This document shows, piece after piece, positions 1 through 50,655 of a stretch of 50,655 bases of DNA. Within the stretch, counting starts at the first letter, position 1. Every line of letters starts with the position of its first letter. The notes below the pieces were generated by a model. The model saw only the letters and a list, made by a program, of their open reading frames with translations. It was not told the origin of the DNA and did not search any database. Location of the stretch: positions 1 to 50,655 of IMG/VR virus record IMGVR_UViG_3300007345_000058. One strand, given 5' to 3'. The stretch comes from a virus. The position numbers and the translations under genes are program-made.

Positions 1-1
1 A

Positions 2-367
2 ACTATTCCTGGTTCACGTCACTATATTCATGCCGAAGATGTTGCATCTGCTATTCTATTTCTACTGAACTATGAGGGTAAGTTTGAACCTACTTGGGGT
101 AACGCTAAATGTCCTAAGTTTAACATTGTTGGAGCAGAAGAACTCAACAACTTGGAACTCGCAAAAATCATCGCAGAAGCCCAAGAAACAGACCTAGTTT
201 ATGAATTAGTTGACTTTCATTCTTCACGTCCTGGGCACGACTTGCGTTACGCTCTAGATGGTGATAAAATGAAAGAATTGGGATGGGTTCCTGCTAAATC
301 CGTTCGGGAACGTATTGCAGAAGTTACACAATGGACTCTTAATAATGAACGTTGGATTACATTATGA
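2..367 (+). CDS. NAD-dependent sugar epimerase/dehydratase, C-terminal part (dTDP-glucose 4,6-dehydratase-like)
   Basis: The 5' end lies outside the window; the frame is open from base 2 to the stop at 365-367. The visible C-terminal 121 residues carry a HYIHAEDVASAILFLL stretch, like the R-x-W-I-H-V-E-D segment of extended short-chain dehydrogenases, and RPGHDLRYALD followed by LGWVPAKS, like the RPGHD-RY-D...LGW-P signature of dTDP-glucose 4,6-dehydratases. The family converts NDP-hexoses using bound NAD in the cytoplasm. The Rossmann core and YxxxK catalytic residues are not in view, so the exact substrate is uncertain. With the cupin downstream it suggests nucleotide-sugar metabolism, possibly for glycan modification. 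Confidence 0.8.
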   Translation, partial: TIPGSRHYIHAEDVASAILFLLNYEGKFEPTWGNAKCPKFNIVGAEELNNLELAKIIAEAQETDLVYELVDFHSSRPGHDLRYALDGDKMKELGWVPAKSVRERIAEVTQWTLNNERWITL

Positions 368-401
368 ATCTTCTCAAACTATCAAATAATTAACAAGTAG
401 T

Positions 402-584
402 ATGACTAAAAAACAATTTATTGGAAAAGGTGGTGAAACATGGGAGTGGACAGAAACTCCAGAAGTTGTTGCCGCAGTGAAAAAACTGCATGAAAGTTCA
501 AAAAAAGACCAAGAGGTAAAAGTTCCTAGAAATTATCAAGGACCACTTTATGCCCCACATCCAGACCTGATGAAGAAAAAATGA
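402..584 (+). CDS. Small hypothetical protein
   Basis: A 60-residue lysine-rich protein (MTKKQFIGKGGETWEW...). It has a hydrophilic helix-prone middle and a C-terminal Pro/Tyr segment (YQGPLYAPHPD). No domain, signal peptide or membrane segment is recognised. It starts 35 bp after the dehydratase and overlaps the next gene by four bases (ATGA), so the two are probably translationally coupled. Confidence 0.65.
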   Translation: MTKKQFIGKGGETWEWTETPEVVAAVKKLHESSKKDQEVKVPRNYQGPLYAPHPDLMKKK

Positions 585-880
585 AACTATTAACACTTGA
601 AGATTATCAAAAAGCAGGTGAAACATTCTGGCCAAAGTATTGGTATATTTCCAAAGAACTTGGCGAGAACGCAAAGGCTGAAGATATCCTTAGGGTTATG
701 GAAGCAATTGGTGGTGTTGCATTGAAACTTGTACTTGAAGAAAAAGAAGGACCTTTCGGTTTTAACAAAAAAATTGAGGAATCGAATAGTGAATCTACTA
801 ATGCAATGTATAAAAATAAACCATTTGAGAATCCATGTCCTGGTGGCATTATGGTAAATGGGGAGTGTTGTGACTTGTGA
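581..880 (+). CDS. Hypothetical protein with C-terminal Cys motif
   Basis: A 99-residue protein not recognised as a family member. The first 60 residues look alpha-helical (YQKAGETFWPKYWYISKEL). The C-terminus has a small Cys-rich turn (NPCPGGIMVNGECCDL), similar in style to short metal- or disulfide-stabilised tails of small phage proteins. The start overlaps the preceding stop (ATGA) and its stop overlaps the next GTG start, so it lies in a coupled operon. Confidence 0.65.
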   Translation: MKLLTLEDYQKAGETFWPKYWYISKELGENAKAEDILRVMEAIGGVALKLVLEEKEGPFGFNKKIEESNSESTNAMYKNKPFENPCPGGIMVNGECCDL

Positions 881-1221
881 AAAAAACTGAGAAACCTTGG
901 GGGTGGTATATTGTACATGAAGAAAACGAGGATAACCCTTATAAAATTAAAACAATATACATTGAACCACACCTCCAGTTTTCTCTGCAAAAACATAAGC
1001 ATAGGGAAGAGTTCTGGGTAATAGTTAAAGGGTATGGTTCATTAACCATTGATGATAGTAAATGGCAAGTTTCACGTGGTGACTATATTCATATTGATAA
1101 AGATGTAGTTCATAGATTAACTGCTGGTGAAGAAGGTATCAAATTTGTTGAAGTTCAACTAGGTGATATTTGTGACGAATGTGATATTATTAGATTAGAA
1201 GATGATTATGGGAGAACCTAA
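877..1221 (+). CDS. Cupin, mannose-6-phosphate isomerase type II-like
   Basis: A 114-residue single cupin domain beginning at a GTG that overlaps the previous stop. It opens with KPWGWY and contains QFSLQKHKHREEFWVIVKG, matching the S-x-Q-x-H-x-HR-x-E-x-W-x-V-x-x-G core of the C-terminal cupin of bifunctional mannose-6-phosphate isomerase/mannose-1-phosphate guanylyltransferases. Expected metal ligands are His40, His42, Glu45 and the His79 region (DVVHRL). The family interconverts fructose-6-P and mannose-6-P. The stand-alone short form fits other phages. Activity and substrate are inferred. The neighbouring sugar dehydratase supports a glycan role. Confidence 0.82.
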   Translation: MKKTEKPWGWYIVHEENEDNPYKIKTIYIEPHLQFSLQKHKHREEFWVIVKGYGSLTIDDSKWQVSRGDYIHIDKDVVHRLTAGEEGIKFVEVQLGDICDECDIIRLEDDYGRT

Positions 1222-1523
1222 TGGAACAAACAAAACAAGAACAAAAAAGAAAACCACGCCTTCAAGATTCTTTTGGTGGCACTGTTGAAAAGAACATTCC
1301 CGAAGATGTAGAGTGGATTGATGATACTTTCTACATCAAAACCACTCGCTTTGGATTATACACAAGTATTCTGAAAGATCCTCTTGGTCAGCACTTTATC
1401 ACTGGTGGCACAGAAGAAGGAGTGCTAAATGTTACACGTTGGCATCTCAAAGCACTGCAAGATGGAACGATTGATGATTACACTCGTGTTGTAAATAGTG
1501 GAGTCGTTGGTGGTAAGTTGTGA
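1221..1523 (+). CDS. Hypothetical protein
   Basis: A 100-residue soluble protein starting on the last base of the cupin stop (TAATG). A basic N-terminus (QEQKRKPRLQD) is followed by a mixed alpha/beta region ending in GGTEEGVLNVTRWHLKALQDG. No known domain is recognised. It overlaps the next gene by four bases (GTGA), which supports operon expression. Confidence 0.65.
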   Translation: MEQTKQEQKRKPRLQDSFGGTVEKNIPEDVEWIDDTFYIKTTRFGLYTSILKDPLGQHFITGGTEEGVLNVTRWHLKALQDGTIDDYTRVVNSGVVGGKL

Positions 1524-1771
1524 TTTATTCAATCCGTGTTTGGTTGTGGGGAATTGTTTCTGAGTTAGAATATCAACTCTATCCTTGGAAGACATCAACC
1601 CCACCAGAATGGATAGGGCATGAGCATAAAATAGAAGAAAATTACGCACAAAACTTTAATGATGACTGGTTAAAGTCACATGAAGACAAAATTTCTAGAC
1701 TTCAACAAGAGATGATTTGGGTTACACAAGAAATACATAAACTTAACATTTATCATAATACTCATGACTAA
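1520..1771 (+). CDS. Hypothetical protein, Trp-rich N-terminus
   Basis: An 83-residue protein with a GTG start overlapping the upstream TGA. The N-terminus is hydrophobic and aromatic (IRVWLWGIVSELEYQLYPW). The C-terminal half is a predicted helix (HEDKISRLQQEMIWVTQEIHKL). It is not recognised. Its end overlaps the next gene by eight bases. Confidence 0.6.
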   Translation: MIYSIRVWLWGIVSELEYQLYPWKTSTPPEWIGHEHKIEENYAQNFNDDWLKSHEDKISRLQQEMIWVTQEIHKLNIYHNTHD

Positions 1772-1985
1772 ACCTAATCCCTACTGGTTCTTTGAAAAGT
1801 GGGGTATCAAAGAACAACCACCAATCGATTCTATTCTTGATAAGATAGAAGAACTTGAAAATCGTGTCAAATTATTAGAAGAAGAAAACATTTCACAGAC
1901 TAATTCTCTGCACGAATGTTGGAACTCACTTGATGCCAGAATTGATATTCTAATTGAAAAAATTAGGGGTATTGGTGATGTATGA
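1764..1985 (+). CDS. Small coiled-coil protein
   Basis: A 73-residue protein with a heptad-like run (DKIEELENRVKLLEEEN) that predicts a short coiled coil, so it is probably an oligomer or assembly adaptor. No enzymatic motif is visible. It overlaps both neighbours by a few bases, as do most genes in this cluster. Confidence 0.6.
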   Translation: MTKPNPYWFFEKWGIKEQPPIDSILDKIEELENRVKLLEEENISQTNSLHECWNSLDARIDILIEKIRGIGDV

Positions 1986-2160
1986 AGAATTAAATTGCTT
2001 TGAAGAAGCATTGAAACACTTTGGCACCAGAGTAGAAGTCATTACTGCCATGGAGATGTCAAAGAGAATTTCTCCAGAAGATGCTTATCAAATGATTAAA
2101 AATGAACTCAAAGAAGTCAAAAAATGTCGTAAACAATTTAACAAAGATAATGACTGTTGA
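1978..2160 (+). CDS. Small hypothetical protein
   Basis: A 60-residue protein from the ATG at 1978, which overlaps the previous stop. A TTG at 1954 would add eight residues but is less likely. It looks helical (MYEELNCFEEALKHFGTRVEVITAMEMSKRISPEDAYQMI) with a basic C-terminal half. The amphipathic helices could form a small DNA- or protein-binding fold, but no family is recognised. Confidence 0.6.
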   Translation: MYEELNCFEEALKHFGTRVEVITAMEMSKRISPEDAYQMIKNELKEVKKCRKQFNKDNDC

Positions 2161-2311
2161 TAGTTTAAAAATTCATCAAAATGAAGATGGATCTTTTAGT
2201 ATAGAATGGGATAAAGATGATCCAAAGTGGTCATTTTTAAATGGTATGTCATCTAAAGAAATAAAAACTTTAGTTGAAACTGCAATACAAAATTTTACTG
2301 AGGAGGTATAA
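2150..2311 (+). CDS. Small acidic hypothetical protein
   Basis: A 53-residue protein starting at ATG 2150, eleven bases before the end of the previous gene. It has a beta-hairpin-like segment (IHQNEDGSFSIEWDKDDPKW) and a C-terminal helix. A longer start at 2102 would overlap the upstream gene extensively and is rejected. A strong GAGGAGG element near its end serves the next gene. Confidence 0.55.
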   Translation: MTVDSLKIHQNEDGSFSIEWDKDDPKWSFLNGMSSKEIKTLVETAIQNFTEEV

Positions 2312-2314
2312 AAC

Positions 2315-2542
2315 GTGGCACTTTCAAATTCTGTAACCGAATCTTTGAGTGATGCTGAACAATCACTTCGTAATGCACTTGCATTTGCTGCTAGACAAGA
2401 AAGACCGATGGTATGTAATGCTATTGCTGAAATGATTACTAAAATTGATATCATCAAAAATACTGATTCAATTTTAGATAAACTTGAAACACGTAATTCT
2501 GGGAGTAGTGGATTTTTTGGTACTTTTACCGATGATATGTGA
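2315..2542 (+). CDS. Small hypothetical protein
   Basis: A 75-residue mostly helical protein starting with GTG at 2315, chosen because GAGGAGG lies just upstream (about 2299-2305). Features are SLSDAEQSLRNALAFAARQ and a Gly/Ser-rich, aromatic C-terminus (SGSSGFFGTFTDDM). No domain is recognised. It closes the first dense cluster; a short gap follows. Confidence 0.6.
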   Translation: MALSNSVTESLSDAEQSLRNALAFAARQERPMVCNAIAEMITKIDIIKNTDSILDKLETRNSGSSGFFGTFTDDM

Positions 2543-2636
2543 TTTAGAAATGTAAATCAAACATAAAGGAAATCTAAAGAAATGGGTATATAATTGTGTT
2601 GGAATGCTAAAATACTACAGTAATCAAGAAAAATCC

Positions 2637-2843
2637 ATGACTCTTCCAAAAAATGGTAAAAAACTGACCAAAAAAGAAGAAAAAAGCATGAAAATTGCCT
2701 TGGAACAGGCAGATATTCGTGCTATTCATCCAGAAAGAATGGAAGCATTTGCAGAATCTATGGTAGAAAATCTTAAAACCTCACTAAAAGGTCAGGCAAC
2801 TAATGCAAAAGGATGGATAACTTGCGGACCATTGGAAGATTGA
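2637..2843 (+). CDS. Small lysine-rich hypothetical protein
   Basis: A 68-residue protein from ATG 2637 (MTLPKNGKKLTKKEEK). An ATG at 2604 would add 11 residues, but a TATAAT at 2589-2594 would place the transcript start close to 2604, which argues for the later start. The protein is basic at the N-terminus and helical in the middle. Function unknown. Confidence 0.5.
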   Translation: MTLPKNGKKLTKKEEKSMKIALEQADIRAIHPERMEAFAESMVENLKTSLKGQATNAKGWITCGPLED

Positions 2844-2847
2844 CTAT

Positions 2848-2855
2848 AATAAATA
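2848..2855 (+). promoter_or_regulatory. Possible T4-type late promoter motif before CP12
   Basis: AATAAATA lies 24 bases before the CP12 start codon. It fits the relaxed cyanophage late motif NATAAATA but not the full TATAAATA. Because CP12 is an early/middle function in other phages, this may be coincidental in AT-rich DNA. Confidence 0.35.
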
Positions 2856-2879
2856 GGTACATCATTCAAAATATGCTTA

Positions 2880-3107
2880 ATGGATAGCATCGAACAACAC
2901 ATCCAAAAGGATAAAGACATTCTTCAAGATCCTACTGTGTCACCTCAAATGCGCCGCCATATTGAAGGTGAATTGCATGATTTGGAAGAATATGCTGAAC
3001 ACCATAAAGAAGAAATTGAAGCAGGAGATCATCACGATCCGAACTATTTGGAATTATTCTGTGATCAAAACCCATCAGAACCCGAATGTTTGATTTACGA
3101 CGATTGA
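2880..3107 (+). CDS. cp12: CP12-like Calvin-cycle inhibitor
   Basis: A 75-residue acidic protein. The C-terminus DPNYLELFCDQNPSEPEC followed by LIYDD matches the CP12 signature (D-P-x-x-E-x-F-C-x-x-N-P-x-x-x-E-C-R-V-Y-x-D). Cys61 and Cys70 have the canonical eight-residue spacing of the redox disulfide. In cyanobacteria CP12 locks GAPDH and phosphoribulokinase in an inactive complex; phage copies are thought to divert carbon from the Calvin cycle to the pentose phosphate pathway. The N-terminal Cys pair and the AWDAVEEL motif are absent, and the usual Arg-Val after the last Cys is Leu-Ile. It stands alone before a strong terminator. Confidence 0.85.
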   Translation: MDSIEQHIQKDKDILQDPTVSPQMRRHIEGELHDLEEYAEHHKEEIEAGDHHDPNYLELFCDQNPSEPECLIYDD

Positions 3108-3133
3108 TTGTGACAGTTAAATAGGTGGCATAC

Positions 3134-3157
3134 AAGGGGGTTTCGACCCCCTTTTTT
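3134..3157 (+). terminator. Rho-independent terminator after CP12
   Basis: A perfect seven-base stem AAGGGGG/CCCCCTT with loop TTTCGA is followed directly by TTTT. It sits 26 bases after the CP12 stop and separates this transcript from the next cluster. Confidence 0.88.
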
Positions 3158-3258
3158 CATGTATATTAAGAAGGTGGTTGAGAGATCACTGACCTCCTAC
3201 GGGACTAAACCAAACACAGGCGCTGGTCACCCTGTATCACTTCATTTAAATTTTCATT

Positions 3259-3687
3259 ATGGGCACTCGTTCTCGAATTGGTATTCAACTGAGTGATGAT
3301 TCTATTCTTTCTGTTTACTGCCACTGGGATGGTTATCCTTCTTTCAATGGCAAAGTTCTCCGCGAATTCTATGATACGAAGGAGAAAGTGACTCAACTTA
3401 TTAACGGTGGTAACATTAGTGCTCTCCACACTAATGCTGGTTGGCAGAATGAAACTCTTCCTGAAACTGGTCCTCTTTACTATACTTCCCGTGGAGAGAC
3501 TATTGATGAAAATGCACCTGAACTGAACAAAAATAAGAGTGAGTATCTCAAAACTGCAGATAATTGTGGTGAAGAGTATGCTTATCTCTTCACAAGTGCT
3601 GGGTGGACATGCTACAATACCCGCTCTTGGGATGAGAACTATATGAAAGAAGAAGAAATCCCTGCTGGTTCTATCAACGACAAATGA
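3259..3687 (+). CDS. Conserved-type hypothetical protein (MGTRSRIG N-terminus)
   Basis: A 142-residue soluble protein beginning MGTRSRIGIQLSDDSILSVY, then CHWDGYPSFNGKVLREFYDT. I associate this pattern with a family of unknown function found in phages and bacteria. The mixed alpha/beta content with conserved Trp and Tyr residues suggests a compact enzyme-like or binding fold, but no catalytic motif is clear. It follows about 100 bases of leader after the CP12 terminator and overlaps the next gene by four bases (ATGA). Confidence 0.7.
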   Translation: MGTRSRIGIQLSDDSILSVYCHWDGYPSFNGKVLREFYDTKEKVTQLINGGNISALHTNAGWQNETLPETGPLYYTSRGETIDENAPELNKNKSEYLKTADNCGEEYAYLFTSAGWTCYNTRSWDENYMKEEEIPAGSINDK

Positions 3688-3965
3688 TTATCACACGCGA
3701 ACAAGTCTCCATCAAACGTAGTGAATGGGAGTGTTATATTGACACTCCCGATTCTGTGATTGATATTATTAATAAAGAATTTTCTGAGATTCTATCGTCC
3801 ACCACTAGTCCAGTTTATGCACAGAAGAGAATTTATGATTTTTGTATACAATATACTCAATGGGGATTTAATGACAGCGAATGTAATCAAGTGGCAACAA
3901 ATGTGATTAATAAGTATTATCAATCCAATATTGATCGTTGGGCAATGCTTGATGTGACAGTCTAA
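3684..3965 (+). CDS. Hypothetical protein
   Basis: A 93-residue protein, translationally coupled to the previous one through ATGA. It is predicted largely helical (SVIDIINKEFSEILSS, YAQKRIYDFCIQYTQW) with no recognised domain or membrane segment. A promoter for the next gene begins right after its stop. Confidence 0.6.
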   Translation: MIITREQVSIKRSEWECYIDTPDSVIDIINKEFSEILSSTTSPVYAQKRIYDFCIQYTQWGFNDSECNQVATNVINKYYQSNIDRWAMLDVTV

Positions 3966-3983
3966 TAACCTGCACAGGATGCC

Positions 3984-4011
3984 CTGAAACGCTTCTATAT
4001 GCCCTTATAAT
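3984..4011 (+). promoter_or_regulatory. Sigma70-type promoter
   Basis: A consensus -10 TATAAT at 4006-4011 has a weak -35 CTGAAA at 3984-3989 (16-base spacing). The start codon of the 132-residue gene lies 21 bases downstream. Confidence 0.55.
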
Positions 4012-4032
4012 ACGTTCATACGCAACCAACCA

Positions 4033-4431
4033 ATGCGATCCACCTTCTCCGACTACTGCGCCACTCAGGATGCCCGCAACACCATTCAATTGAATGTTCG
4101 TAAGTACACTCTCATGCTGTGTGATGCGCTGGAGCAGAACTTCAAGGATCGTAATCATGGCACTGTCGGTGGCTATGATGCTCCTGTGTATAAGTTTGTG
4201 ATCGAATCTGGTCGCAAGTATCATAAGATCATTATGGAGGTTCCTAACAACAATCGTCCTGCTTCCCGTAGTGTTCATGCTTTCGTAGACAAGAAAACTG
4301 GTGAGGTTTACAAGTCTGCATCATTCAAAGCACCAGCCAAAGGTGTTCGTTTCAACCTGCTGATTATTGAGCAGCGTGAATGGTTGCTTGCCAATGCTGA
4401 TTGGGCAGGTGGTTATCTGTATGTACGTTGA
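4033..4431 (+). CDS. Conserved-type hypothetical protein
   Basis: A 132-residue basic protein (MRSTFSDYCATQDARNTIQL). The central part YHKIIMEVPNNNRPASRSVH followed by AFVDKKTGEVYKSASFKAPAKG resembles small beta-rich phage proteins of unknown function. GC content is higher than in the structural region. It has its own promoter, and the stop codon overlaps the -35 of the next promoter, so it behaves as a single-gene unit. Confidence 0.65.
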   Translation: MRSTFSDYCATQDARNTIQLNVRKYTLMLCDALEQNFKDRNHGTVGGYDAPVYKFVIESGRKYHKIIMEVPNNNRPASRSVHAFVDKKTGEVYKSASFKAPAKGVRFNLLIIEQREWLLANADWAGGYLYVR

Positions 4432-4457
4432 GGTTACATTAATCCATATGCTATAAT
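4428..4457 (+). promoter_or_regulatory. Sigma70-type promoter with extended -10
   Basis: TTGAGG (4428-4433) and TGCTATAAT (4449-4457) are separated by 18 bases. The extended TGn motif and perfect TATAAT make it a strong candidate. The -35 overlaps the stop of the upstream gene. The start of the next gene is 26 bases downstream with GAGG in between. Confidence 0.7.
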
Positions 4458-4483
4458 TATTATGTTCATTTGAGGATAAAGTT

Positions 4484-4645
4484 ATGAATGATCATCGTCA
4501 CTATCAAACTGAAAGCGAACGTCGTCAACTTGATGGAGTTGTGCATGATGCTGAAGCAAACGGATGGGAAATTTCTAAAATGAATAGAATGAAAGTACGT
4601 GCTAATACTTTGCCAGATGACTCTTTGATTATTGATGAACAATGA
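4484..4645 (+). CDS. Small hypothetical protein
   Basis: A 53-residue hydrophilic protein (MNDHRHYQTESERRQL...) starting at ATG 4484 after a TGAGGA ribosome-binding element and a strong promoter. It overlaps the next gene by ATGA. No domain recognised. Confidence 0.6.
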   Translation: MNDHRHYQTESERRQLDGVVHDAEANGWEISKMNRMKVRANTLPDDSLIIDEQ

Positions 4646-4869
4646 ATAAAAATTGGGAAGTAATGAATGATCTTGAAGAAGCATTTAATCAAATCACCAC
4701 ATTTAATTTTCTTCTTGATCAACTACAAGAAGCAGTAGATGCTGGTGAAAAGCAAAAAATTGTTGACATTACACTTGCATTAAATGCTTTTTATCACCCT
4801 TATTGTAATAATTGGGATGATAAATTTAAGAAAGCATGGAACCACGTTGTAAAAAATGACATCCAATGA
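4642..4869 (+). CDS. Small helical hypothetical protein
   Basis: A 75-residue helical protein (DLEEAFNQITTFNFLLDQLQEAVDAGE) with no signal peptide or membrane segment. The aromatic C-terminal segment YHPYCNNWDDKFKKAW is notable. It is coupled on both sides by ATGA overlaps, so it shares the transcript from the promoter at 4428-4457. Function unknown. Confidence 0.6.
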   Translation: MNKNWEVMNDLEEAFNQITTFNFLLDQLQEAVDAGEKQKIVDITLALNAFYHPYCNNWDDKFKKAWNHVVKNDIQ

Positions 4870-5069
4870 TTTATTCCAAAGAAGAACTTATCAATGCATT
4901 GTGTGCAGAGTATGATTATCTCTGCCATGATGATTTTAATCCCGATACTGATCCTACCTTAGATGAATATCGGGATGAAATGGAAGAACTTACGATTGAA
5001 CAATTAATCGAAGAAACTTCTACAGATGAGCATTATACGCTGGAAGAGTTTATGGAAAATTGGGGATGA
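4866..5069 (+). CDS. Small acidic hypothetical protein
   Basis: A 67-residue strongly acidic protein (DDFNPDTDPTLDEYRDEMEE). Acidic proteins of this kind can mimic DNA or bind basic partners, but that is only an analogy. It overlaps both neighbours by four bases. Confidence 0.6.
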   Translation: MIYSKEELINALCAEYDYLCHDDFNPDTDPTLDEYRDEMEELTIEQLIEETSTDEHYTLEEFMENWG

Positions 5070-5200
5070 CAACTAAAGAAAAACTAGTCTTTATTGGTTC
5101 ATTTGTTTGGTTAATGCACTGGGGCACATGTCTATCATCACTCATTCTGGATACGGTTATTCTAAAGTCCTCTGTGAGGATGTTACCTCTTGGTTTCTGA
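5066..5200 (+). CDS. Possible very small membrane protein
   Basis: A 44-residue open frame whose ATG overlaps the preceding stop (ATGA). It encodes one hydrophobic segment (LVFIGSFVWLMHWGTCLSSL). It runs 73 bases into the next gene in another frame, which lowers confidence. Its main support is the unbroken coupling pattern and the membrane-like composition. Confidence 0.4.
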   Translation: MTTKEKLVFIGSFVWLMHWGTCLSSLILDTVILKSSVRMLPLGF

Positions 5201-5604
5201 ATAATTTCTTCCCCAATCACAAAATCACGATTGATATCGTTCATCGTGGTCTGAAACGTGAGGGTGTGAATGGTTATTGTGATGTGGTCGGTGAATCCTA
5301 TCGTCCACGTCACTTTCTGATCGAAATGGATACCCATATGGACAGGGACTTGTATATAAAAACTCTTTTGCATGAACTGACCCATCTGGCACAGTGGATA
5401 CGTGGTTCCCTGCGGCACCGTTATGGAAAATTGTGTTATTGTAAAACACCAGTAGAAAATTGGGACTATTGGTATCAACCACATGAAATTGAGGCGCGGG
5501 AAGAAGAAGATAGGTTATACAATTGGTGGTTAACCGATACTTTTGGTGTGCAGGATGAAAAAGTGTCACATGGGTTTGTTAACCGCCTATGTACTCCTGT
5601 ATAA
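5128..5604 (+). CDS. SprT-like zinc metalloprotease
   Basis: A 158-residue protein from ATG 5128. It contains LLHELTHLAQW with the HExxH zinc motif at His82-Glu83-x-x-His86, and downstream QPHEIEAREEE, whose Glu is a plausible third ligand. The motif and size fit small SprT/WLM-like metallopeptidases. The substrate is unknown; relatives cleave DNA-crosslinked or assembly proteins. A TTG at 5107 would add seven residues. It overlaps the tiny membrane ORF upstream. Protease activity is inferred from the motif only. Confidence 0.65.
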   Translation: MSIITHSGYGYSKVLCEDVTSWFLNNFFPNHKITIDIVHRGLKREGVNGYCDVVGESYRPRHFLIEMDTHMDRDLYIKTLLHELTHLAQWIRGSLRHRYGKLCYCKTPVENWDYWYQPHEIEAREEEDRLYNWWLTDTFGVQDEKVSHGFVNRLCTPV

Positions 5605-5622
5605 TTACAAGGTAATCAACTG

Positions 5623-5823
5623 ATGAACATGTTCTCCATTGATGATCAACTGGTAATAATAATTGATCGTTTGAATGCTGCGATCAATGTTTGTCATGAA
5701 GCACCTGAGAATGAGGATCAAGGTTATCCTTATGCAACAGGATATGCACGATCTGCAATGTCTGATGTTGCAGATGATTTAAGCGCCATTCTTAATCAAA
5801 TGCGGGAGCGGGTGGACAGTTGA
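5623..5823 (+). CDS. Small hypothetical protein
   Basis: A 66-residue helical protein (MNMFSIDDQLVIIIDRLNAAINVCHEA). The middle, EDQGYPYATGYARSAMSDVAD, is compatible with a four-helix arrangement, but no family is recognised. A TAATTACAAGG stretch precedes its start. A hairpin overlaps its stop. Confidence 0.6.
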   Translation: MNMFSIDDQLVIIIDRLNAAINVCHEAPENEDQGYPYATGYARSAMSDVADDLSAILNQMRERVDS

Positions 5824-5835
5824 GAGAGTGTCCAC
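5812..5835 (+). terminator. Hairpin overlapping a stop codon, possible terminator
   Basis: GTGGACA (5812-5818) pairs with TGTCCAC (5829-5835) around the stop of the upstream gene. There is no T tract, so it may end or stabilise the mRNA rather than be a classical terminator. Confidence 0.4.
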
Positions 5836-5870
5836 TCTGCCCCTGACTCTACTCCACTCTGCCCTATAAT
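5831..5870 (+). promoter_or_regulatory. Promoter with 12-bp direct repeat
   Basis: A consensus -10 TATAAT at 5865-5870 has a -35-like CTGACT at 5843-5848. The 12-mer TCCACTCTGCCC occurs at 5831-5842 and 5853-5864, exactly 22 bases apart (about two helical turns), flanking the -35. This suggests binding of a dimeric activator or repressor. Confidence 0.55.
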
Positions 5871-5896
5871 AAGAACATCGACAGGGAGACAACCCC

Positions 5897-6163
5897 ATGC
5901 AACTGACCAACTCCGCCACCATCGTTGACTTCTTCCCCGAAGCGTTCATTGCTGAGGCATGTGAGAAGAAGGGTATGAAGACTGTTGTGAAGCGTTTCAC
6001 AAAGCGTGTTACCTTCCGTGCTAATGGCATGAAGTCCTATAGTGTTGTGAGCATGACCGATGCAAAGCATGAGTGGGCATCCCGTATTGCTAAGGGTGCC
6101 GAGGTTACTGGTTACAATACTGAAAAGATGCCTGCTGGTGAGTATATGCCTCTCTACTGCTGA
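5897..6163 (+). CDS. Small basic hypothetical protein
   Basis: An 88-residue basic protein (KRFTKRVTFRANGMKSYSVV) with alpha/beta character. It has its own promoter with a direct repeat and a GGGAGA ribosome-binding element. Its start was chosen from the promoter-leader geometry. Function unknown; GC content is higher than the structural region. Confidence 0.65.
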   Translation: MQLTNSATIVDFFPEAFIAEACEKKGMKTVVKRFTKRVTFRANGMKSYSVVSMTDAKHEWASRIAKGAEVTGYNTEKMPAGEYMPLYC

Positions 6164-6165
6164 TC

Positions 6166-6333
6166 ATGATCACTTCCAAGACTCAAATGCTCCGTGTGAT
6201 CAAGACTGCTGTTCTTGGTCATGCTCTCACCCGTGAGGAAAAGTTCAAAGTCTTTGTTAATGTGTGTGATAACATGTTAGCAGAAGGACGTATCACCAAA
6301 GCAAACCACGAACGCTGGACTAATGTTTTCTAA
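6166..6333 (+). CDS. Small helical hypothetical protein
   Basis: A 55-residue protein starting two bases after the previous stop (TGATCATG). Helices TQMLRVIKTAVLGHALT and EEKFKVFVNVCDNMLAEG end in a basic tail. It could be a small DNA-binding protein, but no helix-turn-helix is convincing. It overlaps the next gene by 11 bases. Confidence 0.55.
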   Translation: MITSKTQMLRVIKTAVLGHALTREEKFKVFVNVCDNMLAEGRITKANHERWTNVF

Positions 6334-6484
6334 AGTCATGCAATATGGACTCTCTGGAATCTTTCTTTGTCTTGCTCTTGGGAGTTATCTTAACTTCCTA
6401 GCAGAGCGTGATGCTAAGATGTTCAAAGCATACGATGCGTGTGCTACACTCCCACAACCACATCCAGACTGTAATGTTCACTAA
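6323..6484 (+). CDS. Small membrane protein
   Basis: A 53-residue protein with one hydrophobic segment near the N-terminus (YGLSGIFLCLALGSYLNFL, about residues 8-26), followed by a hydrophilic tail with two Cys. This is consistent with a single-pass inner-membrane protein or an uncleaved signal anchor. It overlaps both neighbours. Confidence 0.5.
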   Translation: MFSKVMQYGLSGIFLCLALGSYLNFLAERDAKMFKAYDACATLPQPHPDCNVH

Positions 6485-6614
6485 AGAAGATCATGAGTTT
6501 ATCGACTTTCTCTTCGGTAAACTGACCTGCCTCACTGATACTGAGATGATTGATTTGCAGGATGATGATACCTGCTGTGACCAACTTGAATTTGAGAAAC
6601 TTTGTGATGATTGA
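6474..6614 (+). CDS. Very small acidic protein
   Basis: A 46-residue acidic protein from ATG 6474 (MFTKEDHEFIDFLFGKL), with C-terminal DDDTCCDQLEFEKLCDD. It overlaps the upstream stop by 11 bases and the downstream start by 8. A longer start at 6408 is unlikely because it would run inside the membrane protein gene. Confidence 0.5.
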   Translation: MFTKEDHEFIDFLFGKLTCLTDTEMIDLQDDDTCCDQLEFEKLCDD

Positions 6615-6813
6615 AGATGTAACTAATTCCCCAAAAGATTGGGAAGATTTTTGGTACTCTCCAGAAAAGTATGGTAGTTGGGATTCTATGTTTGAAGAAT
6701 CTATTGCATCTCTATCAAAACGAAAATTGAAACTTCTGTCTGAAATTGAAGAAATCAATCTACAAATTGAACATTTACGTCAACAAAAAGAAAGTATACA
6801 TAAAGTAACTTAA
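6607..6813 (+). CDS. Small coiled-coil protein
   Basis: A 68-residue protein from ATG 6607. The N-terminal half is aromatic and acidic (WEDFWYSPEKYGSWDSMFEE); the C-terminal half is a long amphipathic helix (LKLLSEIEEINLQIEHLRQQ) that predicts a coiled coil. No family recognised. Confidence 0.55.
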   Translation: MIEDVTNSPKDWEDFWYSPEKYGSWDSMFEESIASLSKRKLKLLSEIEEINLQIEHLRQQKESIHKVT

Positions 6814-6822
6814 ACGATAGTT

Positions 6823-7485
6823 ATGAACATATTTGAAATAAACTCTTCTTTTGATATAGATGTAGAAGAGTTTATGGATAGTAAAATTTATACAATTAGT
6901 AATTTTTATCGCTATCCCGATAAAGTTATTAATTATATAAATTCAAGGAAAACACCACTTTGGAAAAGTGGTGAAGATAAAAGAAATAATATAACCAATA
7001 ATTCTATTTTATTCGATGATAGGAGGTTAGAGGAAGTAAATCCCGATGTAGATATTGTATATAATTTCTTATGTGATCTTCTTAAAACAGAACCAGTAGA
7101 TCATTATCAAAGAACAATTGTAACTAACAAAACTAAATTATTACATAAAGGATTCAATGACTATGAAAACTGTTATTGGTACCCACATAATGATACTGGT
7201 CTCAATGCAATTGTTTATTTAAATGAGGAAACTACTGCAGGAACTAACTTGTATGCACCACAACTCATTTATCCAAAAAACCCAAGAGAACCTGAACATC
7301 TTTGGCCTTGGAAACCTAGACATCTTTGGCCATTAGCAAAAACTATCACTGCTAGATATAATACTATGTCTATTTTTGATGGGCATAAGTTTTACCATGG
7401 TATGTCTGTAAATGATGAGTTGTGGTTTAAAAAATATAGACTAAATCAGGTTTTCTTTCTAAAACCTACGGAGTTGAATAAATGA
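6823..7485 (+). CDS. Putative 2OG-Fe(II) oxygenase-family protein
   Basis: A 220-residue protein. The core WYPHNDTGLNAIVYLNEE contains an H-x-D pair (His122, Asp124). A distal His sits in DGHKFYHGM (His192), and Arg206 follows in YRLNQVFF. This HxD...H...R order matches the double-stranded beta-helix of 2-oxoglutarate/Fe(II) dioxygenases, which are common in cyanophages. The substrate is unknown. An odd tandem motif, EHLWPW then RHLWPL (about 159-171), lies between the iron ligands. It is an AT-rich gene that overlaps the next start by four bases. Confidence 0.65.
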   Translation: MNIFEINSSFDIDVEEFMDSKIYTISNFYRYPDKVINYINSRKTPLWKSGEDKRNNITNNSILFDDRRLEEVNPDVDIVYNFLCDLLKTEPVDHYQRTIVTNKTKLLHKGFNDYENCYWYPHNDTGLNAIVYLNEETTAGTNLYAPQLIYPKNPREPEHLWPWKPRHLWPLAKTITARYNTMSIFDGHKFYHGMSVNDELWFKKYRLNQVFFLKPTELNK

Positions 7486-7694
7486 AAACAGATACAAATG
7501 TAAATTTAAATGTTCAAGAATTGGGAGTTTTACTTTCCGCTTTAGAACTCCTAGAACATGTAGATGAGTGCCATATTGCAAAAGATTATGGTAGTGCTCC
7601 ATCACTCTATAATCGATTAAAAGAAATTTATAATAACCTTGATATTTCAATCTGTAGAACAGAAGATGACCCAATTTGTGAACCCTCATTCTAA
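7482..7694 (+). CDS. Small hypothetical protein
   Basis: A 70-residue protein (NVQELGVLLSALELLEHVDE) with a helical first half and an acidic Cys-containing tail. It is coupled to the oxygenase gene by ATGA. No domain recognised. Confidence 0.6.
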   Translation: MKTDTNVNLNVQELGVLLSALELLEHVDECHIAKDYGSAPSLYNRLKEIYNNLDISICRTEDDPICEPSF

Positions 7695-7695
7695 A

Positions 7696-7878
7696 ATGAA
7701 CGACCAAGACATTGAACAATTCATCAAAGCATTTGATGATTTTATGCAACACGCCGAAACTGAAATCGATTCACACAACAAGTGGAAAGAGGCAGAGCAA
7801 TATACTAATGAATTCTTTGAAAAGAAAGCATCGGAATTGGAAGTAACCGTTGATTACTATATTCAGGAGTTTGTCTAA
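7696..7878 (+). CDS. Small helical acidic protein
   Basis: A 60-residue protein from ATG 7696, one base after the previous stop. It is helical throughout (DIEQFIKAFDDFMQHAETEI, EAEQYTNEFFEKKASELEV). A longer start at 7639 would overlap the upstream gene. Function unknown. Confidence 0.55.
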   Translation: MNDQDIEQFIKAFDDFMQHAETEIDSHNKWKEAEQYTNEFFEKKASELEVTVDYYIQEFV

Positions 7879-8049
7879 ATGGATGAGCAGACAAAATTAA
7901 TCTTAGCATTGTACCAAGTTGAAGGGATCACGGGATTGACAAAGGATAATCCCTACAAACAGTTTATTTTCATGCACCTCAATTCAATCAAATGTGAATT
8001 AGAGAGGCAGTTGACAAATCTTACAACCGCTAGTAAAATCAAGGAGTAA
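7879..8049 (+). CDS. Small hypothetical protein
   Basis: A 56-residue protein starting right after the upstream stop. It is predicted as two helices (EQTKLILALYQVEG and FMHLNSIKCELERQLTNLT). No family recognised. AAGGAG at its very end can serve the next gene. Confidence 0.5.
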   Translation: MDEQTKLILALYQVEGITGLTKDNPYKQFIFMHLNSIKCELERQLTNLTTASKIKE

Positions 8050-8062
8050 TTTACACAAACCG

Positions 8063-8302
8063 ATGGCACAAAAGTTTCTCTACATTGTTGATCACTACAT
8101 TCCATTCCCGCGTTCTGAATATGGTGGCATTTGGAATATCATTGCAGAAAATGATGAAGAATGTTTTGACATCATTGCCGAAGAAGATGGTGGAGCAAAT
8201 GATGATTATTTTAAGCGTCTCAGGGAAAATATCATGAAAGCTCCAACATATGCTCTTGCAGAAGATGTAGAATCTGGTATTGTTGAACAGTTTACGACTT
8301 GA
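8063..8302 (+). CDS. Small hypothetical protein
   Basis: A 79-residue alpha/beta protein (MAQKFLYIVDHYIPFPRSEY, then GGIWNIIAENDEECFDIIAE). It is compatible with a small ferredoxin-like or ACT-like fold, but that is a guess. An AAGGAG element lies 13 bases upstream. Confidence 0.6.
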   Translation: MAQKFLYIVDHYIPFPRSEYGGIWNIIAENDEECFDIIAEEDGGANDDYFKRLRENIMKAPTYALAEDVESGIVEQFTT

Positions 8303-8305
8303 TCT

Positions 8306-8467
8306 ATGGCAAATCTTTATAAAGTAGTAGTTGAGTGCACATCTGGTTGGGAGCAATTAGAAACAACTGACCGAAAACTTACTAAAGAAGCAGCACTTGA
8401 GCGTATCAAACAACTTCTAGACGAAGGTTATAGTCCAGATAGAATTAGAGCAGTTTTTGATGATTGA
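8306..8467 (+). CDS. Small hypothetical protein
   Basis: A 53-residue protein (MANLYKVVVECTSGWEQLET) with beta-beta-alpha character, ending in a helix (TKEAALERIKQLLDEGYSPD). The pattern resembles very small phage proteins with one beta hairpin and one helix. It overlaps the next gene by eight bases. Confidence 0.55.
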   Translation: MANLYKVVVECTSGWEQLETTDRKLTKEAALERIKQLLDEGYSPDRIRAVFDD

Positions 8468-8750
8468 ACTTCCGCATGATTTTCCCCATGAACCTCCTGA
8501 AAACTACACTTATGAAGTTGAAACGTTTCGACCCAATGTATTACGTATTTGGTGTTGCAATCATTCTAAATTCACTTTCAACGATGGTGCTGTTGCAAAG
8601 AGTATTTGGGGATTCTACAACACAAAGAAGGGAACCTATCATGCGCCTATTAACTCCACCAAGTGTGGAGATCAGGTAAATATTGAAGACACCAGACCTT
8701 ACAGTGCGATGAGGTTGAACATAAGTCCTTTAGAAGCAGCATTTCTATGA
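8460..8750 (+). CDS. Hypothetical protein
   Basis: A 96-residue protein from ATG 8460. It contains NVLRIWCCNHSKFTFNDG then SIWGFYNTKKGTYHAPINS, which suggests a compact beta-rich fold with Cys-Cys and His residues. The family is not recognised. It is coupled at both ends by short overlaps. Confidence 0.65.
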   Translation: MIELPHDFPHEPPENYTYEVETFRPNVLRIWCCNHSKFTFNDGAVAKSIWGFYNTKKGTYHAPINSTKCGDQVNIEDTRPYSAMRLNISPLEAAFL

Positions 8751-9019
8751 CTTATATACCTGCTGTTGACGATTATGTTAAATGGGAACATAATGGAAAT
8801 TGTGATGAAGGATGGGTGTACTTTGTATGCCCAGATTACATCACAATAGAAGTAATGGTAAAGTGTAAAACTGATGAAAACATTAAAGATTGCCCTTTAC
8901 ATCAAAAAATACATGTTTTGGTACTTTGTTATGCATTTCAGTGGAATGAATTGAAATATATTGAGAGAAGAGAATGTCAAAAAGAACTACTTTATGGAGA
9001 TGGTGGGCAAAAGCAATAG
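8747..9019 (+). CDS. Hypothetical protein, Cys-containing
   Basis: A 90-residue protein with a beta-rich start (YIPAVDDYVKWEHNGNCDEG, then WVYFVCPDYITIEVMVKCKT). Five Cys residues are spread through it; the pattern is not a clear zinc ribbon. The family looks phage-specific. It overlaps the next gene by 46 bases. Confidence 0.6.
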   Translation: MTYIPAVDDYVKWEHNGNCDEGWVYFVCPDYITIEVMVKCKTDENIKDCPLHQKIHVLVLCYAFQWNELKYIERRECQKELLYGDGGQKQ

Positions 9020-9198
9020 GTGAGAAGGCAAGTAAAGATGATAAAGAATCTGATGCTGTTGCTAGAATTAGAACTATTATATTTTTAACTTATCTTATTA
9101 CCAACTGTTTTATTATTTCTGGTGTTATTCGGCACTGGAACAAAAAACCAACAACAATTAATCATTATGAAATACAGTGTCACTTACCTGAAAAATAA
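8974..9198 (+). CDS. Small membrane protein
   Basis: A 74-residue protein. A basic N-terminus (SKRTTLWRWWAKAIGEKASK) is followed by one transmembrane segment (TIIFLTYLITNCFIISGVI, about residues 34-52) and a short polar tail, so it is probably a single-pass inner-membrane protein with the N-terminus inside. It overlaps both neighbours. Confidence 0.6.
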   Translation: MSKRTTLWRWWAKAIGEKASKDDKESDAVARIRTIIFLTYLITNCFIISGVIRHWNKKPTTINHYEIQCHLPEK

Positions 9199-9322
9199 AA
9201 AGAACAAGAAAGCAAAACAAACGGCAGTTTTTTATAGTATTGAGGATGCCGTAATGTGGGAAAATCACGTTAAATCGCAGAATTGTGAAAATATAGAGAT
9301 TATTCCAATTTTTTCCGAATAA
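9167..9322 (+). CDS. Very small basic protein
   Basis: A 51-residue protein from ATG 9167 (MKYSVTYLKNKKNKKAKQTA), followed by a helix (SIEDAVMWENHVKSQ) and a strand. The beta-alpha-beta outline resembles tiny phage modulators. The ATG at 9167 was chosen because the upstream part of the frame lies in the membrane protein gene. Confidence 0.5.
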   Translation: MKYSVTYLKNKKNKKAKQTAVFYSIEDAVMWENHVKSQNCENIEIIPIFSE

Positions 9323-9323
9323 T

Positions 9324-9331
9324 GATAAATA
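9324..9331 (+). promoter_or_regulatory. T4-type late promoter for the adhesin gene
   Basis: GATAAATA lies 30 bases before the start of the glycine-rich structural gene, matching the NATAAATA late motif and the spacing seen before gp25, gp8 and the gene at 45124. It marks the switch from small early-type genes to a late structural unit. Confidence 0.65.
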
Positions 9332-9361
9332 ATTTCATAATTAGGAATTTCCCAGTAGGTA

Positions 9362-11512
9362 ATGTCGGAAACTAATAAAACTGAAGAATTGTTTGGTAGT
9401 GGTTCTATCAAATGGTCTGATCTTAGAGAGAACTTTAAGGGAAAAACTGATGGAACTCTAAATGCAAGAGAGCTTTATAGAGAAGCAGCTTCTGATGTTT
9501 ATAATTCTTATGTTCCAGATGCAGATGAGAATGCAAGCATACCTGCCATGGATTCTGGGGAACCATTATCTATGTCAGATTTTAGAGATACTGTAAAAGA
9601 AATTGTAGTAGAGCAGTCGGGAAGAAATGCTAATTATGATGCTGCAGGTTCTACTTACTGGGGTGGTAATTTAGATAAAAATGTAAAAAAATTATTGCGT
9701 ATTAAGGGGCAAGTATATAGTGAGGATGCCACTAGTTCGGCAATGTCTTGGTCTGGTAATGCTAATAATGTTGATATTTCAGTGCATGGTTCAGTGACTG
9801 GAATGTATGGTCTTAAAGGAACTGCAAGTAGAGCAAGTAGTCAAAATCCAGTTACTGGTGAACCTGATGGGCAAGATGGTGGACCAGCACTTGAGATTAC
9901 TGGTGTTCCTGAAAGTGATTTAATAGAAATTAAAATTGATGGTCAATCGGGCACGATTCGTGGTGGAGGTGGCGGCGGAGCTGCTGGAATTGGTGGAGTT
10001 TCTGGTGAAGATGGACTTGATGGTGCCGATGGTTCCGATGGTGATGCTGGTGCCGATGGTCCTGCTAATACAAATCCAGATTCTGGAAACCCTGGAGGAG
10101 GTGGATCTGGTGGACTTTTTGGAAGTGCTGGACAAATTGGGCAAGGTGGAATTGGATATAATCCAGGTGTAGGACCTGCTGGTGATGGTGGAGACAGTGG
10201 TGATGGTGGAGACGGTGGTGATGGTGGAAGAGGTGGAACAGGTGGAGATCCTGGTGCCGATGGTGCCGATGGTGCTCGTGGTGCTGATGGTAGTCCTGGT
10301 AAGTGTCAGGGTGTAACTGATCAACAAACAGAGCAGGCATGTGGTGATCCTGCACCAGCATGTCCTTCAGGTTGGGAAAGTAGAGAGCAGAGAGATTCTG
10401 GATCATGTGGTGGAAGAATGTGGGACTGGGGTGGAAATCAATATAGAACAAGAACTTGTAGAAGAATTGAGCAAGTTCAAGTATCTGGTGGCCAAGGTGG
10501 AGATGGTGGTGAAGGTGGAAGTGGCGGAACAGGTGGTAGTGGTGGACGAGGTGGAAACGGTGGAAGAGGCGGAACAGGTGGAAGAGGTGGACGAGGTGGA
10601 GCTGGTGGAGCTGGTGGAAACGGTGGAAATGGAAAAGGTTGGGGTGTGTCATATAATACGGCACAAAAGGGGCAAGATGGTGGAATAGCTGGAGAAGGGC
10701 AAGCAGGTGGAGATGGTGGAGCTGGGCAAGTTGGTGGAACAGGTTCTTCTGGTAGCAGAGGAGGCAGTGGTGGTTATGGTGGTTATGGTCAACAAGCTGA
10801 ATTTTGCCCTGGTGGATGGTCTGGCAGTGCCCAGGCTGGAGAGCAAGGTAAACGGGGTGAAGCAGGTGAGCAGGGAAAAACTGGACAAAAAGGACAAGAC
10901 GGGCAACCTGGTGAAGCTGGTCAAGCTGGGCAAGATGGAACGGCAGGGCAGAAGGGCACTGATGGTGCAGATGGTGGAGATTATGGTGCAGATGGTGGAA
11001 GTACACCTTATGGAAATGGTGGTACTGGTGGAAAGGCAATTGCAGGTGATGGTGGATATTACATTACACAATCTCAAGATAGAATTCTTGGTGCCACAGA
11101 AAATTCTGGATCGCAAGGTCGAACATCAGGAACACCGACAACATTTGTCAATAACATCACAACTATAACCGCAACACTGTCTGCAAGTTCCACAACATTT
11201 AATGAAGGTGAATCAATTGATTTTACAATCGCTGCAACCAATTGTGAGAATTCGACGACTTTATATTTCAGTGTGAGTGGATTTGCACTTGGACCGAATG
11301 ATTTAGAAGATCAACCAACAACAAATGATTACAAAACTGGAATTGTAAATGTCCAGAACAATACTGGAACATTTACGATTACATCTAAAACTGATGAAAT
11401 CACAGAAGAAGCACCTGAAAAGGAATTTTTAGTTGCTCTTCGATTAGACGGCACTGATGGTGAAATTCTTGATTATGTGTATATCACACTTCAAAATGTA
11501 ATTACAGAATAA
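9362..11512 (+). CDS. Glycine-rich, collagen-like structural protein (likely tail fibre adhesin)
   Basis: 716 residues. The N-terminus (1-160, FGSGSIKWSDLRENFKGKTD) looks like a virion attachment domain. Residues 201-314 and 374-425 are glycine-rich GGX runs, as in polyglycine-II adhesin tips. True Gly-X-Y collagen triplets occur at about 215-234 and 493-540. In between, residues 315-367 are Cys/Trp-rich (Cys315, 327, 334, 349, 366) with W-x-W and RTRTC, recalling a thrombospondin type 1 repeat. The C-terminus (about 597-716) is a beta domain (SASSTTFNEGESIDFTI) similar to Calx-beta repeats. It is probably a receptor-binding fibre or tip, by analogy with phage S16 gp38; the receptor is unknown. 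Confidence 0.7.
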   Translation: MSETNKTEELFGSGSIKWSDLRENFKGKTDGTLNARELYREAASDVYNSYVPDADENASIPAMDSGEPLSMSDFRDTVKEIVVEQSGRNANYDAAGSTYWGGNLDKNVKKLLRIKGQVYSEDATSSAMSWSGNANNVDISVHGSVTGMYGLKGTASRASSQNPVTGEPDGQDGGPALEITGVPESDLIEIKIDGQSGTIRGGGGGGAAGIGGVSGEDGLDGADGSDGDAGADGPANTNPDSGNPGGGGSGGLFGSAGQIGQGGIGYNPGVGPAGDGGDSGDGGDGGDGGRGGTGGDPGADGADGARGADGSPGKCQGVTDQQTEQACGDPAPACPSGWESREQRDSGSCGGRMWDWGGNQYRTRTCRRIEQVQVSGGQGGDGGEGGSGGTGGSGGRGGNGGRGGTGGRGGRGGAGGAGGNGGNGKGWGVSYNTAQKGQDGGIAGEGQAGGDGGAGQVGGTGSSGSRGGSGGYGGYGQQAEFCPGGWSGSAQAGEQGKRGEAGEQGKTGQKGQDGQPGEAGQAGQDGTAGQKGTDGADGGDYGADGGSTPYGNGGTGGKAIAGDGGYYITQSQDRILGATENSGSQGRTSGTPTTFVNNITTITATLSASSTTFNEGESIDFTIAATNCENSTTLYFSVSGFALGPNDLEDQPTTNDYKTGIVNVQNNTGTFTITSKTDEITEEAPEKEFLVALRLDGTDGEILDYVYITLQNVITE

Positions 11513-11515
11513 ATA
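11508..11515 (+). promoter_or_regulatory. Possible late promoter overlapping a stop codon
   Basis: AATAAATA overlaps the stop of the adhesin gene and lies 17 bases before the next start. It fits the relaxed late motif, so the zinc-ribbon genes may have their own late start besides read-through. Confidence 0.45.
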
Positions 11516-11532
11516 AAAACGAATTATTTTGA

Positions 11533-11973
11533 ATGAAAATGACTTTATCTAGACCTACGAATTTCATTAAAGAATATTATAAAAAGAACGGTAAAATATC
11601 ATTTACCGAAGAAGAAATAAACAAGTTCTGCGAACTATTGATGGCAATTTATTATAGGATAGTAAGTCCTAAATTTGAATCAAGTGAGAATATTGCAAAG
11701 AGAAGGATGAGCGTATGTAAGAAGTGCCCATACTTCAAAATCCATGAAGGCGGTGGTAAGCACTGTAATGCATGTGGATGTGATTTAAGCATTAAAACTA
11801 CAGTCGCGACTGAATGGTGCCCAGAGAAAAAGTGGGACATGGACATTGCAACAATACGCCAAAAAATGACAGAAGCAGTTGATATAATGAATGAGTTAAG
11901 AGACGAAGATTGGTATGATATGATGTCATTTGAAGATTATGAGGAGTGGCAGGCAAATGAAGCAGCAAAATAA
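11533..11973 (+). CDS. Zinc-ribbon protein (DUF6171-like), copy 1
   Basis: 146 residues. The centre RRMSVCKKCPYFK...HCNACGCDL...WCPEKKW has the C-x2-C...C-x2-C-x-C...C arrangement of DUF6171-type zinc ribbons found near structural genes in cyanophages. The N-terminus is a basic helix and the C-terminus is acidic (DEDWYDMMSFEDYEEWQ). It probably binds one zinc ion and has a structural or assembly role; function unknown. It follows the adhesin gene and overlaps its paralogue downstream by 17 bases. Confidence 0.7.
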   Translation: MKMTLSRPTNFIKEYYKKNGKISFTEEEINKFCELLMAIYYRIVSPKFESSENIAKRRMSVCKKCPYFKIHEGGGKHCNACGCDLSIKTTVATEWCPEKKWDMDIATIRQKMTEAVDIMNELRDEDWYDMMSFEDYEEWQANEAAK

Positions 11974-12259
11974 TCAATACCCATCAAAATTTGAGCAGGC
12001 AAAGAGTCTAGTTAGTTTAGTACAGGATGCTATTGTTGATGTGATGAAAGGGGAGCAAGTCTTCTCTACAGATGAATTGAAAGAGCAAAGAATGGCAATT
12101 TGTAAGAGTTGCGATCAATACAATGAGAAACACAATCGCTGTATGAAATGTGGTTGTTTTCTTGATAAGAAAGTATCTCTCAGTTCTGCTCGCTGCCCCT
12201 TGGACAAATGGGATGGCTCCGAGACTGGAAGCGCCGATTTTTACAATCCTTTCAGTTAA
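11957..12259 (+). CDS. Zinc-ribbon protein (DUF6171-like), copy 2
   Basis: 100 residues from ATG 11957 (MKQQNNQYPSKFEQAKSLVS). EQRMAICKSCDQYNEKHN followed by RCMKCGCFLDKKVSL and RCPLDKW repeats the cysteine pattern of the upstream gene, so the pair is probably an old tandem duplication. This copy has lost the acidic tail. Its stop TAA at 12257-12259 overlaps, tail to tail, the stop of the endonuclease on the other strand. Confidence 0.7.
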   Translation: MKQQNNQYPSKFEQAKSLVSLVQDAIVDVMKGEQVFSTDELKEQRMAICKSCDQYNEKHNRCMKCGCFLDKKVSLSSARCPLDKWDGSETGSADFYNPFS

Positions 12260-13020
12260 CCATAATACCAATAAAAACCACGCCAACTATAACGACCTGG
12301 GTGCTTTAAACTTTTGGTGAGTCCTGTACCATGACCACCAGCACCTAGTTCTTTTACACATGTTGCTATACTTTCAAAGCGGGGACCTAGTCTCTCCGTT
12401 TTTTTGTGTATGCCAAATATAGACTTCTTCTTCGATTTATCTTCAAGGATGGTCCATTTATACCCATAACATTTGTAATTGTTTCGGGCACAAACTAGTA
12501 AATTTGAATTCTTTCTTGGATTACCTGTAATTTCTTCTGCCGCTTCTCTTACAGTATCCCATGTTTTTATTTCACCAGTTTCTATATTTTTCCCCTGTAT
12601 TTTAAGACCTGATTTCTTACCATCACCTCTATCTTCATCTTTAATTGTATACCATGTATTATAATGTTCCTTAAGTTCGGGCACATGTATTACATCGTCT
12701 TCGATTGATTCTTCATCTTCTTCCTCTTCAATCGTTTCTATTTCTAATGTATTGTATCCATGAATATGAGAGTTATAATGTAATATCCAATATTTCTGTT
12801 TTTCTTCTAGTTCATGATCATTACATTCATCCAATTCTTTAATGTTAAATGAACTTACATCGAATTGTCTGAATGCTTTGTGCAGGGGCAATGAGGACAT
12901 TCTTTTGGATTGATCGATGTGGTGCTTCCAGATTTTGTTCATTGGTAGTGTGGTTTCACCCACATACTTACAATCGTTCTTTTTATTTGTAATCAGGTAT
13001 ATAATGCCTCTTTGTGCCAT
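12256..13020 (-). CDS. GIY-YIG homing endonuclease-like protein
   Basis: 254 residues. The N-terminal GIY-YIG domain has GIIYLITN (5-12), KYVGET (18-23), an LPLHKAFRQF helix, a plausible catalytic Glu in ELEEKQKYWI (Glu72/73) and GYNTLE (88-93). The Arg usually found before W-x-x-H is missing: the segment reads NKIWKHHI. An acidic linker (98-110) is followed by two repeats resembling NUMOD-type DNA-binding modules (KNIETGEIKTWDTVREAAEE, about 144-163; RFESIATCVKELGAGGHG then KSLKHPGRYSWRG, about 214-248). It is a free-standing mobile endonuclease and the only supported minus-strand gene; it nicks or cuts DNA if active. Confidence 0.85.
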   Translation of the reverse strand: MAQRGIIYLITNKKNDCKYVGETTLPMNKIWKHHIDQSKRMSSLPLHKAFRQFDVSSFNIKELDECNDHELEEKQKYWILHYNSHIHGYNTLEIETIEEEEDEESIEDDVIHVPELKEHYNTWYTIKDEDRGDGKKSGLKIQGKNIETGEIKTWDTVREAAEEITGNPRKNSNLLVCARNNYKCYGYKWTILEDKSKKKSIFGIHKKTERLGPRFESIATCVKELGAGGHGTGLTKSLKHPGRYSWRGFYWYYG

Positions 13021-13132
13021 TATTTGTGGTATTAGTACAGTTGTTTTATATAGTACGGTACTCTTTTTATAGTGTAAGGAACACTGTGTATGTTTTAGGG
13101 TGTTATTTCTAGATGTACACTCTAAAATGTTG

Positions 13133-13140
13133 TATAAATA
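13133..13140 (+). promoter_or_regulatory. TATAAATA late promoter motif in intergenic region
   Basis: A perfect TATAAATA lies upstream of the hairpin at 13192 and about 350 bases before the next gene, so any transcript from it would carry a long structured leader. The 466-bp stretch 13021-13486 contains no convincing gene, only this motif, the hairpin and the repeat array. Confidence 0.5.
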
Positions 13141-13191
13141 TAAAACTGTTTTTTGTATTGTGAGATACTTCGTGGTATGTGCCTGGTATTT

Positions 13192-13226
13192 CCACAGTGT
13201 CTCTTAAATGCCTTCGAGACATGTGG
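13192..13226 (+). other. Strong RNA hairpin, possible small RNA or processing site
   Basis: CCACA(g)TGTCTC pairs with GAGACATGTGG: eleven base pairs with one bulged G and a 12-base loop (13204-13215). It is not followed by a T tract, so it is not a classical terminator. It lies between a late promoter motif and the palindrome array. Confidence 0.5.
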
Positions 13227-13303
13227 ACTAAGCGAGCGTACCATAAGACGCGCAGTTTGTCAAGTCTAACGCCGCCGCGCCCCAGAAAAACGCTACGAGA
13301 TCG

Positions 13304-13441
13304 CTCGTCGAGATCCGCGCATTATATCATAACTCGTCGAGATATCATCATATCTTAACATTTCATCATTTTTTGTATAAATAATCTATTATAACTCGTC
13401 GAGATCCACGTGGGCGTTGTGGCTTGCAGTCTCGTCGAGAT
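13304..13441 (+). repeat. Array of four CTCGTCGAGAT repeats (palindromic)
   Basis: CTCGTCGAGAT occurs at 13304-13314, 13333-13343, 13395-13405 and 13431-13441. Its core CTCG-T-CGAG is a palindrome with one central base. Copies 2 and 3 share the longer ATAACTCGTCGAGAT. Spacing is irregular (29, 62, 36), so it is not a CRISPR. The last copy lies between the -35 and -10 of a promoter, as an operator would. Confidence 0.8.
13376..13383 (+). promoter_or_regulatory. TATAAATA late promoter motif inside the repeat array
   Basis: A perfect TATAAATA lies between palindrome copies 2 and 3. With the sigma70-type promoter at 13424-13452 it gives the downstream small genes a possible early and late start. 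Confidence 0.5.
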
Positions 13442-13452
13442 CATGATACAAT
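13424..13452 (+). promoter_or_regulatory. Sigma70-type promoter with embedded palindrome
   Basis: TTGCAG (13424-13429), a 17-base spacer and TACAAT (13447-13452) preceded by TGA (extended -10). Palindrome copy 4 fills most of the spacer (13431-13441). The start codon at 13487 gives a leader of about 28 bases. Confidence 0.65.
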
Positions 13453-13486
13453 ATACACGTGTTCAACACAATCGCTACGAGTTCCC

Positions 13487-13678
13487 ATGTACGACGATTA
13501 CGAGATCGATTTTTTCTGCGAGAACGATTTTAACATCGATGAAGATTCGTACTACGAGAATCATCAACGTTATAACAATATCATACGAGAGGATATCTAT
13601 CATCTCGATGATACTGATGATGAATACGAGCGCGATTCACAAGATTATCAGGCACTTGCGTATCATCATTATGCATGA
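13487..13678 (+). CDS. Small highly acidic protein
   Basis: A 63-residue Asp/Glu/Tyr-rich protein (MYDDYEIDFFCENDFNIDED), mostly hydrophilic and not recognised. The ATG at 13487 is chosen because it follows the promoter at 13424-13452; an earlier in-frame ATG at 13424 would lie inside that promoter. The reading frame is unusually rich in CGAG and CGAT words, echoing the upstream repeat. High acidity could suggest DNA mimicry, but this is speculation. Confidence 0.5.
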   Translation: MYDDYEIDFFCENDFNIDEDSYYENHQRYNNIIREDIYHLDDTDDEYERDSQDYQALAYHHYA

Positions 13679-13705
13679 TACAATATGTTCACAACACACA
13701 ACGAG

Positions 13706-13864
13706 ATGATCATGATCGCACACAAACGCAGGGTACGTATCACGCTCGACGTGGAATGTTATGATGATTATCCCCTGGAAGATCTAGATTGGCGAGATCT
13801 TCTGTCACTCGAAGGTGACGAGGATGTTGATGTTAACATCAAAGATTACAGTGATGTTTTCTAA
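13706..13864 (+). CDS. Small acidic hypothetical protein
   Basis: A 52-residue protein if started at ATG 13706 (MIMIAHKRRVRITLDVECYD); ATG 13685 would give 59 residues and ATG 13712 fifty. A TGATACAAT -10 element ends at 13684, so transcription should begin near 13691, favouring a later start. The C-terminal part DYPLEDLDWRDLLSLEGDED is a pattern I associate with short cyanophage proteins, but I cannot give a function. Confidence 0.55.
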   Translation: MIMIAHKRRVRITLDVECYDDYPLEDLDWRDLLSLEGDEDVDVNIKDYSDVF

Positions 13865-13899
13865 TATGCCACTTTGTTAATTGGCACATCATATGATTC

Positions 13900-13928
13900 T
13901 TGACATATAGCGCGAGACATTGTATGAT
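13900..13928 (+). promoter_or_regulatory. Consensus sigma70 promoter of tRNA-Leu
   Basis: A perfect TTGACA (13900-13905), a 17-base spacer and TATGAT (13923-13928). The tRNA starts 11 bases after the -10, so the transcript needs almost no 5' trimming. This is among the strongest promoters in the window. Confidence 0.85.
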
Positions 13929-13938
13929 ATTTGTTATC

Positions 13939-14023
13939 GGGAGTGTGGCGGAATCGGTAGACGCACCAGACTTAAAATCTGTTGAGCATTATGCTCGTGG
14001 GAGTTCAAGTCTCCCTACTCCTA
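13939..14023 (+). tRNA. tRNA-Leu (anticodon UAA)
   Basis: An 85-nt class II tRNA. The acceptor stem GGGAGTG pairs with TACTCCT, the D-arm has the leucine-type GCGGAATCGGTAGACGC, the anticodon loop CTTAAAA gives anticodon TAA, there is a long variable arm (TGAGCATTATGCTCG), and the T-arm has GTTCAAGTC. The discriminator is A and the 3' CCA is not encoded. It reads the TTA codon, frequent in the AT-rich structural genes. A consensus promoter precedes it. Confidence 0.95.
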
Positions 14024-14052
14024 TTGGGCAATTATGTACCTTGGTTGCCCAA
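14024..14052 (+). other. Hairpin directly after tRNA-Leu
   Basis: TTGGGCAA (14024-14031) pairs perfectly with TTGCCCAA (14045-14052) immediately after the tRNA discriminator base. No T tract follows, so it more likely marks the tRNA 3' processing boundary than a terminator. Confidence 0.5.
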
Positions 14053-14115
14053 ATAAGCGCGAGAAAAATAAACTTTACTATTATAGAGTAGGTGTAAAAT
14101 AGTGGATAACCCTGT

Positions 14116-14154
14116 GGGAGGAAAGAATTGATGGACCTTTCCTCCCATTTTTTT
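14116..14154 (+). terminator. Rho-independent terminator
   Basis: A perfect ten-base stem GGGAGGAAAG/CTTTCCTCCC (14116-14125 with 14137-14146) is followed by ATTTTTTT. It is the strongest terminator in the window and probably ends the tRNA transcript. Confidence 0.9.
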
Positions 14155-14184
14155 AAAGAATATATGCCAATAGTTCTAGTGTCA

Positions 14185-14227
14185 CATAACCCCTTGCGGA
14201 TTCGTTCGTGAGGGGTTATGTTTGTTT
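14185..14227 (+). terminator. Second hairpin terminator
   Basis: CATAACCCCT (14185-14194) pairs perfectly with AGGGGTTATG (14211-14220), followed by TTTGTTT. With the preceding terminator it makes a double stop between the tRNA and the next gene unit. The loop of 16 bases is longer than usual. Confidence 0.7.
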
Positions 14228-14276
14228 CGTGGGTTGAGAAATCTCTTCACAAACTCCCCACGAATTCTTTTCACAA

Positions 14277-14645
14277 ATGACCGCAATCAATTTTTTCCAC
14301 CTGGCACCCGCAATTGAGGTGCTGGAAAGTGTCACAATCTGGGGCGCACGAGTTTATGCCATCGGTTCCGAAATCTTCACAGTGACGGCAATACTTTGGT
14401 GCCTGAACTTTCTGGGCAACATGATACAAAAGACTTTTCAGTTTGGTTATGCTTTCGGCAAATTCTATCGCCGTTACGTGCATTCTCATCTGAAATCTTT
14501 CGTGGTTCGTGTCATCGCACTTGTAATCCTTCTGGGTCAGTTAACCTTTGAGGGGGCACAGTTTGTTATCACGAATCACCACGATATCATTGAGCGTGCT
14601 AATATTTTTCGTAACCGCGTTGGATCATACTTTGTGTATGGGTGA
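14277..14645 (+). CDS. Membrane protein of unknown function
   Basis: A 122-residue protein with two hydrophobic segments (EIFTVTAILWCLNFLGNMI, about 32-50; FVVRVIALVILLGQLTF, about 75-91) joined by a basic loop (FGKFYRRYVHSHLKS). This suggests a two-pass inner-membrane protein. Its last third carries one arm of a perfect 26-bp inverted repeat whose other arm spans the stop codon. No family recognised. It is an isolated unit: terminators before it, hairpins after it. Confidence 0.7.
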   Translation: MTAINFFHLAPAIEVLESVTIWGARVYAIGSEIFTVTAILWCLNFLGNMIQKTFQFGYAFGKFYRRYVHSHLKSFVVRVIALVILLGQLTFEGAQFVITNHHDIIERANIFRNRVGSYFVYG

Positions 14646-14666
14646 TTCGTGATAACAAACTGTGCC
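14555..14666 (+). repeat. Perfect 26-bp inverted repeat
   Basis: Arms at 14555-14580 (inside the membrane-protein gene) and 14641-14666 (across its stop codon) are exact reverse complements, separated by 60 bases. The last part of arm 2 (CTGTGCC, 14660-14666) can instead pair with GGCACAG at 14679-14685 as part of a nine-base stem (14660-14668 with 14677-14685). The two structures exclude each other. Confidence 0.9.
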
Positions 14667-14676
14667 ACATGTTCTA

Positions 14677-14718
14677 GTGGCACAGTCAATGAGCACAGTG
14701 CTCAAAATCGTGTATTGT
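14677..14718 (+). promoter_or_regulatory. Promoter module, copy A
   Basis: It starts with GTGGCACA and reaches ATCG after exactly 34 bases, then TG and the -10 TATTGT (14713-14718). It contains the palindrome GAGCACAGTGCTC (14691-14703) at the -35 position. It aligns without gaps to the modules at 15069 and 15721. Confidence 0.6.
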
Positions 14719-14741
14719 ATCAACAGTTGAGAAATTCAATC

Positions 14742-14876
14742 ATGTTTGACGAACTTTGGAGTGAGATTCAGGATGCCCCTGGTGAGATTTTCGATGTGAT
14801 CGAATACAAGGAAGAATGGGAGCAAGATGACAAGTTTGACGTAGAATCTTACATCAAAGGTAACACCGACTATTGA
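14742..14876 (+). CDS. Very small acidic protein
   Basis: A 44-residue protein from ATG 14742 (MFDELWSEIQDAPGEIFDVI), strongly acidic. The start is chosen because the in-frame sequence further upstream holds the hairpins and promoter module A. It ends three bases before the next ATG. Function unknown. Confidence 0.5.
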   Translation: MFDELWSEIQDAPGEIFDVIEYKEEWEQDDKFDVESYIKGNTDY

Positions 14877-14878
14877 TC

Positions 14879-15034
14879 ATGGATCGCCTCGAAATGCTCA
14901 TGGCAAGGGAACAATTAATGGAGGACATTGATTGTATCATCACTGATTACTTTGCACAGTTTGATGTCAATTATGACGAAGAACTTGTGAAGATTTTATG
15001 TGATGCTGTCTGCCGTAATTTCCCCACTAAGTGA
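14879..15034 (+). CDS. Small acidic helical protein
   Basis: A 51-residue protein (MDRLEMLMAREQLMEDIDCI) that looks like two helices with two Cys near the C-terminus (ILCDAVCRNF). It is co-transcribed with the upstream 44-residue gene and followed by a perfect ten-base hairpin. No family recognised. Confidence 0.5.
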   Translation: MDRLEMLMAREQLMEDIDCIITDYFAQFDVNYDEELVKILCDAVCRNFPTK

Positions 15035-15038
15035 TACA

Positions 15039-15062
15039 AACTGGTCGGCTGCCCGACCAGTT
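15039..15062 (+). terminator. GC-rich perfect hairpin, possible terminator
   Basis: AACTGGTCGG and CCGACCAGTT form a ten-base stem with tetraloop CTGC just after a stop codon. A T tract is missing (TTGGC follows), so termination efficiency is uncertain. Promoter module B starts seven bases later. Confidence 0.55.
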
Positions 15063-15068
15063 GGCAAG

Positions 15069-15110
15069 GTGGCACACGAAATAGGCACAGCGCCCCAGAT
15101 CGTGTATTGT
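15069..15110 (+). promoter_or_regulatory. Promoter module, copy B
   Basis: GTGGCACAC, then GCCCCAGATCG ending at base 34, then TG and TATTGT (15105-15110). It shares 22 of 26 bases with module A over the segment ending in ATCGTGTATTGT. The ATG at 15117 follows the -10 so closely that the mRNA could be leaderless. Confidence 0.6.
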
Positions 15111-15116
15111 GTACAC

Positions 15117-15296
15117 ATGAACAAAACACAACTCTTTTCTGACTCTAACCTCTCCGAACTGCAGGGGTTCATGTTTGACACTATGGCATCATCTGAAATG
15201 GCAGTCGATTGGTTCTGCGAACGTTTCGACGTAAGTGCAACTGACGAGGTCATCGATTTCGTGCTTGATGCACACTTTGCTTTCTTCGGTGAGTGA
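15117..15296 (+). CDS. Small acidic hypothetical protein
   Basis: A 59-residue protein from ATG 15117 (MNKTQLFSDSNLSELQGFMF), helical and acidic, not recognised. The start sits where transcription from module B should begin. It is the first gene of a three-gene unit with the next two genes, separated by one base and then overlapping by one. Confidence 0.6.
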   Translation: MNKTQLFSDSNLSELQGFMFDTMASSEMAVDWFCERFDVSATDEVIDFVLDAHFAFFGE

Positions 15297-15297
15297 T

Positions 15298-15450
15298 ATG
15301 AACTACGACGAAATTCTCAAAATCTGGAATAACGAAACACCAGATGATTTCGCTATCTTCAGTGAGTTCTACTATCAAATGTTTGGGGAGGATTTTGATA
15401 TCCCCTACACAACAGATTCAACCCGTTCCTCATTCTTCCCCTACGACTAA
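15298..15450 (+). CDS. Very small acidic aromatic protein
   Basis: A 50-residue protein (MNYDEILKIWNNETPDDFAI), rich in Asp, Phe and Tyr (FSEFYYQMFGEDFDIPYTTD). ATG 15298 follows the previous stop by one base. It is not recognised. It shares a transcript with both neighbours. Confidence 0.5.
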   Translation: MNYDEILKIWNNETPDDFAIFSEFYYQMFGEDFDIPYTTDSTRSSFFPYD

Positions 15451-15650
15451 TGACTGAGACTAAGTTCAACATCTACGGTGAAATGTTTCACTCTAATGGT
15501 TACTCTCGCTTTGACGTTCTGAGTTACATTGCACCCACACAACAGGAAGCAATTGCTAACTGTAAGCGCAACAATCCTGGGTTTCATGTTATGTCATGCT
15601 GGGTTGATGAGAGTGAACCTGAGGTAGTGAGATTGCAACCCCTTAGGTAA
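15450..15650 (+). CDS. Small hypothetical protein
   Basis: A 66-residue alpha/beta protein (MTETKFNIYGEMFHSNGYSR). YIAPTQQEAIANCKRNNPG and HVMSCWVDESEPEVVRL give a strand-helix-strand pattern seen in small uncharacterised phage proteins. Its start overlaps the upstream stop (TAATG). It ends the three-gene unit. Confidence 0.6.
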   Translation: MTETKFNIYGEMFHSNGYSRFDVLSYIAPTQQEAIANCKRNNPGFHVMSCWVDESEPEVVRLQPLR

Positions 15651-15663
15651 CACTAACCGTTCC

Positions 15664-15694
15664 GATTCTCAATATACATTTTTTATTGAGAATC
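15664..15694 (+). terminator. Hairpin with T-rich loop
   Basis: GATTCTCAAT (15664-15673) pairs perfectly with ATTGAGAATC (15685-15694) around an 11-base T-rich loop. It follows the three-gene unit and precedes promoter module C. The T run is in the loop, so it is an unusual terminator if it is one. Confidence 0.5.
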
Positions 15695-15720
15695 GCGGCC
15701 GCCTGTGTGCGGTCGGGGAA

Positions 15721-15762
15721 GTGGCACACAAAAGACGCACGCTCCCCCAGACCGACTATATT
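15721..15762 (+). promoter_or_regulatory. Promoter module, copy C
   Basis: GTGGCACAC at 15721, CCCCCAGACCG ending at base 34, then AC and TATATT (15757-15762), with geometry identical to modules A and B. No classical -35 is present in any copy. The start codon at 15788 leaves a leader of about 20 bases. Confidence 0.6.
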
Positions 15763-15787
15763 GAACTAGTTCAAACGAAACGACCTC

Positions 15788-16150
15788 ATGCGTAAGATCG
15801 AATCTGAAATGATTGCCGCCATCAAAGGTAACACTGACTGGAAATCTGCAAACACTGAGGTTATTCACACTTGCGACAATGTCAACCCTCCCGTGTCCCA
15901 TGTATATCTTCACGGATCTAAGATTGCTGAGGTTGGTGATGACTTCCTGAAACTATTTGACGGTGGTCGTCAATCAATGACCACAAAGTCACGTCTAAAT
16001 GCACTTCTTTCTGAGTTTGGTTACACTTGCGGAACCAAGCAAGAGTACATTTTCCAGAAGCAATGTGAGTGGTTCATTCAAATGTTCGACCTGACTGAAA
16101 AGGCAATGCGGACTATTCCTTTCACCAACGGAATGCGCCTTGCTGGATGA
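15788..16150 (+). CDS. Hypothetical protein
   Basis: A 120-residue soluble protein (MRKIESEMIAAIKGNTDWKS). A beta-rich first half (NTEVIHTCDNVNPPVSHVYL, then HGSKIAEVGDDFLKLFDGG) is followed by a helical half. I have the impression that similar short proteins recur in marine Synechococcus phages, but no function is known. It is a single-gene unit between module C and a strong terminator. Confidence 0.65.
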   Translation: MRKIESEMIAAIKGNTDWKSANTEVIHTCDNVNPPVSHVYLHGSKIAEVGDDFLKLFDGGRQSMTTKSRLNALLSEFGYTCGTKQEYIFQKQCEWFIQMFDLTEKAMRTIPFTNGMRLAG

Positions 16151-16155
16151 CACTT

Positions 16156-16185
16156 AGAGGGGATTAATCCTCCCCTCTTTCTTTA
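16156..16185 (+). terminator. Rho-independent terminator
   Basis: AGAGGGGA (16156-16163) and TCCCCTCT (16171-16178) form a perfect eight-base stem, followed by TTCTTTA. It lies six bases after the stop and separates the gene at 15788 from the next. A second T run follows at 16190-16198. Confidence 0.8.
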
Positions 16186-16201
16186 TACCTTTTTTTTCAA
16201 A

Positions 16202-16354
16202 ATGACCCGCAATGTTCTCATTTCGCTCCTCCGCCAGGGTTCTACGGGTAGCGAAATTCTCCGAATTCTTGACACTATTGTTTTGGGGGATAGTGATGAC
16301 AAACCTGGTCAGCGTCCTAGTTACGTCCCAACCCTCACCCCCATCGACTTCTAA
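16202..16354 (+). CDS. Small hypothetical protein
   Basis: A 50-residue protein (MTRNVLISLLRQGSTGSEIL, then RILDTIV). One amphipathic helix region is followed by a Pro-rich tail (GQRPSYVPTLTPIDF). The ATG follows the terminator by only 16 bases and no own promoter is evident, so expression may depend on read-through. GC content rises here. Confidence 0.55.
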   Translation: MTRNVLISLLRQGSTGSEILRILDTIVLGDSDDKPGQRPSYVPTLTPIDF

Positions 16355-16383
16355 TCCAGTCGCCACACTGGCACAACCCTAGG

Positions 16384-16417
16384 GGCAGATCTGCCAGGGC
16401 ATCGACTAGGATACACT
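16384..16417 (+). promoter_or_regulatory. Promoter with 12-bp palindrome at the -35
   Basis: The palindrome GGCAGATCTGCC (16384-16395) overlaps the position expected for the -35 of a TACACT -10 at 16412-16417. The start codon is at 16439. This resembles an operator covering the promoter. Confidence 0.45.
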
Positions 16418-16438
16418 CAAGCAAACGAACCAAACCCC

Positions 16439-16675
16439 ATGAACGGATTTGCCAACTACGAAACCTGGAATGCATCCCTCTGGATTCAGAACGACCGCTT
16501 CCTGTACAACACCGCTAAGGCGTGTGTGACGTACTGTGAGGCAGGCGACAACCCTTGGGCGATCTTCCAACGTTGCATGGACAACTGCGCTCGCACCATG
16601 ACTGGTGATGACGTGGCATGGACCGACCCCGCCATCGACGCCGCTGAGATGAATGAGATGATGGCGGAACTCTGA
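16439..16675 (+). CDS. DUF7249-like small protein (NYETWN motif)
   Basis: A 78-residue protein. The N-terminal FANYETWNASLWIQNDRFLY is a recognisable signature of a small family of unknown function (DUF7249-type) found in phages and bacteria. Helices and several Cys follow (CVTYCEAGDNPWAIFQRCMDN). It is GC-rich, unlike the structural genes. It is a single-gene unit with a palindromic promoter. Confidence 0.65.
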   Translation: MNGFANYETWNASLWIQNDRFLYNTAKACVTYCEAGDNPWAIFQRCMDNCARTMTGDDVAWTDPAIDAAEMNEMMAEL

Positions 16676-16690
16676 GGGGATCCGCCCCCC

Positions 16691-16704
16691 ATCCGTGCTA
16701 CAAT
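16691..16704 (+). promoter_or_regulatory. Extended -10 promoter
   Basis: TGCTACAAT (extended -10; hexamer 16699-16704). The bases after it (AGCACCAAGCGCAAC) are nearly the same as those after the -10 at 16959. No clear -35 is seen. Confidence 0.5.
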
Positions 16705-16725
16705 AGCACCAAGCGCAACCCCCCC

Positions 16726-16932
16726 ATGATCAACACCTGCCTCGTCTTCGCCACCCCCCAGAGCAGCGCCTCTGAGGAGATCCGCCTCTATCCCTTCCGC
16801 CGCCATGCCATGGTTTTCTGGCAGTCGGGTCACTACAGCGCCCACACCGTGCGCCGCCGCGACATGCTCCGCTTGCTGCTGAATCCGAAGCAAAGCGCGG
16901 GCGCATGGATCAACGATTACGCCCTCGCCTGA
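16726..16932 (+). CDS. Small GC-rich basic protein
   Basis: A 68-residue Arg-rich protein (LYPFRRHAMVFWQSGHYSAH, then TVRRRDMLRLLLNPKQSAGA). It has strong G/C bias at third codon positions, unlike the structural genes. Basic residues cluster in the central helix, so nucleic acid binding is possible but unproven. Its leader duplicates that of the next gene. Confidence 0.6.
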   Translation: MINTCLVFATPQSSASEEIRLYPFRRHAMVFWQSGHYSAHTVRRRDMLRLLLNPKQSAGAWINDYALA

Positions 16933-16935
16933 GGG

Positions 16936-16964
16936 TTGCGTTAACGCCCCAGATCCTGTACAAT
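16936..16964 (+). promoter_or_regulatory. Sigma70-type promoter
   Basis: TTGCGT (16936-16941), a 17-base spacer and TACAAT (16959-16964). The spacer contains CGCCCCAGATC, shared with promoter modules B and C. The start codon at 16986 follows. Confidence 0.65.
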
Positions 16965-16985
16965 ACCACCAAGCGCACCGATCCA

Positions 16986-17168
16986 ATGAACACCGCAACA
17001 ATCGACGGCATTCAATTCAAGGTCACCCGCCTGCCCGTTGCTCATGGCAGCAAAGCGAACCGCTGGACCTCCCGCATCAAAGGCGGATCCTCCCGCGTTC
17101 GCACTGGGGCAGGTTCCCGCTCCGTGCACCAGAGCACCAAGGCAAGCGCCCTGGCAGACGTGCGCTGA
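16986..17168 (+). CDS. Small basic GC-rich protein
   Basis: A 60-residue basic protein (MNTATIDGIQFKVTRLPVAH), then RIKGGSSRVRTGAGSRSVHQ. The rich Arg/Ser/Gly content suggests nucleic-acid contact or a disordered region. The start ATG at 16986 is set by the promoter; a longer in-frame start at 16905 would run through the promoter. Not recognised. Confidence 0.55.
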   Translation: MNTATIDGIQFKVTRLPVAHGSKANRWTSRIKGGSSRVRTGAGSRSVHQSTKASALADVR

Positions 17169-17184
17169 CGCCATTCGTTCGTGA

Positions 17185-17218
17185 CCACAGCAGTGCCCCC
17201 TAGGGGGTGCCGTCGTGG
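17185..17218 (+). terminator. GC-rich hairpin after the last GC-rich gene
   Basis: A perfect CCCCCTAGGGGG palindrome (17196-17207) lies inside a longer imperfect stem (CCAC 17185-17188 with GTGG 17215-17218). No T tract follows directly. It sits 16 bases after a stop and close to the composition break. Confidence 0.5.
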
Positions 17219-17335
17219 CGCGGGGCGCGTGGCTAAAAACCAATGGATCCCCTAATCTATAAAGTGTTACCCAAGCGAGAACAATGTTACAGCGAAAGTC
17301 AAAATTTTTTTCGCACAAAAAATTCGCCCATAGGG

Positions 17336-17364
17336 TTGCATCAAGTATTCTCAAATACTATATA
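17336..17364 (+). promoter_or_regulatory. Sigma70-type promoter with operator-like inverted repeat
   Basis: TTGCAT (17336-17341), a 17-base spacer and TATATA (17359-17364). The inverted repeat AGTATT-ctca-AATACT (17344-17359) fills the spacer. The start codon at 17387 leaves a short leader. The rest of 17219-17335 holds no gene. Confidence 0.65.
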
Positions 17365-17386
17365 AAATATTAAAGCGATTGATAGT

Positions 17387-17563
17387 ATGAAAAAAAATAG
17401 GGAGAATGAAACAACTACTGTTAGTGTGGATCCTGTTACTGGAGATTATTTAATGGTACTTCCCGAATGGATTTTAAATGAATTTGGATGGTATGAAGAT
17501 ACTGTTTTAGATTTAAAAGTCGAGGGTAATGAGATCGTAATATCCGAATATAGCGGGGATTGA
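17387..17563 (+). CDS. AbrB/SpoVT-like small DNA-binding protein
   Basis: 58 residues. VSVDPVTGDYLMVLPEWILN followed by EFGWYEDTVLDLKVEGNEIV and ISE fits the swapped-hairpin AbrB fold (beta, V-x-L-P, helix, G-W/G-D-x-L, beta, I-x-I-x-E), often used by antitoxins and transition-state regulators. No toxin gene lies next to it, so a stand-alone transcription regulator is likelier. Its promoter contains an inverted repeat suited to autoregulation. Its stop overlaps the -35 of the glycosyltransferase promoter. Confidence 0.6.
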   Translation: MKKNRENETTTVSVDPVTGDYLMVLPEWILNEFGWYEDTVLDLKVEGNEIVISEYSGD

Positions 17564-17588
17564 CACTTATACATAATTACTGTATGAT
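17560..17588 (+). promoter_or_regulatory. Consensus sigma70 promoter for the glycosyltransferase
   Basis: A perfect TTGACA (17560-17565), a 17-base spacer and TATGAT (17583-17588), the same hexamers as the tRNA-Leu promoter. The -35 overlaps the stop codon of the AbrB-like gene. The start at 17612 leaves a leader of about 17 bases. Confidence 0.8.
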
Positions 17589-17611
17589 ACTGACGTAAAA
17601 TTATTTCCATT

Positions 17612-18373
17612 ATGGCTAAAGGATTTACTGTAAAAGCAAAAGCACCTACGAAATCATCTCCTACAGAACCAGAGTATGATTACGAGAAAGCAAAAGAAAT
17701 GTTAAAGGGCAAATCAATTGTGTTTTGCCTGCCAGGTAGAGGAGTTTCTTACACATATCTGAAAAACTTTGTACAGATGTGTTTTGATCTTGTGCAGATT
17801 GGAGCAAGTATTCAAATCTCACAAGATTATAGTTCCATGGTAAACTTTGCACGATGTAAGTGTCTTGGTGCAAATGTACTACGTGGTCCAGATCAATTGC
17901 CTTGGGATGGAAAACTGAATTATGATTATCAATTGTGGATTGATAGTGATATTGTTTTCAACACTCAAAAACTTCTCCAACTTGTTTTGATGGATAAGGA
18001 CATTGCAAGTGGATGGTACTGTACAGAAGATGGTCACACAACTTCTGTTGCACACTGGATGGAAGAGGATGATTTCCGAAGCAATGGTGGAGTGATGAAT
18101 CACGAAACTCTTGAAAGTATTCAGAAACGTAAGAAACCATTTACTGTTGACTATGCAGGATTCGGATGGCTTTTGATCAAGAATGGTGTATTTGAACATG
18201 AGGATATGAAGTATCCTTGGTTTGCACCTAAGATGCAAGTTTTTGAATCTGGTGAGGTTCAGGATATGTGTGGAGAAGACGTATCTTTCTGTTTAGATGC
18301 AAAGGAAGCAGGCTTTGAAATCTGGTGTGATCCAAACATCAGAGTTGGTCACGAAAAAACAAGGGTTATTTGA
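17612..18373 (+). CDS. Glycosyltransferase (GT-A fold)
   Basis: 253 residues. YQLWIDSDIVF contains a D-S-D metal/nucleotide-sugar motif (Asp111-Asp113). CGEDVSFCLDAKEAGFEIWC followed by DPNIRVGHEK is the typical GT-A ending with an ED pair (222-223) and a His that completes the site. The first 30 residues are a basic disordered tail. It probably transfers a sugar to a phage or host acceptor in the cytoplasm; donor and acceptor are unknown. It is driven by a consensus sigma70 promoter, unlike the late structural genes. Confidence 0.75.
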   Translation: MAKGFTVKAKAPTKSSPTEPEYDYEKAKEMLKGKSIVFCLPGRGVSYTYLKNFVQMCFDLVQIGASIQISQDYSSMVNFARCKCLGANVLRGPDQLPWDGKLNYDYQLWIDSDIVFNTQKLLQLVLMDKDIASGWYCTEDGHTTSVAHWMEEDDFRSNGGVMNHETLESIQKRKKPFTVDYAGFGWLLIKNGVFEHEDMKYPWFAPKMQVFESGEVQDMCGEDVSFCLDAKEAGFEIWCDPNIRVGHEKTRVI

Positions 18374-18538
18374 ATGGCTAACGAGAGATATAACATTCTC
18401 AAAAAAGGTAAAGTAATTCACTCAGACCTTTCAGAGGAAGAGTATTTCGATATCATGGAGGATTATGCTCAACAATTTTATGAGCATAACTCTCCAAATC
18501 CAAACGAACTAAAGACTGAATTTATTAAAGGAGACTAA
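18374..18538 (+). CDS. Small acidic hypothetical protein
   Basis: A 54-residue protein (MANERYNILKKGKVIHSDLS), then EEEYFDIMEDYAQQFYEHNS. A short beta hairpin followed by an acidic helix is typical of tiny cyanophage proteins of unknown function. Its ATG overlaps the end of the glycosyltransferase stop by one base (TGAATGG neighbourhood), so the two are probably co-expressed. Confidence 0.65.
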   Translation: MANERYNILKKGKVIHSDLSEEEYFDIMEDYAQQFYEHNSPNPNELKTEFIKGD

Positions 18539-18543
18539 TCATT

Positions 18544-18678
18544 ATGGCAATGCGTAAAGGTGGCGGTTATGTTGAAGGGCGTCCCAAAAAATCTCGGCAA
18601 GGGAGTGGGCAGCACACCAAGTTGAGCGCAACGTCTCGTAATGGGCGTAAGAAGCGTTATCGCGGTCAAGGTCGTTGA
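18544..18678 (+). CDS. Small basic Gly/Arg-rich protein
   Basis: A 44-residue protein with about a third Lys/Arg residues (MAMRKGGGYVEGRPKKSRQG, then TSRNGRKKRYRGQGR). No hydrophobic core, so it is likely disordered until bound to nucleic acid or an acidic partner. AAGGAG lies just upstream at 18528-18533. It looks like a conserved short phage protein, but the function is unknown. Confidence 0.6.
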   Translation: MAMRKGGGYVEGRPKKSRQGSGQHTKLSATSRNGRKKRYRGQGR

Positions 18679-18706
18679 TACATACTTATAGTTTTGTAAC
18701 TATTCA

Positions 18707-19432
18707 ATGGCATGTTTGATTGCTAATCTTCCATCAATGGAGGTATGGGTTAGAAAAGAATATCTAACAGATCATCAAAGTGGACATGGCGAATTTGTAA
18801 AGGGCGTCTGGGTTTCGGTTAAATCGATTCCTGGGCGTGCTTTTTATTTTGAGACATATTTACCAGAATATGCCGCAATGTACGACAAATTGCCTATCAG
18901 CGCCTTTGTCTCGGATCCTGAAACACCTTCTCCTGATATGTCCCTCCCAAACCTACAGTTTTGGAACTGTATGGATTATGGAGTAGTATCAGTTGATAAA
19001 AAATTCATTGGTTCTATGGATTTTGAGTGCTATACACGTGATCATGGCATCATAAAAGGCACTTATATTTGTACAATTGATAATTATCACCATGATCCAG
19101 ACTATGTTGACTGGGCAACGAGTGAAAATCCTGCCGAACACAAGTCACACAATCTCATTGAACTTGAAAATGGGCAGTATGCACTATATCCAAACAACAG
19201 ATTGCGTATTTTTGACAATAGTCTGACTCCAGTAAACCCTAAAATGCCTGATTTTAAGGTTTCAACGCAATATTATAGTGTTGAAAACGGTTTTGATCGC
19301 CTTGGAATGGGGCGTGAGGATGAATATTTCTGGAAAACGGCAAAAGAGCGTGAAAAACAAGAAGAAAAACAAGAAGAAAAACCTGAAGAAATGTACAAAT
19401 CTCAAGATGGTCGTCCTTTAGATCCACAATAA
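18707..19432 (+). CDS. Conserved-type cyanophage protein of unknown function
   Basis: 241 residues beginning MACLIANLPSMEVWVRKEYL, then HQSGHGEFVKGVWVSVKSIP. I associate this sequence type with T4-like cyanophages near the baseplate genes, but no function is known. It is beta-rich, with FWNCMDYGVVSVDKKFIGSM and ELENGQYALYPNNRLRIFD. The C-terminus is a Lys/Glu tail with repeated EEKQ and EEKP. It could be a structural or host-takeover protein. Confidence 0.7.
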   Translation: MACLIANLPSMEVWVRKEYLTDHQSGHGEFVKGVWVSVKSIPGRAFYFETYLPEYAAMYDKLPISAFVSDPETPSPDMSLPNLQFWNCMDYGVVSVDKKFIGSMDFECYTRDHGIIKGTYICTIDNYHHDPDYVDWATSENPAEHKSHNLIELENGQYALYPNNRLRIFDNSLTPVNPKMPDFKVSTQYYSVENGFDRLGMGREDEYFWKTAKEREKQEEKQEEKPEEMYKSQDGRPLDPQ

Positions 19433-19494
19433 ATATCAAATAGGGATAGTAACCCCTCAAAAAGTTCCTTTTTTTTACAAAAAACAGGAGAAAA

Positions 19495-19677
19495 ATGGGA
19501 AATTCACCCGTAGACAGAGACAAAGACTACATGTACCAAATGTGGGGAACAACTAGTTTGATTACAGATTATTGGTGTAAACCGCAAAAAACCAGTGATT
19601 GTGCCGAAGAATACTGTATTCAAGAAGTAATGCATGATAATGCAACAATCAAAAAAGAAAATTTACTTGAAGAGTGA
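19495..19677 (+). CDS. Small hypothetical protein
   Basis: A 60-residue protein (MGNSPVDRDKDYMYQMWGTT), then SLITDYWCKPQKTSDCAEEY, not recognised. ACAGGAG lies eight bases upstream of the ATG. It is the last gene before the late promoter of the baseplate operon. The gap 19433-19494 contains a weak GGG...CCC hairpin and T-rich DNA. Confidence 0.6.
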   Translation: MGNSPVDRDKDYMYQMWGTTSLITDYWCKPQKTSDCAEEYCIQEVMHDNATIKKENLLEE

Positions 19678-19685
19678 TATAAATA
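19678..19685 (+). promoter_or_regulatory. T4-type late promoter for the baseplate operon
   Basis: A perfect TATAAATA lies 27 bases before the gp25 start. It heads the unbroken run gp25, gp6 and the giant gene, which have gaps of only 1-4 bases. Confidence 0.8.
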
Positions 19686-19712
19686 AAAAAAAGCGTGTGA
19701 TCTAACAGGTTA

Positions 19713-20111
19713 ATGCCAACAGAACGAATATCAACAACATTTAAAGATATTGATTTATCTTTTGATATGCATCCAGTTACAAAAGATATTTCTGTGCTGT
19801 TGAATGAAACTGCGATCAAACGATCAATAAAAAACATCATACAAACTGTTCCGAATGAGAGGTTTTTTAATCTTTCATTCGGTTCAGATGTTAAACCAAC
19901 ATTATTTGAATTTATTGATTTTGGTACTGCTGCATTATTACAAGAATATATTAAGGTTGCTATCTCAAATTATGAACCCAGAGTTGAAGATACGCAGGTT
20001 GACGTGAAACCAGAACCAGATAATAATGCATTTGAAATAAATGTATATTTTACTATTGTTGGTCAAACAGAAGAACAACAATTCTCATACCTTTTAGAGG
20101 CAACAAGATAA
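19713..20111 (+). CDS. gp25: Baseplate wedge protein gp25
   Basis: 132 residues, the same length as T4 gp25. NIIQTVPNERFFNLSFGSDV then KPTLFEFIDF matches the conserved N-E-R-F...F-G-x...L-F-E core of gp25/lysozyme-like baseplate proteins. In T4 it joins gp6 and gp53 to build the wedge of the contractile tail. The gene is followed after four bases by gp6 and preceded by a perfect late promoter. Confidence 0.92.
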   Translation: MPTERISTTFKDIDLSFDMHPVTKDISVLLNETAIKRSIKNIIQTVPNERFFNLSFGSDVKPTLFEFIDFGTAALLQEYIKVAISNYEPRVEDTQVDVKPEPDNNAFEINVYFTIVGQTEEQQFSYLLEATR

Positions 20112-20115
20112 AAAA

Positions 20116-21996
20116 ATGCCTTTTACAAAGTTTGCAAATCTAGATTTCGACCAAATAAAGGTCTCACTAAAAGATTACTTAAGATCAAATTCTAATTTTA
20201 CAGATTTTGATTTTGAAGGATCTAATCTATCCATACTAGTTGATGTATTAGCATATAATACATACATCACAGCATTTAATGCTAATATGATTGCTAATGA
20301 ATCTTTTTTAGATTCAGCAACAGTTAGAGAAAATGTTGTTTCATTAGCAAGAAATGTTGGTTACGTTCCAAGATCAAAAACAGCAGCAAAAGCAACAATA
20401 TCATTTGATGTTGATTTTGAATCTAATGTAACAGCACCAACTCAAGTTGTTTTAAAATCTGGACTAGTATGTGTAGGGGCAGCAGAAAATACCTCATATA
20501 CTTTTTCAATTCCAGATAATCTAGTTGCAACAGTACCTCAGGGTGAATCAATAGCATCTTTTACAGATATTGATATATTTCAAGGAACCGTAGTTAAAAG
20601 GTCCTTTCCTAATATTGTACAAGAAACACAAAAATTTATCTTAGATAACCCTAATATTGATACTAGTACAATAAGAGTTAAAGTTGATAATGTTACATAC
20701 AATGTAGTAGATAATATTGTTGAAATTGATAAAGATTCTAGAATATTTTTAATACAAGAAATTGAGAATAGTAGATATGAAGTAATATTTGGTGATGGTA
20801 TTTTAGGTAAAAAATTAGATAATGGTAGTACTGTAGAAATAAGTTATATTGTAACTGACGGTATTAATGGTAATGGTGCATCGCTATTTACATTTGCTGG
20901 TGTTTTAGCAAATAATTTGGATCAGTTAATAACACCATTCACACCAATTTCAGTTACAACTGGTGCAAATGCCTCTGGTGGTGAAGAAATTGAGAGTTTA
21001 GATTCAATTAAATATTTTGCTCCAAGATTATATTCTTCTCAATATAGAGCAGTAACATCTGTAGATTATGAATCTATAATTAAGTATGTTTATCCAAATA
21101 CGGAAGCAGTTACTGTTATTGGTGGTGAAGTTTTATCTCCACCACAATTTGGTAATGTCTTTATAAGTATAAAACCAAAAGATTCTTATAGACTATCAGA
21201 CTTTACTAAACAAGATATACTTAAAAAAATAAAAAAATATGGTGTTATAGGAATTAACCACCACATTACAGATTTGAAAGTTCTTTACGTTGAGATTGAT
21301 ACTTCAGTTTACTATAATCCAAATAGAGTTTCAAATCCAAATTCCATAAAAGAAAAAATTATAACATCTCTTGACAAGTATGGAAAGTCTATACAATCTG
21401 CTAGTTCTTCTGGAAGATTTAGATATAGTAAAGCAGTTCAATTGATTGATAATGTTGATAATGCAATTACTTCAAATATAACTAAAGTTAAAATGAGAAG
21501 AAATTTGAATTGTGCACTGAATAATTTTGCACAATATGAACTGTGTTTTGGTAATGAATTTCATAAAGAAATTGGTAAGTACAATATAAAGAGTACAGGA
21601 TTTACTATTGAAGGTGAAACTAGTACATGTTTCTTTATTGATGTTGCTGGTTCATCGGATATAGGTCAATTGGCAATCGTAAAACCATTAGAGCAATTGG
21701 ATACATATGAAATTGTTAAAAAGTCTGTGGGGACGGTTGATTATAAAAAAGGTGAAATACTGATTAATACTTTAAAAATAACATCAACTCAACGTGCAAA
21801 TGGAGTTGTTGAAATTCAAGCATATCCAGAGTCTAATGATGTTATAGGATTGAAAGATCTTTATGTTATTTTTGATATTAACACTCCTGCAAATAGCATA
21901 AATATGCTAAGAGATAGTATTGTTTCTGGTGAACAAGTGTCTGGAGTTGATTTTCCAATATCTTCAAGTTATTCAAACGGTAAAATAACGAGGTAA
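20116..21996 (+). CDS. gp6: Baseplate wedge protein gp6
   Basis: 626 residues (T4 gp6: 660). The N-terminus FANLDFDQIKVSLKDYLRSN and DFEGSNLSILVDVLAYNTYI, then NANMIANESFLDSATVRENV and SLARNVGYVPRSK, is a clear gp6/J-like baseplate core. It forms the (gp6)2 wedge ring with gp7 in T4. It is AT-rich with many TTA Leu codons. It ends one base before the giant gene, in the same operon. Confidence 0.93.
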   Translation: MPFTKFANLDFDQIKVSLKDYLRSNSNFTDFDFEGSNLSILVDVLAYNTYITAFNANMIANESFLDSATVRENVVSLARNVGYVPRSKTAAKATISFDVDFESNVTAPTQVVLKSGLVCVGAAENTSYTFSIPDNLVATVPQGESIASFTDIDIFQGTVVKRSFPNIVQETQKFILDNPNIDTSTIRVKVDNVTYNVVDNIVEIDKDSRIFLIQEIENSRYEVIFGDGILGKKLDNGSTVEISYIVTDGINGNGASLFTFAGVLANNLDQLITPFTPISVTTGANASGGEEIESLDSIKYFAPRLYSSQYRAVTSVDYESIIKYVYPNTEAVTVIGGEVLSPPQFGNVFISIKPKDSYRLSDFTKQDILKKIKKYGVIGINHHITDLKVLYVEIDTSVYYNPNRVSNPNSIKEKIITSLDKYGKSIQSASSSGRFRYSKAVQLIDNVDNAITSNITKVKMRRNLNCALNNFAQYELCFGNEFHKEIGKYNIKSTGFTIEGETSTCFFIDVAGSSDIGQLAIVKPLEQLDTYEIVKKSVGTVDYKKGEILINTLKITSTQRANGVVEIQAYPESNDVIGLKDLYVIFDINTPANSINMLRDSIVSGEQVSGVDFPISSSYSNGKITR

Positions 21997-21997
21997 T

Positions 21998-24900
21998 ATG
22001 ATATCGACAAATTTTGAGAGTAGAGTTAAAATAAACGAAATTGTCAGTAATCAAATACCAGAATTTATTTTGGATCAAAATCCAAAATTTTCTGAGTTTT
22101 TGAAGCAATATTACATTTCACAAGAATTTGAAGGTGGTCCAGTAGATATTGTTGAAAACTTAGATCAATATTTAAGTTTTCACTACTTAAACGAAAAGTT
22201 ATACAATAATAATATTACAATATCATCAGATATAACATCTTCTGATGATACTATCACATTATCAACAACCAGAGGTTTTCCAAAATCTTATGGTTTATTG
22301 CAAATTGATGATGAAGTAATTACATATACTGGTATTAGTGGGAATAGTCTGACTGGATGTGTACGTGGATTTTCAGGAATAACTAGTTTAGAGTCTGTCG
22401 ATGATCCAGAAGAATTAGTATTCTCTTCAACAAGTTCAGCAGCACACACTGCAGGATCATCAGTTAAAAACTTAAACTTACTATTTTTAGAAAACTTTTT
22501 TAAGAAGTTAAAACAAATTTATGCTCCTGGATTTGAAGAATTTGATTTTACAAGTGAGTTAAATACGAATACTTTTATATCTAAAGTAAAATCGTTCTAT
22601 CAGACAAAGGGAACTGAAGAATCTATCAAAATATTGTTCAAAATATTATATGATATCAATCCAAAAATCATAAATCCAGAAGATTATTTAATAAAACCAT
22701 CAGATGCCGAATATCTTCGCAGAAAGATAGTTGTTTGTGATTTATTAACTACTGGTGGTAATCCATTTAAATTGGTTGGACAACAAATAAAAAGTTTTGA
22801 TGGAACTTTTTCTGGACCAGTATCAAAAGTAGATATTTCAACAAAAAATAATAAAACAGTCTATAAAATCCATTTATTTTATGGTTATGGTGATGATGAT
22901 TTAATTGATGGTAATTTTAGAATTACACCAAAGACAAAATCATTAGAACCTATTAATGTTGGTGATACTACTATAACTGTAGACTCAACAATAGGATTTC
23001 CAAAATCTGGAACAATTGTAGTTGAGGGTAATGAAGTAACATATACAGATAAGAGTGTCAATCAATTTTATAATTGTACTAGTGTAGTAGATAATATTTC
23101 TTCAAATAAGAACGTTTATCAAAAAGATTCTACTGTATATGGTTTTGAAGATGGTGACTCTTCAAAACGAATTGACTTTATTGTTATAGGTTCTCTTGTT
23201 ACAATTGATGGTATAGATGATTTTACTTTATTGTCTGATACCGATATTGTTGAACTTGGTGAGCTTGGTGATGATATTAGAAATGATATAGTAGATAAAA
23301 CTATAAAAGAATATTCTTTTGGAGCATTAAAATATAATGTAAAAACAAGTTATGATATTTTAAACTTTAATATTGGAAGTGCTGAATTAGTTCTTTATGA
23401 AGAACCTGATAAAAATAGTTTAAATGAGAATGAAATTGTTGACATTCTTTTAAAAGACACCGAAACTGTAATTTTAAACGATGTGCAGGTAAATTCTATA
23501 ATTGGAAGAACTGTAACTATAGATACTCCGATTACTGGTATTTTACCACAACAAAATATTGCAATAAGAAGAAATTTAAACTTTGCGAATAGTACAAAAG
23601 TTCAGATAAAACATGAAAATGTCTTATCTGATGTTCAAAATGCATATAGTTATGAAGATGATTTATATATTGCATCAAATTCTTTACCATCTAGAGATAT
23701 AACATTAGATGTTAAAAAAGTTAGTAAGACAATCACATCATCTTTAGATGCAGATCAGTTTTTTGATGGATTTAGTGCACAAAAATATACAATTTTATCA
23801 TTTGAAAATGAGGTTCCATTTTTAACTGGAGATGCTGTAAAATATTTTCATACTACAGAAAATTCTATATCAGAACTACCAAATTTTGAGTTATTTTACG
23901 TTGAAGTTTTAGAACCAAAAAACAAAATAAGACTTTATTCAGCACTTTCATTTTTACCAGTCTCAGATTTTTTAAAGTTTGATAAAAATACTGAACTTGG
24001 AACACACACCTTTGTTTTAGAGCAACATGCTAGTCAAATTATTGAACCATCAAACTCACTGAAAAAAATTCCACTAGAAAGATCATTTAGTTTATCTGAA
24101 AAAGAATATAAAACAGAAAGTGGTGTAATTGGGGTTTTAGCAAATGGTGTTGATATCATTAATTACAAATCTGATGACAAAGTATTTTTTGGTCCATTAG
24201 ATTCATTAAATGTATCAAATCAAGGATTTGGATATGATGTTATTAATCCACCAGATGCTGAATTAAGTTCCCCAAACTATAACGTTGGAGTTGGAACTAC
24301 AGCAAAAATGAATTTAGTTGTTAGTGGATCTTTTGAAGATGTTTTTGTTGATCCACAACAGTTTGGTGTATCTAGAATAATTACAATTTATGCTAAAGGT
24401 GGAAATGGTAAAAATGCTGTCTTTGAACCTATTACCAAAAAACAATATAGAACAATAATTTTCAATGCTGCAGATATTGAATTTGGTGGATCAGTTGATC
24501 CTAATAATGATAGTTTTATCTTTAATAGTAGCCATGGATTAACTAGTGGAGAAAAAATAGTTTACAATACTAATGAAAATTTGGGTATTGGTATTGGACC
24601 TTTTAATGGATCCAATTTAGATAGTGGGGGAACATTAGTCAATGGTGGAATTTACTATCCAGAAGTTATTAATTCAAATAGCATTAGACTCTATAATACA
24701 ATTTCAGATTTAAATAGTGGTATTAATACTGTTGGTTTAACGACAATTAATAACTATGGAACTCACAAATTTAGAGTATTTGAACCAATCAATGTACTCT
24801 CATATGTTAGAGTTGTAAATCCAGGTGAAAATTATACCAATAGAGTATTAAATATATCACCATCAGGAATTCATACTGCTGGTGATACTTTTGTATTTGA

Positions 24901-27900
24901 AAATCATGGATTTACTGACGGTGATTTGTTAAATTATTCATATAATGATACTGGTATAGTAGGATTAGATACTTCCAAAAAATATTATGTATTAAAACTA
25001 AATGATAATTCTTTCCAACTTGCAGATGGTGGACAAAAAAATGATGATGAAAGCGAATTATCAAAACAAAATTATAAGAAGAGAAAAAATATAACTATAT
25101 CTTCATCTGGACAAGGATATCAGACTTTTTCGTATCCACCAATCTCAGTTGAAGTTGTTGCAGAGTATACTGGAATAGTTTCATCAATAACTTTAACTCC
25201 AAAAGTTAGAGGAAAGGTTATTGATGCATATCTTTATGAAAAAGGAACCGAATATGGATCAACTGCTTTAAATTTAAACATCAAACCAACGGTATCAATT
25301 AAAACTGGAAGTGGTGCACAATTAAAACCATTGGTAGTTGGTAATAAAGTTTTATCAGTTCAAGTTCAAAATAAAGGTGAAAATTACAGTTCTTCAGTAG
25401 ATTTGGAGGTTGTTGGTAAAGGTATAGGATGTGTTTTAAGAGCTGTTGTTGTTAATGGACAAATAGACAGTGTTATTGTTATAAACAGTGGTACTGGGTA
25501 TGATGATTCAACTTCTATTACCATATCTACACCTGGTCAAGGTGCTGTTATTATACCAACCATAAGATCTTTAACAGTTAATGATTTCTATAGATATCCT
25601 GGTGATTTTTATCTGGAGAATAAAGAAAAAAATGCTCTAACCTATGGAATTAATGGTTATTTTTCTTCTAGAGAGGGATTGGAATTTGATGATCCCAATC
25701 CAGATACAAATCATTCAAGAATAATAGGTTGGGCTAAAGATGGAAATCCAATTTATGGACCAAATGGTCATACAGATCCAACATCATTTACATCACCAAT
25801 AAAAAGACTTGAAACAGGATATGTTTTAGATCCTTCAAACATTTTTAATAGACCTTCTACAGATATTTTACCATCAGGATTTTTTGTTGAGGATTATAAA
25901 TTCAACGATAGTGGTGATTTAGATAGACATAATGGTAGATTCACCGAAACTCCAGAATTTCCAAATGGAATTTATGCATATTTTGCAAGTACAAAGTTAG
26001 ATATTGCAACTTCTGCACAAACTGAAATTGTCCCAGAGTTTCCATATTTTGTTGGAAATACATATAGATCTACACCAATTGATACATTTACATTAGATCA
26101 AAATGATGATTTAGATTCTGCAAATTTACTGAGAAATACTTCACCATATAGAGTAAATCGAGAAAATTCTTCTAATTATTATATACCCAAAAATTTTGGA
26201 ACTAGGCAGAGATGTGATATAAAATCTGTAGAGTCTGGTAGTGTTGATAGATTAGTGATTGATAATGCTGGAGATGGTTATAGTGTTGGCGATACTCTAA
26301 TTTTTAACGAAACTAATACTGATGGAAGTGGTGTTTCTGCAGAAATTGTAGAAGTAAAAAATAGTGCAGAGATTGAGAATATTCAGACATCATATATTTT
26401 AAATGAAAATGTTATTTTCATTTGGGAAAATAGTAGTACAATAAAGGGTTATATTTTACCATCACACAATTTAGTTGATAATGATAGAATAGAAATCACA
26501 GGAATTAGTACATCTTCAGTAGATTTTTTGAATGGTAATCACAAAATTTCTGTTGAAAGTGAAAAAGTTATTCTCACAAATAATATTAGTAGTGGTGATG
26601 TTGGAGATGTAGTAGATTTACAAGTTGACAAGATTCCAACAACAACTAGTATTGGTAGTAGTGTAAGTACTGGAGGTGAAAATTTTACAATCTTAAATGT
26701 TTATAATCAAGAAAACGTTTTAAGGTGTAAAAGACATTCTGCAGGATTAGCACATACAGTATCAGATATTATTTCAATTATACCTTCACAATTTACATTT
26801 AACTTAAATTCAAATTATTTTGAAAGCAGTCTTTCTCCAGTATATAATTTTAATCCCAATGATTCAATTGGGATTGGAACTGAAGATGGTTCTTATTCTT
26901 CTACAACCTTAACTTATGGAGGTGTGAGCAAAGAAGTAGAATTGAAAACTCTATCAATATATTTACCAAATCATCCGTTCAATACTAATGATAAAGTTCG
27001 TTTCAAATTGAGTGATGAAGCTGGTGCATCTGCCTTATTAGTGTCTAATGAATCTAATGGATCTCAATTCTCATTGCCATATAATCCAGTTACTGATAAT
27101 ACTCAGGACTTGTTCATCATCAAAAAATCTGATGATTATATTGGAATAGTTACACAGGTTGGATTAACAACCACATCATCTGGATTGTTCTTTAATGGAA
27201 ATGGATCAGATTTTGATGATTATAAGTTTGAGAAGTTGGAAGAAGAAAGTGTAACAGGAACTTCCACAAAAATAACTACAACAATTACAACCAATTTAAA
27301 TCATAATATATTAGATAATGATTTATTATCTTTAAAAGTAATACCAAATAATACTAGTGGTGGAATTACAACTTCATCATCTTTAGTGTTTAAATATAAT
27401 CCAGATTTTAATAAATTAGTTACTAATCCAGTTGGTTTTTCATCATTATCAGTAAACCTAGATGAAAATACAATTGAAATAAATTCGCACCAATATGTAA
27501 ATGGAGACAAAATTTTATATACAACAGATAATTTTGTAACGGGTGGAATAGGAACTGGCATATACTTTGTTAATAAGTATGATAGTAATAAAATAAGACT
27601 TTGTGATACCTATCAGGATTCTGTTTCTAATCCTGCAAATCCAATTTCTATTGGAAATAGTGGCAGCAATTCTCAAGAAATTAGTAATGTAAATCCAAAA
27701 ATACGTGGTGTTAAGAATGGAACCCTGAGATTTGATCTATCAAATTCTTCACTCAGTGGATATGAATTTAATATTTTCTCAGATAAGCAATTTACAAAAC
27801 CTTATGTATCAACTGGAAGTACATCTACTTTTAATGTACGTGTTAGTGGTACACCAGGAACTGATGGAATAATCGACGTTAAGTATGATAATAATCTTCC

Positions 27901-30900
27901 AGATTTATACTATTCTTTATTAAAGGATACAAAACCTGTTTTTGAAAATGAGAATGAAGATGATTATCATATAATTTTCGTTGATAGTTTTTATAATAAA
28001 GATCAATATGTGGTTTCTAACTCTTCTGGAACTACATTTGATATATCTCTGTCATCAATACCAGAATCTTTAAGTTATACAAAAAATCAAGCAGATATTA
28101 GTTATAGTACAAGTTCGCGTAATACAACTGGTCCAATATCAAAAATTAATCTTTTAAACAGAGGATCGGGATATACTTCATTGCCAAGATTTACTGGAAT
28201 TAGTACTGCAAATTCTGGAAGAGTGTCTGGAATAAATGCTATTGTTAGTGTTGAAACTGATACTATTGGAAAATTCAAATCTATTGAAATACTAAATGAT
28301 GGTTTTGATTATGCATCAGATTCAACGTTAAGACCTTCTTCAAACTTTAATACACTTCTACTTTTAAGTGACAATGAAGAAATAACTGATATTAATGTCG
28401 TATTTGGTGGAAAAAATTATATTTCAAAACCAAGTTTAGTTTTAGTTGATACACTATCTAGAAAAGAAGTAGATACTGGAATTTTGGAAGTTGGTATGAA
28501 CAATTCCTCTATTGGATCAATATCAGTTATTACACCACCTAATGGATTAAAATCATCTACACATAGATTATTTACTACAAATAATACAAATGGCGTAGTA
28601 ATCACTGGAATAACAACAGTAGAAAATGGAATTGTACATGCAAAGGTTAGAACTCCACCCATTTTTGGATTTAAAGAATCACCATTTGTATCTGGTGATA
28701 AAGTTTTTGTGGAGGGTGTTGTAAGGGGTACATCTGTAGATGAATTTGGAAATGAAACTATACCTGGAGATGGATATAATTCCGCAGATCATGGATATGT
28801 ATTTTTTGATGTAACTGATTTTATTAATGATCCTGGTAATGCAGTTTTAAAATATGATATTTCACAATATACAACAAATCCTGGTATACCACAAACTTTA
28901 AATTCTTATGCCACTGGTGTAAATGAAAAAAATTATCCTACTTTTGAAACAATTCAAGTTATTAGTTCTTTCCAGCAAGGAGAAATAATAAAGGTAAATG
29001 GGGTATCTGAAAATATTACCGTTAAAAATGTATTCCCAAATTCACTAAAAGTATCATCTACAAATAATATTGAGAAATTTAATTCTATACAAGGAAGTAT
29101 ATCAAATTCAAAAGCATTAGTTGTTGGTTCATTTGATTATAGTGGTAAATTTAAATTTAATTCACTAAGTAATGCTTCTTTAGGGTGGTACAAAGATACT
29201 GGTAAGTTAAACTTTGATACCCAAGCGTTACCAGATAATGATTACTATCAGACTTTATCATATTCTATTAAGAGTGATGTGGAGTATGATAAATTTATAG
29301 AACCTCTTTCAAAATTAGCTCACCCGATTGGAACCAAAAATTTTGGTGAGGTTGGATTTACTTCATCCTCATCCACAGGAATTGCTGGTACATCATCATT
29401 ATCAACAGTTTTAAGTTTAGATGAAGAATCTAGAGTTGATATTATAAGAAACTTTGATTTAGTATTTGATGATGATTCTTTATCTAATTCTACTTCTTTA
29501 ATTAAGTTAAGAAATAAAAAGTTATCAAACTTTATTGAATGTAGAACTAATAGAGTCTTACAAATAGATGATATCAGTAATAGTTTTTCAAGTTCTGAAA
29601 TTAATAAAGATGAAATAGTTGTAGCAGAAAGTTATCAGGTTACAGATTATTATTCACAGTTTTTAATTCAAACTTTTAATGAAATAAATGATTTTAACAG
29701 CCAAAAAGAATATCAATTGTCTAATGTTGTTGTTCTCAATGACTTTGAAAACACATATACTTTAACTAAAGGAAATATTTTTACTGGTGAAGAAAAACTG
29801 GGAGATTTTGAAGGATCTATTAATAATATTGGAAGTCCAGAATTAATATTTAAACCTACAGATCCATTTAACACTAATTACAATTTGAAATTATATAGAG
29901 AATATTTTGGACCAGAATCGAGTGTTGGTTTTGGTGTGACTGATCATGGATTTATGAGAATTTTCAGTGAAGCAAAGACTATCGAATCAACTGTTGGGTT
30001 TGTAACTTCTATTTTTAGAGCAAATGCATCAACGTATCGCACAATAAGATCGTCTAACTTAATCATAAACACGGATGATTACAGTTTTAACTATTATGAA
30101 GTTTTTGGAATTTATGATGGTGTTAATACTCCCCAAGTTTCTGAGTATTACTTTGATTCAAAAGCTCAATTGAGTGGATTATCATCTGGATTTTTGGGAA
30201 CTTTTGATTTAGAGGTAGACTCTGGTAATATTTTCCTCAATTTTACAAACACTTCTGGTAATAATATTACAATAAAGAGTAAGACTGTTGCTATCGGAGA
30301 TGTTAGCCTTGGAATAGGAACTTATAGATTCTTATCTGATGATCAAATTCCAGAAACTGAAAAGTCTTCTAGAATAGAAAGTAAATTTGATACTATTACT
30401 GGTAATACAATAATAAAAACTTTAGATTCTTCTGTTGATTCTGCATTAAAATCACTAATTAGAATTTCGACTACAGCAAATTCTGGTATAGGTGAAACAA
30501 TATCTTTATATGAAGTTTCATTGATTGGGGATCAAACAAATACATCATTAGTTGCAAGTCCGTTTGTTGCAACTGGATCAAATGGTATTGGTACATTTGG
30601 TGCTTTAAATAGTGGAACTGATATTAATTTGTATTTTTACCCCGATCCCGATTTTATTAACGAATCATTATTGATTCAATCTGTTGATCAAATTCTTTAT
30701 GCAGAAAATGATGAATTTAATGTACCAAATACTTTAGAGGTTGGTGCAAGCAAACATGATGTTTCTGTAGCAAAATATGGTTCTATTAACGTGTTTGGAA
30801 AAGATAGATTAAATTTTGATATGAATTGGAATAGAACACCAATATTTGCAAAAACTATCAATCCCAAAAAATCTGGTATTTTGCAGAATGAAACTGGAAT

Positions 30901-33900
30901 TATTAATATACAACGCCACTTCTTTGAAGATGGTGAAGAATTGATATACACACCAGGATCAACTTTAACAGGGGTTGCTGCAACTGCAATATCAATCGGA
31001 AGTACTATTGTTGGTGGAGCAATATTTACTGCAGATATTATTAGTGGTTTTTCAACTGTAACTGGTATTGGCAATACTGAAGGAATTATTAGTGGTTCTG
31101 ATACTTCTCTTCTTGGTTTAAATATTCCTTCTGGAACATCTATAACATCAATAGGTAAAACTTATAGTTATTTTGTTGGAACTAGTGATGGTGTAAACAA
31201 TCACATACTTGGTATAGCGAATACCAGCATTTTAACTACTGGATCTGAAGTATTTACTTTAGATAATATTTCACGTGGAACTATTAATACTATTGGAATC
31301 AATTCTTTATCAATAACATCATCAAATACTTTACCTTCTGGAACTGATGTTGTTTATTATTCGGATGACTTGAGCAATTCGGTTGAAATTTCCAAAGTTT
31401 CTACTGGAACTACGTTTAGAGAGTCTTATCAAGTTGGAATTGAAACAAACATTTGCCCATCCAAAGTATTTGCAATAAAGATTAATGAAGATCAGTTTAA
31501 GATTACTGGAATGAAAAACAGTGGTATTGGATTTACATTTACTGGAACAGGTAGTGGAAATACACACGTTTTTGAAATGAAGAAAAAGAATGAAAAAACT
31601 GTTTTGACTATTAATGGCGTTTTACAAGCACCACTTGCATTTACTCCTATACAAAAAACTATTGATCAAAATGTTTCTATAGGTGCATCTTTTATTGCAT
31701 TATCTGGTATCTCTTCAATATCACCAGAAGATATATTAAAAATCAATGATGAATATGTGACAATTAACAGTGTTGGAATTGGATCTACAACTGATGGACC
31801 AATTTCTGGTACTGGATCATTTAATTTATGTAATATAGAACGTGGAAGAATGGGATCTGTAGCAGCAGAACATGCCGTTAATGATAGTGTAAGAGTATAT
31901 AAAGGATCTTACAATGTTGTTGGAAATGAAATATTCTTCTCAGAAGCTCCAGATGGAAAAGGAAACAATGCAGAATTTGGAGAAACTTTATTACCTCTTC
32001 CAAAATCAACATTTAATGGTAGAGTTTATTTAAAACAAGACTATAGTTCAAATAAAATATATGATGATATTTCACCTGGATTTAATGGAATCGAACAAGT
32101 ATTTACATTATATCAAAATGGAGAAGTTGTTTCGGATGCTGTTCCAGGAAATAATATTCTGACAATCAACAACATATTCCAAAATCCAGACAATGATTCA
32201 TCTACTAGTGAAAATTATGAAATCTTAACTAATGATGGTATATCTAGCGTTAGATTTAAGGGTGTTGAAATTGAAGGGTCTGAGTATTCATTTACTACAG
32301 AATATGATATTAATCAAAATGATTTACCACGTGGTGGCATAATTGTTTCTATGGGATTTACTGGTGGTACAGGATATGCACCACTTGTTGGTCTTCCTGG
32401 TGATATGATCGATGTGACAGTTGATGCTGGAGTAATTACTAATGTTGGATTTACAACATCAATTATAGTTGGTTTAGCAGTAACTGGTGTTATTGCTGCA
32501 AATACAACGTCTATTACTGGTATTGATACAACTAGTATGAAAATCGGTCAAAAAATAATGAATATTTTGAATGAATATGTTGATGAAATAGATTTTGTTC
32601 CGCAACATGTTAATCTTAAAGTACCTAATGAAGATAGCATTCTTCAATTTGATACTTTAATTCAATCAATAGGAACAAATTCTATCACACTATCTAAGGC
32701 AACTACAAATACATCATCATTAACAACTTCATTTGGTGTTGATTTTGGTGAAGAATTTAAAGGATCTGGTTACAATTCTGATCAAATTGTTGCAATTTAT
32801 GAAGATAATCATACAGGAACTCCAGCTGTAGTTAAAGCAATTGTTTCTACAGCATCAAGTTCTTTAACTCCAACAAATGTAACTTATGATCCAGCAACTG
32901 GAGATTCTCAATTTACTTTTGGTGGTGCTCATAACTTATCCAATGGTGATGAAATTAGAATTATGGATCAATCTATTGTATTTACATGTGCAATGGATAA
33001 TTACAAAACTGAACATGTTAATCCACAATCTCATCATTATTCCAGTGGAAGAAGACTACCAGTAACAGTCGATGGTCCAGAACAATTTACAGTAAATGTT
33101 GGAGCTTCTGGACCAAATCAACAATTTACACCAACAAATGCAGTATATAATCCAGCAACTGGAGATTTGATATTAACTATTGGATCTCACACATTATCTC
33201 CTGGAGAGGGAATAACCATTGATGATAATTCATTGACATTTACATGTACGATGGATAACAATCAATCTGAAAAAACATATCCTCGTCCTGGAATCGACCC
33301 ATATGCTGGAAGATCAATTCCTATTAAAAGTGTTACTTCTAACTCAATTACAATTTATGCTGGAATTTCTCGTGAAAATGTTTATTTCACGCCTTCTGCA
33401 GCAACATATGATTCTTCAAGTCAAAATTTAACATTAACTATTGGATCACACGGATTGGGAGAACAAAGAAATGTTGTTTTATCTGATAATGCGCTTGCCT
33501 TCCAAAAGGCAAATAATGATATAATCAATTACCCAGATCCAAATAATGGATCTCAGTCTGGTCAATCAATAACAATAGTTGATGTACCATACACATCCCA
33601 TACACCAACAGACGCTCCATATAATGCATCTACTGGAATTGTAACGTTTGAGGTAAATGGACATGGACTAGAAAGTGGTAATTATATTATGGTTGAAGAT
33701 GGTTCTTTAACTTATACTTGTGATCTTGATGATAACACTGTTCAAAAATCATATCCACGCGCTGGTTATGATTATCCAAGTAATAGGTGGTTAATAGTAA
33801 CAGTAGTTGATGCAAATCATTTTACAGTTGACATTGGACCTTCATCAGATACATCAGATCACACATTTGTTAGTGCATCCACAAATGCTTTAAGATTCCA

Positions 33901-35998
33901 AGGTAATACTATAGTCATAAATGCTTCAGATTTACCATCAGAAACATTAACATTAACTGGTACACCACTTACAGATAGTGTCAAACATGAACCACAATCT
34001 TTACATACATTTGTACCAGGTGTAGAAAATACTAATGCGGTAAAACATCTCCCACAGTCAACACACAGTTTTGTGAGAGCAACAGAAGGTGCTATTTTAC
34101 TTGGTTGTTCTGGTGGTCAGATAGAATCATTTGAAGTTATTAGTGGTGGAAGTGGATATACCAATCCACAAGCTGCACTTACAGATCCATCATATGATAA
34201 TTTAAAGCACATAGGAATTTTCCGCCCATCTGTTGGAGGATTCCAGGAACAACTTGGAATTGGTCTTTCGGTAACAGTTGATGTTTCACCATCTTTGAGT
34301 GTTGGTATCGGATCTACATATTCATTCATAGATGACTATAAAATAACAACTAACGGTTATTCCTTTGAAAGAGGTGATAAGTTTACACTTGCTGGTTTAA
34401 CAACAGCTCGTGGATTATTAACTCCTTTAGAAGAATTAGTATTTACTGTTACTGATGTTAAATTTGATACTTTTGCTTCTTGGCAAGTCGGTGAATTTGA
34501 TATTATTGATTCAATAGCATCATTGCAAAATAGTGTAAGAACTAGATTTCCAGTATCAAAAAATAATGTATTATTAAGTTTTGAGAGGAGTCAAACTGAC
34601 AATGCAGCAGATATTATCGATTTCTCAACTATTTTACTTATCTTTGTTAATGGAGTTATGCAAGAACCTGGAGTTTCTTACACATATGAAGGAGGTACTA
34701 CTTTTGTATTTAAAGCAGCACCCAAAAAAGAAGATAAAATTGACATTTTCTTCTATAGGGGAACTGCTGGTGTTGATAGTGTAGAACAAATTGTTTACCC
34801 ATATTTAAAACCTGGTGATGGTGTTCAAATACAACAAAATCCATCAGTAAGATCTACACGTTCTCAAGATCCTAGAGTAATGTCATTCATTGTTTCATCA
34901 GACACTTTTGAAACAGGTATTTATTTTGGACAAGGAATAAATCAAGTGACTCCAAAACCAATTGATTTATTACCCCAAAAGACTGACTCTGTTGTAGGAC
35001 AGATTGTAAGGACAAAAGATAGAGATAGTTTAGAAAGTAAGATTATTCCTGTTGGAAATATTATAAAATCTGTTTCGGCATCAGATAATCAAATTTTCTT
35101 AGACGAAGCACAGTTTTTCAATTATGAAGAAAATGATTTTGGTCAAGATATTGCACAATTTAATTCCATAATTGTTTCAAATAAAGAAATAGTATCTGCA
35201 GCTATGACTGCTGTTGTTTCTAGTGATGGTGAAATAACTAACATTCTCGTTTCTGATGGTGGATCTGGATATGTTGGTGTTGCAAATAGTGTTAAATTGA
35301 AATTTAGAAATCCACCACATGGTGGAACTTTACCTGAAGTTTATGGAACAGTTTCTGCAGCGGGAACAATTACAAGTCCCTTTGATATTACAAATGCTGG
35401 CGCTGGATACACCAGCACCAATATTCCAGAAGTTATTGCTCCAACTGAAAATATTTTAACTGAGAATATTCAAAATATATCTTTAGTTCAAGGTTTTTCT
35501 GGAATTATTACAGGAATTACAACGACAAATGGAGTTAATGGGCATGGAATGGCAATTAAATTCTTTGTTGAGTATGACCAAAATATATCTTTCACAGATT
35601 TATCAACTTTATATCCAATTTATGTCTCCGAAACATCAGTTGGATCTGGTGTAACGTCAGTTGATCAAAATGGTACTTTAAATGTTTCTACTGGAACTAC
35701 CTATTGTGACAATATATATGAAATTCATAATATAGTTGATCTGAGTTTAAGAGCTGAACTTGTTTCAAATATTCACGAAGATACAATTGATCCTGCTGGA
35801 ATTAGCACTTTTGGTGATGTAGTTGGTAAATTTAGTTGGGGAAGATTATCTGGAATAACTAGATCTCAAACTTCACCAATTTCTATTGATTTGAGTGATT
35901 ATAATGTATCACCTGGATTATCATCATTCCCATCAATACATAGAAGATCCACTGGTTTAAGAAATACTGGTGCAATTGAAAAGATATTTGTATCCTAA
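21998..35998 (+). CDS. Giant virion structural protein in the gp7 position (YHYH domain)
   Basis: 4666 residues. The N-terminus FESRVKINEIVSNQIPEFIL, then FLKQYYISQEFEGGPVDIVE, is typical of giant cyanophage baseplate proteins in the slot of T4 gp7 (1032 residues). Seen in order: an ITYTGI/RG module (82-160), a YHYH domain (about 1216-1332; HSRIIGWAKDGNPIYGPNGH, ending NGIYAYFAS), a second ITYT/RG-type module near 3222-3303, four tandem FTC-MD repeats (about 3622-3958), a short doubled VKHxPQS motif (nt 33973-34083), and GxGY motifs throughout. Probably a baseplate-attached fibre or periphery. It is one uninterrupted 14-kb frame; identity with gp7 rests on position. Confidence 0.75.
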   Translation: MISTNFESRVKINEIVSNQIPEFILDQNPKFSEFLKQYYISQEFEGGPVDIVENLDQYLSFHYLNEKLYNNNITISSDITSSDDTITLSTTRGFPKSYGLLQIDDEVITYTGISGNSLTGCVRGFSGITSLESVDDPEELVFSSTSSAAHTAGSSVKNLNLLFLENFFKKLKQIYAPGFEEFDFTSELNTNTFISKVKSFYQTKGTEESIKILFKILYDINPKIINPEDYLIKPSDAEYLRRKIVVCDLLTTGGNPFKLVGQQIKSFDGTFSGPVSKVDISTKNNKTVYKIHLFYGYGDDDLIDGNFRITPKTKSLEPINVGDTTITVDSTIGFPKSGTIVVEGNEVTYTDKSVNQFYNCTSVVDNISSNKNVYQKDSTVYGFEDGDSSKRIDFIVIGSLVTIDGIDDFTLLSDTDIVELGELGDDIRNDIVDKTIKEYSFGALKYNVKTSYDILNFNIGSAELVLYEEPDKNSLNENEIVDILLKDTETVILNDVQVNSIIGRTVTIDTPITGILPQQNIAIRRNLNFANSTKVQIKHENVLSDVQNAYSYEDDLYIASNSLPSRDITLDVKKVSKTITSSLDADQFFDGFSAQKYTILSFENEVPFLTGDAVKYFHTTENSISELPNFELFYVEVLEPKNKIRLYSALSFLPVSDFLKFDKNTELGTHTFVLEQHASQIIEPSNSLKKIPLERSFSLSEKEYKTESGVIGVLANGVDIINYKSDDKVFFGPLDSLNVSNQGFGYDVINPPDAELSSPNYNVGVGTTAKMNLVVSGSFEDVFVDPQQFGVSRIITIYAKGGNGKNAVFEPITKKQYRTIIFNAADIEFGGSVDPNNDSFIFNSSHGLTSGEKIVYNTNENLGIGIGPFNGSNLDSGGTLVNGGIYYPEVINSNSIRLYNTISDLNSGINTVGLTTINNYGTHKFRVFEPINVLSYVRVVNPGENYTNRVLNISPSGIHTAGDTFVFENHGFTDGDLLNYSYNDTGIVGLDTSKKYYVLKLNDNSFQLADGGQKNDDESELSKQNYKKRKNITISSSGQGYQTFSYPPISVEVVAEYTGIVSSITLTPKVRGKVIDAYLYEKGTEYGSTALNLNIKPTVSIKTGSGAQLKPLVVGNKVLSVQVQNKGENYSSSVDLEVVGKGIGCVLRAVVVNGQIDSVIVINSGTGYDDSTSITISTPGQGAVIIPTIRSLTVNDFYRYPGDFYLENKEKNALTYGINGYFSSREGLEFDDPNPDTNHSRIIGWAKDGNPIYGPNGHTDPTSFTSPIKRLETGYVLDPSNIFNRPSTDILPSGFFVEDYKFNDSGDLDRHNGRFTETPEFPNGIYAYFASTKLDIATSAQTEIVPEFPYFVGNTYRSTPIDTFTLDQNDDLDSANLLRNTSPYRVNRENSSNYYIPKNFGTRQRCDIKSVESGSVDRLVIDNAGDGYSVGDTLIFNETNTDGSGVSAEIVEVKNSAEIENIQTSYILNENVIFIWENSSTIKGYILPSHNLVDNDRIEITGISTSSVDFLNGNHKISVESEKVILTNNISSGDVGDVVDLQVDKIPTTTSIGSSVSTGGENFTILNVYNQENVLRCKRHSAGLAHTVSDIISIIPSQFTFNLNSNYFESSLSPVYNFNPNDSIGIGTEDGSYSSTTLTYGGVSKEVELKTLSIYLPNHPFNTNDKVRFKLSDEAGASALLVSNESNGSQFSLPYNPVTDNTQDLFIIKKSDDYIGIVTQVGLTTTSSGLFFNGNGSDFDDYKFEKLEEESVTGTSTKITTTITTNLNHNILDNDLLSLKVIPNNTSGGITTSSSLVFKYNPDFNKLVTNPVGFSSLSVNLDENTIEINSHQYVNGDKILYTTDNFVTGGIGTGIYFVNKYDSNKIRLCDTYQDSVSNPANPISIGNSGSNSQEISNVNPKIRGVKNGTLRFDLSNSSLSGYEFNIFSDKQFTKPYVSTGSTSTFNVRVSGTPGTDGIIDVKYDNNLPDLYYSLLKDTKPVFENENEDDYHIIFVDSFYNKDQYVVSNSSGTTFDISLSSIPESLSYTKNQADISYSTSSRNTTGPISKINLLNRGSGYTSLPRFTGISTANSGRVSGINAIVSVETDTIGKFKSIEILNDGFDYASDSTLRPSSNFNTLLLLSDNEEITDINVVFGGKNYISKPSLVLVDTLSRKEVDTGILEVGMNNSSIGSISVITPPNGLKSSTHRLFTTNNTNGVVITGITTVENGIVHAKVRTPPIFGFKESPFVSGDKVFVEGVVRGTSVDEFGNETIPGDGYNSADHGYVFFDVTDFINDPGNAVLKYDISQYTTNPGIPQTLNSYATGVNEKNYPTFETIQVISSFQQGEIIKVNGVSENITVKNVFPNSLKVSSTNNIEKFNSIQGSISNSKALVVGSFDYSGKFKFNSLSNASLGWYKDTGKLNFDTQALPDNDYYQTLSYSIKSDVEYDKFIEPLSKLAHPIGTKNFGEVGFTSSSSTGIAGTSSLSTVLSLDEESRVDIIRNFDLVFDDDSLSNSTSLIKLRNKKLSNFIECRTNRVLQIDDISNSFSSSEINKDEIVVAESYQVTDYYSQFLIQTFNEINDFNSQKEYQLSNVVVLNDFENTYTLTKGNIFTGEEKLGDFEGSINNIGSPELIFKPTDPFNTNYNLKLYREYFGPESSVGFGVTDHGFMRIFSEAKTIESTVGFVTSIFRANASTYRTIRSSNLIINTDDYSFNYYEVFGIYDGVNTPQVSEYYFDSKAQLSGLSSGFLGTFDLEVDSGNIFLNFTNTSGNNITIKSKTVAIGDVSLGIGTYRFLSDDQIPETEKSSRIESKFDTITGNTIIKTLDSSVDSALKSLIRISTTANSGIGETISLYEVSLIGDQTNTSLVASPFVATGSNGIGTFGALNSGTDINLYFYPDPDFINESLLIQSVDQILYAENDEFNVPNTLEVGASKHDVSVAKYGSINVFGKDRLNFDMNWNRTPIFAKTINPKKSGILQNETGIINIQRHFFEDGEELIYTPGSTLTGVAATAISIGSTIVGGAIFTADIISGFSTVTGIGNTEGIISGSDTSLLGLNIPSGTSITSIGKTYSYFVGTSDGVNNHILGIANTSILTTGSEVFTLDNISRGTINTIGINSLSITSSNTLPSGTDVVYYSDDLSNSVEISKVSTGTTFRESYQVGIETNICPSKVFAIKINEDQFKITGMKNSGIGFTFTGTGSGNTHVFEMKKKNEKTVLTINGVLQAPLAFTPIQKTIDQNVSIGASFIALSGISSISPEDILKINDEYVTINSVGIGSTTDGPISGTGSFNLCNIERGRMGSVAAEHAVNDSVRVYKGSYNVVGNEIFFSEAPDGKGNNAEFGETLLPLPKSTFNGRVYLKQDYSSNKIYDDISPGFNGIEQVFTLYQNGEVVSDAVPGNNILTINNIFQNPDNDSSTSENYEILTNDGISSVRFKGVEIEGSEYSFTTEYDINQNDLPRGGIIVSMGFTGGTGYAPLVGLPGDMIDVTVDAGVITNVGFTTSIIVGLAVTGVIAANTTSITGIDTTSMKIGQKIMNILNEYVDEIDFVPQHVNLKVPNEDSILQFDTLIQSIGTNSITLSKATTNTSSLTTSFGVDFGEEFKGSGYNSDQIVAIYEDNHTGTPAVVKAIVSTASSSLTPTNVTYDPATGDSQFTFGGAHNLSNGDEIRIMDQSIVFTCAMDNYKTEHVNPQSHHYSSGRRLPVTVDGPEQFTVNVGASGPNQQFTPTNAVYNPATGDLILTIGSHTLSPGEGITIDDNSLTFTCTMDNNQSEKTYPRPGIDPYAGRSIPIKSVTSNSITIYAGISRENVYFTPSAATYDSSSQNLTLTIGSHGLGEQRNVVLSDNALAFQKANNDIINYPDPNNGSQSGQSITIVDVPYTSHTPTDAPYNASTGIVTFEVNGHGLESGNYIMVEDGSLTYTCDLDDNTVQKSYPRAGYDYPSNRWLIVTVVDANHFTVDIGPSSDTSDHTFVSASTNALRFQGNTIVINASDLPSETLTLTGTPLTDSVKHEPQSLHTFVPGVENTNAVKHLPQSTHSFVRATEGAILLGCSGGQIESFEVISGGSGYTNPQAALTDPSYDNLKHIGIFRPSVGGFQEQLGIGLSVTVDVSPSLSVGIGSTYSFIDDYKITTNGYSFERGDKFTLAGLTTARGLLTPLEELVFTVTDVKFDTFASWQVGEFDIIDSIASLQNSVRTRFPVSKNNVLLSFERSQTDNAADIIDFSTILLIFVNGVMQEPGVSYTYEGGTTFVFKAAPKKEDKIDIFFYRGTAGVDSVEQIVYPYLKPGDGVQIQQNPSVRSTRSQDPRVMSFIVSSDTFETGIYFGQGINQVTPKPIDLLPQKTDSVVGQIVRTKDRDSLESKIIPVGNIIKSVSASDNQIFLDEAQFFNYEENDFGQDIAQFNSIIVSNKEIVSAAMTAVVSSDGEITNILVSDGGSGYVGVANSVKLKFRNPPHGGTLPEVYGTVSAAGTITSPFDITNAGAGYTSTNIPEVIAPTENILTENIQNISLVQGFSGIITGITTTNGVNGHGMAIKFFVEYDQNISFTDLSTLYPIYVSETSVGSGVTSVDQNGTLNVSTGTTYCDNIYEIHNIVDLSLRAELVSNIHEDTIDPAGISTFGDVVGKFSWGRLSGITRSQTSPISIDLSDYNVSPGLSSFPSIHRRSTGLRNTGAIEKIFVS
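32861..33873 (+). repeat. Four tandem ~80-residue repeats in the giant protein
   Basis: Repeats begin TPTNVTYDPATGD, TPTNAVYNPATGD, TPSAATYDSSSQN and TPTDAPYNASTGI. Copies 1, 2 and 4 contain a Phe/Tyr-Thr-Cys-x-Met/Leu-Asp core; copy 3 (about 33385-33594) has lost the Thr-Cys pair and is shorter. Confidence 0.8.
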
Positions 35999-36003
35999 TT
36001 AGA

Positions 36004-36011
36004 TATAAATA
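36004..36011 (+). promoter_or_regulatory. T4-type late promoter for gp8
   Basis: A perfect TATAAATA lies in the 49-base gap after the giant gene, 36 bases before the gp8 start. It restarts transcription after the 14-kb gene. Confidence 0.78.
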
Positions 36012-36047
36012 ATGTTAAATAGTTGTATTAGCAAATAATAAAAATAA

Positions 36048-37616
36048 ATGGCTGCTATCGTCACTGACCAATTTAGGGTTTTAAATGCTAAAAACTTTGT
36101 GGATTCTGTAAAGGACCCTAATAATTCTTATTACATATTTTTAGGATTAGCAAATCCTACACCATCTAATGTTGGATACGGTAGAACAACTGACTGGAAT
36201 ACAAATATTCCTTCTCCAGAAGATAGTCTTAGTTACGTAAATCATGTTAAAGATACTGTAATTTTTGGTAAAAAAATTACTTCAGATAATGTTAGAAGAT
36301 TGATCCGTAAAGTTGAATGGACTAAGAATACAATATATGAAATGTATCGTCATGATTATTCAGTATCCAATCAATCCCAAAAAACTAATTCTAATAGATT
36401 ATATGATGCAAATTATTATGTAATTAATAAAGATTTTAGAGTATATCTGTGTATTGATAATGGATCTAGAGATACTAATAGATTAGGTAATCCATCACAA
36501 GATGAACCAACATTTGTTGATTTAGAACCATCAAGAGCGGGTGAAAGTGGTGATGGTTATATTTGGAAATATATGTTTACAGTTTCACCTAGTGATATTG
36601 TAAAATTTGATTCTATCGAATATGTTCCTGTTCCTGCAGATTGGGAAACAACTAATAATCCAGATATTAAAGCCATAAGAAAAAGTGCTGATTCATCTAT
36701 AAATGAAAACCAGATTAAAAAAGTCTTCATAGAAGCTTCTGGAACTGGATATACACAAACATCTGAAGCTTTAAATATAGTTGGTGATGGTAGTGGTGCT
36801 AAAGTTCTTGTGGATGTTGTTGGTGGAAAGATAAATGATGTGATCGTTTCAAATGGGGGTAAAGATTATACTTATGGTAGAGTAGATCTTTCACCAATCA
36901 ATCAAGGAGCAACATCTTTTGCTCATTTAATCCCAATAATTCCACCATCACTTGGGCATGGATATGACATCTATACAGAACTTGGGTGTGAGAGAGTTTT
37001 AGTATATGCTAGATTTGATGATTCTACAAAAGATTTTCCATCTGATGTAAAATTTTCTCAAATTGGTATTTTAAAAAATCCAACAATATATGGATCTGAT
37101 AGTACACAATATACTGATAGTACATTTTCAAATTTAGGTTCTTTAAAGTTAATTGATAGTACAATATCACAATCAGAGTTAGCAACTCCAGGGACTAAAA
37201 TTTATCAATCAATTACTGGTGTTGGAACTGCAGTTGGATATATTGCATCATATGATGGTGAAACTAAAGTGCTAAAATATTTTACTGATCGATCATTATA
37301 TTATAATAGTTTAACATATGACCAAAAAGACTCTAGAGATGTATTCACAAGTGGAAAACCAGTAGGTTTTTCGACCGAAGGTGGATTAATTACAACATCT
37401 TCAGGTTTTAGTGCTGGAATTGATCCTTCATTTAACCAATCAACATTTGAAGTTTCTAGTTCAAAAACAGTTGATTTGGATTCTTCATTTTCAAATGGAA
37501 TATCTCTACCAGAGATAAATGAAAGGACGGGAGATATTGTTTACATTGACAATAGACCTATTGTAAATAGAAATCCCAAACAAAAAGAAGATATTAAAAT
37601 CGTACTGGAATTCTAA
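36048..37616 (+). CDS. gp8: Baseplate wedge protein gp8
   Basis: 522 residues (T4 gp8: 334). MAAIVTDQFRVLNAKNFVDS followed by SYYIFLGLANPTPSN is the typical cyanophage gp8 start, and GDGYIWKYMFTVSPSDIVKF is also diagnostic. The extra length includes two GxGY-type segments (about 227-285), shared with neighbouring structural proteins. In T4, gp8 joins gp10 and gp7 in the wedge. It is followed after nine bases by the DUF4815 gene. Confidence 0.85.
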   Translation: MAAIVTDQFRVLNAKNFVDSVKDPNNSYYIFLGLANPTPSNVGYGRTTDWNTNIPSPEDSLSYVNHVKDTVIFGKKITSDNVRRLIRKVEWTKNTIYEMYRHDYSVSNQSQKTNSNRLYDANYYVINKDFRVYLCIDNGSRDTNRLGNPSQDEPTFVDLEPSRAGESGDGYIWKYMFTVSPSDIVKFDSIEYVPVPADWETTNNPDIKAIRKSADSSINENQIKKVFIEASGTGYTQTSEALNIVGDGSGAKVLVDVVGGKINDVIVSNGGKDYTYGRVDLSPINQGATSFAHLIPIIPPSLGHGYDIYTELGCERVLVYARFDDSTKDFPSDVKFSQIGILKNPTIYGSDSTQYTDSTFSNLGSLKLIDSTISQSELATPGTKIYQSITGVGTAVGYIASYDGETKVLKYFTDRSLYYNSLTYDQKDSRDVFTSGKPVGFSTEGGLITTSSGFSAGIDPSFNQSTFEVSSSKTVDLDSSFSNGISLPEINERTGDIVYIDNRPIVNRNPKQKEDIKIVLEF

Positions 37617-37625
37617 AAAATCAAA

Positions 37626-40600
37626 ATGGCTAAAACAAATTTAAACGTCTCACCATATTTTGATGATTTTGACGCTGAAAAAAATTATTACAAAGTATTA
37701 TTTAAACCAGGATATCCAGTCCAAGCTAGAGAATTAACTACTCTACAATCAATACTTCAAGAGCAAGTATCTTCTTTAGGTAAGAGTATATTTAAAGATG
37801 GATCGGTTGTTGTACCAGGTGAAGTTTCTTATGATCCAAATTATTATGCAGTAAAAATTAATCCAATTCATTTGGGATTAGATGTTGAATTATATTACAA
37901 AGAATTGATTGGTAAAAAAATTATTGGAGATGTTTCTCAAGTTACTGCTGTAGTACAAAATGTTTTATCTAGAGTAGATTCTACAGAAAATGTAACTACT
38001 TTATATGTAAAATATACAAACTCAAATTCATCTTTTCAGAATACAAGTTTTGTAGATGGTGAAACATTAACCATTGTAGATAGTATACAATATGGTAATA
38101 CAGTTATTACGGGTGGAAATACTATTGGATCTCTTATAGATGCTAATTCGGTAAAAATTGGATCAGCAGTTTCAATATCTCCTGGTATATACTTTATAAG
38201 AGGATTATTCGTTAAAGTATCCCAAGATACAATAATTTTAGATCAGTATACTAATACACCATCATATAGAGTTGGATTAAGTATAACTGAAAATTTTGTA
38301 ACATCTTTTGATGATAATAGTTTATATGATAATGCTAAAGGATTTACAAATTATTCAGCACCAGGTGCCGATAGGTTTAATCTAACAACAAAATTATCCA
38401 AACAAGGATTACAAGATTTCAATGATACAAACTTTATTGAAATTTTAAGGATAACAAATGGTGTAGTTAAAAAAGTAAAAGACACATCAGATTATTCTTT
38501 AATTAAGGATTATCTAGCTAAAAGAACATTTGAGCAGACTGGACATTTCACAGTAAGTCCATTTTCAGTAGATGTTGTAGATTCATTAAATAATTTAACA
38601 GATTTAAGTGGGTTATATAAGAGAAGTGAAAGAACGGATCAAAATAACATTCCTAGAGAAGACTTATTGTGTGTAAAAGTTTCTTCTGGAAAAGCTTATG
38701 TTTCTGGTAACGAAATTGAAAAATCTGCAACAAATGTTTTAGACATTAGAAAAGCAAGATCTACTAATACTGTATCTCTATCCCCAGTTCAATTTGAAAT
38801 GGGAAGTCTTATTGTTACTAATAATGTCTCTGGTTGTCCTGCTATAGGACTAAACAACTCTTATACAATAGATCTTTTCGATTCAAGAAAATCAAACAAT
38901 ACTGCAGGAACTGGTACAACAATTGGTAAAGCGAGAGTATATTCATTTTCTGCATCGGATAGTTCATATGTAAATAATTCTAGTAGATGGAATTTATATC
39001 TTTACGATATCCAGACATATACAAAATTAACTTTAAATACAGAATTACCATCAGAAGTTTCTGAAGGATCACGTGTTAGAGGATTGCGTAGTGGATCTTC
39101 TGGATTTATTTCAGAAAATCCATATAATACAAATGTATTATATGTTTATCAAACTTCAGGAACATTTTTAGTTAATGAAGAATTAGAATTTAATGAAAAT
39201 AAAAATATAAAGAGAAGTATAACTGATGTAAAAATTTACAGTGGTAAAGATATAAAATCAGTATATCAAAATTCTTCATCGTTGTCTTTATCTGGTCTAA
39301 GTACAGATTTTTCTGCAGACGTTTTCTTGAATAAGAATATAGCTCCCAACTTTAACGTTTCGGACTCAATTATTATAACACCAGAAAGTTCTGGAATTAG
39401 TACAATTACATCTCCAGGAAAACTTTTTGACGGTATTAAGGTAGGGTCAATAGTTCGCTATCAAAAAGTAGGTTTTGCAACAGAATTTTTCAACAAAGTT
39501 GAAAGTATTTCAACTGATAAGTTAGAAATGACCGTTAGTGCTGTTCCAAATGTTGATGATGTTTGTTTAGGATCACTTCATAGTGGATCTGAAAATTTAA
39601 AAACTTTATTTACTATTGGAGAATCAACAATACAAAATAAAGAAAATTCAAATCTATATTCACCATTAAAAAATAAAAATGTATCCTCGGTAAATTTATC
39701 TTCATCTACTTTAACAATAGTTAAGCAAGCTACTGGAAAAACTACTTCATCTACAGGAACATTAGCACTTACTGTAGATAATTTTAATCTTGCCGATGCT
39801 ACATTTGAGCCATATTCTGTAGGTAGATATTCTCTTTTCTACAATGATGGAACAATAGAGACTTTAACTGCAGGAAAATTAGAAATAACAAATTCTGGTC
39901 AAGAATTAACTTTATACGGATTAAAATCTGATGAAAATGATGTAACAGTAGTAGTTACTTTAAAGAAAACTGTAGTTAGAAATAAATCTAAAATTTATAA
40001 AAAGAGTGAAAAAATAGTAATCGATAAAACATCATTAGGAATATCTGATGGTATAAGTGGTTTATCAACTAGTAAATATTATGGAGTTAGAGTTGAAGAT
40101 CAAGATATCTCTCTTAATGTTCCAGATGTTTCTGAAGTAATTGCAATTTATGAATCAACTAACAGTTCTGAAGCAATTCTAGATAAACTATCATTTTCAG
40201 CATCTTCTATTTCTGGTGCAATTGTTGGTGAAAGAATTGTTGGATCAATAAGTGAAGCAGTTGGACAAATTGTAAGTATTAATACAACTGACATTACATT
40301 TGTTTATCTAAATTCAAATAGATTTACACCTTCGGATGTAGTCTCTTTCTCAGAATCAAATATTAGTTCACCCATTTCTTCATTGACACCAGGTGCTTAT
40401 ATTGATAGAACTGATGATTTTATATTAGATAAGGGACAAAAATCACAATATTACGACTATTCAAAAATAGTTCGATCTTCAGGAACAGTTGTCCCAGCTA
40501 AAAAATTAACTGTTATTTACAATGCATATAGCGTTTCTGAAGCAGATTCTGGTGATTTTTATACTGCTAGTAGCTATAATACATCCAACTTTAAAAATTC

Positions 40601-43600
40601 TGTTCCATCTTTGAATAATAATTCAAGAGCATCTGATGTTCTTGATTTCAGACCGAGAGTTTCAACATTTAATTCTACAATTACATCACCATTTAATTTC
40701 GATACTAGAAACTTTGCAACATCACTGGCAAATCCACAGATTGTTGTTGCACCAAACGAATCATCTGTGGTTAGTTATCAATATTATGTGCCAAGAATAG
40801 ACAGATTAGTATTAAATAAAGGTGGTAATTTTCAATTGATAGTAGGATCTGGATCTCCTAATCCACAACCACCTACAGAAATAAGTGATGCAATGAATAT
40901 TGCAACTTTAGAAATTCCTGCGTATGTTTATGATGTTAATGATATAAAAATTTCTTTAATAGAGAATAAAAGATATACAATGAAAGATATTGGTTCTCTT
41001 GAAGAGAGAATTGAAAATTTGGAAAAATTTGCAACTTTAAGTTTATTAGAGTTAGACGTAAAATCACTACAAGTCATTGATGATGATGGATTAGGTCTTT
41101 CAAAGTTTAAATGTGGATTTTTTGCGGATAGTTTTGTTGATACTAGTTCAATTGATTTTAAAAATCAAGATACAAGAGCATCTATCGATGGATCTAATGG
41201 TGAGTTAACGACAGATCTTTCTATCCATACTTTAAAATCTCAAATTTTACCAAGTAATAGTATTAATTTAGAGACTGCAGATTATTCCACTGATATAGAT
41301 TTATTAGATCCAAATATCAAAAAAACTGGTGATTTAATAACCTTAAATTATAGTGAAAAGTTATGGGAAGATATTTCTCAAGAATTTGCAACTACCGAAG
41401 AAAATTTAAATCCACATGGATTATCTAATTTTAATGGAAAAGTTGCACTTTTCCCATCAACTGATTTATGGGTAAAAACAATTAATAATAAAAAAGGAAA
41501 TATTATTAGATCGCAAAGTTTATGGGATAATTCATATATTTCAAACTTATATTTAAGTTCTGAAAATAGTAATAAGATGAGAAGTAGAAATGTACAATTT
41601 TCTGCTTCTGATTTAGTACCACTAAGTAGATATACATCATCACTTGACGGGTCATCTTCTGTTGATATCATTCCAAAACTTTTGAAAATTAATATGATAT
41701 CTGGTATTTTCACAGTTGGAGAAACTATTGAAGGATATGTTGGAGATAAAAAAGTTTTCTCTTCCAGAATATGTGAACCAAACCATAAAAATGGATTATT
41801 CAGTGCTCCATCAGAAACTTATGCAGTTAATCCATACCAATCAACAGAAATATTAACAGATTATGCTCAATCAACATCAGTATTGAATATTGACACTTAT
41901 TCTTTAGCAGATAATGCTGATGGAAGATTTTACGGATATGTATTTGAAGGTATGCGTATAATTGGTAAAACGAGTGGAGCTCAGTGTGATGTAACTTCTC
42001 AAGATCTTATTACAGACAATGTGGGAGATTTGATAGGTTGTTTCTATGTTAGAAATCCATTTACAACATTAACACCATCAACATTATTTAATGTTAGTGA
42101 TAAAACATTTAGACTACAAACAGATTCTACATCCACTCAAACATCTTCAATATCATTAAGATCTTATTTCTGCGAAAGTTCATTATATCTAAGTGATAAT
42201 CCAAAATCTTCAAATATATCCTTACTTAGAAGACCAGTTTCTACTAGATCTGTATTAGAAACGGGTAAGAGTTATCTTTCACAAACATTTAAAGTTGATA
42301 ATGAGGGTGGATTCTTAACATCTTTAGATTTATTCTTCTCTAAAAAAGATGATACCGAAAAAGTAACTGTAGAAATTAGAGAAGTTGATCTTGGTGGTCG
42401 TCCAACTGCCAAAATATTACAAGATTTCTCAGTAGCTCAAATTTTACCAGCAAATATAACTACATCTACTGATGGTAGTGTTGCAACTAATGTTAAATTT
42501 AGATCCCCAGTTTATTTGGAACCAAATAAGCAATATTCATTAACACTATTTTCAGCATCATCTTCATCATATTCTGTTTGGACTGCTACATCCAATGAAT
42601 CCACAGTTGCTACACAAAATTTCCCAAATTCTCAACAGATAATTTATTCAAATCAATTTGTAGGTGGAAATTTATATAAACCACAGAATGGTGCTATTGC
42701 AACAGCATCTCTTTTACAAGATTTGAAATTTAGATTATATAAAGCACAATTTGTAGAATCAGGAACAGCATTTTTTGCAAATCCATTACTATCAAATAGT
42801 AACTCAAATGAAGAATATGATGCAAATATTGATAATTTAGTCTCAAATCCTATAACATCATTCCCCAAAAAACAAGTAATTGGAATTACAACATCATACC
42901 TAGATTCAGAATTCTATCATTATGGTAGAAAAGTTATATTTGGATCAGTATCAAATGATGTTCATGGATTTATTGAACAAAGTGGTGGAAAAATATCAGG
43001 TATAACAACAAACAGTGTCGGTGCTGGATATAGTAATGGAACTTATTCTAATGCTGAGTTATATACTATTAATGGATTTGGTCCAGAAGTTAATAACGTT
43101 ACTGCAAATCTAACATTTGCAAATAATCAATTAAGTTCCGTTACTATAATCGATGGTGGAAGTGGTTATTCGGTAGGTGATTTGCTGGGTATAAAAACAA
43201 CAACAAATCCATCAGGAAGTGGTGCAATTGTTGGTGTTTCATCGATAAATGGAGTAGATACATTACTTCTGACAAATATCAATGCAAATAACAGTATTTT
43301 ACTTGGTTATGGTTTAAGTGTTTTAGATGATGCAGATAATGTAGTTTCTTTGGCTGGAACATCTGTTATTAAAGATCCTAGAAACTTGAGTGATTTATAC
43401 AGTGGAAATGTATTCAAAGTTGATAATTATAGTCATGGTATGCATTCAACAAATAATTATGTAAAAATCAGTGGTGTTTTCCCAGATACAGTTCCGTCAC
43501 AGTTAACTGCAAATATTACTGCCGATTCAACTGTAGTATCAATTGCAGACACATCGCAATTTGTAGTATATGATAATGTTGCTGTTGCTGGAGTCCAAAC

Positions 43601-44723
43601 TGGATATATGCTAATTAATAACGAAATTATATCATATAATCAAGTTAATTCTGGATCTCTGCAAATTAATCAAAGAGGTGTTCATGGATCTACAATAAGA
43701 AACCATGGTGTTAATGATATGGTATACAAATATGAATGTGCTGGAGTAGGACTAACTAGAATTAATACCAAACATCAAAAATCATCCTCCCAATATTTAA
43801 ATTCTTTAGAAACTACTGATAGCTTCTTCATAGAATATCCACGTGCAGATAGAACAGTATCAAATTTTGTTGAAGGAAAAACTTTTGGTGGATCAAATTG
43901 TAAATCTACACAAAATTATCAATTTAATTCAATTATTCCAAGTTTCAATTTCTTAACTCCACCCAAAACTTCTATTAATAGTTCTATCCGAACTATTACT
44001 GGAACTAGCTCTAATGGAACAGAAACTTCATTTAATGACAAAGGTTTGGAACCAATAGCACTTAATGCAAAAAATGATTTTGATTCAACTAGATTAGTTG
44101 CATCTAGAATGAATGAACTGGAATATTTACAACAAATGCCCAGATATAAATCATTGATTCTTTCTATATCAATGACAAGTAAAAATAATAATGTTTCTCC
44201 AGTTATTGATTTGGCGAATGGTGCTTCATTCTCACTGATTAGAAATAGATTAAATTCACCGATTTCTGATTACGCTTCTGATAATAGATCAAATGAGTTG
44301 TCAAATGATCCACATGCATCGGTTTACATTTCCAACCAAATAAACTTATTAAAACCAGCAACTTCATTGAAAGTTTTAACAAATTGCTACAATTCACCAA
44401 ATAGTGATTTTAGAGTATTATTCAAACTAATTAGACCAGATTCTAATGGTGTTGAACAATCTTATGAATTATTCCCTGGTTATAGTAATTTAAAAGATGT
44501 AAATGGAGATGGTGTGGGTGATATTGTAATAGATACTCTCTTAAATGATGGTTCTTCCGATTTCTTTGTTGGATCATCTGCTGAAGGTGAATACTCTGAA
44601 TATGAATTTACTGCTAACAATTTGGGTGAGTTTGTTGGATTTAGTATAAAAATTGTTATGAGTGGATTTAATGAAGCAACACCATTGAAATTTAAAGATA
44701 TTAGAGCAGTTGCATTAGCATAA
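37626..44723 (+). CDS. Large structural protein with N-terminal DUF4815
   Basis: 2365 residues. The N-terminus NVSPYFDDFDAEKNYYKVLF, then KPGYPVQARELTTLQSILQE, is the signature of DUF4815 in cyanophage structural proteins. A later part has one ITADST...RG module (about 1959-2036), two GxGY motifs, and near the C-terminus the calcium-type loop DVNGDGVGD (2291-2299). It is probably a baseplate periphery or fibre protein, taking the place of T4 gp9/gp10-gp12 region genes. It is very AT-rich. Its stop overlaps the next start (TAATG). Confidence 0.75.
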   Translation: MAKTNLNVSPYFDDFDAEKNYYKVLFKPGYPVQARELTTLQSILQEQVSSLGKSIFKDGSVVVPGEVSYDPNYYAVKINPIHLGLDVELYYKELIGKKIIGDVSQVTAVVQNVLSRVDSTENVTTLYVKYTNSNSSFQNTSFVDGETLTIVDSIQYGNTVITGGNTIGSLIDANSVKIGSAVSISPGIYFIRGLFVKVSQDTIILDQYTNTPSYRVGLSITENFVTSFDDNSLYDNAKGFTNYSAPGADRFNLTTKLSKQGLQDFNDTNFIEILRITNGVVKKVKDTSDYSLIKDYLAKRTFEQTGHFTVSPFSVDVVDSLNNLTDLSGLYKRSERTDQNNIPREDLLCVKVSSGKAYVSGNEIEKSATNVLDIRKARSTNTVSLSPVQFEMGSLIVTNNVSGCPAIGLNNSYTIDLFDSRKSNNTAGTGTTIGKARVYSFSASDSSYVNNSSRWNLYLYDIQTYTKLTLNTELPSEVSEGSRVRGLRSGSSGFISENPYNTNVLYVYQTSGTFLVNEELEFNENKNIKRSITDVKIYSGKDIKSVYQNSSSLSLSGLSTDFSADVFLNKNIAPNFNVSDSIIITPESSGISTITSPGKLFDGIKVGSIVRYQKVGFATEFFNKVESISTDKLEMTVSAVPNVDDVCLGSLHSGSENLKTLFTIGESTIQNKENSNLYSPLKNKNVSSVNLSSSTLTIVKQATGKTTSSTGTLALTVDNFNLADATFEPYSVGRYSLFYNDGTIETLTAGKLEITNSGQELTLYGLKSDENDVTVVVTLKKTVVRNKSKIYKKSEKIVIDKTSLGISDGISGLSTSKYYGVRVEDQDISLNVPDVSEVIAIYESTNSSEAILDKLSFSASSISGAIVGERIVGSISEAVGQIVSINTTDITFVYLNSNRFTPSDVVSFSESNISSPISSLTPGAYIDRTDDFILDKGQKSQYYDYSKIVRSSGTVVPAKKLTVIYNAYSVSEADSGDFYTASSYNTSNFKNSVPSLNNNSRASDVLDFRPRVSTFNSTITSPFNFDTRNFATSLANPQIVVAPNESSVVSYQYYVPRIDRLVLNKGGNFQLIVGSGSPNPQPPTEISDAMNIATLEIPAYVYDVNDIKISLIENKRYTMKDIGSLEERIENLEKFATLSLLELDVKSLQVIDDDGLGLSKFKCGFFADSFVDTSSIDFKNQDTRASIDGSNGELTTDLSIHTLKSQILPSNSINLETADYSTDIDLLDPNIKKTGDLITLNYSEKLWEDISQEFATTEENLNPHGLSNFNGKVALFPSTDLWVKTINNKKGNIIRSQSLWDNSYISNLYLSSENSNKMRSRNVQFSASDLVPLSRYTSSLDGSSSVDIIPKLLKINMISGIFTVGETIEGYVGDKKVFSSRICEPNHKNGLFSAPSETYAVNPYQSTEILTDYAQSTSVLNIDTYSLADNADGRFYGYVFEGMRIIGKTSGAQCDVTSQDLITDNVGDLIGCFYVRNPFTTLTPSTLFNVSDKTFRLQTDSTSTQTSSISLRSYFCESSLYLSDNPKSSNISLLRRPVSTRSVLETGKSYLSQTFKVDNEGGFLTSLDLFFSKKDDTEKVTVEIREVDLGGRPTAKILQDFSVAQILPANITTSTDGSVATNVKFRSPVYLEPNKQYSLTLFSASSSSYSVWTATSNESTVATQNFPNSQQIIYSNQFVGGNLYKPQNGAIATASLLQDLKFRLYKAQFVESGTAFFANPLLSNSNSNEEYDANIDNLVSNPITSFPKKQVIGITTSYLDSEFYHYGRKVIFGSVSNDVHGFIEQSGGKISGITTNSVGAGYSNGTYSNAELYTINGFGPEVNNVTANLTFANNQLSSVTIIDGGSGYSVGDLLGIKTTTNPSGSGAIVGVSSINGVDTLLLTNINANNSILLGYGLSVLDDADNVVSLAGTSVIKDPRNLSDLYSGNVFKVDNYSHGMHSTNNYVKISGVFPDTVPSQLTANITADSTVVSIADTSQFVVYDNVAVAGVQTGYMLINNEIISYNQVNSGSLQINQRGVHGSTIRNHGVNDMVYKYECAGVGLTRINTKHQKSSSQYLNSLETTDSFFIEYPRADRTVSNFVEGKTFGGSNCKSTQNYQFNSIIPSFNFLTPPKTSINSSIRTITGTSSNGTETSFNDKGLEPIALNAKNDFDSTRLVASRMNELEYLQQMPRYKSLILSISMTSKNNNVSPVIDLANGASFSLIRNRLNSPISDYASDNRSNELSNDPHASVYISNQINLLKPATSLKVLTNCYNSPNSDFRVLFKLIRPDSNGVEQSYELFPGYSNLKDVNGDGVGDIVIDTLLNDGSSDFFVGSSAEGEYSEYEFTANNLGEFVGFSIKIVMSGFNEATPLKFKDIRAVALA

Positions 44724-44914
44724 TGATACCAATAGAAGGACATAAAGATCTTTATAGAGACGAAAATTCTGGAGCAATTATTAATAATAATACTTCAGAA
44801 TATAACTCCTATATGAAATTGAAAAAGCAAAAGCAAAATGAAAAAAATGAATTAGATTCATTAAGATCTGAATTAAATGAAATTAAAACACTATTAAAGG
44901 AGTTTTTAAAATGA
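44723..44914 (+). CDS. Small coiled-coil protein
   Basis: A 63-residue protein (MIPIEGHKDLYRDENSGAII) with a C-terminal Lys/Glu/Leu helix (NELDSLRSELNEIKTLLKEF) predicted as a coiled coil. Similar short proteins between tail and neck genes appear familiar from cyanophages; it may be a structural adaptor or chaperone. It overlaps both neighbours. Confidence 0.65.
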   Translation: MIPIEGHKDLYRDENSGAIINNNTSEYNSYMKLKKQKQNEKNELDSLRSELNEIKTLLKEFLK

Positions 44915-45090
44915 ATCCTGAAGAAATAAAACTCGATAATCTGAGTAAATCGTTTGAATATCACAAATTATCTTCAGAAATAGAATCATGTGATTGCATC
45001 AATACATTGAAAGATATTGCAAAATCTTATGCCAAGTTGTATTTAAAACAGCAAGAAGTTTTATCATCATGGCCTTCTAATCCAATATAA
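44911..45090 (+). CDS. Small helical protein
   Basis: A 59-residue helical protein (MNPEEIKLDNLSKSFEYHKL), then SSEIESCDCINTLKDIAKSY, coupled by ATGA to the upstream gene with an AAAGGAG element. The Cys-Asp-Cys motif is notable. Function unknown. Its stop codon lies inside the next late promoter. Confidence 0.65.
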   Translation: MNPEEIKLDNLSKSFEYHKLSSEIESCDCINTLKDIAKSYAKLYLKQQEVLSSWPSNPI

Positions 45091-45093
45091 ATA
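45086..45093 (+). promoter_or_regulatory. T4-type late promoter for the neck genes
   Basis: A perfect TATAAATA overlaps the stop of the upstream gene and lies 30 bases before the start at 45124. It heads the run of neck and packaging genes. Confidence 0.8.
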
Positions 45094-45123
45094 TTTTTAA
45101 GATATTGGTATAAACCTAATCTA

Positions 45124-45462
45124 ATGGCATCAATATACGTAAGTAATTTAGTTATTAATGCAGGAGCAACATTTACTCAAGACTTTTTTCTTGAAGATGC
45201 TGCTTCAAATTCTGCATTAGATCTATCTACAGCAACGATAGAATCTCAAATGCGAAAATGGGCTGGTAGTGCAACTTCTACAACATTTACAACATCTGTT
45301 GTTGATGCATCAACTGGTCAACTGAGACTTACTTTACCAGCGTCTTCAACATCTTCTTTAAAATCTGGAAGATATGTATATGATGTTCTATTAACCAATA
45401 ACGGAGAAACAACACGTGTTGTTGAGGGAATGGTTTTGGTTAGAGAAGGTGTTACTAGATAG
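45124..45462 (+). CDS. Small virion structural protein
   Basis: A 112-residue beta-rich protein (SNLVINAGATFTQDFFLEDA, then TGQLRLTLPASSTSSLKSGR and YVYDVLLTNNGETTRVVEGM). The immunoglobulin-like beta sandwich outline is common in phage decoration or tail proteins, including the N-terminal part of BppU-like baseplate proteins. It has a perfect late promoter directly upstream and starts the neck gene run. Confidence 0.7.
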   Translation: MASIYVSNLVINAGATFTQDFFLEDAASNSALDLSTATIESQMRKWAGSATSTTFTTSVVDASTGQLRLTLPASSTSSLKSGRYVYDVLLTNNGETTRVVEGMVLVREGVTR

Positions 45463-45473
45463 GGAGAAAATCA

Positions 45474-46319
45474 ATGGCAAAACCCGCTACAAGACAAGAA
45501 TTGATTGATTATTGTTTACGACAATTGGGTGCTCCTGTATTAGAAATAAATGTCGCTGATGATCAAATTGATGATTTAGTTGATGATGCTCTACAATATT
45601 TTCATGAACGTCATTTTGATGGTGTTGAAAGAATGTTTTTAAAATATCAACTTACTCAAGATGATATTGACAGATCAAAAGCAACATCAAAACCACCAGT
45701 TGGTCCAGGTATTACTACTACAACAGCATCTGCTACCATAAACGGTGAAGCAAAAACATTCAATTTTTACGAATCATCAAACTTTTTACAGGTTCCCGAT
45801 TCAGTAGTTGGGGTTGAAAAAATATTTAAATTTAATGCCAGTACAATATCATCTGGTATGTTTAGTATTAAGTATCAACTATTTCTAAACGATTTATATT
45901 ATTTTAATTCTATTGATTTACTTCAATATTCTATGGTTAAATCTTATTTGGAAGATATCGATTATTTGTTAACTCCAGATAAGCAAATTAGATTTAATAA
46001 GCGCCAGAATAGATTATATATGGATTTTGATATTAAATCTGCTGGTGTTGGAGATTTTCTGGTTATAGATTGTTATAGAATATTAGATCCTACAGATTTT
46101 ACAAGTGTTTATAATGATAGTTTCTTAAAGCGTTATCTCACCGCTTTGATTAAAAGACAATGGGGACAAAATTTAATTAAATTCAGAGGAGTAAAACTTC
46201 CTGGTGGAATTGAATTAAATGGTAGAGAACTCTATGAAGATGCTCAAAGAGAACTTGATGATATAAAGCAAAGTATGTCTACAGATTATGAATTACCACC
46301 CCTTGACTTTATCGGATAA
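45474..46319 (+). CDS. gp13: Neck protein gp13
   Basis: 281 residues (T4 gp13: 309). The N-terminus ATRQELIDYCLRQLGAPVLE, then NVADDQIDDLVDDALQYFHE, is the conserved gp13 start. In T4, gp13 and gp14 form the neck that closes the head and accepts the tail. GGGAGA precedes the start. The gene overlaps gp14 by one base (TAATG). Confidence 0.92.
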   Translation: MAKPATRQELIDYCLRQLGAPVLEINVADDQIDDLVDDALQYFHERHFDGVERMFLKYQLTQDDIDRSKATSKPPVGPGITTTTASATINGEAKTFNFYESSNFLQVPDSVVGVEKIFKFNASTISSGMFSIKYQLFLNDLYYFNSIDLLQYSMVKSYLEDIDYLLTPDKQIRFNKRQNRLYMDFDIKSAGVGDFLVIDCYRILDPTDFTSVYNDSFLKRYLTALIKRQWGQNLIKFRGVKLPGGIELNGRELYEDAQRELDDIKQSMSTDYELPPLDFIG

Positions 46320-47713
46320 TGGCACTAAACCCGTTTTTTCTCCAAGGATCACCTGGAGAGCAAAGATTAGTACAAGAAATTATAAATGAACACCTAAAAA
46401 TTTATGGTGTTGAAGTTCTTTACATACCAAGAAAATTTGTAAGGAGAGACACTATTTTAAACGAAGTTACAACTTCCAGATTTGATGATAATTTTACAAT
46501 AGAAGCATATATTAATAATTTTGATGGATATAGTGGTGCTGGTGATATAATGACAAAGTTTGGAATGAGTTTGCGTGATGAATTAACGTTGACCATTTCA
46601 CAAGAAAGATTTCAAGATTTTGTTGTCCCATTTCTTGATGGAATGGATGAAGATGAGATAACAATTTCTTCAAGACCTAGAGAAGGTGATGTTATATACT
46701 TCCCACTTGGTAAAAGATTATTTGAAGTAAAATTTGTTGAGCATGAACAACCATTTTATCAATTAGGAAAAAATTATGTTTATGAATTAAAATGTGAACT
46801 CTTTGAGTTTGAAGATGAGATTGGAGGATTTTCCGATATTACCGCTGTTGCAGCGGAGATGGATACTGTACTGGAGAATCAAGGATACATTACAACTCTG
46901 GAATTGTTTGCTTTTGGAGCATCTGCAACTGGAACTGCATCAACTGTTACAAATTATGTAAGAAGAATCATTTTAAATAATGATGGAAGTGGATACAATG
47001 GTATACCAACAGTTTCAATTTCAACTGCACCATCTGGTGGAATAAATGCGACAGCTGTTGCAATAACTACCAATATTGGTGATGCATATTCCGTACAAGA
47101 GATATTACTCACAAATCCAGGAGCTGGATATACTGTAGCACCTACAGTGACAATTCATCCAACCAATGGTGGTGTTGGTGCCGCTGCAACGGCTGAAATA
47201 ATAACTACATCTTATGGAATAGGACCTATAGGAATAACAACCGCAGGAGAGGGATACGCTACAAATCCAATCGTTACTATCAGTGGTCCTGGAGTTGGTG
47301 TTACTGCTACAGCAATATCAAGAATTGGAACTGGAAATAGCGTTACTGAAATATTAATCAGAGATGCTGGTTATGGATACACTGAAGATCCATCTATAGA
47401 TATTGCGGATCCACCATTAATAACAGGAATTGGAACATATTCTTTCAATGAGACTGTTAGAGGACAAGCATCTCAAACAACATCAAGAGTTAAAAAGTGG
47501 GATAAAGATACAAATATCTTAACTGTAGGTGTTATTGATGGTGAATTTATACTTGGAGAAGTTATTGTTGGAACAGCATCCAGTGCAACGTATGCACTCA
47601 AAAAAGTCTCTTCTTCAGAGTTTATAGATAAATATGAACAAAATGAAGATCTAGAAACTGAAGCAGATCAAATTCTTGATTTTACAGAGAAAAATCCATT
47701 CGGTAATTACTAA
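46319..47713 (+). CDS. gp14: Neck protein gp14 with inserted repeat domain
   Basis: 464 residues, much longer than T4 gp14 (256). Residues 1-200 (FVRRDTILNEVTTSRFDDNF, then GKNYVYELKCELFEFEDE) are typical gp14. Residues about 212-370 are four repeats of roughly 40 residues with the motif D/N-x-G-x-GY-x-x-x-P-x-V-x-I. A further module (371-430) and the C-terminal IDKYEQNEDLETEADQILDF follow. The repeats are probably surface beta modules. It overlaps gp13 and gp15 by one base. Confidence 0.88.
   Translation: MALNPFFLQGSPGEQRLVQEIINEHLKIYGVEVLYIPRKFVRRDTILNEVTTSRFDDNFTIEAYINNFDGYSGAGDIMTKFGMSLRDELTLTISQERFQDFVVPFLDGMDEDEITISSRPREGDVIYFPLGKRLFEVKFVEHEQPFYQLGKNYVYELKCELFEFEDEIGGFSDITAVAAEMDTVLENQGYITTLELFAFGASATGTASTVTNYVRRIILNNDGSGYNGIPTVSISTAPSGGINATAVAITTNIGDAYSVQEILLTNPGAGYTVAPTVTIHPTNGGVGAAATAEIITTSYGIGPIGITTAGEGYATNPIVTISGPGVGVTATAISRIGTGNSVTEILIRDAGYGYTEDPSIDIADPPLITGIGTYSFNETVRGQASQTTSRVKKWDKDTNILTVGVIDGEFILGEVIVGTASSATYALKKVSSSEFIDKYEQNEDLETEADQILDFTEKNPFGNY
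46952..47428 (+). repeat. Four GxGY repeats encoded in gp14
   Basis: DGSGYNGIPTVSI, NPGAGYTVAPTVTI, AGEGYATNPIVTI and AGYGYTEDPSIDI recur at intervals of about 41-45 residues, each followed by a Gly/Ala-rich turn. The same motif is scattered through the giant protein, gp8 and the DUF4815 protein. Confidence 0.85.
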
Positions 47714-48510
47714 TGTTAGGAACTTATTACTATCACGAAATTATAAGGAAAACTATAGTTTCGTTCGGTACATTATTCAATTCAATTGAAATAAAACATA
47801 AAGATGCTGATGGAGATACCTACAGTGAAATGAGAGTTCCATTGTCTTATGGTCCTTCACAAAAGTTTTTAGCAAGATTAGACCAGCAAGGTGATTTAAA
47901 TAAACCAGTTCAAATTACTTTACCGAGAATGTCATTTGAAATGAATTCTCTTCAATATGATGGTACTAGAAAAACTAGTTTGGTACAATCTTTTAAAGCA
48001 AGTGATGGCAACAATTTGAAAAAAGTTTTCATGCCTGTACCTTATAATGTCGGATTTGAACTAAATATTTTTTCAAAATTAAATGATGATGCTTTACAAA
48101 TAGTTGAACAAATATTGCCAATGTTCCAACCATCATTTACCATGACACTTGATTTGGTTGATTCTATTGGTGAGAAAAGAGATGTACCAATAGTTTTAGG
48201 TGGAGTTTCATTCCAAGATGACTATGAAGGAGATTTTTCTACAAGAAGAGCTTTAATATATACACTACAATTTACCGCAAAAACATATCTCTTCGGTCCT
48301 GTTCCTGAAACCAGCGATGGTCTTATCCGCAAAGTTCAAGTCGATACTCATTCTTCAACCGATGTTTCATCAGCAAAACGTGAAATGAGATATACGGTTA
48401 CACCAGATCCAATAAATGCTGGTCCAGATGATGATTTTGGATTTGATGGTGGATGGGAATCATTTGATAATTCCAAAGAGTTTAGTCCAACACAGAAAGT
48501 TGATATTTGA
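47713..48510 (+). CDS. gp15: Tail sheath stabiliser gp15
   Basis: 265 residues (T4 gp15: 272). LGTYYYHEIIRKTIVSFGTL followed by FNSIEIKHKDADGD is a clear gp15/tail-completion N-terminus, and QVTLPRMSFEM-like text (QITLPRMSFEM) and QFTAKTYLFGPVPE are also diagnostic. gp15 caps the tail tube and sheath and joins the neck. Its start overlaps the gp14 stop (TAATG). Confidence 0.92.
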   Translation: MLGTYYYHEIIRKTIVSFGTLFNSIEIKHKDADGDTYSEMRVPLSYGPSQKFLARLDQQGDLNKPVQITLPRMSFEMNSLQYDGTRKTSLVQSFKASDGNNLKKVFMPVPYNVGFELNIFSKLNDDALQIVEQILPMFQPSFTMTLDLVDSIGEKRDVPIVLGGVSFQDDYEGDFSTRRALIYTLQFTAKTYLFGPVPETSDGLIRKVQVDTHSSTDVSSAKREMRYTVTPDPINAGPDDDFGFDGGWESFDNSKEFSPTQKVDI

Positions 48511-48515
48511 GTAAT

Positions 48516-48971
48516 ATGAAAGATAATTATGAAAAGTTAAATAATGCTTTAAATATTTCTTCAGAATCTATTGATAATACTTCAATTGAAAAATCCGAAG
48601 TTACTGAAATTGTAGAGTCTAATAAAAAAGAATCTAAAAATGATGTACAGAAGGATTATGAATATACACGTGCCAATTTATACTCATTAATAGAAAAAGG
48701 GCAAGAAGCTATTAATGGAATAATGGAAGTTGCTGAAGAAGGATCTAGCCCTAGAGCATATGAAGTTGCTGGTCAATTAATAAAGAGTGTTGCCGATACA
48801 ACTGATAAATTGATAGATCTGCAGAAAAAACTAAAAGATGTTGAAGATGAAACTGTAAAGACAACAAATAATGTTACAAACAATGCTGTTTTTGTTGGTT
48901 CCACTTCAGAATTACAAAAAATGTTAAAACAAGGATTCCTAAATAATAATAAGTCAGATTCCGTCAGTTAA
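48516..48971 (+). CDS. gp16: Terminase small subunit gp16
   Basis: 151 residues from ATG 48516 (a TTG at 48507 would add three). MKDNYEKLNNALNI, a polar linker, and the helical core YEYTRANLYSLIEKGQEAIN then EGSSPRAYEVAGQLIKSVAD match gp16 of T4-like phages (T4: 164). The C-terminus VFVGSTSELQKMLKQG is typical as well. It recognises concatemeric DNA and regulates gp17 during packaging. Six bases separate it from the gp15 stop. Confidence 0.88.
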   Translation: MKDNYEKLNNALNISSESIDNTSIEKSEVTEIVESNKKESKNDVQKDYEYTRANLYSLIEKGQEAINGIMEVAEEGSSPRAYEVAGQLIKSVADTTDKLIDLQKKLKDVEDETVKTTNNVTNNAVFVGSTSELQKMLKQGFLNNNKSDSVS

Positions 48972-48990
48972 TAAACTGTAAGTTAGAAAC

Positions 48991-50334
48991 ATGAGTGAAG
49001 GAAAAGATCACGAATACTCTATGGCTAGGTCGCAGTTAAAGACTGTTACTAATGCAGCCAAACGTCTTCAAAAAAAGATGGGTAAGAAAGGTGAAGGGCA
49101 GCTCAAAGCATGGGTTCAATCTAAGATTACAAAGGCAGCAGATTACATTGACACCGCTGCAGATTATGTAACCAATGAGGAGACTTGCCCAATTTGTGCT
49201 TGTGATCCATGCCAATGTTTGGAAGGAACTATAACTGAGGAAGATGTGAATGAATCAAAAAGTGGTGATAGTTCTTTGCGTGACTGGTTTAGCAAGAGTC
49301 GCTCTTCTGATGGCACCCCTGGTTGGGTTCAGTTGGGTGGCAAATATGCAGGAAAGCCATGTGCCCGCCAACCAGGTCAAACCACTAAACCAAAATGCGG
49401 TTCTTCAAAAATGAAGAGAAATCTTGATAAGGATGAGGAAAAGGCAGCATTTCGCCGCAAGCAACGTCAAGATCCAAATCCTGATAGAAAAGGTAAGGCA
49501 ATTAACGTAAAAACCGAGGAAGTTATGGCAGAAAAGAAAGGTGAAAAGGATGCCTGTTACCACAAGGTTAAGTCTCGGTATTCTGTTTGGCCTTCAGCAT
49601 ATGCTTCTGGCGCATTAGTTAAATGTCGCAAAGTTGGTGCTAAAAATTGGGGTAATAAATCTAAAAATGAATCGTATGATTTTTATAATTGGAGAGATGA
49701 TTTTAAAGCATTAGAATTTGAAACCATTGATTTAATTAAACCAGAACCTCTTCAACCATCACAATCAGTAATTGATGAAGCAGGTAAAAAGTGCTGGAAA
49801 GGTTATAAGAAAGCAGGAACACAAAAATTATTTGGTAAAACATATAATCGTTGCGTAAAAGCAAATGAAGAAAAAGAACATAATATAGGTGGCGGTAATC
49901 TTAAAAAACTTGTAGGAAAAGCAGTAAAGCGAATTGATGCCGATGTTGATGGTGATGTAGATACTGATGATATGAAAGCATCGGAAATGGGTGAATTCAT
50001 CCCATCACCATCTGGTAAAAAAAGAATAAAGACTAAAGCAAGATTTGAAGAGTTTTCTAATTGGAGACAAGACCTTGGTGAAGATTGGCAAAAAGTCAAT
50101 AAAGGTGATAAGACTGACGGTATGAGTCAGAAAGCAGTTAATGCTTACAAGCGTGAGAACCCAGGTTCTAAACTTAAGACTGCTGTAACTGAGAAGAACC
50201 CTGGTGGTAAGAGAGCAAAAAGACGTAAGTCCTTCTGCGCTCGCTCCAACGGTCAGAGAAAGATGCACAACATCGATTGCTCCAAGACCCCAGATAAAGC
50301 AATTTGTAAAGCACGTAAACGCTGGAGATGCTGA
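48991..50334 (+). CDS. Multi-domain basic protein (DUF5872/DUF6321-like)
   Basis: 447 residues of stitched small motifs: a helical N-terminus (1-62), a Cys cluster CPICACDPCQC (66-76), a DUF5872-like stretch (94-175; SSLRDWFSKSRSSDGTPGW), a YSVWPSAYASGALVKCRKVG motif (about 197-216), a KCWKGYKKAGTQKLFGKTYN motif (267-286), an EF-hand-type loop (316-327, DADVDGDVDTDD) and a DUF6321-like end (380-447; RRKSFCARSNGQRKMHN). Between the terminase genes it may act in packaging or as a co-packaged DNA-binding protein. The role is inferred. Confidence 0.7.
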   Translation: MSEGKDHEYSMARSQLKTVTNAAKRLQKKMGKKGEGQLKAWVQSKITKAADYIDTAADYVTNEETCPICACDPCQCLEGTITEEDVNESKSGDSSLRDWFSKSRSSDGTPGWVQLGGKYAGKPCARQPGQTTKPKCGSSKMKRNLDKDEEKAAFRRKQRQDPNPDRKGKAINVKTEEVMAEKKGEKDACYHKVKSRYSVWPSAYASGALVKCRKVGAKNWGNKSKNESYDFYNWRDDFKALEFETIDLIKPEPLQPSQSVIDEAGKKCWKGYKKAGTQKLFGKTYNRCVKANEEKEHNIGGGNLKKLVGKAVKRIDADVDGDVDTDDMKASEMGEFIPSPSGKKRIKTKARFEEFSNWRQDLGEDWQKVNKGDKTDGMSQKAVNAYKRENPGSKLKTAVTEKNPGGKRAKRRKSFCARSNGQRKMHNIDCSKTPDKAICKARKRWRC

Positions 50335-50645
50335 TGAAAAGTTTTCAACAATTTTTAAAAGAAAGTATCACCATCAATGGTGATTTCAACGGAACTCTAA
50401 ACGTAGGTGGTTCCCAACCAGAGCAACAGCAGGAAGAATCATTCTCTGCTGATATTGTTTGGGAAGGTAAAATCTACCGCCTTGAAGTTGATGGTCCGAT
50501 GATGAGCAAGAGTGAACTTGCCGAGCATCTTCTAAGTCAATATCCTGGAGCAATTATTCAGAACATTTATCCAGGAAGTTATTCACCATCAAAAATTAAA
50601 AGCGCACAAAGGTATAGACCAGAAAGATTAAGTTGGAGTGACTAA
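50334..50645 (+). CDS. Small protein before the terminase large subunit slot
   Basis: 103 residues from ATG 50334 (MKSFQQFLKESITINGDFNG), or 105 from ATG 50328. KSFQQFLKE is an N-terminus often seen in cyanophage small and scaffold-linked proteins. A beta region follows (ADIVWEGKIYRLEVDGPMMS), then a helix. Function unknown. It overlaps the previous stop and the next start (TAATG). Confidence 0.6.
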   Translation: MKSFQQFLKESITINGDFNGTLNVGGSQPEQQQEESFSADIVWEGKIYRLEVDGPMMSKSELAEHLLSQYPGAIIQNIYPGSYSPSKIKSAQRYRPERLSWSD

Positions 50646-50655
50646 TGGCTCAGTG
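50645..50655 (+). CDS. Start of the next gene (probably terminase large subunit gp17)
   Basis: Only ATGGCTCAGTG is visible: a start codon overlapping the previous stop. The identity is a guess from T4 gene order (gp16 is followed by gp17). Confidence 0.3.

Follow-up and report, generated by a model that had tools for sequence, protein, structure and literature searches.

The locus and its cassette

The window, meaning the whole stretch of DNA analysed, is the 50.7-kb virus record IMGVR_UViG_3300007345_000058, which has T4-like cyanophage content and represents a virus of marine cyanobacteria. All of its DNA matches to named phages were to Synechococcus, Prochlorococcus or unspecified cyanophage records. 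The repeat described here sits among very small genes, 3' of a tRNA-Leu gene (Table 1), and the corresponding region in ACG-2014f, S-SKS1 and Sf-CH1b is likewise a series of hypothetical small genes. A putative GIY-YIG homing endonuclease gene is present on the minus strand at 12256-13020, about 0.9 kb ahead of the tRNA-Leu gene. A second recurring hairpin, CGATTCTCAATA-9-TATTGAGAATCG, was identified at 15663-15695; it was also found 3' of the gene in two other loci (L003 and L005), and lies at different junctions in related phages.

The protein encoded by the gene carrying the repeat has two hydrophobic segments by hydropathy, at about residues 26-50 and 67-98, and a Pfam search of the product returned no family. 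Homologues of the gene were present at 28 viral-contig loci, with weak matches in ACG-2014f phages.

Table 1. Coordinates of the features at the locus, numbered along the window.
Feature	Position	Strand	Description
tRNA-Leu	13939-14023		Upstream of the small-gene stretch holding the repeat
Small protein gene	14277-14645	+	122 aa ORF; phrog_3587 (E = 4e-11), function unknown
Arm 1 (apparent derived copy)	14555-14580	+	Codons 93-102; AQFVITNH vs AQV(V/I)YNNR in relatives
Spacer	14581-14640	+	60 nt, coding; codons 103-109 (14583-14603) unusually diverged
Arm 2 (apparent source)	14641-14666	+	ORF end, stop codon and 3' untranslated leader of the downstream cassette
Small stem-loop	14660-14685	+	CTGTGCCAC-ATGTTCTA-GTGGCACAG; conserved element; -15.5 kcal/mol alone
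Promoter-like cassette	14678-14718	+	TGGCACA (14678-14684), 28 nt, TATTGT (14713-14718)
Downstream small ORF	14742-14876	+	44 aa, putatively served by the cassette; weak phrog_30262

The nine-base-pair hairpin reported in the initial annotation is present, as CTGTGCCAC-8-GTGGCACAG (14660-14668 / 14677-14685). This small stem-loop is retained in six other loci (L004, L007, L018 and L030-L032), and is weaker in L009 and in the isolate S-T4. It leads into a promoter-like cassette, a second copy of which is present within the window at 15070-15110. A -10-like hexamer was found 28-31 nt after TGGCACA in 41 cases among 179 distinct sites, compared with approximately 1.6 per six-base bin at neighbouring spacings, and the distance between the two elements is tightly constrained across cyanophages. 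At 45 sites, TGCCA lies 8-13 nt 5' of TGGCACA, forming the small stem-loop. Cassette sites with TATTGT, TATACT or TATAAT precede many small genes, including those after both copies in the window and those in four further loci (L055, L056, L057 and L058). From these sequence patterns, TGGCACA with a -10-like box is likely to represent an early promoter architecture, often accompanied by an upstream GTGCCA-N10-TGGCAC stem-loop.

The cassette appears to be a cyanophage version of the promoter-early stem-loop (PeSL) cassettes known from T4-type phages (Arbiol 2010 and Comeau 2014, as relayed in PMC4503421). As the PeSL is outlined in that source, both comprise an intergenic stem-loop with a host-like, promoter-like sequence after it, placed between small genes, and in both the same cassette occurs behind unrelated genes (module shuffling), as in S-T4, where it follows an unrelated gene. 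The element described here differs from that outline in having its own sequence family, GTGCCA-N10-TGGCAC, with a putative -10-like box 28-31 nt on.

The inverted repeat and its predicted RNA

The two arms are complementary at 26 of 26 positions, confirming the perfect repeat described in the initial annotation. This is the sole perfect inverted repeat of at least 16 bp in the window (spacer up to 300 nt). Ten Markov shuffles of the window produced none of that length, and the longest in 40 shuffles with a spacer of up to 500 nt was 17 bp; the assertion that the match is far beyond chance is thus upheld. The RNA folding z-score at the repeat was -6.5. Arm 1 lies inside the coding sequence, as had been noted from the sequence. 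Arm 2 opens at the last two bases of the final sense codon. The UGA stop (14643-14645) lies within it, and the coding sequence is therefore touched by both arms.

The exact 26-mer was found in only two other records among the viral contigs, both belonging to the window's population; one matches the window at 99.93% identity over 12.2 kb and the other at 99.96% over 7.1 kb. Chimeric reads can produce inverted copies, and an assembly or amplification artefact was considered on that ground. However, three contigs whose sequences otherwise diverge by 0.04-0.07% share the repeat without a single difference, and it is therefore not the error of one assembly. Two of the three belong to separate IMG datasets, SNPs between the contigs are few, and the reading frame and length of the gene are kept; an artefact is extremely improbable.

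The comparison of the arms among relatives, which had been proposed as a check, was carried out. The 3' part of the gene was present in nine relatives, including alleles at 84% and 67% protein identity and L030-L032, which have a different N-terminal half. In all nine the repeat was absent, with at best 10-15 of the 26 positions paired. A short GCACAG/CTGTGC seed was present in eight of the nine, L010 being the exception. Several relatives keep the small hairpin, whereas the long stem is confined to one population.

In the predicted RNA, the long stem had an energy of -46.2 kcal/mol and the small hairpin -15.5 kcal/mol, with pair probabilities of 0.999 and 0.0004, respectively. By this model the long stem is strong and would form without ribosomes. 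The two structures had been proposed as mutually exclusive folds. They do overlap, although they share only 7 nt (14660-14666), and full exclusivity does not hold: forcing the small hairpin to form still leaves 18 bp of the long stem paired, at -58.3 compared with -64.3 kcal/mol, so that the combined fold costs 6 kcal/mol. When the stems were enforced or blocked in the folding, holding arm 1 open allowed the small hairpin to form.

These values bear on whether the repeat is a functional structure at the 3' end of the mRNA, whose 26-bp stem would shield the transcript or end it, serve as an RNase III cleavage site, or form in turn with the 9-bp hairpin as part of a translation-coupled switch, in which ribosomes on arm 1 free arm 2 for the small hairpin. 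A very stable stem (-46.2 kcal/mol duplex; z-score -6.5) that includes the stop codon, the appearance of the small hairpin once arm 1 is held open, and the recurrence of stems of 17-27 bp near the gene in other phages are consistent with such a role. However, the stem is absent from relatives that have the gene, and its advantage of approximately 30 kcal/mol argues against a balanced switch. The terminator scan predicted one upstream terminator (14184-14221) and no intrinsic terminator at the repeat, and a U-run is absent 3' of either stem. The only Rfam matches were the tRNA and a miRNA hairpin that scored under threshold, and no family reached the gathering score at the repeat. A functional structure is accordingly improbable, although less so than an artefact. 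The switch reading of the initial annotation fails on the energy difference, the restriction of the long stem to one population and the lack of long pairing in relatives that have the gene, an observation that the annotation itself had named as refuting. A switch is unlikely, and the pair probabilities and the one-population stem do not support one with two comparable conserved folds.

The miRNA hairpin was mir-5880, which scored 39.6 bits against a gathering threshold of 97 on both strands; such a score is expected of any long hairpin, and the match was rejected. A 26-bp RNA duplex is a plausible RNase III substrate, and on the modelled fold the long stem may be cleaved as a by-product.

Origin of the two arms

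Codons 94-102 of the window's gene differ from those of the relatives at a mean of 41% of bases (minimum 33%), compared with 10% among the relatives themselves and 11% between the window and relatives over codons 1-75. A conserved VVYNNRR is replaced by FVITNHH in the window's population, with the length unchanged, and distant homologues retain the Y and R that were replaced. Depending on the relative, arm 1 differs at 8 to 11 sites, and at all of these (8/8 to 11/11) the window's base matches the complement of arm 2. Circularity was avoided by substituting the arm 2 of L030 as the source, with which 7/8 to 9/11 of the changed sites match. This locus carries TGATTCGTGACAACAAACTGTGCC, one base off the window's arm 2 over 24 nt, together with an ordinary arm 1. 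The isolate S-T4 has GATAACAATATGTGCC / GATAACAATATGTGCCAC before the same stem-loop and promoter-like region, 3' of an unrelated gene. As L030 has arm 2 in near-identical form and S-T4 has part of it, the arm predates the repeat and belongs to the downstream cassette. The divergence, L030 and S-T4 agree, by sequence comparison, in identifying arm 1 as the derived copy and arm 2 as the pre-existing source.

At one pair, 14580/14641, the derived base is in arm 2 (G, where relatives have C). The copying would thus not have been purely one-way, or the last pair was completed by a later change. The adjoining codons 103-109 are also diverged (35% compared with 12%), suggesting that the event was larger or repeated, or that another change came with it. 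No template for these codons was found; the best match lay in the downstream promoter region and was equalled in 50 of 300 shuffles. The closest allele has 84% protein identity, and no immediate ancestor or intermediate was present among the sequences found.

The divergence extending approximately 20 nt beyond arm 1, and the mosaic nature of these phages, could also suggest that codons 96-109 arrived by homologous recombination from an unsampled divergent allele, with arm 2 then homogenised from arm 1, or with the pairing arising by chance and being selected. A scan with a degenerate HHDIIER pattern returned the known population and five other contigs, as pattern matches only. However, arm 2 is present in L030, and partly in S-T4, without the window's arm 1, and chance pairing over 26 bp is excluded by the shuffles. 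Recombination is therefore quite unlikely, ranking below a functional structure.

The repeat is most probably (roughly 0.8) the scar of a short replicative template switch, or quasipalindrome homogenisation, from the intergenic stem-loop into the neighbouring gene. The derived arm is the reverse complement of a nearby pre-existing source, and a short seed repeat is shared by the relatives with the exception of L010. Before the event, the gene's ...GCA CAG... codons would have made an imperfect inverted repeat of 6-7 bp with CTGTGCC, the 5' strand of the stem-loop, approximately 100 nt away. With GCACAG at its end, a nascent strand would then either anneal to the stem-loop's CTGTGC on the opposite strand or fold back on itself, copy approximately 19 nt of the cassette leader and return to its own template. 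The reverse complement of arm 2 would thereby overwrite the end of the second hydrophobic segment with frame and length kept, and one event would yield both the 26-bp perfect repeat and the change from VVYNNR(R) to FVITNH(H). As the 3' strand of the hairpin is GTGGCACAG, arm 1 starts with the letters with which the small hairpin normally pairs. We infer the polymerase mechanism, the strand used and the occurrence of a single event. The option of an inverted duplication scar, raised in the initial annotation, stands as regards the inverted copy; no duplicate was added, since existing sequence was overwritten without a change in length. Only three nearly identical sequences carry the stem, so that nothing shows selection on it. 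Most likely the new stem has no selected function, although processing of the 3' end may be affected incidentally by the 26-bp RNA duplex.

Quasipalindrome mutagenesis was reportedly described in phage T4 and E. coli by Ripley and others. There too an imperfect inverted repeat is perfected during replication, whereas the present case is natural variation read by comparison, not a laboratory mutant. An E. coli case is among the material in PMC7202029. A template switch is an established source of perfect stems (Monttinen and Loytynoja 2022, PMC8794818); both those hairpins and this one involve a nearby reverse-complement copy giving a perfect stem, with clustered substitutions explained by the other arm. 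Here, in a cyanophage, the source is a non-coding stem-loop and the target a protein gene. In yeast coding DNA, short imperfect inverted repeats are homogenised, with clustered changes of up to five neighbouring amino acids (Abraham and Hazkani-Covo 2021, PMC8604942). In this virus, by comparison, about five to six residues changed, the arms are 60 nt apart, and the seed comes from a regulatory element.

Long stems near the gene and their implications

Long perfect stems were also found near the gene elsewhere, with lengths of 21 bp (L005, L008 and L030 type), 27 bp and 17 bp (L016/L017) and 22 bp (L024), as well as a 24-bp stem 2.3 kb upstream of the gene in L011. Approximately 380 kb of seven contigs contained six repeats of at least 16 bp, five of them within about 1 kb of the gene; as two of the seven contigs share the same 21-bp stem, the independent count is below six. 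Upstream of the gene, L005 has a perfect stem whose counterparts in L004 and S-T4 are broken by internal loops. This clustering fits repeated homogenisation, and also selection for stems such as terminators.

The stems of 21-27 bp lie near the gene or its tRNA-Leu (L016 2393-2485, L011 915-1020, L024 2553-2624 and L005 710-791), and some of their arms are palindromic. The 17-bp perfect repeat of L016/L017 (3205-3221 / 3274-3290) is inside the same gene at another place. Its sisters are paired at 15/17 (L011) and 13/17 (L024) positions, with a compensatory G-C to C-G change.

Tentatively, the mobile stem-loop and promoter cassettes of cyanophage plastic regions could repeatedly donate inverted copies of their own sequence to the small genes and stems beside them, although we consider this doubtful. 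If it were true, regulatory cassettes would drive changes in proteins as well as the extension of long perfect hairpins, and the 17-bp repeat of L016/L017 and the 21-27 bp stems near the gene would be further products.

The locus offers a clean natural viral case in which the source, target and direction of a probable template switch can all be read by comparison. It shows that clustered changes of conserved residues, like a perfect long hairpin, can be left behind by a copying event and need not reflect a regulatory switch or adaptation. The findings suggest that the intergenic stem-loop cassettes of T4-like phages may be mutagenic for neighbouring genes.
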